Shown here: in pieces, positions 1 through 64,000 of the stretch
How the letters are laid out: the number at the start of each line of letters is the position of its first letter
How positions within the stretch are numbered: position 1 is the stretch's first letter
Origin: Mansonella perstans
Taxonomy: Eukaryota > Nematoda > Chromadorea > Rhabditida > Onchocercidae
Direction: 5' to 3'
Length of the DNA stretch: 64,000 bases
Assembly: GCA_037074765.1 (NCBI GenBank)
Contig: JBAMDO010000569.1
Coordinates: 124,001-188,000, forward strand
Notes under the pieces: model-generated
Databases searched by the model: none
The model's input: the letters and a program-made list of their open reading frames with translations, nothing else
Told to the model about the DNA's origin: nothing
Program-made: the position numbers and the translations under genes

Positions 1-945
1 ATTTTTGCAGCTGTTCCTGTCCAACTACTCGAGTATTTCCTAAATTTGACCGAATTATTTCAGGTTTTTCGCTAAAATAATACTTGTCAACGACATTATC
101 ATATTCTATAAATTCATGGCTACTTTAACTTGCACTCTACCTCAGTCTTTTCACTGCGCTTGCAATAATTTCAATGAATCTTAGTCTTCTTTCTCCTTTT
201 TCACAGAGTATGTATAGAGTTCTGCTAAAAATCTTCGCTCCTAAACATATTATCTACCGCAGTAAAGTAAATAAATATGGTATCCTTTGAAAAAGAAAGA
301 TACACTTACCAAACCATTTTCGATGAGGTTCAACTCTAGCAACTGTTCCAGATGGTAGCTTTTCCTGATAAGGTGCAGCTCTGATAATTTTACCTTTGGC
401 ATCTCTGCAAAAAAACTTTAAAAATTCACAAATTTAAAAAAAAAAATTAAAAAAAAAGCATTTTTTTGAAAAAACTTGCAATCTTGTTCATTGTGCATTA
501 AATTGCGCTTAAGCTACTGACCTGACAGGTTTGAAGTTCTTATACATTCGTAAGCGATTGATTGTCGCTTTGGAGCGAAAATGGTCGCCTTTCGCTTTAC
601 GATCTGCAATAATGAATCAATGAAACAATATAAGAAGAATCTTAAACTAAGATATCACATAATACATCAGGTAGTTTAGATTACTATCTTCAACCACGCA
701 GTTGATTTTACATTTTGCTGCTATTTTTTTGGTAATCCGGTGCTCACTCCTAAATTGAAAACAAGCAATTAACTGATTTCCCTATCGAAACTTCAAATCT
801 CACCTGGATTCAAACTGTGCTCGCCTTTTTTGAACGTCAAATTTGTTCTTGAACCCGGCGCATGCCTCACAAACTTCTTGTTTTTTGTTACCGAACCCGT
901 AGAATCAGGACGATTTTTCTTCAGCGATGAACGTTTTTTGGCCAT
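1..945 (-). CDS. GNL2: Nucleolar GTP-binding protein 2 (GNL2/NOG2), 5' part only
   Basis: GNL2 is a circularly permuted GTPase of the nucleolus and nucleoplasm that helps assemble and check pre-60S ribosomal particles. Four exons are visible: 804-945, 522-603, 310-404 and 1-39; the gene runs off the window. The ATG at 945 follows an acceptor-like TTGTAG nine to ten bases after the T-rich tract, fitting SL trans-splicing. Only the N-terminal NGP1NT region is present: a Lys/Arg-rich start, then MYKNFKPVRDAKGKIIRAAP, then the family signature ARVEPHRKWFGNTRVV across the last exon junction. The G4-G5-G1-G3 GTPase motifs must lie outside the window. Identification is by recognised family motifs; the C. 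elegans counterpart is ngp-1. It is one of four ribosome-assembly genes here. Confidence 0.93.
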
Positions 946-1684
946 ACTGCTTGTTCCTACAATGAATTTAGTAAGGCGGTTTTATATTAGAATAATTAGA
1001 ATTGTTTACTGCAGAAGCGCCACTTATTTTCAGCGTAAACTATAAGCGAGTGTATAATTGTTAAGCTAACTAAAATCACTGGATAAAATATGCAAATCAG
1101 GAACTGAAAAATTCCATGCCAGTTTTTTTCAATTAAAAATCACATTGTTTTCTAGTTTGAACTTTTTATATTAAAATCGTACAATTAATACATGAAACAA
1201 AGATTTTTAAATGAAAGAATGAAACAAGAAAATCAGAAAGATAAGAAACATTGTTAGGAACGAATATAAATGGTTCCATGTTTGAAACTTACGAAAATAA
1301 AACGAATTCACACATAAATTAAAAGTTTGTATTTGCAAATATACAAGAACGAATAATATACACAATATACAAAGATAGCTAACACAATTCAAGGAAAGAA
1401 CTAAGAAATAGTTCAAAATCTTATGTAATGACAACATACAAAATTATGTCTTTTAAAATTCCTCTAGTTATTAATCATATAGTTAATAATTCAAAATCTT
1501 ATGCAATGACAACATTCAAATTTGCTAGAGACTTCCTCCAATCATACAGTTAATAATCAAATTATGTCTTTTAAATTCTGAATTTACTTTAATCAGAAAA
1601 AAATCGCCAGAAAAAAATTCGAGAAGTAGCCGAAGAAAAATTAATAAATGGAATAAGGAAATCCCTAATAACATAGGAAAAAAT
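946..1684. other. Intergenic, with a degenerate direct repeat
   Basis: This gap separates the GNL2 start from the BLOC1S5-like stop. I see no convincing coding exon. Positions about 1411-1575 hold two imperfect copies of one segment (see the separate repeat entry). The rest is AT-rich. It should contain the GNL2 promoter and the 3' UTR of the neighbouring gene, but no specific element is recognisable. Confidence 0.6.
1411..1575. repeat. Imperfect direct repeat, about 80 bp x 2
   Basis: The words TTCAAAATCTTATG, AATGACAACAT and AGTTAATAAT occur in the same order twice, starting near 1411 and near 1490, and AAATTATGTCTTTTAAA occurs near 1441 and 1559. The copies are about 80 bp apart and differ by substitutions and an indel, so this is an old tandem duplication. 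No coding potential is seen. Confidence 0.7.
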
Positions 1685-2655
1685 TCAGTCTAAATTGATT
1701 TCGCTAGTACTGGAAATATTGGGGGATACGAGGATGTCATCTCCATTATTTTTGCACTCTTTCAAAGCTCGCTCCACCGCTAATTGCATTACCACTTTTT
1801 GTTCATGCTGACTTTTGCGTATTGCTTCTAAATAATCGTCGTGTTCCTATAAAATTCAATTATAATAAATTATCATGACACAAACCAATTAACTGTTGCT
1901 ATTCTTGCTTTTGATCTTACATTGGGAATGCGAACTTATTTGCTCATGAAAGTGAGACAAGGTCCTACTAAATTGAAACTTTTCAATCAATCAGTTCAAA
2001 GGTTAAAAATGTTGTGCAAACAAGTAAAAATGTCGTATAAAAAGAATAAGACAAAATAGCATATTGTCAAAATATCAAACAACAAACGAAACCTTTTGAT
2101 AACGAGGAATTATGAGTTCCGATAATGCAGATGTCGTCTTCTCGATCTGTTCATTGAGATGTCCCAAATCATTCTTTGCTAGTATTAATTCCAAAGGAAC
2201 ATCTGTCGCTTCCACTAACTGCAATATAATACAGTCAGATTGTATGATCAACACTGTAACATAGTTAATTGTATGATCAACACTGGTATAAGTCAGCCAA
2301 CCATTGGAAGAACAAAATATATGCATAATATTGTATAATCCAGAAAATGTGCAATTTACATTATGAAAGGTAGTTCAACTGGAATTTTCCAAAAAATCAT
2401 TTTATAAAATTAGACAAAATTCTTCAATTGCAAATAACGATGAAATATGATTTCCATCAAGATTAATTATGGAGCAACATTAGTAGTTCATACCGAATGA
2501 CTAACTCTAATGATACCATCAAATTCTTTGTGCCGTTCATTACGCTCGAAATTATCCAGAAATTTGTTAATTTGATTCCGTATCAAAGCGGTATGATCAA
2601 ATATCTGCTCACCGACCAAGCTGATATCTTCCATTAATGTAGAGACTGAAGCCAT
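1685..2655 (-). CDS. BLOC1S5: BLOC-1 subunit 5 (Muted)-like protein
   Basis: This is a three-exon gene (2494-2655, 2093-2218, 1685-1846; all junctions phase 0) coding 149 residues. The protein is mostly predicted helix and coiled coil with no signal peptide or membrane segment. The stretch DHTALIRNQINKFLDNFE near residues 20-37 matches the pattern of the Muted family (DHR..I......F...FE), and the helix spacing and total length are similar. If correct it is part of BLOC-1, which helps sort cargo to lysosome-related organelles such as nematode gut granules. The ATG at 2655 lies just after a CCGTTTTAG acceptor, fitting trans-splicing. An intron contains the 16-bp word TGTATGATCAACACTG twice (2241 and 2270). 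Family assignment rests on remembered patterns and is moderate; another small coiled-coil complex subunit is possible. Confidence 0.55.
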
Positions 2656-3520
2656 TACTAAAACGGTAACAAATATTTCAATTTTTAGTTACATTATAAA
2701 GAAAATATCATAAAGGTCCATGCATTAATAAAAAATGATTTCTGCTTCCAGTTGCCGATTTTCATTAATCCTCTCACTCTCGTGACCTAGGTGAAATTTC
2801 TTGAATGCACTAAAATATTTCCTTTTCAGGAGATAATCCAACTCTCACACTCAAGCTAAAATTTAATTTAAGGATTCAGCGGTTCCTTAGCCGTAGTATA
2901 TGGAAATATTAGACAAACTGCTTTTAGAAGTTGCTCTACCAGAGTTATGACGAAATTGAAGCTATCACTGTAAATTCTAAACTCAAGTTTAATCTTCATC
3001 TTCCCCCACTTTCCAGCCCAAACTTTTGTGATCTGATTTAGGAATACTTCTGAAATACAGCATTTCTTGGAAAATGTAAGCATTGCAATGCAACAATAAA
3101 AATTAAGCACTTATAGAGCTGTGCTGATTTAGCAGTGGATATAGATAATAAAACCTTCATAAGAAATTTATTTTATGCAATTTCCTAATAATTTATCCAG
3201 AAACAGTGAGCAAAGTCAGCATAGAGCATAAAAATAAACAGAGTATTCTACAAATGTAAGATGAACTGAAAATTAAGGCAAAATTATATAAAGTTGAAAG
3301 AGAGTACACAATAATATGTTGCTGCAGGCAAGCAAAATTAGTTAAAAACTCAGTACCTATATAACAGTAACAATTTATCATTTACAACTAAATTTCTCAA
3401 AATCCTAGGCTTATGTTAGTTACTGCGATATTTGATGGCAGTAAATAAGAAAATATAAAATTAACTATTACAAATGAAAATTATGAAGTACTACTGATAT
3501 TAAAAGACTTCATAGAATAT
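2656..3520. other. Intergenic spacer, no gene seen
   Basis: About 865 bases between the BLOC1S5-like start and the HPRT stop. Short open frames occur on both strands but none has splice context or recognisable protein sequence. It probably contains the HPRT 3' UTR and the promoter or trans-splice region of the downstream gene. Confidence 0.6.
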
Positions 3521-5486
3521 CTACTCCGACGCTTTGTACTTTTCAATGCCTGATTCATTCAATATACATATATGGTCTAGGTCCCGAAATTTCTGGTTAT
3601 AGTCGAATCCAAAGCCCACTACGAATTTATCCGGTATGTCAAAGGCAACGAAATCTTCTTGCACCTGAAGATACAGCTAATAATGACATAATGTGCATAG
3701 CAATTTTATAACGATATGATGAGCTCTTCATAAAAGTCATTTTTCTCGTCAGACGTCTACGTCTTATCATTTTAGAATTCAAACTATCTTTTATCATATT
3801 TGTGCTATGAAATACGAAAGGACATACCTCAATTTTCCTTTCACATCTCTTGGATAGCAAAAGTACTGTCCATTTCTGCTTTACCCTTATTTTCTCTAAC
3901 CTTTTCAAAAGTTGTGACAATGTTACGCCACTATCCACGATGTCCTCTACGATCTGTAATAACATCAAATAAACCATTTAGCAATGCATGAATGAGAATA
4001 AAACTAACTACCACAGCTTTTTATTTAAAGAACTCTGTGAGTTTTCAGCCAGACTCCTCAAATTTATTATCAACGATGCATTGAACTGAGCATGCGTCAT
4101 ATGTGATAAAACAAACATAACACATTCCCAATATTTCATTAAAAAAAAGCCCAAAAAAATACAGTAAACATAAATTCTTACCACAATATTCTTATTTTCC
4201 AATTCGTTAGTATCCAGAAGACCAATTATTTCCACCGCTCCAGAAGATTTCGAATCCACATAACTCTTAAGAAACAAGTACAGCATAATTTATTTCCAAA
4301 CATTTTTACTAACATAACTGAAATACAGTACTAAAATAACGGTAGTATTAGGTCTTATTACATATTTCGATACGTCATAGCATGTTTTTAAATAACAAAA
4401 GTTTTTCGTATTCGCTATACAGAAGGAGGCTATTGTGAGAGAGAGAAAGAGAGAATTAGTAACTTTAATAATAGAAATCGAATATATGACATTGCGCCCG
4501 AAAATTATGAAGTCATACGAGACATTTGAATTAATAAATTCGAAAAATCGTCTACCATCAAGAAGTCACTTTCTAAATTGAACTTCTGCAAGCTAATGCT
4601 AATCATCTATCATCTATATTAAATTAATATAAGATAGTAAGTCAGAAAAAGCGTATATCGTAAATCTTCCAAATGAATACAATAATATGTTATATAGAAT
4701 TTTTGATTTGAAGAATTTCTCAATTAAAAATTATACTTCTGAAATCTTTCTCTTTGTTACTTATTATACTTAGGAAAAGGATTTTTTTGTTCTGCTCAAA
4801 CAGTAACCATGCACACCTATCAACTTATAGTAATAATTGAAAAAACGAACAGACTGTGTGGGATCATTATATTTCACTATGTCATTGTATTTCGCTACTG
4901 TGAAATGATGAAGTGAAGATTTAATTAATTGAAACCTTAATTCGAATGAATTCAACATCCATTCCATGTTTGCAAGATATCCGGAAATGTGCCAGGTGTT
5001 CATATAGTTCCGAAAAGAATCGAAATGAACTTTTCAAAACACAAAGTAATACTAGCGGCTGTAATAAGAAAATTTAACACGCCACATTAATATGGAAACA
5101 ATTGAGTCAACTTTTAGATCAATTCGTTGAATCCACAATTTTGCATGATTTTAAAATGATAAGATATAAGGTGTACAACGAATAATCAAAGAACAATTAC
5201 TTTGTCACCGATCACTTCAAATATTTCTTGTGCAAGGCATTTGATTCGATCACTAATAAGACCTCTTGGTATCAGTACTGATTTCAGGTCACCAGAGTAA
5301 CAATTTGGAAGTACGAATGACTCTAAGTTGTACTGAAAATTTTTGTAAAACTCAAAAGCATACATCAACATCTAAGCCGTCAGAAATAAATAAAAACAGT
5401 CATAAGTTGCACCTCCTTTCTACAAATTAAATTACCTCAGCATCGTCCGCAATTGAAATCCTTGATAAATGTGAATCTTTTTCCAT
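3521..5486 (-). CDS. HPRT1: Hypoxanthine-guanine phosphoribosyltransferase
   Basis: HPRT transfers phosphoribose from PRPP to hypoxanthine or guanine, making IMP or GMP in cytosolic purine salvage. Six exons (5436-5486, 5201-5332, 4936-5058, 4182-4265, 3828-3953, 3521-3664) give 219 residues, the usual length. Visible motifs in order: [17 protein letters not shown]; the PPi-loop region [14 protein letters not shown]; the active-site loop Ser-Tyr in IKSYVDS; the PRPP-binding motif [11 protein letters not shown] with its two acidic residues; and the base-binding [14 protein letters not shown] with the Lys. The start at 5486 is the first ATG after an in-frame stop, and a CTAG acceptor lies about 26 bases upstream. 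The PPi loop, normally Leu-Lys-Gly, reads Leu-Lys-Ser-Ser here. It lies 392 bases downstream of RIOK2 on the same strand. Confidence 0.95.
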
Positions 5487-5878
5487 GGCTTTTCTAGCGA
5501 GATAGTCTAGAATATGCTATGCCATACATTTCCAAAAATAATACCATGGACCTAATTTTGCTCTATATAAATATCACAAAAAAAAAAAAAAAAAAAAAAT
5601 TGTAAATGGGCTATTACCAACAATTTTGAAAGAACAGCACGCCTCGTATATTTTATTACATAATAAAAACAATACTGAAATTTTTTTGCAATTGAATCAG
5701 GGAAGGGATAATAACTCTTCCTTTTCGTCTAAAACCACAAAAATAATCATCCATTATTGAAATAATGGCATAGTAAGCTAAGAAATCAAGTGCCATGAAA
5801 TTTAGCTCCATGAGATTTATTAATTCTTTAAGCCTATGCTTTAAAGCATTCATAATTATGATTTAAAACAATCCATCA
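5487..5878. other. RIOK2-HPRT spacer with poly(A) run
   Basis: A same-strand gap of about 390 bases. It holds a roughly 22-base A run at 5578-5599 and otherwise AT-rich sequence, with no coding exon. The spacing is short enough that RIOK2 and HPRT could be co-transcribed, but no sequence signal proves this. Confidence 0.55.
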
Positions 5879-9582
<3,704 letters not shown>

Positions 9583-9861
9583 GTCTGCAACATATACTGT
9601 GAAAAAGATTGGAAACATGGATATATGATACCATAAGAGATCGCATTAGGATTTATACGCAATATTCGCCTCTTTCATGTTCAGCAGCAGCCCCGGCCAA
9701 TAACTTAAATAACCATGTGACCTTTAACCTAGCGTTGTAATTCAACAAGTCATATGTTGCAGCTCTTTTGCTCAAAATCAAACACCCAATAAAAACTACC
9801 ATGAATTAACCATGATGTATGAAGGAAAGAAGTAAATTAGACGGAGGAATCTCTTCAGACT

Positions 9862-9970
9862 ACTTTGATACGATAACTATCTGTACGATAGCTTCAAACC
9901 ACTTTGATACGATAACTACTTGTATTTTGATACGATAGCTATACGATAACTATACGATAGCTATCTGTAT
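9862..9970. repeat. Irregular tandem repeat of GATACGATAACTA
   Basis: The words GATACGATAACTA, GATACGATAGCTA and TACGATAGCTATCTGTA recur about six times in 110 bases with variable spacing. It resembles a small degenerate satellite. CGATAG/CTATCG-like pairs also allow short local hairpins. Confidence 0.7.
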
Positions 9971-10243
9971 TTGATTGTTTTTGAAAGAAACACTCGACAA
10001 GTTTATTCTAACTTCCACGATATTTCAAGAAGTAAAGAGGTCAACAAAAACATTTGTTCCGAGGAACTTTACTTTTTATGAATTCAATGCTTTAAATGAC
10101 AAATGATAATTCATCTCTATGCAACGTGCTAATTGGTCTCCCGGTCAATTGAAAATAATTTAAACTTTAGGAAGAACTGAACTAGCAGTGGTAATCATTT
10201 CGCATAAGAACACACCGGGAGAGAGTATAAAGAACTGACCGTT

Positions 10244-10548
10244 ACGTGGTCACAAATTCTACTGATACTTGCAGTTAGTTTTGTTAACAGTAATTTAGAA
10301 CCAAGTTTGAAGTTTAATTAACCAAGTTTGAGGTGTTTCCACAACTCAACCTAACTCAATTCAACACACTATATTCAACACAACATAACAATCCCTGGTG
10401 TAAACATTGAATAATATTGGCTAACAATTGATCTCACAAAAAATTCACGACAGAAATTTTTAAAGACTACTGCCCCATGTCACGGTCACATATTCTACTG
10501 ATACTTGGCAGTTAGTTTTGTTTGCAGTAAATTTAGAACAAAGATTAC
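10244..10548. repeat. Duplicated segment, about 65 bp x 2
   Basis: Copy 1 (about 10244-10307) and copy 2 (about 10482-10548) share TATTCTACTGATACTT or its one-base variant, followed by GCAGTTAGTTTTGTT, CAGTAA and ATTTAGAAC. They are direct copies about 240 bp apart with small indels. Neither is coding. Confidence 0.8.
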
Positions 10549-11666
10549 TGTCTCATGTTTTTGTTTTTCTCTTTTCCTTCATTTTTTTATCCATTATTCA
10601 ACAATGCAAAAAAAAGCTTTCCTTAATCATTGAAACATATTGAAATGTGTTGAAAAAACATTGAAGAAAAAAATCCATAATTCTTCCCAGTTGTACTCTT
10701 CTTCGATATAATTACATTAAAATTAGATGAATATTACAAAAAAAACAAAACAACTTAGAACATGTAAGTGCTATTAGATTGTACACATAACAATACTTTT
10801 AAGCTCAATAAACTTTGTTGCAAATGTTAGTCGAAAATTTGCTAATCAAATTAATTAAAGTATGCAAAAGATCAGTAAATTTAATTGCATAAGATGTAAA
10901 ATTATACAACATGGAAAAAATGAAAAAAAAAAAAAAAAAAATGGAATTGTAGAATGTAAACATAAATATATTTCGAAAATAATTACTAAATAATGATTTG
11001 CAATTAAAAGAATTAGAGATACAATAAGAATACGAAGTAACTTCAAACATTTGCACTGAATTGTATTTATGTTATCTTTAGAAGCAGAAAAAAAAAGACA
11101 TTCGAATTGCAATCTAAACAACCAATGATATGCCTACGATGATAGTGATATTTAAGTTTTTTTTTTCTCTATTCCTTCTTTTATTTCCCTATATTTATTC
11201 TTATCTTTTCTTTTTTCATTTTGTCCAAAAAAAAGAGAAAAAAAAAACACACACATACACGATGACTTGAAGACCTATCAGAGTACCTGGTGAACTATTT
11301 GAACGACATTTATTGCCTTTACTTATTTACTACATATACATACATCTGCTAGCAATGTAAAAACATTCGTAAAAGTTAAAAAAAAAAAAAAAACAACAAG
11401 AAAATGAGCCTTATTTTTTTTAAATTATACGAAAAAGGGAGAAGATATTGATAAGCAATGAGATGAATCAGTCAGCAATTTTATGGCTCATAAACGCAGA
11501 ATTCAGTCGATATGCGAGCTTTTACATTATAGTAAGATTGACGATCACAATGGCATGATGTTTATAGTGATTACATTTCACATAGACAAAAAGGAAAAAA
11601 GCATACAAACTGATAAATTAAATGAAAAACAATGAATAACACCGCTTAAAATTAATAACAACTAAA

Positions 11667-14600
11667 TTATACGTCAGTTTTTCGCTTTTTTGCAGCCGGC
11701 CTTTCAAAGTTATTTTTCATTCCGCCGGCGTGTTTTACGAGGAATTTGCTATTTAGTGCCGTCGTAGCAGCCCAAGCACCCTGATGATCAGTGGTATCCT
11801 CCGCTGTCAAATGTGTCCACTTGGAACGACTAGCTTTTCCAAAGTTTTTGACCTTAAATGATAATCATTATTTATAATTTCTTGAACTAAACTATCCATC
11901 TTCAAGCAGCTTACGAAATCCGATTCACATAATAATTTGGCACGTTTTTACTTCCAATCAGCAAACATCTTTTCGCATCTGGACATCATTTCGGCACTTC
12001 TATTTTTTGTCTGTGTTTATACAATTTTTTCACAGTCATGATGATTTTCATTTTATATTTCTGGATACCAGAAAGTTCACCAAATCAATGAAACTGATTT
12101 CTTATTGAATAAACTCGAAAAAACCTAACCTAATTTAAGCGCAAAATGAAGCAAATTTTTACCTGCATAACTTTCGGAAGTACAGATTTATCAAATTGGT
12201 CGTCAAGTGTTGCTTCAGCAAAGTCTCGTTTAAATATATCATCTTCCACATCCAAATAGAATGCTCCACGATGAAAATATTTTTGCAGAAACTTATATTT
12301 GCCCTTCTTTTGCTGGAATTTGAATTCAAGTCAAAATAAATATATATATGTCAAAAAATTAAAGTAATTAATTGTCTGAAAACAGATCATTTCATGTAAT
12401 CACTTTTCTGAGGTAGATACAAAAGCCAAATTTAAGAAGCAAACAATGGGAACATAAATGTTCAATAAAATTCAGCAATTTACAAAACTAATTGAAGTGG
12501 GATTACAATAGAAATCGCCAACCATGTTCGTAATCATTTTTGGATTCATTCTTAGGTACTGCTTGCGCTCTTCTTCTGTCATGCCGTGTATTCGATCTAA
12601 TTCTGCTTTTTCTCGTGCAAGTCTACAAAACTTGGCTATAAATATATTCCAGCAAATAATGAATTCAGTACAATGTAAAATGACTAAAAGACCCATTCGA
12701 CTAAGCAACTAAATTCATTAAGTCTCTAAATGAAGGATATTTAAACAATAAATAAAATGTAAATCTGATTGCTTGATTTTTTTGCCAGTCACACAAGGAT
12801 CATGACACTGAGTATTCTGCTAACAGTCTATAATGTCTAGACCTCTACGTGATCGTTTTCGTAGTTAGTGCTGGATATGTATATTTGGGAAACGATTTTG
12901 TGAGAAAAAAAATGAGTAGACTGTGTCAAATAATTTGCTGCTTACGCGTCGCGTTCCTCTTTATTTCTTTTTAATCGCTTCATTTCACGAAGTTTCCAAC
13001 TTTCATATGCAATTTCTTCATTTTCATCATCAGTTATAACTGATGTCAAATCGATATTATCTTCTTTCTTCCTTTTTTCCATATCTGCTTCATGTCTCAA
13101 AACCTCTTCCAATAGCTACAAAATCAATGCATAAGTTCTAAAAGAAATGTTCTGTAATCCTTGATGTTTGTCGCTCACAGTTATGTATATTATTTCTTGT
13201 ATTATCATAGTACCTATATATCTATTTTTAAAAGAATTTTGCAGGTATTTTTTGACAAACGACTGGAATGATGAAAATGATGAATAATGGTATGTTTTCA
13301 AAAATCAGCGAAACTTTAAATACAAAAAAGTGACAATACACTTCAAAATAGAGTTACTTTTGCGGATTCTTTCTTTCGTCTTTCCTTCCTTTCTTGCTCC
13401 TCAGCTTGCTGCCTCTTGACACGTTCCTTCTCCTTTTCTTCTTCTATTTTCGTTATTCGTTTGCTCCTTAATACATGACAATCGCACTTTCGGTTAAAAA
13501 ATGAAATTGGAACCATGAAAAAGCAAAAAAAGAAAGAAATACTTTTCTACGAAAACAGGCTTCATTCTGGGGACTGTTTCATCTTCGCTTTCCTCACTTT
13601 CTTCTTCACTTGATTCTTCTTCACTGTCTTCATCTTCTTCTGCTTCTTCCTGTTTTCCTATGAGTTCCTCTTCCTCCTTGATCAAAGCACGCGCTCTCAA
13701 TAAAGCTCGCCGTCTTTCAAATTCTTCCTGTAGTTTCTTCCTTTATTAAAAAATTAAAATAAAGAGCGTCAAAAAATTTTTCACCGAAAGAAAAATAATT
13801 ACTGCGAGATTATTACACAACTTGCAAAAAAAGAGTAGAAGATCAAAAGAGAATTGAGCGACTTAAACCGAATATTTATTATCTTGAAGTATTATGCTTA
13901 ACCTCATCATCCTCATCAGGTTCATCCTCCTCAACCGGAGCTTCTTGCATTTCCAGTTGCATTCTTCGTAACCTTGCTCTTGTCCTTCTTTTTTCTGCCT
14001 CTTCATCATCATCTGAACTCGATGCTGCTCCTACCTCTTCTTTGCTCACATCCGTCGTACGCTTCCTAAAAAAGTGAACTGATCGTCTTCAGTGATAACA
14101 TATTTAGCTCTACTAAAGAATTAATAGCATTTTGCATTATCTTATTGCATATTAACTTTTACAGTAGAACCTAAAATGAATAATGTCAACCTGAATTTTA
14201 ATAAAACTAATCATTATGCTATGAAATTATTCACAGCAAATCATCATGGAGAAGAACCAATACAAATTATGAAGTTAATATATTTCATTTGGCCCCTAAA
14301 GTGATTATTTCTGCATTCGGTCTGACCAGCTCGGTAATATTTCCCTAACTTATTTCAAATTTCGCAAAATATAATTCGATCTATTATTTCTATCTAATTT
14401 AATTAACATACTTCCACAATACAATAGCTGAGAATGAAATTAAGTAGTAATAGTGATAATACACAGAAATGACCAAATATAAGCTTACGTCTCTCTTTGC
14501 CACGCATCATTGAGAGGCTTCTCTTGTTCTTCGTCACTTTGTTCTCCGCCAGATGAATCGTTTTTCCCTAAGGCGTATGTTGGTCTGAAACATGCATTGT

Positions 14601-14945
14601 CTATAAACCCAAGTGTGGCACAATAATCCAATTCAACTTTAATAAAACAATTACTGAAGGGATTGTACAATAGAAACAATTATCCAATAACTTTGGCTAT
14701 AATTCTTAATCATAATCAAATCTATAATAATTTAACTCTCAACAATGGTATATAATGTTCGGAAAAATCCTAAATGACATAAAAACGCACACTTTCCCAG
14801 CCATATATCGAACCACCTTCACCTTCTGCATTGTTATTTCACCCTTTTCATTTCTTACGGCAATAGCACCAGCCGTAGGTAAGGCTTTCGGGCCCGTATT
14901 ACGGCTCTCCAAATCTCGCTCGAACTTCGGAGTAAATTCTCCCAT
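11667..14945 (-). CDS. MFAP1: MFAP1, spliceosomal B-complex protein
   Basis: MFAP1 is a nuclear protein of the spliceosomal B complex, despite its historical name (microfibrillar-associated protein 1). Nine exons (14791-14945, 14489-14584, 13903-14065, 13543-13727, 13358-13466, 12946-13115, 12523-12622, 12163-12312, 11667-11852) give 437 residues, almost the human length. Landmarks: [19 protein letters not shown] near residue 30; a long acidic Ser/Glu tract (residues about 140-190); a charged helical Lys/Arg/Glu region; [55 protein letters not shown]; and the C-terminal [11 protein letters not shown], a likely nuclear signal. The first donor is a weak GT|GTGCGT; the alternative AAA|GTGTGC breaks the frame. 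ATG 14945 sits one base after TTTGAG, a candidate trans-splice acceptor. Confidence 0.95.
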
Positions 14946-16025
14946 ACTCAAAATAAATACTGCATACATTCATCAGTAAAATTCAAAAAAACATTAATAA
15001 AAGTTTCTTGAAAAAACGGAATCCAATAATGCCGGTTAAAAACCACCAACTTAACATTTTAACGTAAATGGCATTAACTTAACATTTTACTTCATTTTAA
15101 ATTACAAGCTTCAAAGAAGCATAATTACAAGTTTAAAAGCTAACAATAAATAATGGATAGAGAACGACTTATTTAAAGTCTTTCCTTATGATTAGAAAGA
15201 TGCATCAAAGAAATAGCTTTTGGAATAAAGGTGGAAAGTAAATTTTATGGTTCCTGAGATATTTCCTGACAAGACTAAAACTCAAAATGAAACATATCAA
15301 AAATCAGTCACAACAATATATAATCTTACAAAAACAAAAAAGCAAAATTTCATTTTTTTTTTTCAAAATTTTTATACAAGGAACCTCCTCCTAATACGCT
15401 TAACACGTTTAAATTAATATCGATATTATTGAAATAATTGTCAAAAGCCATAAATATTAAACACTGAGAAACATTAGCAATTATTATTATGAATAATAAT
15501 CATTAAAATCGAAAGAGAACCATTGAAGAACAAAGCGAGCTTCCAGCGCTTCAATGTATTTACTTGAAAAGATATGTTTATCAATAAACATCCATTAAAA
15601 ATGTGCAGTCCTTGGAATCTATTAGAGGATTTTAACTTTTAAAAAATTTTTGGAGAATATTTTGAACGACTGTTTTTTTCTACTAGCACGAGTTACTACA
15701 ATAAATACTTCCAATTCTGAAAAAAAAGTCAAGGTTTTACGCCTTTTTTATTGTATATTTATAGTTTCTAACAACTGCTTCAATAACATCTATTTAAATT
15801 TAAATATGGCTTTTTTACTCTTTCCCTTTTTAAGAAACAGTTATAAATCCAAAAAATTAACTAATTTATGATGTGTTGCATTTAAGATTTTAATTTCATT
15901 AAATTTTCGAAAAAAAACTTAAAAAAAAATGTCAGGAATCATTAATTCCCAAGATATTATAAAAAAAAAGCAATAACTTCAGAATGGTAATCAAGTGAGA
16001 AAATATTATAATAAAAAAAGAGAAA
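14946..16025. other. Intergenic spacer between MFAP1 and SPT5
   Basis: About 1.1 kb, very AT-rich, between the MFAP1 start and the SPT5 stop on the same strand. An open frame on the plus strand at 15650-15871 is Phe/Asn/Leu-rich with no recognisable features, and I regard it as chance. No RNA gene or clear repeat seen. Confidence 0.6.
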
Positions 16026-19000
16026 TTATAAATTTTCCATGCGACAGAGTGATTCAATATGACTCAAAACAATATCATTGTTATCGGTTTTAACCACTGC
16101 CTCAGTATTATCCACGGACACCAAGGTACCGCTGATGCCAATATCATCACCGTATATTATTTTTGCCTGAATACAACCAATATAGCAAGTTAATCTTCAG
16201 TAATATACTTCAAGAGATCTTTAGAAGGACTAGTTAGATGTTCGTATATGATACTCATTTGCTGTGCCGATCTTTAAATTCTTGCAAGGACATACGTGAA
16301 GTATATCATCAGTAATTAGAACTATGATATATTGCTGTGAAGTCAATCATTATTACGCTAACTTCGAGGTCCTACGCATATACTTTGGCTGTGAAGTCCC
16401 AAAAGTTCAGGTCCCAAGTGTCCAATAATTTTCAAGTGTAAACAAGAAAATGGCCAAGTGATGAGAGTGCTGATGATTTCCTTAACTTTTTAGTTTTGCT
16501 GAAACGAGAAAAAAAAAGGCATAATACTAACTGAACAGAAATAACGTACCCTATCACCCTGCTGAGGTCTGACAGGAAGAATTTGATCGAAATATGCAGT
16601 CACCTCGCGATCTAACTCAAACGAATAAATACTGCAACGGCCCTCCTGAAATTCCACAACTCGTTAACTCATGTGATGAATGATTGGAAAAAGCAAAAAC
16701 GAATTGCTACTTACTACAGTGTCCACATTTTTAATAGTTCCTTCTTGGCCTTTGAGTTCGTCGTCATCATAGTTGTCACGGAACTGCACCATCATGTCAA
16801 CTGATACCCATTCGCCTGAGTTCAATACGTGTTGTGCTGTAAATCCATGCAGGAATTTTATTAAAATGACTAAAAACTTTATTTTGAATTATTTGCCATA
16901 AATAGAAATAAATGCTTACGTATAGCACCGGAGCCTGTTGAAGTGCCACCTGTATTTGAACCTAAAATGACAACGTGAACTGGAAAATTGTTATTTTTCG
17001 ATATATCTGCTTCCCAAATCTTTCAAGAAATTTCGGATCTCATGCAAAATGCTCAAAAGGATGTATAAATCTCATATAATCTTATGAATTTCATATAAAA
17101 TGAAAAAAGAATTTGAACTTACGACTATCCGAAAATGGACTCGGAGCAGCGTAATCCGCATACATTCCATCGGGTGTCATTGGTGCGTATGACTGACCTG
17201 TAATAACGCATATGTAGGTTATCCACACTACTGCTTGTTTTCAAAGTTTCAAAGATCCTCATAAAAAACGAACTTTGAGGAAAAAAATCTTACCAAGAGA
17301 AGAATCTGGATTGTAGCCAGGAGTATGAGGAGGATTCATCGCGCCCGGAGTTGGTACACTGAAGGGTGATGACGGTTCGTCATAATGAATATCATCGCTT
17401 ATTGGATGTGCTGGTGTTGTTGACGGATCCCAAGCCGAAGAATGAACTGGAGTACGTCCACCATCATATGAGGGCGTCAAAGCGCCATAATGTGGTGTAC
17501 GTCCTTAATGAAAGACAATTAATGTGATGTGCCCACAATTACCCATTCATTGTTTTTAGAGAACTGGCTCAATCTTAGAACAAGCTTTTTACATAGTGGG
17601 ACTCTTGTCATGAACTTGTGGATTATAAATTAAAATGTCGACCAAATTATATAAATGCACTCCGAGCCGTAGAGCGCAAAATAGTTAAGTCATTAATCTG
17701 AAGAATTCTAAAATCAGCATTTTGCTAATATCGCTTTTCTCTTCAAACGAAAAGAGATGATTACTCTCACCTCCTTCATGCATAGGTGTCTGAGAACCAT
17801 ATATAGGTGTTTGGGCACCATACATTGGAGTTTTACTACCACCGCTGTATATCGGTGTTCGACTGTCACCGGAAGGTGTTCTACCGAGCAATCCGCCAAT
17901 GAATGTGCCACCAACAGCGCTGTCGCCAACGATCATTATTCGCGATCGGTCAACGCTGATCGTCTGACAACATACAATAGTTACTAAACACTTCCTCGCA
18001 ATATTCAATATGAAATAACTCATTTTCATCTTTTCCTACCATATTAATTATCCAATTATGACCAGTGATTATGATTAATGCAACTTTTCAAGCATACACC
18101 AGTAAATAAGTTTATCAATAAGTATGCTACTACAAATCAAGACTGCGTGATGAAATAAATAACCTTGCAATTAGAATGCAGTTCAACGCGCGCAGTTTGT
18201 TCCGTAGCATCTTTAACAATACCAAAATATCCTTTCAGAGGTCCCTGCGTAATTCTCACACTCTTACCAATTATCTGATTATCTCGCCGCACTCGATTCT
18301 GCGAGTCGAAACCACCGGTACTTGGTACACCCATAGAACTACCTTCTGCAATTTTTTTTATAATCTGTACAACACAATTTACAGACAAGTTTTCTTGAAC
18401 AATTTTCAATATGTTTATAAAACAAAGATAAAATGTAACAAGAGTTGATGGAGCGTAATCATAGCGCAAAAAATACTGAGAATCGGGAAGAACTGCGAAA
18501 CGAAACTAACTTATATGAGAGTTACATTGTTATCATAAAAACTTGCCGTGCTGAGACGGAGTTGCGCCACCTCTAATACTTCTGCCGCTTGACATGTTCC
18601 CAGGTCGAGGTGTCTGTCCGCCCAAGTCAACATGTCGGGGACTTGAGAATGGATCAGGTGTTGACAAACCTTTTACAACAAAATCGCCAACTGCAAATTA
18701 AAAGTGTAAATCAGAAGTGTGTTTCTAACAGCTCAAGATAAGTAAAACTGATGCTAAACTTATAAAGAAAAAATGAGCTTAAAATACTGAACTGCACAGG
18801 ACATTTATTTTTGAGTGATGGAACGGCAAACATTACCCGTACTCACCTTTGAACCAAAAAAAGCAAATTCAAAAGAAGGAACATGAAAACAAACAAGTTA
18901 GCAATTTTCAATGCTGAAGAACTAAACAGTAGGTCAAATAAGTTTTTCTGCAACATACTGGATAATTATTACTCAACTGTCTAAAATTTATCTTACTGTC

Positions 19001-22000
19001 TGGCTTACTTTTCGTATTTGCCTTTGAACCAACTAAAAGCAAATGTCTTGGCTTGCAAACAAACAAGCCACCATTTTCCATATGCTTCCTAGACATCACA
19101 AATGCATACGAACGATATATATGCTTGATTTCTCCCTGTTTCTCATCTTCTGCATCACCACGACTCTGAAAAACAAAACAAAAATTAGTTTTTGATTTTG
19201 TAAGTTAGCAATTTACAAATACACCAGCGCAGTTTCGACTTTGACAAAACTGAATCTACTTCAATTTTTTTTAATGCAGCTCATTCAAATTTTGTGCACG
19301 GTTCCACCGAAAAATAATTGGAAAGAATATATCACCAAGAAATTTGAACCATTATAATTCTTAATTTATTTTTTGTTACAAATAATTCAATAAATTGGAT
19401 TTGTTTAGAAACAATGTCAAGTATTTTCAACTACAACAAGAAAAACGACTATGTATCAGACAAAACTCACTAACTTATCAAATCAGGCTGACAAAAAAAC
19501 AGTTTATGAAAAACAAGGAAATACTATACTCAATAGCAGTTCAAATATAAAACTCCGAATAAAACCGACCATATAAGGCCCGTCCACAACTTTAACTGTG
19601 TCTTTCACTTGAATGCTGTTTTGTTGACTGTCAAGTGCCTGTGCAAAGCGTGTATCTTTTTTACCATGAATTGATTGTGGCTTTACTCGTACGACCTATA
19701 ATTCAAGCAGAACTATAACAGTAGTTCAAAAATGCATATTATACATCAAAAAAGAGGATCTGATGAGAGGTGGTCTGGTAACACATACCTTTCCATGCAT
19801 ATTCAAAACTTCTAAATATTCCCTCTCTAAGCGGACGATAACGCCAGCTGTTTGTTGATCCAGCATTACAAGATCCTGATACTGGAATTGCCCCAGTGAA
19901 TCCACACCTGTGGTTACATCAGCACAGAGCTGGACATCACGCGGTAATACTTTCAGCTGGAAATTTACAAATGTAACTAAAATTAAAAATGTAAAAACTG
20001 CTTAAACGCAATCCACTGAATAAGATAAAATCACAAAATAATGTCTAGATGATTCTTCAAAATACATGCCCCATGATTTCTACTCAAAACATTAATCCCA
20101 TTATGACTGTCACCCAAAGAGTTATGCCCACTACAACACAAGACCGAAGTACTGAATTAAAAATAATATACGTTGGGAAACAAAATGTAACAAAGTACAA
20201 ATAAATGAATTAAAAATAACGTATAATTAAATACAGATAAAGGAAAACAGACAGAAAAACAAAGCAAATTTTTGCAAAACAAGAAATTCTGATTTCTGTA
20301 AATAAAAAAACATTGCAGAAAGTATGCTAATGCTACCTGTGGAAAAATTAATATAAGACTGGTTTTTATTATCGAGGAAATACTGTATTTGTTCTTTTCT
20401 AATGTTGATAGATTACTTTTAAATTTGTAATTTTTTTCATCTAGCTAATTAGATTGCACATTGTTTACCTCGTGCATTGTCAGATCCGATAATAAAATGA
20501 CAAGATTTTCCTCCACGCGGACAATCAAACCGGTATCTCCTTCATATCGACCATTGATTACTTTAACATGATCACCTGTTTTGAAGAATTTCTTCAATTC
20601 ACAGGCATTTAACGTCAACGGTTCCTATAAAGTGATTTGCTATTCTGCAAAAACTGACAACTACCAACAATATTTGTATAGTAACTTTACCAATCTCTAG
20701 GACTTCGACTGTCAAACATAAAAAAAAGGTTTCATTAATCCATTTCATTGAACAAAAAAAGCACCCTTAAATCTTCATGGTCCGGTAACATAACAATTTT
20801 TTCGCCGTCAACGCTCTGAATTCTGCCGCGCAGATTTACGAGTTCACCATCCGCCACTTCGACGTAATCTCCTGGCGAAAAGATATATGACAAATCCTTC
20901 ACCTTCATTCCTTCTACTGCAAAAAACAACATTTTCCAATTAAATCAGTTAAATGTCTATTTTTAGTTCAACATGTCATTTTAAGCTAACTGTCCACAGG
21001 TACGATTTATTTCTATAAAGTTCATCAAAATCAATAGATATTTTTTCTGTACGCAGGACTGTGTATACGAGGCATTATGAATTGAAAAACGAACATTCTT
21101 TTTTTAGATCATCGCTTGTTTCTTGGAACTTTTCCAGTTCGCTCAATGAAGGTTTAACACCATCAACTTGCTGAAAAAAAAATAATTAAACCTTTTACGA
21201 TATGTTACCTGTCCTGTAATTCTTTTTACTTGAAACCTAATTAGCACAAAGATCAATTTTTGCAGCATAACTGTGAAACACTGAAAACGTTAAAAAAATT
21301 GGCATCTTGAACATATATGATCTGCTAACATGCAATAAATAATTCTGACCAAAAAAAGTCAAGGTACAGTGCATATGATAAAATATGTTAACAGAAAGAA
21401 ATAATACTTACGATAATATTTAATGGAAACCATTTGTACAAAAATCCTCGACGATACTGATTTCCTTCAAAAGTCATGAAATCGCCGTCTGTCGACACTT
21501 CACCTCCTATTTCTCTAAAATCAGTATTTGTTTTTGTGAAAATTTAAAGAGGTAAAATAATGTTTAAAGCATAAATATAAAGCAATGCATAAAGCAATGC
21601 GGTTAAGAAAGCTTCAAACACTATGCATTTCTTTGTGCTTAAATTGACTAATGAGAATTACCATATGTCATATAAACAGCTTGCAGAATAATGGACATTT
21701 TTCTCTTCCTTCTATTTATCACCATTTGGATTTACTAACCAAAATATAAGAGAAAGCTGTTATAGAACTTCATCTTGGACAAACACATTTTCAAATTTTC
21801 AAATATCACCATAGCATGATTATTAAACTCACTTAATTCTTTCAACATCAAAAAGTCGTGCTTGTGGTCTTCGCTTCATTTTTACAAAACGCGGTTCATC
21901 CTTTAAATACAGAAACATGTCATAGTAATGTAAGAAATCATAAGGTATATATATATATATATAGTTAAATCAAACTGATATATCAAAATGCACAACTAAC

Positions 22001-23945
22001 CGGTGCTCTAAGTGCTCCTCGCATGCGAGTGTAATCAATGCGCGGTACCAATTTCAAATAAATCTTATTGTGCGCCACATCCACCCAATCAACCTATTTT
22101 CAAAATATATAACAGTCAGAGTACATATTACAAATTCTTTCTACCAGAACATCTGTACATAAAACATGATTGCTTGACAAATAATGAACAATGCTTATAT
22201 ATAATTCCACTTCATTTTTTCCTACAAAACAGTGGTTGGAAAAACAGAAACCTGAGCTAAATCATCGCGATACATGGTTCTTTTTAATCGAACGTACATT
22301 CCATTTTTCAGTGACGGAATGTCCTTAGCTACCTTCAGGGTATCACACATTTCCTTGATTGGCACCATAGTTATTCGATATTGGTTTAAAACTGATATTC
22401 CAGTAATTGCTGTCGCTACATGCGACTGTTTGAATGCTTCTATGTAAATCATCCCTTTCAGACCTTCTTTAACTACCACCGATTTGATTTGCAAAGGCTG
22501 TAAACAAAATTTCATTTGATGGAAGTCTAAAAAAAAGAGAAGAAAAACAACAAAAGGAACAACAAAAATTTACATTATCAGTATTTTCGTAGGCGAAGAA
22601 CTTCCGCATAAGTTGCAGTGCAACCAGCTTTTCCTCGCCTAGACGGCATTTTACAATCCACAAATTCGGATCCTTATTTGTACTTGGAAGTAATGAATGA
22701 CGACTTATGTCATCTAGAGCAGCATCATCATCCATCATACTAGCATAGGAGGACTGATTTGCGTATTTCTTCTTAAAGTAATCTTCTATTTGGTCTTCAT
22801 TCATTCCACTGAAATTACGCCAACAAATCATCACACGTTAAACCACTATCTTATACTAACAATTTATAGCAAAACAACGACATCCATTACCTAAAGAGAT
22901 CTCGACGACGCCCTTCACGACTTCTTTCATCTTGCTCCTTCATCATTCTTTCGGCTTCTTCTCTTTCTCTTGGATCAATTCCCATTTCATCACCATCCTC
23001 TTCAAAACCATCCTCTTCTTCCTCATCTTCATCTACTTCCACATCATCAAGAATAAACTGATGTACTCCAGTGCGTCGCTAAAATTCATAGTCTCTTTCT
23101 CGGAATTGTTTCATGAAATTATAAAACAATCGACAAGATGTAATTACCTTCTTTCTTTTCTTAGACTTCTTATTATAATGACCATCGCCATCGTCCTCAT
23201 CAATGTCATCCTCTTCTTCATCCTCATCTTCTTCATCTTCATCAAAATGCTGCAATTTATTCAATACTTTATTATACGAATGATTTCTAGTGGTATCATT
23301 GTTAAAATTAAGAATTGACATTGCAAAAGTTACGAGTGAGACCTTTCTTTTTCTTTCATTTTCGATAACATCTTCACCATCACTTCCCAGTCTCTCGTCA
23401 TCGCTTTTCTCCTGTAATAATAAAAACTATATTTCTTTTCAGTTAGTCAATGACATTCAACAGTGTTTAGGAAGTTGATGTTTAGGAACTAGAGACAAAA
23501 ATTTCTAATGCATTGGAAAATAATTCCATCCGGTGAATTTTCCCAATCAGATTATCAGTTCGAAGTAAATCATTCAACCTTAAAAGGACATAATCTAGTT
23601 GTGAAAAGAACAATACTATTCATTCTTACAATAAGTTTAATGAATTAGGATTTACATAAAGCGAGTTCCTAAAACAGAAACGTCAACCTCAGACCTAAAC
23701 AAACTTGCAACAATAAACAATGCGGAAATTTCTTTTCCGGCTCTATTTGTCCCTACAGTATTTTTTCTTTTATATTTCATTTCATTTCATTATTTCACTC
23801 TTAGACTGAGATTATGAAGTGACAAATATCAATAATCAAAAGAAATACAACACCCAGAAAAAAAAGTAAGCACCTGGTTATCTGTAAAGTTCTCTACTCC
23901 ATCCTCGTCCCGTTGTTCATCACCAGATTCATCACTGCCAGACAT
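16026..23945 (-). CDS. SPT5: Transcription elongation factor SPT5 (DSIF large subunit)
   Basis: SPT5 pairs with SPT4 to form DSIF, which controls RNA polymerase II pausing and elongation. I placed 24 exons, including 23874-23945, 22574-22808, 22252-22497, 20765-20916, 19009-19165, 18547-18690, 17771-17963, 17294-17503 and 16026-16166, giving 1071 residues, close to the human length. Order: an acidic N-terminus ([20 protein letters not shown]); the NGN domain from [20 protein letters not shown] through [11 protein letters not shown]; several KOW units (for example [20 protein letters not shown] and [19 protein letters not shown]); then the C-terminal repeat region with at least eight short repeats ([35 protein letters not shown]), the P-TEFb target; and a last KOW. 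The intron at 18546 seems to use a GC donor. PEX19 lies upstream on the same strand. Confidence 0.97.
17294..17963 (-). other. SPT5 C-terminal repeat (CTR) coding segment
   Basis: Two exons (17771-17963 and 17294-17503) encode the Thr-Pro-rich CTR. The recurring core is (G)(S/R)xTPxYG, as in [38 protein letters not shown] and LTPSYDGG. In animals the Thr of such repeats is phosphorylated by CDK9 and recruits elongation and processing factors. The repeat is interrupted once by an intron in phase 1. Confidence 0.85.
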
Positions 23946-24558
23946 CGCGAACAACCGTTAACTTAAAAATAATTAGACTAAGCCTTAGATATCATTTCTT
24001 AAATCTGCTAAATCAAAGAATGTAAAACATAGAGAACTGCAGTATTAAATAAAATATTAAAAGTGTGAGAACAATAACAAAAATACAGAATTTGGGGAAT
24101 AAAAGGATCCCATAAAATTAAACACATTGTAACGAATTTTTTATGAATTTTCATAACAGCATTATTACAGTTCATAGTAGTATAAAATATGAACATATAT
24201 ATCGTTATCTGCTTTGCTATAAGAATACCTAGCAATTGAAATATCACAACCTTCTCTTTATAAGGCAAAAGGCACAGCTGCTTTCTACAACAATACAAAT
24301 AATTTCATTACAGTATAACAATCAGAAGTACTGAAAAGACAGGAAACTAGATAGAAATCTGTAGTTATGATAACGCACTCTTTAGATGGCAACCACTATA
24401 ATGGTGACTAGTTACTTGTGACTAAAAGAACGACTTCCTAAAGTCTAGAATTTTTTGAACTTGCAATAACAATCACCTTCTTTGGACATGAAAATCTACA
24501 AACAGCGGTGCTTCTCTGAATAAATACAATTGGTCCAAGTTAAAAAAAAAATTAATAA
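23946..24558. other. Spacer between PEX19 and SPT5
   Basis: A same-strand gap of about 610 bases. No coding exon or RNA gene seen; a short open frame at 24008-24298 on the minus strand looks like chance. The bases just before the SPT5 ATG contain TTTTTAAG, a possible trans-splice acceptor. Confidence 0.55.
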
Positions 24559-26299
24559 CTACATAAGAGAGCAAGCTTCGGCAGCCTTTGATATATCATT
24601 CACTTTTGGTAATCCAATTTGAGGGTCCGCAACCCAGCCAGGAGGAGCTTCACCTACTAATTCTTCAGGCGGATAACCATAAGACTGCAGTTCTAGCATT
24701 AATGTGGTGATAGTATCAAATCGCCGTTTCATTTCTTCCAAATCTTCGCTTTCATCTTTCTCATATTCAAAACATACACGTTCCATTACATCCATCTGTT
24801 TCTTATAACGAGCCTTAGTTTCCGCATCCAACTCACTGTGTTCTGCTAAATAGCTAAAAATGCCATCTTATTAAATCGAAAAATTTCTTCAAACAGTGCA
24901 TTTGGAATTATTTTTAACGAGAAAAATAAAAATAATAAATAAAAATAAGAAAATAATTTTAGGAAAATGGAATTCCACTCTTCACAATAAAAATTATCGT
25001 CAATTTCAACCGCCCAACACTTGTATAATAACTCACACAGTGTTTAAATAAATACCATAGATTTTCATTTCTTTGAAAGAGGTTTCTGTTATAAAGGATG
25101 AGCTATTACTGAAAACAATATTTTCGTTAATCGTCATCTGCCAAATAGTGAAATTTCAGACATACTTAGGAAATCTTTCCAGTAGCTGTTTCAGAGGAGG
25201 ATACATCAAATCTTTTGAAAAGAATGTTTGAACAAGATTTAGTAGCACTTTGTACTGCGATTCGTCGGCTATATTAGACGGATCCTGTTCTGACAATGTC
25301 TGTAAATAACGAGTTTTAACTTGAAAAGTTCAATTCGCAAAATCCTCAAAATGTCTTCCAAAAAAATTGCCAGCAAAAAACTCGGTCAAAGTTACTGTCT
25401 GCTATGACTCGATAAATTACTTTTACAATTCTAAGTATCGTTAATTTCTAAACAGCAAATCTACAAAAAAAAAAAAAACTCACTTTCAACTGGTTGATAA
25501 AAGCTTCAGCACTAGCCCGATCATAACCATGTTGGCCATCCTTATTTGAAAGATCTTCATTCATTGCTTTTTGTTCAGCTTCAACCAATGTTTTAAGCAT
25601 ATTTTGGAAATTCTCAGCAGCATTGCGCTCATCCGCCGTCATTTGTATTATTTCCGGTGAACTCTATAAACTCTATAATTGTTACATATTACAAATTTCT
25701 CCAACTATAACATGGTATGCAAGCATGTCATGCAATCCTAACTTTATGAAAAATGCAAAAAGAAATGAATGTCATTAGATAAAAGCATGTCGTCTTCAAA
25801 TCAATTTTTGCAAGCAGCCTACAACTTTACGACCAAAAGAATACTGCAAACTCATTAAAATATGCAAAATTAGATGAAAGAGGTGAAAAATGCAGAAAAA
25901 CTTCCTTTACCATTCTTTTTTTTTGAAAAAAGAACTGTGTCGGAATCTTTTTTCATGACAAGAAAAGGAAGTATGGCAAATAGAAAACAATGTTGCAATC
26001 ATTCTACTTACTATTATTGCAAACAATGTTGCAATAATAGTAAGTAGAATGCATGACTCGAGATATATGATAAGTTGGGAGAACATGAAAAAAAATACCG
26101 GACGACTGTTAGATCTTTGAAATGTCTTCAATACGTTATCAAATTTTTGAACCGCTTTTTGCACAGCTTGCTGATCCATTATATCCATCATTGAATCCAA
26201 TTCATCATCCGTATTACGAGTACGACCAAAATCTGCCAAAGCACTATCCAACAACGCTGATAAATCATTATCCGTTTCATTTTCATCTCTTTCTGCCAT
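24559..26299 (-). CDS. PEX19: Peroxisomal biogenesis factor 19
   Basis: PEX19 is the cytosolic chaperone and receptor that delivers peroxisomal membrane proteins to PEX3. Four exons (26099-26299, 25484-25663, 25166-25299, 24559-24853) encode 269 residues. The N-terminus holds LLDSALADFGR, the short PEX3-binding helix. The middle is helical, with NFQNMLKTLVEAEQKA and FFSKDLMYPPLKQLLERFP, the latter a clear family signature. The C-terminal domain contains SYGYPPEELVGEAPPGW and ends Cys-Ser-Leu-Met, a CaaX box for farnesylation that improves client binding. Intron 1 contains a perfect 22-bp hairpin. The ATG at 26299 has a weak TTAG upstream. The nematode counterpart is prx-19. Confidence 0.95.
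26001..26050. repeat. Perfect inverted repeat, 22-bp stem, 6-nt loop
   Basis: ATTCTACTTACTATTATTGC begins the left arm at 26001-26022; the right arm at 26029-26050 is its exact reverse complement, separated by six bases (ACAATG). It lies inside PEX19 intron 1. In RNA of either strand it would fold into a stable long hairpin. It may be a small foldback element or a hairpin RNA; nothing flanking it shows a target-site duplication. Confidence 0.9.
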
Positions 26300-26383
26300 T
26301 TTATTGCTAATTATATTTCAAACTCAATTTAAAATTTAAGCAACTAACATGGCTTTCTCTTTAACAATCCTGAAATTAAGCGA

Positions 26384-26417
<34 letters not shown>

Positions 26418-27110
26418 AAAAATGCTGAAAATAACTGAAAAAAGTATGAATTGAATATAAAATTAATACAAGAATCAAAAGTGTTTGAGAGAGAATCTGT
26501 GATGTTAAGGGACTATTAATACGCGCATACTGACAATTAATACGTGCATACTAATGAAACTAAATAAATGCGTCAATATGAACGAAAACAAGAACCAATG
26601 AGTAAATATCGATCGATAGAGGTGTTATCAGTTAGTTTTTAAAATCTGATATGTTACACGACCAACAGTGACCAATCACGGTGACCAACAGCAGTAACAA
26701 CGTTCCTACACCTTGTCAACATTACAAATATTCTACATCCAGAAATGTACGCATTAATCAGTTCTTTGACCAAAAGTCAAAGTAACACATCGTCTCGGAC
26801 ATAATGCACTTTTTTTTCCCATTGCTTAATTAAGATGTTTTAATTAATTTAATCGTATACTTAACAAAGTGTTTTCTTCAACAATAACTAATTTGGCTGC
26901 ATTGTTTTGTAGTAGTAGGAATAACAAGAAAACAGAAAAAAAGCAAAGAAATTTCCATACTTATATTGCAAACAAAATTAAATTTTTATCAATCCATAAA
27001 CAGATCATAATAAAAGCAAAACAAAAATGCAACATAAGTTATATTATCAGTTGTTTTACGTGATAAATTTTCTTCTTAATGGCCAAGCAAACTGTCTTCT
27101 GATATCTTTG

Positions 27111-27261
27111 TATACCAGAATAACTATAAGTATTATAACTTATTCGAGTTTCAGCAATTAAAGATGGAATCGTTGAAATGTTTGTTAACGAAACAATGTC
27201 AAAAAATCTATATAAATGCATCTCGAATAACTTATAATATCTCTAGAGTTATTCTGGTATA
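27111..27261. repeat. Foldback with about 38-bp arms
   Basis: Left arm 27111-27148 begins TATACCAGAATAACT and ends TTATAACTTATTCGAG. Right arm 27222-27261 is its reverse complement with a few mismatches and a two-base size difference. The loop is about 73 bases. This looks like a small MITE-like foldback element. I cannot see a convincing target-site duplication and no transposase is nearby. Confidence 0.8.
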
Positions 27262-30200
27262 AAAATAAAAGATTTATATTATTGAACAAAAAAAAATATA
27301 AAAATACATTTTTATATTATTGGCTTGAAAAAGATTTCAAAATGAATGCAGTTTACAGTTACTTCATTTTGTACACAATCAGATAATCGTCTATTTTGCC
27401 ATAAGTTTGCTTTTCAGTTTCCCTCATTGCATTTCAGTGCCAGAAAGTTACGTGGAAGATTAACAACGAATTTTAGAGAAGAACATAGCATTAAAGCAAA
27501 TCAAAATGAAATGATCTGATAATACTCAACTTCAAGATTTGTCTCCAAGAAACTAAGCTTGTTCGGATCTCACCACCAAAATCTTCAAAGAGTCCAAAGA
27601 AATCTCCTAAATCCTGCCTAGATTTAAAGAAGTGTTCAAGACCTCCTTCAGGCCGAAAGTATTCTAGAGCTTTAAGTTCGAAATTTCTCAAGTAATTATC
27701 TTGGAAGCAATTTTATTTCAATTTCTTTTTGAAATTTAATACTGACGCAAAATTCAAGCTGATCAGATACGTAAAAAATTGCTGGAAGTTCTTATTGTTA
27801 AAAGAAAAGTTTAATTTTTGAAGTTTTGAATTGAATAAAAGAAAAGTTTTTGTTTATGAATGAGATCTTGTAATCAAACTTTATATTTAACTTTTTTATG
27901 GTGAGAATGGAATCCAGTTTAATTGTGAGCGAGTCTGATTTGCTATGTTTCCAGGTTTATGCAATCCTGCACTGAAATATGAAATGCAAATAATGTTTGC
28001 ATTGTTCATTTAGTGTACCAAAGAGTTTAAAAACTTTAAAATGACAATTTAGTGTAGTTTTTTACCAATTGTTTTCGAACAGTTTGTTGTTCCTTCAAAG
28101 GAATTTTTGCAATTAAAATATTAATAGTAATTAAAACAATTTTTCTCATTGATTCTTTTATTAACGTTTCTAGAGATTAGCAAAGTTTTCCGGTATTCGA
28201 AGTGCTGCGCAATTTTCATTACTCCATTTTTGCTTATTTCTCTTTGCATTTTTGTGATGCAAGCCGATATTTATCTCTTTTAATGATTTTTTTTATATTG
28301 ATTGATCTTATACCCTAAATAATGCTTTAATTTTTTCAATACACTTTTTAAAACTTCCGAATGTTGGAATTGGAATTATTAAATTGTAAGACACATGTTT
28401 GACAAACTGATCTTTCCAGATTATGTGCTATTTTCAATAATGTAAAGATTTCTTGTTTATTCTAGCATCTCATCTTATGATACATTCAAGTTCCAAATTA
28501 GAAAATGTATTTTAAATCCCGAAAGTTATATGTTTTAAAAGTTCAAAAGTTCGAAAGTTTTATGTTTCTAACTAAATTCAATGATTTTGCGGATTCCTCA
28601 CCCGATCTCCTCCATTTTCTGCTACGGAATACAAATGGATGCAGTCCCATTCCTGTTGCTTTTCGGCTCAGTTTAAAAAACCGTTCTCTTCAGTTGCTTC
28701 TAATCAGTTGAAGAAATTCAACTTGTGTGTAAGCATCATTGCCGAAGGTGAGGTCAATCAGTAAACAAAGCCTATTGAAGGGATTGAACTCTCAATAGTT
28801 TTCCGGTAGGGAAGCTCGTCAACCACTAAACTTTTAGTAAGACGTCGTCGAGTCACGACGAAAATATGATACATAAATGCATTGAACATATAGAGATGAA
28901 TTTTATTTGTACCTGGAAATGAATACCGAATAAATGGACAGCACTTGCATCCCCAATGATCGGGCCTATTCGTTCTAAACAATTAACAAAGTGAGAGATC
29001 AAAGCTTGACGAAAAGTTCACGTCGTTTCCACGCATTATAGTTTGAGACCTTGAAATTGAAGTCATTGTTCATTTTGCCAAAAAACTCGGAAACGCACAC
29101 ATTCAGAAGGAAATTTTAGACATGACAAGTATCATCTTATTAACTGTTAGATTTTCAAAAATTTGAGCTATGTGACGCAATCGATTACTTCGTTTTGCTA
29201 AAGCATTTCTTCACATTTTAAATTATTTGCTATGAAGGAATTAATGCAAAAAGAAGCAAGGAATCTACACCACTCAAAAAAATCGAAAGTGAAATCAGAA
29301 AAATCTTTCACCGATATATATTCCCAACAGATCTCAATTTTAAGTATGTCATTGCCTTTCAAAAAAAAAGTAAGATTTTAAGCAAAATTAATCAATGCAC
29401 ATTTAAAGTTTTAGGATTGGCTGATTCACTTCAATGCATACCAGAAAAGTTTAGATTTGTAACCGCCTTACTTACCTAATAGAGACTTAAAAATATAAAT
29501 AAGTGGAAACTTGTAAATAGTGGGAATGAAGAATGAACAGCGCCTAACTTTAATGAAATAATGCACTAATCGTTGAATTATTTCTTCCATTGGTAAATAT
29601 ATTCTTTGATAAATAGGAATTGAATTGATGAGTAAGAAATTACTTTACAAGTTGCAACAAAAATTTAAACATTATCCAGGCTCACTATAAAAGCCTGATA
29701 TCATCATCAAATAGCGCCAAAGTTATTAAGTTTTGTTTTTTTAGATGGTTGAAGGAACAACTATTTTTTTTTAAACTATTCTTGAGGAACCTAACTTCTC
29801 TTTTTTGATATAAATTCTTTTTCGATTCTTTTCGAAATTGAAATTTTCCTTTTGTTTTGAATAAATTAAATTCAAAGGCAAAAGTTATTTCCACACTGAT
29901 GTCAATATCATCCAGCATCAATGACATATTTTATTGTCGAATGGTATAACCGATTTATGACAGTTATTCAAAATCAAACAGAACGGAATCCAAAACATTT
30001 ATGACGTCTTTTCATTAACATAACATTATATGATATTGGATCTTTTAACATAAATTAATAATAAGATTTGATCAAAGTAATTTCCAAACTTTCCTTGATT
30101 TAGATTCTGTCCTTTGAACATCATGAAAAAATTCTTTTCGTAATGATCGTAATGCTTCTGTGCTACTTTTGCATTTCCGGAAATCAAGGCCCAGGATATT

Positions 30201-30811
30201 TTTGATCTAGTAATTGCCCGGCTGCATCATTTCTCATTTTTATCAATATTTATTGATTTAAGTTTGAATTATTCGACTATTCTACAACTAACACAAATAT
30301 TAGTATTCAAAGAAAAAGTGTGATTATACATGAATAAATAACGATCTTTGAATGAATGAAAGAAATAAGTAAACATCTCATTTAAAACTGTCAAATATCT
30401 CACTGATAAAAGAATTGAAAAAGTCATTGAGTTTATGTTTCTTTTCCAAATGATGTTAAATAAACTCTGTCGAAAAAATTTTGAAAAATTCATTACTTCA
30501 TCCCGCCTAAAGTACAGATGAATACCAAACATCATAGTTTATTCGTTTATTCAATTTTCACATCGACAGCAACCAAAGGAGGCAAGAAAATACATATTCA
30601 GCATGCATCAGTAGAACAGAAGTTGTCGTACGAGCCAAGAGGGAAATTTAGTCATATGATAGTTTACTATTAATTTCAATCCTTAATGGAGAGATTACCC
30701 ATCATTATTTAATTGGCCGTGTCTGATGCCAAAATTCTGATACTTGTAATAAATCAATCAGTTGTGTTGCAAAGTCTTTTTCAAACTGACCTTTAATTAC
30801 ACTTAATCCTT

Positions 30812-30812
30812 G

Positions 30813-30843
<31 letters not shown>
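30812..30843. repeat. TTTTCCA tandem repeat, about 4 copies
   Basis: The 7-base unit ATTTTCC is repeated about four times without interruption in non-coding sequence. It is a simple microsatellite-like array with no other visible role. Confidence 0.8.
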
Positions 30844-30844
<1 letters not shown>

Positions 30845-32818
30845 AACTTTATACGTTTGACCTTTTTGCCTAATTTTATAACTCGATTTACAATAAACTT
30901 ACACAAGTTCCCATGACAATTATCACTTTCATTCCAATTTTCATCATCGGTAAAAGCGTTGAATAGGTATGAGAGTTTTTTAATCATCAAAGCTGCAATT
31001 ACCGTATGCAAATCCGAGACTATTAAATGAAAGAATTTCCTAAATAAATAATTGGCATTTTGAGGAGATCAAGAATTAGAATTTATGATTTCAGCAGATA
31101 GCTTTCAGCTAATATTAAGCTTAAATATTATCTACTGAAACTATGGCGGTCAGGATAAGCTCATTGTTTAAGGTATATAATATGTTGATCTTGTAATCCT
31201 TAAATTTAATTTATTATTTACATTAATATTTCAATCTGATCTAAAATTATGATAAACTTAAGCACAGCTCTTAAAAAAAAATTATATGTCACAAAAAAAA
31301 TTAATACCTGAACTGATATTCTCTCGTAAATCGACATCCTCCTGTAATCAGTAGCAAAATTTCGATCTTCATTTTTTTCCGGCTGTTTTAGTGTCACATT
31401 TCTTTTAGGATTATAAGTAAATTAATTGAATTTAATCAATTATGCGACTTTTGCAATACATATACATTTATAGTTTAAGTTATTTGTCCAAAAAATTCTC
31501 TCTTGAACGAAATGAATTTTTAATTAAAATTATTTATATTCCAAGCAAGACTGTTCGGTTGGCCATGTTCGATCTTTCCAAGCAGATTTTAGAGATTTAT
31601 GGAATAGCTTATTGCGCGTGACTGTAGTGAACAGGAAGGAGGACATTCCCAAGAAGGATTACTTAAAGGTCATTGATAACATAAGCATTTTTTTTCAATG
31701 TAAACAAGCAATTACCCACGGTTGTGAAATATGAAAATCAATGTTGGAATTTTTGTGGTGAAGTGATTTTTATGATGAAATAATGTGAAAATTTGCAAAA
31801 TTACTTCTCTTTCTATTTTGTACTTTTACTGCGCCGAATTTCACAGGGAAGTACAGAGGAAAAAGATTTTGTTTCAATTTTACGAAAATTATGTAAGAAA
31901 ATATTTGTAGTTGCTCTGTTTAAAAAAGTAATATTAGTGACACTATGAAGAAAATTTCCTAACTTATCGTAATTAAAAAGATCATATTAGCTGAAAATTT
32001 CGTTAATGATCGTTATCAAAGGTGTATCGACATATGATAAAATGAATGAGAATATTCCAACAGTTGCAGATAAATCATTGCAAAGACTTACTCGTCATTT
32101 GGTAAAAACGATTTACAACAATTCTGATACAATGTAAATTAGCTTCTGCTCACAAATCCATAAAGTATTCGCATACTTTCTATTCATTAGAAGGATTTTT
32201 CTCTTGTTAGTATTATGTTTCAAATGGCGGAATATTATCATTTTACGATTACTTAAAAAATAAACGAAAATTTATTGTGCAAAAATAATTTGTTAACATT
32301 TTATTTCATAGATCATCTCCTAGCCACTTATTCATTGCACATGCAATTAAATCCAACAGAAGTAGCATGGATGAATAGTGTATTACGTCACGTGAATCTA
32401 TGTATATATGTTTATGGAAGTAAATGCGCAATTGAATACTTCACTTTCTCAAGTTCATGAACTATTAGAACATTGTTTGCTGCTATAGATTATTATACCT
32501 CAATCCTCTAAAAGATAAATTGTTTATGATTTCCAGTGGAGCAGATGCAACACCCAGGGAAATGGAACAGAAAGAAATAGGATAAGAAGAGAATCAACAA
32601 TCCTATCTGGAAAGAAATTTTATTTCTTCCAATTTTTTATACAATATAACTATCAAGAAAAAATTAATTGATATGAGTACCAACAATATATAAATATTGT
32701 ACAGAAATATTGCGCAGCTAAAAAAAATATTTTATAAATAATTGACTTACCAAATAGACCAGTGTGAGCAAGAAAATAATATTCGCAATGTGATTTTTTC
32801 ACAAAAATTTACAAAGAA

Positions 32819-35372
32819 TTAATTGGCAAAGGGAAAATAATAAAAATTATCAATGATAGGCTGTTCAGGAAAGGAGGAAGACTGAGATGAATTCCTAGGA
32901 ATCAGCACTGACGACGTTTTAGTGCCACGAATTACTGTCGTAGGAACTCTGTTATTATTATGAAATCCTGATAAGAAGCGATTTGGTGGTGCGTAACGTT
33001 CCGACACTATTCGTTGGCAAATATTTTCAGTTCGAACACTGTTACCAGGAATTACTGATGGAGGCGTTGTATTATTAGAAATTACTGCTGGAGACATATT
33101 ATTACTATGAATTATTGTCGGCGATAGTTCGTTATGATTATGAACTACTACTGCAGGAGAAGATGGGTAAGACGGTACTGCTGGTAAGCGATTTTGCGGT
33201 GATGTTTTTTGTGAAGCGTAACGCTCTGGTATTGTTTGTCGACAAATATCTTCGGTTCGAACACCACGTCTTAATTCCTTTTCCGCTAGATCTAAAATTT
33301 GTTGTTTCATATTGAAGAAATTCGATACAGTATGACTAAAGGATTGCTATCGCTGTTATCATTAGTGATTGGATAAATATTGAGTGCTATTGCAGTGCCA
33401 GTTTGAGATTATTTCATTTACAGTAAGATAAAAGCCGGACAAGATGTATTTACCATTTTTAAGACATCTTACGCAATATTTCTAATATATCTAAAGCAAT
33501 GATTTCAGAAAGTTTAAAACATGATAAGAATTGATAAAGATAATTTGAGGCAATTAATTAATCGTATTTAAGGCTGCATCTCATTTAATTATGTGACATT
33601 AATTATGTGAGTAATTACATATGAAGAGTAAGATCTGTTTCATAACAAATTAAGAACAAAGTTGTTAGCAGCAAAATTTCAACCTCTCTTTTGGTGAATG
33701 CACTAATTAAAGATAATAAGACCTAATTTGTTGGAAAATGTGACGCTCTCTACATTGCAAGCTCAATGACATGACAAGTGATGCTAAATTTTTAGTAAAG
33801 GAATAGAGAAAGTAACGATAAACAAAAGTTCGAAAATTATTATGGAGAAAAGACAAGTTGAATAAAACTTGAACAAACCTAACCAAGAAACATATCCAAA
33901 CATATTCATCAATCACTTTCCATCAAAAGTGACAAAACACTCGACCGTAGTTTTAATACTTTTTTTTGTGAAACCAAGAAGGGATGGAATCCTTTACTTT
34001 ATTAGCATTTATTTTGATTTTTGTACAGCCAGAAATTTATTTTATTATTTCACGTGTTTTTGGTATTATTTATGAATCTTTTTAGTTTTTAACTGATAAG
34101 ATTGTTTATTTGATCAAGTAAGCAAACATGACTTTTGCTTCTATTTGAATTGCTGTTTTGGGAACTCGAAATGGAAAAATACTGAATTTTCACTAGATAT
34201 GAAATGGATTGATAAGCTTAGACGAAAGATGGGAAAGAGAGAGATTCTTTGGGAGGAAGAGAGGTTCTTTCGATTTTATTACTTCTACTTACCCTTGTAA
34301 TTATTTCTTGTTTGCATTTCGGCCATTGCAGTTGATGCGAAATCTTCCACTTCAAGAGGTCGTAATTCCTGCGACGACGAGCAGCGAACCTAAAATACTT
34401 GAGAATAGCAACAGCGGCAGATAATTCAATTTTGATTGACAAGGATAACAATTCTATGATGAAATGACACAGTTCTTTGGTTAAATTTTTTCCTGACCTT
34501 TGTCCTTAATTACATATTTTTTTTTTCATTTTGCCTTATCCCACATCTATCTATTCATTTCGCATATATAATTAGTCAGTTGTTTAATAGTTATTATACA
34601 CGTGAACTCTGCGTAACTTCTGCACTTACTGATATGAGAACCGTTTTGAAAGATAATTTTTTCCTATCATTCTGAACATTTAAGAATTTAACGAAAATTT
34701 ACATCATATGGTAGTGAGTCATTAGTAATAATCGAATAATAAATGAAATCATGCATCAGAGCGAAACAAATGGATAATTTTATTTGCTTATTTACACACT
34801 TTGTATAGGATCCCAGCTTGCCTTTTAGGCAACTGTTATATTTTAATGATGCAGATCTTACGGCAGAAGTGACTTTTGTTATTTCGTCTGAATAACAAAT
34901 AAGTGACTTACTTGTTATTCGTACTGTTGTCCTTGTCTTACTATTTTGTAGTTGTACCATTTTTAATATCTTATTAATCAGAAAATCTAACGTACATGAA
35001 GAGATCCATTCATTACAGCTTCTAAATGTTTGATGTAAAGCATAGCAAGTCGTAAAGTCTTAATCTTAGCTAATTTTTGATCGTGTGGTATATGTGGCAC
35101 ACAGCGTTGTAATCGAGCATATGCAAGATTCATCTCTTCATTTCGCCGCCGTTCCTAGAAATCATTGCAACTTTCAACTGATTTACAACATTATTCCGTA
35201 ATCAATAAAGATATTGCAATCTTTGTATTACTTACTTCAAGGATAAAGTGACTCAAAAGTTTATTCGAAATTCAATTCAATATCAATAACTACAAACCTT
35301 TCGATTTGATTGATTTCTTTTCTTTACGCTTAAATTCTGTGATAACATTTTACCTTCTATTTCGTTTTCCAT
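32819..35372 (-). CDS. HAND-like bHLH transcription factor
   Basis: A four-exon model (35298-35372, 34996-35154, 34293-34368, 32819-33291) gives about 260 residues with matching phases at every junction. Exon 1 ends RNQSNRK and exon 2 starts ERRRNEEMN, rebuilding the basic region. The helix-loop-helix is LAYARLQRCVPHIPHD, a loop, then KLAKIKTLRLAMLYIKHLE, closest in my judgement to the HAND class (SKIKTLRLA..YI); other class II bHLH families such as Twist or PTF1/FERD3L fit less well. Exon 3 (ELRPLEVEDFASTAMAEMQT) is helical. Exon 4 is a Pro/Ser/Asn-rich tail in which a block beginning VRTEDICRQ recurs as VRTENICQR. It would bind E-box DNA as a heterodimer with an E protein. In-frame stops upstream support ATG 35372, but another 5' exon is possible. 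Confidence 0.75.
32977..33264 (-). repeat. Internal protein repeat in the HAND-like tail
   Basis: Two coding blocks, about 33196-33264 and 32977-33042, translate as VRTEDICRQTIPERYAS and VRTENICQRIVSERYAPP, each followed soon by Asn-Arg-Leu or Asn-Arg-Phe. Between them lie short SP(T/A)(I/V)I-type repeats. The DNA words GTTCGAAC and AACGTTACGC-like words are shared, so it arose by duplication inside the exon. Confidence 0.75.
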
Positions 35373-37660
35373 CTTCTTATTTTGCTTATTCGTTTCCCCC
35401 TTCAAAATATTTTGTACTAATCTTCATGATAATTAATGGAAGAAATTATTGATAGCTAAAATAATATTATTAGTTAATTGAATAACTTGGAATTTGCTCC
35501 TACAACTTTTATTATAAATATATTGACATTTATAATTATCGAGGAAAAATCTTAATACTTAATTTAATATTAGAATTTGGTAGAATAATATAAATTTTTT
35601 GTTAGCATATTTCTTTTCACGTTTTTTTGAAAATTACTATTCAACACAATACAAATTAATAACTGGTCTAGATTTAAGAAGTACAAATTTTCAAAAAACA
35701 AATTAAAATATCAAAAAATGAAACATTTATTAGCGCAAATCTGATGGCAACATAGAATTTAGAATGAAACCATCCTTTAAAAGGGAAATTTTCGAAATAA
35801 TTCTATTAGCTAAGCGATCAACCAAGGGCGTGGTTATGTCATCTCCCATATCAATGATACTTCTGTCATCGATCTCTAACTGACTTTGTTTTTTTAGTTG
35901 ACCCTTATCTTGCATTCGCACCATTCAATTCTTTCCTTGATTCCTTCCTCCCGAATTGTAAATGATTGCGACACATTTATAATCAAATAATTAAGAACAT
36001 TTCATAACATTCGAAGCAAGTTTTGAAAAAGTGAATATTTCAGTAATTAGTTATGGCTCATTATTATATCCTTACCTAAATTATGTATTCAAATTATCGT
36101 ATCAATTAAAGGAGTCAACTGATCTACTCCAATTACTCAATTTTTTTTATGGTTATATGAATTACTTTTATGAATTGTTAATTTTGATCTTTTGTAATAT
36201 CTAATTCGATCATCAATTATTGCCAAACTCAAAATGACGAAATGTTTAGAATATTTAAATAAAAATCGATTTTGGTTAACAAAAAATATATGTAATGGTT
36301 GGGTGTATTATAAAATGATATATTACCAAAGAATATTAAAAAATGACCAGAAAATATAATGTTGTTTATGCAGTACCTATTACTGTATATATTGTAAAAT
36401 AGAAGGCGGCCGTACCTTTGAAGAATGCGAGAAGAGCAATTTGTTGTCACCTCACGTCATTTACCTCTAACAAGGAAAACAGCTTATAGCTGTCGAATTA
36501 TAACGCAATTCCTCACCTCTTCTCTTCTTTCCTTTACTACTTATACTATCACTAGGCAATTTCACGTAACTAGTTAATTTGTTCATTTTATACAGCTTTC
36601 TATTTGCCGACACATCTCGACACATCTCATAGCAACATTTCTATTCAGGTCACTTTGATCACTGTCCAGGTCATTTTAAAAAAGGATAATAATTTAAATG
36701 TTATCAGTATGAATTCAATTAAAATTGTCCAAAAGGATTTGATTTTTCGTAAAGCAAATGTTGAATGGAATAGATGAATGATTTTCTTTAATTCTTATAA
36801 AAAGTTTTTTTCAAGTTTCTTCGTTGCACGATATAATAAGACTAAATTTCTTATCATTGACATTATCAGTATAAACAAACGGAATCAATTCAATCGAATA
36901 AAGCACTCAATCAAATGAAGTGGATGAAATATCAGAGAAACATTATTCTATCTCTCCACAGCTTATTCATCTCTAATCGCCAGGAACACTTTTCAGATAC
37001 GGTATCTCAATTAATTTGCTCATCTTCATTCTTAATCCATTCTTTCTTATTTTTTAAAAAAACTACTCGCATTATGCTAAAATCAATTCCTTCTTATCAT
37101 CAATTTAATAATATCAATTGTAAAATTTCGACCAGAAAGAATGAATGTCACAAAATGATTGATTCTCTCTTAGAACTTCAACGATAAAATGGGTTCATAA
37201 AAATGTCCATTATCATTGCAAACGTGATATTGTAAGCGTTGCAAAATCTCAAAATCGGAAATCCGTGTAGATATCGGTATACGTGATATATATCCCATGT
37301 AAGCCTGGTACTATTTTTATAAAGTTTTGTATAACTGATTTCTTTTATAAACCAACAGTGATACGTTAAACTTCGATAATAATACTTGGCCCTTATTGAT
37401 CTTAATATGAAAGATTTTTATAAAATATCAATGTGAACAATATTAACGAGTAATAAGTAATAAAATATCATAGTATACTTTTAACCAGTCAAGTGTCATC
37501 TTGAAATATAAAGTTTTGGATGAAGTTGTAAAAACACGTTTCCATTATATGGCTTCTGCTCGTGTCAATTGAAATAGTTCCTTACAACTTTGTATAAAAG
37601 TGGGTACTTATTCATAGCTTCAAATCGTCAGCAATTCACGATTTTAATTTATCTCTTCAT
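35373..37660. other. Intergenic region with one small orphan ORF
   Basis: Apart from the 64-codon frame at 35730-35924 (listed separately) I see no exon. The plus-strand open frame 36915-37187 is Ser/Ile/His-rich with no family resemblance. The upstream part should contain the HAND-like promoter, and the right end the promoter of the Ly6-like gene on the plus strand. Confidence 0.55.
35730..35924 (-). CDS. Small orphan ORF, 64 residues
   Basis: An ATG-to-TAA frame whose composition looks more protein-like than the surrounding AT-driven frames: basic start (MVRMQDKGQLKKQSQ), then EIDDRSIIDMGDD and a helical stretch VDRLANRIISKISLLKDG. There is no signal peptide, membrane segment or Cys. I do not recognise a family. 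It could be a complete micro-gene, the last exon of a gene starting further upstream, or a lost 5' exon of the HAND-like gene (which starts 358 bases downstream). Chance cannot be excluded. Confidence 0.35.
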   Translation of the reverse strand: MVRMQDKGQLKKQSQLEIDDRSIIDMGDDITTPLVDRLANRIISKISLLKDGFILNSMLPSDLR

Positions 37661-38826
37661 ATGTTTACAGTGACCCTGCTCCTTCTCGACATTTTTTATA
37701 TGGTCATCCCACAAGGTTATATTAATTTTATATTGTTACATCACGAATAATGTATATTGGCAATGGCAGATAACATTATATTATAGAGATCTGTTAATTG
37801 TACTAATATTATCACTGTTATTTGCTATAATAAATTATCAGTAGCTCCATTTCTTTAAGCAGCGGAAATATTAAAAACTTTCAGTATCATTACGATTTTC
37901 ACATATTTCGATTCTGCTAATTTCATTTACATTCAAAATCTAGCAATTCAAAAAGATATTTCTTGCAAAAGAGAAACAGTGAATATTCTCCATCTCATTG
38001 AGAGGGAATGTCACTTTGATAAAATTGATTTCAAAAAATCAAAAATACCGAAAAGATCAAGTAAATAATACTAGGTGATTCAGGGCATTCACTGGTATGC
38101 CATATGTGTAACAGTATCGGAGAAACAAACTGTTTTGGCGCAACATGTGTCGGCAGCGCATGTATTAAACGTTCTGGTATCATTGACGGTAAGTATTAAA
38201 AATTTGATATGAAATGAATAAGCGAAAATCCGAATAAAATATTTAAGCATCAAACCAAAAAAGTTTAAATCTAACTTCTTATTACAGTCAACTGCAATTT
38301 TGTAAGCCTGCTGGAAAGAAGTGAAAGATTTATGTTCAGTTTTTATTAATTTTAAAGATGTAAAATTATTTTCATATACCTGCAAGAGATATTACTAAGC
38401 TTATTGATAATTCCGGCGTTTTTCGTATAACTAAAAAAATTGTGATTCTATCATTTAATGTTTTACAATGAATATAAAAACTTATACCATTCAAAATATC
38501 TGCGCAGATTTTTTTAGGTGAGTTTTGCAGCGACGCATAAATCAACAATATTTATCAATAAAAACAACAATATTTATCAATAAAAAACATTAAAAAGCTA
38601 AAAGTTTATTTCAGGAATTCTGAGAGTACAAAAAATGTGCCAACAGATAAGTGAACCGCTGCTAGAATATTGTGACACAGACGTCCTCTGGAAAGGGGGC
38701 GTAGGTGCTGAATGCATTTGTCAAACTGATTACTGTAACAATACTGGAAAAGCATTTCAAAATACTGTTATTGTTTTCCTTCCTTTTATTATCGGTTTCT
38801 TTTTCACGACAATTTTAAGCGTGTAA
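37661..38826 (+). CDS. Ly6/three-finger-type GPI-anchored protein
   Basis: Three exons (37661-37715, 38084-38188, 38615-38826; phase 1 at both junctions) encode 123 residues. The start MFTVTLLLLDIFYMVIPQG is a signal peptide. The mature part carries ten cysteines spaced as in Ly6/uPAR domains: it opens VCHMCNS and closes ECICQTDYCNN, the typical C-x-C-x4-C-N end. A hydrophobic tail (VIVFLPFIIGFFFTTIL) with no charged cytoplasmic end suggests a GPI anchor, so it should sit on the outer cell surface. Nematodes have many such proteins (for example the ODR-2/HOT group, mostly neuronal), but I cannot assign an ortholog. It is flanked by long non-coding DNA on its 5' side. Confidence 0.8.
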
Positions 38827-39123
38827 GTGTCTGCTTTTGAATAAATAAAAATTAATCGTTGACTGGAGTCAAAAAATTTAACAGTATTGCTTCAAAGACT
38901 GTTCTAATCAAAGATTTCTATCAAGTGAGAAAAGACATGTCGATCAGCAACTAATTCATAATCAAACATCTAAAATATCATACTTTTCCGTGTATGTTAT
39001 TTCAATATGACAGAAAAATGGTCATCAGAAAAGCAAGAAACGAAAAATGTTATATAATTTCACTTGAATTTTCTTCAAAATTGAACTTCAAACTGGAGAA
39101 ATGAGAAAGTTTTCAAAGGCATT

Positions 39124-42100
39124 TTAGGCAGTACTATTAGAAAGGCTATTATCCTTGCTTCGTCCATTGGTATCCATTTTAAACGGAATGGGAGTTACGA
39201 CGGCTTCACCAAAAACTCCAGTATCCTCATGATTAATCACCGATTTTCCAGTATTTATTTCTGATACTTGAATGAGCATATCTAACATTCCACGTAACTA
39301 AAATAAGCATATGCACGTATTAGTATAAGATATAATATATAACTACTTCATGCAAATCATCAAAGTAGCTTCAGAAGTTGAATATCAAACTAAGTGTTTA
39401 CCTCAGCTAATTTATTGCGAACTTCAATTTCTCGTTGTACTGCGCGATGAAGTTTAGAAAACATTTTGGCAACTTTTCGTTCAATATTCTCATTCCCATA
39501 AATATCTGAAAAGAGTATGTAAATCACAAATTATTATGCGATTAACACTGACAATATATACTTCATTAAAGTATCTCAAATTTATTCAGTCAAAATAAAA
39601 CAGAGCAGTATGAACAGCTTTAATAAAATAAAAAAACCGCTAACCACACATAATAGTCATTGTCTTGAGTAATATATGCAGATATTCGGGCCGGAAGAAA
39701 TTCTGCATCAAAAAGGCAAGTATTGGAAGAATGGTATTGGATTTACGCCCTGATAACGCCACTGTTAATGCTCCACGTTTATAAATCTGAAAAAAAAAAA
39801 AAACAGAATGTAAACAAATTAATAAATCTTGATTATCAGATTACAATTAATCCTAGTACCTTAATGAGCTTAAGATTAACCACACATGATCCTGGAATTT
39901 TAATAATTGAGATTAATTCGTCAGTCACCTGTATTTGGAGGGACTTCGCTGTAAATTATAAGAATTTGGTGAAACAGAAATGAGCAATGACAAAACAGCA
40001 AAAGGTGACCTGCATTAATGCTCCGACAATGATATCAGGACGTGACTTATAATATTTTTCACGAAAGAGAACATCAATCGTTTTCCAGTGCTTAAATCGT
40101 CGCAACAACAAATCAACTTTACCCAGTTTCGCCTAAAATTAAACATAGATTAGCGCATCTTTCATATACAAACAGAAGAAGCAAATAAACATAAAAAAAA
40201 TAAATATAATCAAGTTTTTCTTTCTTATCGTTATGAAAACTGGAACAGAGATAAAAAGAAGAAAAAAAAACCTGTGGGACACGTGGAGCAGAAAATTCAG
40301 CCTTTTCTACAGTTCCACCTCGAAGAAGTTGGTATACGATAGGCGTGTTTGAAGGGATTCTAAAATGTTGTAGCGAAATAACTCTGCGGATGAAGTGCAG
40401 AACTTCAGATTAACTGATAAAGTATATGTGACATCACACGTACAATTTGTAAATAAAAATTCCAAAATTTTGTAGAAAATACTTTTTATGGAATTCAAGT
40501 CCTGCATTTTCAGCTCGCGCAGCTTCTAAAGACTCTTCTAATTTTCCCGGTTCACTTCGCATGGAAATTTGCAATAAATTACCCATACCTACAGCAATAA
40601 ATTTGTCATTTGATGAAATCGACAATGTGAGTACCTGAAATAATAACAAAATTAAATACAACAAAACAAGAATGTTAAGCGGGAAACAGCAGTATCTTAC
40701 AGCATAAATAAAACATTTTAAAAAAAGACAAAACTAATGAGTTATTTTGGATTGAATATAACTGCACATCAAACATTCTTCACAAAGTCACAAATCACAA
40801 AGTATTTCGTAGAAGACATACCTGAGCAGGTAAACTGAACGAATGTAATAGTTTATAGTCACCACTGTCGAGACTGAAAACATTCACCCTTTTATCGAGA
40901 CCGCCAGAAAGAAGACGAGTACCTTTCGACGCCAGGCAAAGTGAAGTAACCTGGAAATTTTTTTAAATGATGCAAAGCAACGTCAGGCAGAATGAAACAT
41001 GAAGATAGAATAAAACATAAAGTAGAAAGAATGAAGATAGAATAAAACATTAAGTAGAATAAAAGTAGAATGAAACATAAAATATTTAAAAAGAAGAACA
41101 TATCCATTATGCCAAGATTCTTTTTGAAAAACAGAAACTGTTTGTTTCTGGAATGTTCAGAAGTAATTCAATTTAATCCAAATATAATACATCACTAACC
41201 GTTTTATGATGATGATGAAGAGTATAATGTAAAATACCACCGGATGCAATATTCCAAATTTTAATAAGTTGTCCACCGGCCGTAACAACGAATGCATCAC
41301 CGGGAAGAAGTAGAATTTCTTCAATTGGTGAACCATGATCCACAGACATTAGAGCTTCGTTTCCTTCTGCTTCAGCGTTCCAAACCTTCGCTGTATGATC
41401 GTACGAACCTAAGAAATAGAAGTTCCCGATAGGTAATAAACTTCATGAACTCTTTTTCTAAGTGTAACAATGTGTAAAGCGTAAAGCGACCAAATTTAAA
41501 TAGAAAATTATCAATCTACCTGCAGAACTGAACAAAATGTCATAGCAGCTAAACTTGTCTCGTTCTTCGGGATTCTAATTATGACAAACTACAAGTTGCA
41601 AAAAAAAAGATTGAAAAAAAAGCAATGACAGAAATCACTACCACTAACGAAGAGATGATCAGAAAGGATGGAAGCATCACTGCATCGAATATGATCCTTA
41701 TGAACAGCACTGAATACTTTCAACGGAGTAGACTTTGTCTCGGTAATATCCCATAGCTTGATACAACCTTCATCACCCATTGTTATAAGTGTTCGCCCGG
41801 ATCTTGTGAAAACTACCTTAAAGTAAAATGCAATATGCGAAAGCAAATTAAAGAATGATTAATAGTGTGAAACAGAAGTAATATAACCATGTTATAAGCG
41901 ACTACAAATCACAGAAGATCACAAATGAACTTGATAGTATTTGTTTACATAAATAACCAAAAATCAAATTGTCAACGGACCGTATGAACTGCACTTTCAT
42001 GAGCTTTAAAAATCCTTAATGGAGCTTTCTTTTCGCCAGAAGTGACTGTCTTTTTCTGTACATTAAACAAACGAACTTTGCCTTCTTCGTCCCCAACAGC

Positions 42101-43326
42101 TAAAAACATTTTATAAGAAAAATGCGATAAGCACCAATGGTTTCATCCGCTTCAATGAACAGATACTGTGAAATTTGAAACTTTCGAAAATGGAAGTAGA
42201 AGAGCAAAAATAAATTAAGCTTGAACTCTTGAACATAATAATATAATATAATTGCTATAATTAAAACGCAGTACAACTTTTACTAACTAAAACAGCATGC
42301 CATTACCTTCGTTTTATCCGAATAATAAAATGTTTTTTCAACTATCAAAATGTTTCAAGCAATTCTTTTAGTACCAAAACACTGCCAAGGAATGCAATGT
42401 TAGATTTAACTCATCGGTTCTTCACAGTTTCACTATCAATTAATTTTCTTTACTTGATATTATCATCCACAACTACATTCCCTTTCTTGCGAATTGTTCA
42501 TTTAAGTTTCTGTTAAAATATAAACGCACTATCTGCTTTTCACGAAACATATGCGAAGAAAATTTAACAGCAATTCATACTTCACCTTCTAACGATTTTT
42601 TAAATAGCTAACTTTATGACGTGTGATGTCAAGGCAGAGATCAATATTTTTTTACCTTACTAAAATCTCTTTATATTATTATTTCTGGTTTTCTCTATAA
42701 ACTACGCGAAAAAAAATTTCACAGCAATCCATACGCCATCTTCTGACGATTTTTAAAATAGCTAATTAGTTTTAGGAAAATTTATTAAAATCAATCATGA
42801 AAAAAAAACAACATACCCAACAGTTTACCATCGCGACGAAATCTTGCACCGTAAACAGCTTGCTTGAAACGTCCGTACGTTATCAGAGGCTCACAAATTG
42901 TGGAATCATAAACGGATAGCTGAAAAGAATTTCTTTTGTTTCATTCAGCATTGCTGATTCATTTTTGTGCAACAACTTTCAAGAGAATCGTGAAAGCAAT
43001 ATAAAAGACAACAATAAACCTTGACAGAAGAAGTACTGGCAACCATATTGCTATCCGTTGGAGAGAAAGATGTGCTGGTGATATTACCTGGCTCTTGAAA
43101 GACAGCCAAACGCTGAAATGATACTTCTTTAGTCAACAACGAACATCTTTCGCATCTAACAACCAACTAATTTTCTGTACAACATATAGAAATTCAAGAA
43201 GACTAAAAGCAGCTCATAATCAGATAAGCTAACCTCCATGCGTCGCCAGTACAGTACATCTTTCGAAAAGCGTTTTTCCATTTTATCGCTCATAATTCGA
43301 GCTGCTGGCTTATAAGGTTCCGCCAT
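39124..43326 (-). CDS. UTP15: UTP15, SSU processome WD-repeat protein
   Basis: UTP15 is a t-UTP/UtpA component that joins nascent pre-rRNA early and links rDNA transcription with 18S processing in the nucleolus. Thirteen exons (43234-43326, 43020-43112, 42817-42919, 41981-42099, 41642-41816, 41200-41408, 40822-40950, 40483-40634, 40272-40359, 40010-40132, 39645-39786, 39402-39505, 39124-39297) give 567 residues. The start MAEPYKPAARIMSDKMEKRF and DVLYWRRME match the family N-terminus. WD repeats follow (LFNVQKKT, IKLWDITET, AKVWNAEAEG, IKIWNIASGG). The C-terminal UTP15 domain contains RFKHWKTIDVLFREKYYKS and IYKRGALTVALSGRKSNTIL. It starts 288 bases after the DDX10 stop, with a TTATAG acceptor in between. 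Confidence 0.94.
42552..42765. repeat. Direct duplication inside UTP15 intron 3
   Basis: Copy 1 (42552-42611) and copy 2 (42705-42765) share GCGAA, AATTT, ACAGCAAT.CATAC, CTTCT.ACGATTTTT and AAATAGCTAA in order, with about 85-90% identity by eye. They lie in the roughly 720-bp intron between exons 3 and 4, by far the longest in this gene. Confidence 0.8.
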
Positions 43327-43614
43327 TGTTTTCGGCAATATTCCTTCCGATAAACTATAATGGTTTAAATGTTTATTGATATTTAAATGTAAATGGCTGA
43401 TTATAGTCGTTAAAAATAAAAGTATATCAGGTGATGGATTGCCTTCTCTATGGAAGATACCTGAATGGGATAAAATCTTTTCAAACATGGCAATTATTTT
43501 ATTTTCAATCATAATGAGACATTAATCCATCCACAGTTGTCACATAAGCAAAACATTTATTACAGAAACATAAAATAAATCTTCATGCAATTGGAAAATG
43601 ATGATCTTAAAAAA

Positions 43615-46600
43615 TCAGCAGGAGCGTAACAACGCCAAGGCTTTTTCTTCATCATCTAATAATTTTCTCTTTCGTTTTCGTAACGATTTCATTTCAACAT
43701 TTTCATTATCATCGCCACCAACTTCTTTCTAAAGAAAACTAATGAATTTTCACGAATGCCAGCGTTTTACTGCATTAAAACAAAAATTAAAAAAAGCTGA
43801 ATCCCTCAATTTATGTTCATTTCAACGGAAATAAATCAGTGAATTCTGTGAAAAGGTATTTCATAATTTCTATTAATGTACTAATTTAACATTAAACTTG
43901 GAGAAATAACCAATAACATACATTATAGTAATCCGTGGAATTATCTTCAACCTCATTCCATTCCTCATCATACTTTTTTGGTCTGTCAGGATCAGGCAAC
44001 CACGACAAATCTGGTTCACCATCTAAACCACTCGTTTCAGCTCCCAAATCCAATACAGCTCCACCCTCCTTGCTTTCTATTTTCTTCATCCTGTCTTTTT
44101 GTTTCTCCTTCCTTTTCTGAATTACTATCAATATCAAACACATGTTTAACAAAAATTTAACGAAAAGAAAGAAATGTGTAATAAAATTAAGGAACTGGTT
44201 TTCCAGCGAATAAAAATTTCTCATCTGAGAGATGAAGCAGGAAAATGGAAGGCAGACAAAACCAATATCTGATAAACTAATGAATTTCAGAATTTTAGTA
44301 AGAAAATGAAGTAACGACCTTTTTCCACATCTTTTGTTTCTCTTTATATGTTATTTTATCAATCTGATCGATCTCTATCATTTGACGTTTTGCCTCATCT
44401 ACATTAAGGCCGACCGATTCGCCATCATTTGAAATGTTGGCAGATAACACTTTATTTTCCTTCAAGAGATTATAGATGAAAAACAGTTCAATAAAACTCG
44501 AAACTTAATCAATGCTTGTCAAATCCAAAAATTAATGCTTCAATTATAGAAATATAGTACGCATGAACTAAAATATACTTTCGCTTGTAACTTAGTAAAC
44601 ATAGGCAACAAAAAATTTTTTTAATAAGCTGCTATTAGAGTTAAGAAAACCATACCACAATTTCCATTCCGTCGTCTCCGAATACCTTTTTCACACTCAG
44701 TTTCACTCCTTTTTTCAAAATTTTCCTGGCTAATGACTGACGTGTTAAAATTTTTTTCGGTTCCCTTCTTGGTTCCTCCAGGATTTCGGTAATCTAAATA
44801 TATATCTCGGAGACATAGTTAGATGAATGACACACTCGACTGACAGTAAACTGGACCTGAGTAGTATTTTCGGTAATTTATATTTCATAAAAGAAAAATA
44901 TTGCGAGTAATGATAAACTTTAGGAGCAAAAACTGCATTTAAAATGTTATACAACCCACTTCGTTTGGAAATATATTGAACACGTTTTTCCGAGTTATTT
45001 TCAGAAAATCATCATTATCTTCATCCAAACCATCACCATTTGCGTTTAGAGTAAAACCACTCTGATTTTTCCTAGCTTCATTATTTTTGCTTGTACCTAA
45101 GCCTAGATCGATTTCTTCATCCTCCACAGTACCATCTTCATCATTATCAGTTTCCTCAGTTTTCTGAAATATAAGTCAGATAAATAACACGACAAATCTA
45201 ATAGCATGATGTGCATAGAGAAAAAAAAATTACTATCTGAGCCTCTTTTTTCCCTCCTTTCGCTGCTGAAATCATCATTTCCATTAATTCGTCAGCATTT
45301 TTCTCCCCTTCTTGCTTTGGATTTGTAATATTTTGATGTAAGTGCTGGTGTTTGTTTGCAATTCGATTCAAAAATCGAACTCGCGGTGTCACAACAAGTC
45401 CGTAGGATCTATAAAAGAGCAGAAAAACTTTTGACGAACAAAAAAAAGAAAACTACAACATAGCCAGCAATTTAATAATAATATCAAATGGTTCAAGTAT
45501 TTTACACATCTTCCTCATAAATGAAGCTTCCAGAATTTTATTTAAAAATACAAGCTAGAGCAACCTTGAGCCAGTTGATCTCGGCGAAAAAAATCCTCAA
45601 ATTTAAAAATGAGAAACAAATATTATCAAAACACATGAATTTCTGAAATCATGAAAAACAATCAATTGTCAGTACTTGGCCAATGCTGGCAGGTCAACTG
45701 AATCCAAATTGAAAATATCTTTGTTCCGCATTAAATAAATTGCTCGAATGTAAGCCACGAAACTCTGAAATAATTTTGTCCACAAAACTTTGAAAATCGA
45801 AAATATTTTTTCCAGAAATTTCTTTTTCTGAATATGGAAAATAGTAAAGCATTCGCCAAATTCTAAATAAACTAACCCTCTGAGCAAATTCTTTCATTCC
45901 CGGATACTGTGTAATTACTGACTGCAAACGTCTGCTGACATCCATTATTTGCTTTTGATTGATACTAAAATAAACAGTCTAAAGTTTCTAATTTTTATAT
46001 GCTAACAGTCTGTTTTGCAGCAACGAAAAAAATTCCAAATAAATTCAGCAAAAATTTCGATCATGGTAGTTACACCAAGACGTCACCTAATTTTTTTCAA
46101 ATATTTGCTTAATTCATGAAAATTAATCTATCAATTGTAAAATGGTGAAAAGTAAACCTAATTTTAGTGATTAAAATTTTCTTTTCCTGCAATCTTGTAA
46201 GCATGGCTTGTTCTTGCGTCGGTGTGAGAACTAGGATTGCCTCACCCTTGGCATCCATCCGTGCAGTACGTCCTACTCTAAATACAGTCAATTAATTAAA
46301 CTGTAAAAAATTTAAATTCAATGATGGACAAAACAAAGGATATGCCGCATTTCGGCATGCAAAAAATTCCAGGTGACAAGATAGAAGTGTTGATTCGAAA
46401 ATAAAAAGTCCACTATTCTTTCTGCTAATCAACATGGTATAAAAAAAAGAATTAAAAATTAACCTATGAATATAATCATCAACATCTACAGGACAGTCCA
46501 ATTGCAATACAATATCAACACGAGCAAAGTCCAGTCCTCGACTAGCAACATCTGTAGCAATCATTGCAGCTCCATCAGTTTTGCTGTTAAATTTTTTGAA

Positions 46601-48518
46601 AACTTCTAGCCGCTTCATTTGATTCATCGTACCCCACAATCCCATCAGTGAAAGGCCTGGTCGCAGATGGCAAAACGCTTCGGTTAAAAATCGCGCCTAA
46701 CAAAATTATTCCATAACCACTTTGCAAATAATGGTCCATAAAATTAATTGAATAAAGGATTAAAAATGACCTGCTTGCAGCATGAAACAAATATTAATGT
46801 TTTCTTCTTTCGATGATTCAGTAAAAAGGACCATAGCACATTGATTTTATCCTCATCATTGCATACAAAATAACTCTGCAAAATCACAATTTTCGATAAA
46901 TGTTCATTTGAACAACACTCTTAGCCCTTGTGATAGCCCTGAATAATCAACATTCAGTCCTCATATTTATTTATAAGTGAACCAACAATTACTGAGGAAA
47001 ACAAATTTATGGAGAATGGAAAAGAAGAAGTTGGTAAGATAAACCACTGAAAATCTAGCAGCCTAATTCTTTGGAAGTAAGTAAATAATTTAGAAGGATC
47101 AAATAAAACTACACCTGCAGTAATGAAGTTGGTGTAACTTGAGGAGCATTTTCATGAGCAGATATATATAGTGGATCTCTCAGCGCCAAACGTACTAAAT
47201 CTTTCACATTTTTGGTTTGCGTGGCCGAGAAAAGCAACGTTTGGCGGTTTTCTGGCAGGTTATCCACAATTGCGTTCATCTGTAACAAATAAAAAAAGAA
47301 ATGGATTACAGAACTATTCGAAAATTATGCATAGTTTGTCTTCACTGCAAGCTGATCATGACTCAAAGCAAAAGAAGCAGCTGAAACGTTCTATTTGATC
47401 AAATTCTCTGCCGAAAACACAACACTTAAAGTGCCACATATGTTTGAAAATTATTGGGTATGTCCATTTTCCTGAGTGACATCTTACCTGCCTTGAAAAA
47501 CCAAGGTCTAAAATCCTATCAGCTTCATCAATGACAAGAATTTGCAGTTGTTCACATGAAAATGTACTATTCTCGTCCATGTGTTGCAACAATCTGCCAG
47601 GCGTACACACCACAATGTTCACCGAACCTATTCGTTTACTTTCGAATTCTACATCAGTTCCTGAAAAAATTCTATTTTTGAAAATTGTGACTGAAACTTG
47701 GTACAGATGATGTCGAAAGATGACGAGCCCAACGCTGAAGATGTAACTACAGCAGTCTTCCATAGCACATACATGACCATATCAGTTCAAAAAGCAAAAA
47801 TGAAAGCAAATGAATACTACAGTTAACTATACAAAACAAACCTCCAATAAGCACAGCAACAGAAAACTGATGTCGCGCTCCAATTCTGTTCAAAACTTGA
47901 AATGTCTGGAAAGCGAGCTCCCTAGTAGGACTGATAATCAAAGCACCTAATCCGTCCACCGTCCGCGACCACCTCTGTCTCCACAAACATTCCAAAACCT
48001 GTAAAATCAGAGATGCAAAACGAATCAAAAATGCAAAAGTCACCTTGAACACATCTTTAAAAAAAAAATGGTCTGCGAAAAAAAATACAAAAAACTATAA
48101 ATATTTAAATAAAATTCTATGAATAAAAATAACCGGAATAAGGAAGGCAAGCGTTTTTCCACTGCCTGTTTTAGCAGCACCAACCACATCAGCACCGGTC
48201 AATGAATACTGCAGTGATTCACGCTGGATATCAGTGGGATTTATGAAATTACTTTCTTTGAGACCTTGTTGTGTCGCTGCCGATAATGGCATTTGCGAGA
48301 ATGAAGTAAGTGTTCTGCTATCTTCCTGTAATTCAAATCTTCTAGCTGTAAAACTCGCAAAAGTTTAGATAACTGTAAATTAACTTAAAGCTAAAATATA
48401 CTTTTGCGAAATCGGCATATCGTGCGGTTACAGATTCAATAGTATCCTTTACAATTTTTCCATTTTTCCTTTGTCCAGAAATACTTTTTTTTTGAAATCT
48501 GCTTCGTGACTGACGCAT
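43615..48518 (-). CDS. DDX10: DEAD-box RNA helicase DDX10 (Dbp4)
   Basis: DDX10/Dbp4 is a nucleolar ATP-dependent RNA helicase needed to release U14 and other snoRNAs during early 18S processing. Sixteen exons (first 48402-48518, last 43615-43728) encode 801 residues. All helicase motifs are visible: Q motif ([11 protein letters not shown]), [10 protein letters not shown], Ia SPTRELA, Ib [55 protein letters not shown]. After the core come DUF4217-like helices ([18 protein letters not shown]), then a long charged tail ending [20 protein letters not shown], characteristic of DDX10. ATG 48518 sits seven bases after TTTTTAG, a good trans-splice acceptor. The gene lies between coupling factor 6 and UTP15 on the same strand. 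Confidence 0.95.
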
Positions 48519-49110
48519 ATGTAACCTAAAAACCTTAGTTTCTGCAATGAAATGGATGAGATTATACAGCGGCATATATCGCCAATGCGAACAGATACTA
48601 ACAGCCAATTCATGTAAAAACCTAAAAAATAGAACTCGATTTACAACTCAACGTGTAATATGCAGTCTGGAGATTTTAGCTTCACATTCTTTTCATTGAC
48701 TTGCAATTTATCCCATCTATTTGTGAAAACACCATCATTATTACTCAAATGACCAACGTATGAAGCAAAAAATCATTTAAAAAAAGCGTTATGAATTTTA
48801 TTAAATGATTGCTCTACTTCAGCGAAAGTAACCATTTCATGTAACGTCTAATATAAGATGTAAAAAATTCCTGAAGAAAACTAACATAACAAGGATGTCA
48901 AGGTATTTGACCAGTTGGAAGTATAATGAAGTAGATGAAAGCTTAATTCTTTATTTACATATTGTTCATAGATAATATAAATTAATTAATACCGAGTATA
49001 CAACTTATGACATAAGTAAAGTGAAACAGTAATGTTACTATTTCAAATTTAATTCCTTTATAAAGAAACTTGCTAAACTATTTTTAAGAATTCTCTGAAA
49101 GAGGCCGCTG
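48519..49110. other. Spacer between coupling factor 6 and DDX10
   Basis: Same-strand gap of about 590 bases, AT-rich, no exon or RNA gene seen. Its DDX10-proximal end holds the TTTTTAG acceptor, and the rest probably contains the 3' UTR of the upstream gene. This distance would be long for a C. elegans-type operon. Confidence 0.55.
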
Positions 49111-49877
49111 CTACTTGACAGATCGAAGATGCAATTGCGCTTCCTCTTCCATTTTTTGCTTCTTCCGTCGCATTTCTGTATATTGTTGAACTTCTTTTTC
49201 CAACTCTTTATTTAAATCAGTAACTGTTTTCCCTTCGAGCATCACTGCTACAGCACTTTCAACAGAAGGAGTTTCCATTTGCTTCACTGGCAACTCGTTC
49301 ACTACTTCCTTATTTTCCAAATGATACTTGCTAGCTAATCGCTGTAATTGATCCTCCAATGACCGAAGCGTCTGCAATAAATTATAATATATAATAAGCA
49401 TTTGTCAATATAAATATCAGTCAAATATATCGTTGTAAGATATTACGTAGCGTGACACAAGTGCATTCTAGTTTATATTATTGGATATACAGTATTATTA
49501 CAGTTCATTTATTTCAAAAAGCAGATTTAAAAATAAGAAATAAAAAAAGAGCAGAGGAAAAATAATAATAACTTAATCTTACAAATTTCTCAAAACAACT
49601 ACCGTTTCCTCATTCAGTGACAAATAAAAGATAAACAGCAATCAAAGTGCTCTTTAAAGCGGCTTAGATTAAATATCTATAGCTGATAACAGGGCTAAAA
49701 TGATAATTTTACCTCAGGTGTAGCATCCACAAGTCCATCTTTTTTATCAGCCATCTTAGACTGATATTCCTTGATTTTTTCCAGAAACAAATTCTTGACC
49801 AAATTATCAGACTTGACCTTTTGTGTCCCTGTACTCACCATTCGCCATGCTACGGGTAATTTTAATCGCAAGAGCAT
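49111..49877 (-). CDS. atp-4: Mitochondrial ATP synthase coupling factor 6
   Basis: Coupling factor 6 (F6) is a peripheral-stalk subunit of the mitochondrial F1Fo ATP synthase. Two exons (49713-49877, 49111-49371, phase 0) encode 141 residues. The first about 20 residues (MLLRLKLPVAWRMVSTGTQ) are a mitochondrial presequence. The family core is VKNLFLEKIKEYQSK followed by GLVDATPE and then TLRSLEDQLQRLASKY, matching LFVDKIREY...PVDA.PE....L...L.KL. The C-terminus has an extra charged helix (NKELEKEVQQYTEMRRKKQK) making it longer than the mammalian mature protein. The ATG at 49877 is three bases after TTGACAG, an excellent trans-splice acceptor. A GTG lies just upstream in frame but is not needed. 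Confidence 0.88.
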
Positions 49878-52800
49878 CACCTGTCAACAATCACCATTAG
49901 GAACATTTCAGATTGTACAACATAATAAATCAATACGAATCAATACCACATTAGATAATTAAACCTCAATAATGCTAGCTAGTAAGAAAAATTTATACGA
50001 AGTAAATATTTAATAGAAAATAAACATTTAAGAAAAATAAAAAATAAAAAAATAAACATTTAAGAAAGTAAACAAACAAACAAAAATGAAAACCCAAAAA
50101 TTCGTGAATACTGGGAGAATTTTATCTATCTATAAAATTTGTGAAATATTAAAAATCTCAGAACACCCCCGCACCACTTTAATCTTTAAATTTCTGCTAC
50201 CTTTTCCCAAAACATCTACGACTCGACTTCTTCGTATTGGATCATTTCTACAGCTGAGACGCGATGAAAATTATCATTCCAGCAAGTGGTCCTTTTTACA
50301 GTATCCGACAATTCCTGAGTATTTGGAATACTATCTTCTCATTTCAACATAAACAACTTTAATTTTTGAATTATTGAAATCGAATCAATTTTTTGATTAT
50401 AAATTAAAAAATAAAAACAAAAAATACGCAATGTTGAGGAGAAATTAATTAAAATTTAAAAGCATTAATGTATTAATAAAAAATAAATAAAATAAAAAAT
50501 GCAATTTTATTTATTCACTTATTTTTTTTATTTATTCATTTATTAATACAATTTTATTTATACTAAAAAATTTTTGTCTTTCCAACTAATAAATAATTCA
50601 TTTTGTCGGAATAAATAATTCTGTTTATTTTTTATACAATTTTATTTATTCATTTATTTTATTTTTGATAAATTAATGCAAATATTTGTTATGTTTGCAA
50701 TCTTCTCTCTGTCTCTTTCTCTTTCTCTCTTTTTGCCTCTCATTTTGTATTATTTTTTCTTTCATTTTTCTTATCAATAAAATTTTTGGCTCTTTTAATT
50801 AAGTACAAAAGAATTACAAATTGAAATCTTGCTTTAACCACTTTTTCACAAATCCTTCCTTTACAACAAATCACTTTGAACTGTAATATCGAAATTTCTA
50901 TACATTGCATAGTATCCTATTAGAAAGTTTTAATGCTTGCAAATTGCAGTTCTAATTGCATTTTGTAATTGCAGTTTTAAATTTTAGTATAAATGTTTGA
51001 GTCCAAGCAAGTATTTATCAAATGGTTGCTTTGTTTACTTAAGTAAGATGGTAATGTTAAGTCCCGAAGCACGGGAAGCACACCAAATATTCATTCACAT
51101 TCCTTTTCTCTTCTCTCTTCCTTTTTTTCTCTCATTCCAAATTAATTTCTCTTCATTTCATTTTACAAAAAAAGAAAAAAGTCCGAAATTTATTTTATTT
51201 ACAGATGAATCGCATTTCGTTAATTCGATGGAAATTTTTGAAATTTTTTTTATGAAGTGATTCAAGTGTTTGTGAAAATTCAAGATGTGTAAACAGTTGA
51301 CAGACTGCCAATAAACAGTTGACAGATTAGCAATACTTTTCATGCAAATTGGAAAATTATCACATTATCACATTGGAATAAATTTAGCATTTAGATAAAT
51401 TTTAATCCTAATTTATAATTGTCAAGAACACATCTCTTTCTCTCTCTCTCATGTAGTGCTAATTGCTTACAATCGAAATTTGAGTTTGATGAGTAAGCAA
51501 ATGAGCGTAAACATTTCATCTTGTAGCGAGCAGCATATTCCAGTTCACAAATCGATCATTTATAGTAGTTTCATCTAATTTAAACATATTTTAAAATGTT
51601 TTTCCTTTTTTTATTCTAATTTTTTTTATTCAAATCGTTATCTTTTTTCATTGAGAAAACATTTTGAATTATTGATTTCTCTTTTTGATGTAATAAAGTA
51701 CCTTTTTGGCAATTGATGCTAAATTTGCAATTCAATTTCATAAAAGCCATTGAATGGAAATTTGTGGAAAAATGAAAATTCATTTCTTTTATAAAGAATG
51801 AAGCTAACTTAGTGATAAGTGAAAAATATGACAATCAAATTTTGATTGGAAGTCATTACACTCATATTTCTGTAACGGAATAATTCAAAAATTATTTGTT
51901 AGAATTATTCTCTATCAATCCATCTGCTATTATGTTATGGGTTGTTCTAATTATTTTTCTATGTTAGTAAAATGAATGAAAGAGCTCTTTGAAAATATAT
52001 TTGATCAGCTTTATCATCTAAAAAACTAACCTTAATAGGCCTATTCTAGGCTAGTAAATATATTGTTCAAGACAGTTTCATTTTTTTTTTCACTTTAAGG
52101 AAGAAGTATCATAATCTGTCTTTAATTCTTCAAATACAAGAATCTTTCATCGTATGATCACATAAACATTGAAGATATTGTGTGACAGTTTGTCGTGTGT
52201 TAGTACTTCATCAGATTGTTAAACAAATTAAGGTATACGATAGCATTAAGATTATCATACAATATGACTCATAAGTGGAGAAAGTGATGGAACATTAGTG
52301 CTTATTCATCACTGATAGCACAATTTCTATCAATGCTTCTTCATGTTTGCATTGCAATGGTCGAATATTTTTCAACTTTTAACTTTATCATGAATTTATT
52401 TTAACTAATTAATTTTCTTATTTTTTCAAGATTGTCCTTTTTTCCAAAGTTCAATCAACCCAAATCTATTTGAAATCAATAATTTGTATCGATTTTTCTC
52501 TTTCCTAATTTTTTTTTTTGCTCTCTTCATCCAATATTGCCTAAATATTATTAGCTATAGGTGAATATTCTCCACTATCATATGATGATAATTATATTAA
52601 TTCATTATACTAAAGTAGAAGAATGATTTTCTAAGGATATTACTTTGTAAAATAGATTAATTTATAATCGATTACTCTTCACTCTTCCAGTTCTGCTTGA
52701 TATGCATTGAACAAATAAGAATCTAAAAATTTCATATTTCATGAAATTAAAATAGAACAACTGAAGAAGATAATTTTATTTTCACTCATAGAATAGAAAA

Positions 52801-53106
52801 AATACGATGAAAGATACGTTGTGCATTTGCTGAAATGAATGGTAGCGACAATAAGTTTGATTAATCTATTTGGTTGATCATATTTGCGAATTATGTCTTT
52901 AAATTAAAAATGATTACATCCATTAAGTAAAATATTTGAATTTGTTTGCAATTTACTTTGATAGTTTAATTTATTTATAGTATGGAGTAATTTTCTCAAT
53001 CGATTAAAAAAATGATCGAAGAAAGGCATTCTTTTGATTCCAGTTTAATTTCTAGATTTGATTAGAAGTCAAATTTTGTGTCACAGCCTGAATTTGTTAA
53101 ACAAAG
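49878..53106. other. 3.2-kb intergenic region, low complexity
   Basis: Between the divergently transcribed coupling factor 6 and the Cys-rich membrane protein. It contains TTTATT/AATAAA-rich tracts at about 50400-50660, a CT-rich tract at about 50705-50745 and another at 51434-51450. Plus-strand frames at 50086-50352 and 50997-51260 have no splice support or recognisable family. Promoters for both flanking genes must be here. Confidence 0.55.
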
Positions 53107-54353
53107 ATGTTGATCAAGCCGATCCACATTTGGCCATGTTGCTTGCTGTTCACGCTGAGTAAGTGTTTTCATTTGAAATCATTCCAAATATCTCTTTTCT
53201 TTTAAAATTAATTTCATTGTAATTTTTAGACTGAAATTCATGTAAGTGGAATTAGTTTTCTCAAAAAAAAAAGACTAGAAATTTTTTGAAAAATTTAATC
53301 CTATAAGCATCGAAAGAGATTTTTTTTTTCGACCAATTTAAACAATGTTCAACCTTCTTTTTCTGGAATTACAAGTTTCTACAAAAATTTCCAACTTGCT
53401 AGCCAAGATTACAAAGTTCATTCAGCGATACTGTAAGAATAATTGCTTAGATGATGGGTATGGCTGTGCCCTGGGTTGATTATAATCAGATAGTTTGCGT
53501 TACGATCAGATATCATACTTTAATACTGTCATCAGTAATATTATTATATATCGATAATCTTGTTTAAAATACACATTTTTGTTGTAGGCGATCTAGTGAG
53601 TGCGCAGCTGCACAATCCATTGTCGCATTATATCGAGGGACGTCTCGGTAACAGAAAAATTTGGTGGTGTCCATCAGGATACGGTAGCACTAAATACTTT
53701 TCTTCTATTTTCTTCTAGCCCACTCAATTAACATTATTCTTATTGCTGTACCTGAAGCATTTGCCTATGATCCTTTGCCTCAATTGTACGAATTTTCTAA
53801 TCGCAACGGTTTTCATGTTTTTCATCAAATTTCAGGATATTTGGCTTACTGTCCACAACCAACCGATTGGGACAGCTATAACTGGTGCTGTACGTGGCCA
53901 TATTTGGGCTCATGGAAACCATCCTGCTGTCCATTTGCTGTCCCAACTGGTGCACTAATTGCTATTATCATCGCTTCCATTGTTTTGATAGCCTGTAGGT
54001 TTTTCAATCTTAATTAATGATTATTACTTCTAAGAAGTACCGAAATTATTTGTTTTAACAGTATATCAAACAATTATGGAATCTTGAATAAAAACATCTT
54101 TCGGTATCTCTTAGTAATAGTAATTATCGTATTCACTAACAGAATTTGGTCATCTTATGAATGCAATGCGATATAATCATCAGTTACGTTATTCATTCCA
54201 CCATCATATACTCATATCAGACTTGATGCCGAATAATTCTAATAATTTCAATTTGCAGTGCTAATTTTCCTGTCCTGTTGGTGTTGTTTCTGCTGTCCAC
54301 TATACAAGCAACTGTATGATACCGATAAGAAAGGTTATGATGCAAGGCGTTAA
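53107..54353 (+). CDS. Cys-rich single-pass membrane protein, unnamed
   Basis: Four exons (53107-53158, 53588-53683, 53836-53994, 54259-54353; all phase-1 junctions) encode 133 residues. Residues 1-17 (MLIKPIHIWPCCLLFTL) are a signal peptide. The short outer part contains a Trp/Cys-rich block (WWCPSGYG, AYCPQP, NWCCTW, KPSCCPF). A single membrane helix follows (GALIAIIIASIVLIACLLIF), then a Cys cluster at the membrane edge (SCWCCFCCPLY), likely palmitoylated, and a short charged tail KQLYDTDKKGYDARR. The layout recalls shisa/WBP1/VOPP1-type proteins, but I cannot claim homology. No nematode name is known to me. Perfect phase agreement and the sensible topology make the gene convincing. Confidence 0.75.
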
Positions 54354-56413
54354 CCAAGAAACTCCAAACGGTAATTTCCAACTAATAATTATTGCATTGC
54401 CTTCACTTCATAATCATATTCACTGCCATTTTAAATTTTTGCTAACCTGTATCAGAATTCGGGGTTTTTTGAAATACATTACTTGTGGAGAATAATTTTT
54501 TAAAAATTTGAATTAAAATATCAAAAAATTTATTAAACGCCAAAATAACAAAGACTCAGCAGATATATTTTCAAAATTGATTACTTTTATCGATTGTTAT
54601 TCGCATTTTTAAGGAAAATGTTTTGACCAACGGTCATACATAACTTAAGCTATTTAAATATTAAGAACATCCCATTTTTTAAAATATACTTTTTAACAAG
54701 TTCCAGATGATAAAATCATTGATTAATAATACGCTGAAGGTTACTAGGGTAGTATATAAAGGTGACTGAACCTTGTTCATAATTATGAGATATGGAACGA
54801 TAATTTTGGAATAATAAAGGATAAACCGGAAAGTACTGTATAAATAAATCTCTTCATAATTTATCCTACTTTTGTTAATTTCACTATCTACTAGTTTATT
54901 CAGTTGTAATTTTTCTTTTCGACTTAATTTAATGGGAATTAATTCGTGAATTATTGATTTTTCTTTGAGTGCTGAAATAAAAAAAAAATAAAATCCTACG
55001 AGATGGAAGAAAAGCTAAAGTAAAATTTAAAAAATTCAATTGAAGTAAGAACTGTGCATAATTTTGAACTAATCACACCAGTATAATTCCCACTTGCTTG
55101 CCGAACTCTGAATTTCTCCAGTAATGAGCAGATTGTTTAATTATTGTATGAAATGTTTTGTTAGGGAACGATTTAAAGAGTGAAAGTAATATTTTGTCAT
55201 TTCAATGAATTTTATGCTCGTTTTACTGCTCATTTATATGAATTACCTTTATCTTACTCTCGAATATCATTATTGCCAGTTATTTTGATTACGACAGTAT
55301 TGCGCTACCATTAATTTCCTTTCAGCCAAAACTTTTTAGTAATTTTTATTTCAAAAACAATTTCTGCATATGATAAGTAAGTTAAAATTATCCATGCAAT
55401 GATTGCAAGTATATTTCTTCAGTTAGTAGAAATTAAGTCATTTCAGTCTTTTTAAAAGAGGAAATTATTGAAAATTTTTTTGAAAAAAGTGAGTGGAAAA
55501 AGCAATTTATTCATAAAATTTTGCTAATAGCTAAATAGATCTGAAAGGGAATTCCTTTTTTCCGAAATAGCAATCTCTGGGTAGTGTAAATCTTTGGGTC
55601 ATATTTCTATAATTAGTTCATTGTCATCGATTATTTAGAACTCATTACTTTTACTTACTTAATTTAATATGTTTAGGAATAGCAGCGAACAATATTGCTT
55701 CTATTCATGTTTTCGCTAATTTAATCCAATGTTCATTCATTTCGATGTTTATATGATAGCGCAAACTATCTTGAGAATAACCTTCTTATTAACAAGTATA
55801 TTTTGAAGCCAAAGTTACAAGTAAATACTATGCTAAATTTAATTTTTTGCCAATGACTATTGAAAAAATGATGAACTTATAATTAATACCTTGTATACAC
55901 AGATGAGAAGGTAATTCTTATAACGCTGCATTTGTGCTATTGTAATTTTGTTACCTCATGAAAACTCCAAGATTTCTGTGTATGTCTGTAAAATACTGAG
56001 TAAAATGTGATCAACGCTTATCAGTAGTTCGCAGCAAAACGATTGAATTCTTTCAAATCATAATTCGTCCCTATACTTATAGACATATAAAATTTTAACT
56101 GCAAATAAATTTAAATAAATTTATTAATTGAAGTAAATTATATTCCGCCAAAGCATTATCGGGAGAATTTGTTCAGGAATGTATAAGCCAGTCTGCTCTG
56201 TATTTGAATTTCAATCACTTTTAAACTTTATGCTATGTTAAAATAAATCTAGGAATCAAAGTGTGACGAAGAAGGGATCATTAAGTCTAAGTCTAACATC
56301 TAAGTCTAACACTAAAGTCTAACATCCGATCTAAGTCTAATTCATTTTAGGGGGAAAAGAAAAAGAATTAATTCATAATGATAGTCTAGACTGATATTTA
56401 CATTTCCAGTAAG
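54354..56413. other. 2-kb convergent intergenic region
   Basis: The Cys-rich membrane gene (plus) and ferrochelatase (minus) point toward each other across this gap, so it holds both 3' UTRs. No exon recognised. An AAGTCTAAC-type repeat lies at 56283-56341 just past the ferrochelatase stop. Confidence 0.6.
56283..56341. repeat. AAGTCTAAC short tandem repeat
   Basis: The word AAGTCTAA, usually extended to AAGTCTAACATC or AAGTCTAACACT, occurs five times in about 60 bases with small spacers. It lies 73 bases beyond the ferrochelatase stop codon, in its presumed 3' UTR or just past it. Confidence 0.75.
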
Positions 56414-59400
56414 TCACTGGAAACAGTGAATATGTTTCCGAGACAGCGACTCAAGGATGTCGATTCCCTCCGTGGTATCATTCAAACACGGAACATAAAC
56501 GTATTCTTCGCCACCGTGTTTCCTAAAAATTTTCATTTGAACTGAATGAAAATTTTATATTTTACAAATCTAATTACAAGGAATATTTTATTTTAAAATT
56601 TCAATCATAAACTAAAATACCAGAAAGAATCGGCAAGTTGAATTCCCAATTCTTCCAGTGTTTCTATACAATCACTGAAGAAACCGGGTGAAACTACCAT
56701 GATTCGTTTTACTCCATGCCTCAAAGTTCAAAAAACAGAAATTAATTAAAATTTCAATTATTTAGTATCATAAACAGCGCCGTTGTTTGAGCAAGCTTGA
56801 AAGATCTAAACCGCACTTGTAAAATCAACAAGCTAGCCGAGATATAATTTCTTTTAAAAATCTGGCAAAAAGGAAAACGCATTAGCATCAATCATTTCAT
56901 CCTTCTTTAAATTGAGCTTCAATATGTCCAAGCTTGTTAAATCGCGGTGGTAAATTCTTTCTCCTTCATTTTCTTTTAAAATAAATAACTTAATAAAATC
57001 TTCCTATTTTGTAACATACCTTTAACTATCTTTAACTTGTAACTATCTTTAGAAGATAGCTCAAAATTAAAGCTAACATTGATCCTAAAAATTTACTGTG
57101 CCAGTTCTATGACAGTATCCTCAGTGTATGGCTTCAACCATTCTGCGGGTCCAAATCGAGACTGAAATGTTGTTGTTAAATCACAGTTTGAAGTTTGCCA
57201 TCTTTCGCTGAAATTACCGTAGAATTAAATTAAAATCAAAAAGAACTATGTATTCCAAATAATTGGAATATCGTTCAATATTGTGCTAAGAATTACTACT
57301 CAGTTCATCACACATCAAATACAAACCGTAAGAGTGTTGTTGTATACTTGCACTGGAATCCATATGGATCACCATTGGTTTGATAAGACAATGGTATCCC
57401 ATGATATGAGATAATAATTACTTGCGGTGGTGCTCGGAATTTTCCTAGAGCGGAATTTATACATTTAAGGATTGCTTTAATGTATAATTCGTTGTCATAA
57501 AATGGTGGTACGACAGACAAAGTCATTTGACGACGCTGTTTCATCAAACAACGGCAAGTCTAAAATTTTTTAAAAAAAGGTAGTAATATGCCGAAAGTTC
57601 TGAGATGAATAAAAAGAGTCAGTAAAAGAAAATACTTAACGTAATGATTTCGAAACAAAAAAAACTTAGTAAATAACACAAAGATTTTTTTTTTGAAGTA
57701 CCTTTGTTGCAGTAATTATGAGTGTTAAAATTCTACTCAATTTTTTTTTGTTTTTGTTTTTGAAGAATTTAATTGCACATGTTACAAAGAATCAGTAGAT
57801 AATGCAAATTTACTTCATCGAAAATGGAAGCGGTTGTAACAGCGGAGAATTGTGGAAATAAGGGAAATATAACAAGCTTGTCACATTCTAAAATTTTCAA
57901 GTATTTTTCATAGAAATTTCAATAAAAATTCATTACACATGAATTGCCAACAAAATTTCTTTTTGGATTTCATGATTTCATTAAAATCAATTTAAATTTT
58001 TATTGAAATCAATTTGAAAGTGAGGAGAACTCAAAAAACAAAGTGTTTTTTTTTTTTTTTTTTGCTTCGTAAACAAACTACTGAACATGCTTATTAAAAA
58101 AAATGAGGAAATCATGCCTTTCTTTTCAAATTCATGTATTCGGGAAGCGATTGAAGGTTCACCATATCGAAATGCCCAATCAACCGTAATCTAAACTCAT
58201 TTTCATTGTTAGATTGAAAAATCATTCCCAGTTTTTGAAAAATTTCATTTTTTCAAAATTATTTTCAATCAACCGTAATCTAAACATTGAAAAATTATTT
58301 TCACTGTTATACTAAATAAAAGAGTTTTGGAACATAATCCTAAGGCATATATTTTAGCATATGATATCTATAGGGTCATTATTTTATTTTTTCTAATTAA
58401 AATTAATATAATTGTAATAATCATTGCTATAATTTCTTCTCAGAAACAAAAAGTATTATAATATTACTGATTGATCACGTAAACGATCAGCCAATTTAGT
58501 TGCTTGATTACGAGTTGTAGTACGTAATGGACCCTCATTTTGTTCCTCATTCCAAATCGATCTAAATATTGCTAAACATTTCCTCTGTCATCCATTTTTT
58601 AATCCTATACATTATAAATTCGCACTACATCAAAGTATTTGGACAAAATTTGAAGCATTTTATTACATTTAGCTTAAATTGCTTTTTCCTATCTCTAAAA
58701 TAAATTACATTACTTGTAGCATTTTCCTAAGCTGAATGGTCTTTGTGTCAGAATAAACAAATGCATGATTGGTAGCCATAGAATTCGAGGTAACTCGATA
58801 ACTCGTTGATCACTGAGAAATTCCCGCAGAAAGCTCCTTACTGACCAGTAATCATAACCAGACGGTGTACCGAGATTTACTATAAGTATACCTGTTTTCT
58901 TCTTTAATTCCTGAAATAAGCATCTGGAACACAAGTGCAGCAATTAATTGAAAAGATTCAGTGGTTTTTTCCATTCTTGTAGATTTATTTACAATATAAT
59001 CTAAATGATTGAAGAATATTGTAAAAGTACTGCGACGGGATTTCTATCGGTTGATACATCTTTTTTTTTTTTTTTGAAATAAATATCGATTGCTAAATTA
59101 TTTGAAATAAACTGTGAAAGAGTGGAATGATGAAGATGATAATAAACTGATAAAGAGTTCATCACGATGATAAATGCTCATAAAATTTTGTTGCTCGGTT
59201 AGAGAATTCCTCAACCAAAATTTAAAAATTTTCAACGCATTTTTTAGAATAGAAGTTCCTAGGCCATTCACTGCAATATATTATCTGTTTGAGGCATAAT
59301 AATAGAATATAAATGGCCTAATTCGAAGCAAAATCTCACAATAAGAACAATCCTTTGCAATTAAGCCTTTATTTTGATCTGTTCAATTAGCAATCTACCA

Positions 59401-59801
59401 AAGAGATTTTACTTCGGAGAATATCAGGGAATAATTCAGGTCATAACTATGGTGGTGGACTTCGATCACCTCCATCTACCTTATTATATTACAGGATATG
59501 GGATATCCCAAATCTTACTACGGAATTATTTGGCTACAAATAAACTAAAAAAAAAAAAAAAAACTTTTTTGAAATCTTTCAGCATAAATTCCATTTTTTA
59601 TCATAAAGTATTGCTATCACAAAATAGGACTGACTTCTTTTACAACAGATTACAGTAATCTTAGAAAAAGATAATTAATGGACGAACCGGTATCGGTTTC
59701 TTATCAGTGATAACATTCGAAATTTCACTACCAACCCATGAAGTTAATCGTCGAATTACAAACCGTGCTTCATTACTTTGAGTAGCTTTCAGCATCACCA
59801 T
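56414..59801 (-). CDS. hemH: Ferrochelatase of bacterial type (laterally acquired)
   Basis: Ferrochelatase inserts iron into protoporphyrin IX, the last step of heme synthesis. Nine exons (59688-59801, 58714-58910, 58468-58561, 58118-58190, 57814-57887, 57327-57559, 57097-57207, 56621-56719, 56414-56522) encode 367 residues. Exon 1 (MVMLKATQSNEARFVIRRL) is an Arg-rich leader fitting mitochondrial import. Core motifs: GILIVNLGTPSGYDYWSVR, VDWAFRYGEPSIASRIHEF, KLVIFPLFPQFSAVTTASIF, IIISYHGIPLSY with the catalytic His, GDPYGFQCKYT, FQSRFGPAEWLKPYT, MVVSPGFFSDCIETLEELG and YVPCLNDTTEGIDIL. These are alphaproteobacterial in style, without the Fe-S tail of animal enzymes. Published work reports such a transferred gene in Brugia and other nematodes that otherwise lack the pathway. 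One intron (58117) appears to use a GC donor. A CTCCAG acceptor precedes the ATG. Confidence 0.95.
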
Positions 59802-61004
59802 AGATTTACGTACTGGAGACAAGAAATAAATTATCACTGATAAGAAATCATTTTTTTCTTAAAAAAAAAAATCCTGAACAAATATGTGTTCAAATAAAAG
59901 CAAATTTTAATGTACAAATTATGTTTCTAAATAATCTTTGAAATGACTCTGATAACCTGATAATCTGATAAGTAACTGATACATGACTGATTGCAAAAAA
60001 TCACTGATCAATTCATTACTAAAATTCGTCTGCCGCAGGTCGAATTTTATGAAACTTATTCGCGATATGTGTCTGTCATACTTTCGACCGATCGATGCTT
60101 TTTTTTAAAACTATCCTGGAGAATAAGACTAGGGGAGAGTTTTCGTTTGTGTCAAAGTTCATGAAGAGTAGGAGTTTTCATGTGTCAAAGTTCATGGGGA
60201 ATAGGAGTTTTCATGTGTCAAAGTTCATGGAGAGTAGAAGTTTTCATGTGTCAAAGTTCATGGAGAATAGGAGTTTTCATGTGTCAAAGTTCATGGAGAA
60301 TAGGAGTTTTCATGTGTCAAAGTTCATGGAGAATAGGAGTTTTCATGTGTCAAAGTTCATGGAGAGTAGGAGTTTTGAGGTGTCAAAAAAATAAAAGGAC
60401 GATATTTAGAATTCCTAAAATTAAACCATCGTCCATTTTGTATTTTTGAATTAGGAATATCTTATTCTGTTGATTATCTACTCATAAATTTGATGTTTAA
60501 TGTAGTATTGATTGATATGGTATATATTTTTGTTCGCAGCTAACGAAAGTTATTTTGTAAAAAAATTGAAATTAGTCGATTTATGGAAGGTTTATAAAAC
60601 AAGCAAGAACAAAGGAAAAGATTTAGGCTATATGTCGCTTCCTGGAAAAGAAATGCAACAAATCAATTGGCAATTTACTTTGTTACTTAAATATCTTAAA
60701 TTCATGATTTACTACTTAAATTTGTTGCTTAAATATCTTAAACTAGGTTATTTATTCATTTGCTTAATCGTTCAGTTTTATTTACCGTTGCTTATATTTA
60801 AAAGATCCGAACAAGTAATTATTTGTAAAATCAAATAAATTTTAGAGTGTAACATTTGGAGAGACAAGAAGAGTGATCCTATTGTTCAATTAATTTGAAA
60901 AGGATTTTTCCAAAAAAAAAAAAAAAAAAAAAAAAACATCTCTCTTTTTTATTGGAGAAAAAATAAAGCTACTTTTGCTTTCTTTCTCGTTTCGGGTATC
61001 TAAA
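59802..61004. other. Divergent intergenic region with minisatellite
   Basis: Ferrochelatase (minus) and the unnamed coiled-coil gene (plus) are transcribed away from here. The region contains CTGATA-rich sequence (about 59945-59995), the 33-bp minisatellite (60140-60388) and an A run at about 60912-60936. An open frame at 60512-60838 lacks an ATG at its 5' end and contains its own short internal duplication; I do not support it as a gene. Confidence 0.6.
60140..60388. repeat. 33-bp minisatellite, 7 copies
   Basis: The unit CAAAGTTCATGGAGAATAGG + AGTTTTCATGTGT repeats with exact 33-base period; TCAAAGTTCATG starts at 60152, 60185, 60218, 60251, 60284, 60317 and 60350. Copies differ only at a few positions (GAAGAGTAGG, GGGGAATAGG, GGAGAGTAGA, GGAGAATAGG). 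Because 33 is divisible by three, reading frames stay open across it (for example SKFMENRSFHV repeated), but the unit conservation is at DNA level and no flanking coding exon is seen. Confidence 0.95.
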
Positions 61005-63959
61005 ATGGAGCAACAGTTGACTTTGTCAGAAAATCAAAAAATTCAAATGCCTCCTATTGACACCGATGAATTTAACAAGAAGAACGATGAAAGCCGACAA
61101 GAAGAGAAAAGGGAATCAGAGGTCGAAAGTCGACCTTTAACAAGTACTGAAGATGGAATGTAAGTTATTCGGTTTAAAATTTTATAAATTGTACAAAAAG
61201 CTAATTTCGTAGCAGAGTGGTATTTATCAAATCAATTTTTACCGATCTTTTGATAAATCAATCTTTATCAATTTTCTTTTATTTATCATCTTTTTCATTA
61301 TAACCTAGCTATTACTTTAAATGTTATACTTTGCAATGTATCGGAATCATTGTGCTATACAGTGATTCCAGATTTTTACCTTTTAAAAGCTGATAGCTTA
61401 AGCAGCTTGCTGAAATGTCAAACAAGTTTTTCAGTACTTTTATAGGTAGTAGTACTGAAAATATTTGTGCTGCAATGCAATATTATATTACTTTGAGGTT
61501 ATACTTGAAAATTATGCTTTATGCTGTATAAGTAACTTAAATAGTAACTTAAAAAAGTAACTTAAATTTATGTTATTTAAATAACTTAAATACAATTGCT
61601 ATTTTCAAGATATCTGTACGACAAATTACCAATGATATATTTTTTCCAAGCGGTATTTCAATCGTACATCATCATGAATTCTTTTTAATGAACAAACTAT
61701 GCTTCATTTATTTTAGTTCATTACCTCTTGTGGATGGTGTTATTTATAACTATAAGTATATATCAAAGATCAAAGATTTACCGATTAAAGATATGATTAA
61801 CAGGCAAGTCAATTTGTTCAATTCAACTACTGCGGCGCCATTCTATCTTTCAAGAATTTTTGATTTTTTCCGTTTCAGCAAAATATGAATAGTAAAATAA
61901 TTTTGACTATGTAGAGTTTACTTGAAAAACATTTTTACGTTTGCTTAAAAGTGGTAATAATAATGGTTGTTCAGTTAATATAAAGTGTCTGAGATATTTT
62001 GTAGAAAGAATTTTGTTTTTGCAATGATAGGATAGCGAACCTTCTTGCTTCTGGAAAATCGTCATTTTTGTCCAGTCCTCATATTGATACAGTTACGATA
62101 ACATCGGACAGTGAATCATATTGACTGCTTCAAGTAATTCTAAATGTGTTCTAGTCAAATTACTTTATTCCATATGTTCAGAACTGCCATATTATATTAT
62201 AGTGTCTTATGCAGCTGTAAAAGTGATAGATTTACAGTTCTTGTTATCAAATCAAATATCGCATTTAATCATTTTTTTGATATTTATTTTCAGTTCTATG
62301 AAAAGGAATGTAAGATTGCCGAAGATTTATTTAACTGGTCGACCTTTTGAAATTTCATTCCTTCTAGATACGGATTTCATTTCTGAGCGAGATCTTTGGG
62401 TGGACAATTTAGGCATGTTTTTTTTTTAAAATAATTTTCCATAATTTATCTCGTTTAAATCTGATCAATTTGATGAACTACATAAATTTACAAAAGCTCA
62501 TTTATCCGAATATTATAAAAAGATGAAAGTGCATAGCAAATGCAATAACAGTTTATATAGATGAATCATTTTTATTTATGAGTTAAAACAAAATGTACTT
62601 GAAAATAGAAAGTAGTTTAAATATTCCTTCTTATCAATAAAAATAACAAAAGTATTATTCGTGAAATAATACTTGGAGTAATGACGTTAAATAGTACCAT
62701 TTTTTTTTTGTAGTAGTCTCATTTTATAAGCTGTAATATCTGAATTTTAAATTTCTTCTGCATAAATTATTCTTTGTTTATTAGTAAGCAAATATTAGTT
62801 TGCAGGTTCATGGGCTGGTACCGTACGAAGGCCTACTTGTAAAAGCATAAGAGTTAATGCTGCAGGTGTTCCAGACACCAAACACCCATACTATATCATA
62901 AGGAAAAAATACGGCAGCCATCCTCACTCGGATCCACCTCTTGGTTTAATGAAATGTTTGTGCTATTTGACGCGAGATGGTCGAGCAACAGGGAATGCTT
63001 TGCTGTCGTACAAATGTTTGGAAAACTGTAATCTGCAACCACGTCCTCACGGGAATAACAAACATAGCCAGAGCCCATACATCAGAACGTATCCATCAAC
63101 TTTGCTAAAGATCAAGGAACGTATCGGGTCACAAAGCCCGGCAGCTATTTGGAATGAGCTGTCGGTTGATTCGACCGGTAATTTGGATGCGCAAGCGACA
63201 CTTCGGGATAGGAAGCAAGTATATAATGCTCGGCCTACTCGAAAAAAATCACCAGGTGTACTATCATTTTTTGAACTTACAATTTATGGTTTAGTAAGAA
63301 TTTCCGTCAGCAACGGACTTGTCGGAAAGTTCTGTAATTGAATTACGTCAGGTTTTAATGTTGCTAAATACACCTCATAACATTGGTGATTCCGTCAGAA
63401 TCATTCACGTTCTTAATTGTAAGTCTTTGTGAGAGTCTTTATTCACATTTTAATAGTAAATTCTGAGTTTTGCTTTTTATTTCAACCATACTATTTATTT
63501 GATAATATGTGAAAATATATTTGCTGATATGTGGAGCTATTCTTGCTTAAAGTGGAACGTTTCTTTCATCAGGTAAAAGAAAACAGAATAAATGAAATTT
63601 TGGAATTTATAGATGAAATCGGAAATCTGCAGTGGCAGGAGCACGCAAATAGATAATAGCCAGGATAATGTTACTCTTTTTCCTGTTGTGTTCATTGTAT
63701 TTTCATTTTAGATTCGCATACGCGATGTGATGTTAGTCATCTCATGCTACGTGTGGCATCATTGGAAGAACAAAATAGCAAGTTAATATTTACGAATGCT
63801 AGTTTGATGGAATTAGTGAATGATTTGCGTAAAGTAAAACAAGAACTGGAAACGGAAAACCGTCGCTTAAAGCTAAATAATCATCAAGAAAGGACGAATG
63901 GTATTAGTACTTCTATCGAATACTTCTGTCCTCTATCAGTTAATAGTTTTTTTTTGTAA
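61005..63959 (+). CDS. Unnamed nematode protein, Cys/His basic domain plus coiled coil
   Basis: Exons 61005-61159, 61717-61803, 62294-62412, 62806-63255, 63311-63418 and 63712 onward join in consistent phase. Read to the stop at 63959 this gives 388 residues; a weak donor at 63901 means it might instead continue past the window. The N-terminus is acidic (MEQQLTLSENQKIQMPPIDT). Exon 4 encodes about 150 residues with Cys, His and many basic residues (RRPTCKSIRVNAAGVPDTKH, YYIIRKKYGSHPHSDPP, LMKCLCYLTRDG, LSYKCLENC, SPYIRTYPSTLLKIK), which could be a zinc-binding DNA-binding fold, possibly FLYWCH/PEB-1-like, though I cannot confirm this. The C-terminus is a heptad-rich coiled coil (LRVASLEEQNSKL, ELVNDLRKVKQELETENRRL). 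Two of its introns (61804, 62413) need GC donors to keep frame. Function unknown; a transcription or chromatin role is a guess. Confidence 0.7.
61520..61592. repeat. Degenerate AGTAACTTAAA repeat in an intron
   Basis: The word AAGTAACTTAAA or its one-base variants appears four to five times in about 70 bases within intron 1 of the unnamed plus-strand gene. It is a simple AT-rich repeat with no clear role. Confidence 0.6.
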
Positions 63960-64000
63960 ATCTTATTGCTTCAAGGAGCCAGTAGAATATGATAGAGAAA

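Follow-up and report, generated by a model that had tools for sequence, protein, structure and literature searches.

The ferrochelatase gene of Mansonella perstans is located on the minus strand at positions 59801-56414 of the analysed window, a stretch of 64,000 nucleotides (C528:124001-188000 of the nematode assembly). The predicted model has nine exons and eight introns, and the joined exons encode 367 amino acids in a frame without inner stop codons; this reproduces exactly, in exon borders and strand, an earlier description made from the letters alone (hereafter, the sequence-only reading). Exon 1 (59688..59801) carries the start codon and a leader of 38 amino acids. It is followed by intron 1 (58911..59687) and by exon 2 (58714..58910), where the ferrochelatase core begins. 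Exon 3 (58468..58561) encodes most of a 16-residue segment common to the close bacterial relatives. Then come exon 4 (58118..58190), exon 5 (57814..57887), exon 6 (57327..57559), exon 7 (57097..57207), exon 8 (56621..56719) and exon 9 with the stop codon (56414..56522), all on the minus strand. By alignment, the predicted exon 6 encodes His237 and Tyr250 (human His263 and Tyr276), exon 7 encodes Trp285 (human Trp310), and exon 8 encodes Asp315 and Glu318 (human Asp340 and Glu343).

The introns, from the first to the eighth, have lengths 777, 152, 277, 230, 254, 119, 377 and 98 bases. Seven of them have GT-AG borders, and intron 4, after the GC donor at the end of exon 4, has GC-AG borders (AAAG/GCATGA, the slash marking the splice site). 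The joint of exons 4 and 5 across this intron leaves no gap in the protein alignment with bacterial relatives. All splice junctions are predictions, with exons 2-9, but not the junction of exon 1, backed by homology to bacterial proteins. A 33-bp minisatellite (60148-60387, 7.3 copies, 94% match) is situated approximately 350 bases upstream of the gene.

Exon 2 by itself has no in-frame ATG between the upstream stop codon and the core, so that a coding exon further upstream is probably required. The donor of exon 1 at 59688 has the highest score among 33 candidate first exons of at least 30 bases between 62500 and 58990, the donor weights being approximate and set by ourselves; among the GT sites of the minus strand it ranks at the 95.5th percentile. 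The pyrimidine-rich, acceptor-like tract TTTCTTGTCTCCAG (59813..59826, minus strand) ends at 59813, leaving 11 bases to the ATG. The acceptor noted in the sequence-only reading is thus present, and it is a candidate site for trans-splicing to the SL1 leader. However, the donor of intron 1, CCG/GTTCGTCC, is unlike the usual GTAAG, shorter joins are in frame as well (e.g. from a donor at 59764 to the acceptor preceding 58923), and residues 1-38 are not covered by homology, the best score against bacterial sequences being 23. Hence the true start codon could belong to a different upstream exon, or the protein could be leaderless and cytosolic. Given the rank of the donor, the good acceptor just before the ATG and the lack of a start codon in exon 2, we consider such an error in the model of exon 1 not very likely.

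The genome (75,729,464 bases in 539 contigs) contains 266 exact copies of the nematode SL1 22-mer, and no copies of the reversed control. The SL1 counts and the eight predicted introns, of the spliceosomal kind, assign the gene to the nuclear genome of a nematode. Among the places listed, the 22-mers occur in tandem on contigs C178, C215, C248, C4 and C80, in steps of approximately 60 bases or multiples thereof. The usual SL RNA gene has approximately 100 bases and is longer than this step. Within the window, an SL1-like sequence with two mismatches was found at 10311-10332 on the plus strand (the chance expectation is 0.01 at no more than three mismatches).

The 38-residue leader has three arginines and three lysines against three acidic residues, and its first 24 residues include four basic and one acidic. 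The sequence-only reading had called it Arg-rich, which is an overstatement at this composition. The best 18-residue hydrophobic moment is 0.516, a value reached by 641 of 5000 shuffled leaders (13%). The mitochondrial targeting proposed in the same reading may be considered plausible, but by composition and by hydrophobic moment it is weak.

It was also suggested there that exon 1 could have been captured. The search of the genome at E up to 10 found no second copy of exon 1, which matched only itself; this search used the whole protein as a query and scored only the best candidates, so that diverged copies could be missed. The score of 23, the best against the N-termini of 61 bacterial relatives, does not exceed chance: shuffled leaders average 27 and reach 23 in 285 of 300 cases. 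Thus the suggestion is unsupported, although both results are compatible with capture. Further, the bacterial relatives frequently leave space for their own N-terminal extensions, so that the leader may not be an additional exon at all. An extended version, in which exon 1 came from the host and was captured once the bacterial gene had been transferred, intron 1 is the joint to trans-splicing and mitochondrial import, and the loss of a cysteine from the CxC pair (considered below) is a second trace of domestication, seems quite unlikely to us.

The protein is a ferrochelatase. It matches the Pfam family PF00762 far beyond chance and over the full length of the domain (342.2 bits with a cut-off of 27, E 3.3e-102; residues 43-362 against positions 1-316 of the 317 in the profile). 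The three motifs described as bacterial in style, PGFFSDCIETLEE, PCLND and FQSRFGPAEW, are all there. The alignment demonstrates conservation of the active-site residues R143, Y144, H237, Y250, W285, D315 and E318. The human counterparts of the first two and the last two are R164, Y165, D340 and E343. The sole difference among the mapped active-site positions is Cys316 in place of human His341, a position that is cysteine in all 61 close bacterial rows too. What H263, Y276 and W310 do in the human enzyme is described in a passage of PMC3596385.

The cysteines of the protein (102, 161, 186, 188, 217, 254, 270, 316, 344, 365) form no triple of the type CX(1,11)CX(1,11)C, the [2Fe-2S] motif as given in a section of PMC8529089. 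Nor does the protein end in a cysteine-rich C-terminal extension, whereas the human enzyme has a C-terminal [Fe-S] extension (PMC2703803, in part). The claim that the animal Fe-S tail is missing therefore holds for both the extension and the triple. Cys161, Cys254, Cys316 and Cys344 are common to 59-61 of the 61 close bacterial rows. The position of a bacterial CxC pair is occupied by Phe252-Gln-Cys254, the first cysteine of the pair being kept in 52 of the 61 rows. For Ruegeria pomeroyi, modelling put an internal CxC pair at the dimer interface (passage in PMC8529089); in our reading of the alignment, this would be the same pair.

The expected reaction of the core is the insertion of ferrous iron into protoporphyrin IX, which completes heme synthesis. 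No match in the genome was obtained for the families of ALAD, CPOX and UROD, which account for three of the seven reactions leading up to ferrochelatase. The same type of search recovers four exons of the ferrochelatase gene, but the sensitivity of this exon-wise search is limited, and hence the missing matches are no proof of absence. They fit published descriptions of a worm auxotrophic for heme that has only the last step (in parts of PMC2703803 and PMC3596385). The porphyrin would come from the vertebrate host, the diet or a symbiont. A metazoan-type ferrochelatase-like gene was sought in the same genome with human ferrochelatase as the query, and nothing significant emerged, with the best E of 0.539 at C527:13802-13903. 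The acquired gene was termed a second copy in a passage of PMC4413787, and ferrochelatase-like homologues in other nematodes are mentioned in a part of PMC5633385.

If the worm does not have the rest of the pathway, the enzyme might work mainly in the reverse direction, or in handling of iron or porphyrin, rather than in making heme. The failure to find ALAD, CPOX and UROD is in line with this, and the reverse reaction was raised as a possibility in a passage of PMC3596385. However, the same source describes a Strongyloides relative, SvFeCH of S. venezuelensis, as active in the forward assay and able to rescue an E. coli strain deficient in ferrochelatase, and the active-site residues are kept in M. 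perstans. This alternative to synthesis of heme is thus unlikely.

For comparison with bacteria, 111 loci were reduced to 99 distinct proteins, of which 94 were used for mean identities and segment counts (L090 and L102-L105 were omitted as long or odd). Mean identity to the M. perstans protein is 46.2% for 61 close rows, 39.9% for 15 intermediate rows and 30.1% for 18 distant rows; the close set (L013-L085) consists of the best matches to this protein, and its higher identity is in part a matter of choice. The best identity to bacterial HemH is about 50-51%, against 32.6% over 285 columns for the human enzyme. Matches were found in 222 of 289 genomes drawn from the class of a Roseibacterium genome (best 49%) and in 276 of 299 genomes drawn from its phylum (best 51%).

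Since the close rows were selected by similarity, the length of the segment YKSIWNEEQNEGPLRT, which was no criterion in the selection, was taken as an additional trait. The segment has 16 residues in M. perstans, as it does in each of the 61 close rows. Among the 15 intermediate rows, 13 have 14 residues and the remaining two have 15 and 16; all 18 distant rows, human and yeast have 12. In 17 of the 18 distant rows (L106-L122 and L124, from the class draw) there are shared cysteine columns past the C-terminus of the M. perstans protein. Given these cysteine columns and the 12-residue segment as in human and yeast, the class apparently contains two ferrochelatase types separated by a deep split.

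The phylogenetic evidence is divided. A tree with 63 rows contained 61 of the 99 bacterial rows and human as the sole eukaryote; the 38 rows dropped from it, L053 and other long rows among them, were picked after an earlier tree had been viewed. In this tree the M. perstans protein belongs to no starred small group. The approximately unbiased (AU) test did not reject its pairing with human (p = 0.0735), or a group of M. perstans, human and eight distant bacteria (p = 0.399). Yeast was added after this result, and a tree with 54 rows was analysed, consisting of 51 of the 99 bacterial rows (every second close row, 12 intermediate and 8 distant ones), human and yeast, besides M. perstans. Here M. 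perstans nests within the close group (forks 98/98 and 98/93), human and yeast are placed beside the distant rows, and a clade of M. perstans, human and yeast is rejected (p = 1.35e-5). The M. perstans row forms a long branch and in two trees pairs with L053, another long row; this pairing may be false.

A ferrochelatase tree had been proposed in the sequence-only reading as a check of bacterial origin. The tree separates the M. perstans protein from human and yeast together, whereas pairing with human as the sole eukaryote is not rejected, and the latter is the one point in favour of a diverged metazoan ferrochelatase inherited vertically. The 16-residue segment against 12, the best identity of about 50% to bacteria against 33% to human, and the missing C-terminal cysteine tail all oppose vertical descent. 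We regard it as rejected by the test with human and yeast, though the human-only test did not reject it, and its remaining probability as very small. Bacterial origin of this alphaproteobacterial-like enzyme by lateral transfer is thus likely and supported by identity, segment length and the human-yeast AU test, but not by the human-only one.

The donor is another matter. A grouping of M. perstans with eight rows of a clade containing named Rhodobacterales was not rejected (AU test, p = 0.408). As this grouping is neither shown nor rejected, we name no donor order. A source related to Rhizobiales was reported for the nematode gene in a part of PMC5024691. Passages of PMC3596385 and PMC4413787 treat the nematode gene as distinct from that of Wolbachia. 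On the other hand, a review passage in PMC9133952 states that the Brugia enzyme had been suggested to derive from Wolbachia.

Contamination with bacterial DNA, or symbiont DNA inserted and no longer functional, would explain the bacterial type of the core, but it can practically be dismissed in view of the eight introns, the frame intact through nine exons, and the location of the gene in a nematode assembly with exons of an intron-split DEAD-box helicase 8-10 kb downstream. The intervals 46295-48094 and 49698-49883, both on the minus strand and downstream of the ferrochelatase gene, hold the helicase exons and a likely exon of ATP synthase coupling factor 6 (27.6 bits with a cut-off of 27.9); the Pfam scores for the helicase are 45.3 bits for DEAD and 50.5 bits for Helicase_C, and another DEAD piece is just below the cut-off. 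An exon at 41592-41858 on the minus strand, resembling a WD40 beta-propeller, has six weak Pfam matches, all below the cut-off.

Taken together, an ancient lateral transfer, of the sort already reported from filarial nematodes, would have given rise to a nematode nuclear gene for an alphaproteobacterial-like ferrochelatase. Its transcript would receive SL1 by trans-splicing immediately ahead of the start codon, exon 1 would supply this codon and an N-terminal leader that might direct the protein to mitochondria, and the core would carry out the last step of heme synthesis. We consider this explanation as a whole highly probable.

Related systems show both likenesses and differences. BmFeCH of Brugia malayi and its filarial orthologues are, like the M. 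perstans gene, ferrochelatases of the alphaproteobacterial type in nematode nuclear genomes. BmFeCH reportedly has a nine-exon gene and is said to be mitochondrially targeted, essential and active (Wu et al. 2013, PNAS 110:7748). Our limited searches of the literature found no confirmation of its nine-exon structure or mitochondrial targeting. Nematode ferrochelatases of this kind occur in filariae and Strongyloides, according to a passage of PMC3596385. SvFeCH is likewise bacteria-like and has no C-terminal extension (373 amino acids against 367), but its gene has a single intron of 49 bp, unlike the eight introns of 98-777 bases in M. perstans. The distribution of the gene and this large number of introns point to a filarial host.

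The alphaproteobacterial HemH proteins from seven named loci (L013-L019; Roseibacterium, Sulfitobacter, Paracoccus and others, order Rhodobacterales) have 41-47% identity to the M. perstans protein, and the sequence SIWNEEQNE(S/G)PL is common to the latter, L013 and L014. In contrast to the M. perstans gene, genes of this type are intronless, their proteins have other N-termini, and most have the first cysteine of the CxC pair in place of Phe252. The mitochondrial ferrochelatases of human and yeast belong to the same Pfam family and have common catalytic residues with the M. perstans protein, from which they differ in segment length and, for human, in the low identity given above.

Lateral transfer of ferrochelatase in filarial nematodes is already published, and a bacteria-like nematode ferrochelatase was described in PMC3596385. 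For a single genome, the M. perstans locus is in line with the published account and adds predicted exon borders to it. Filarial ferrochelatase is a proposed drug target, and cases in which an animal retains a functional bacterial gene are documented, and rare.
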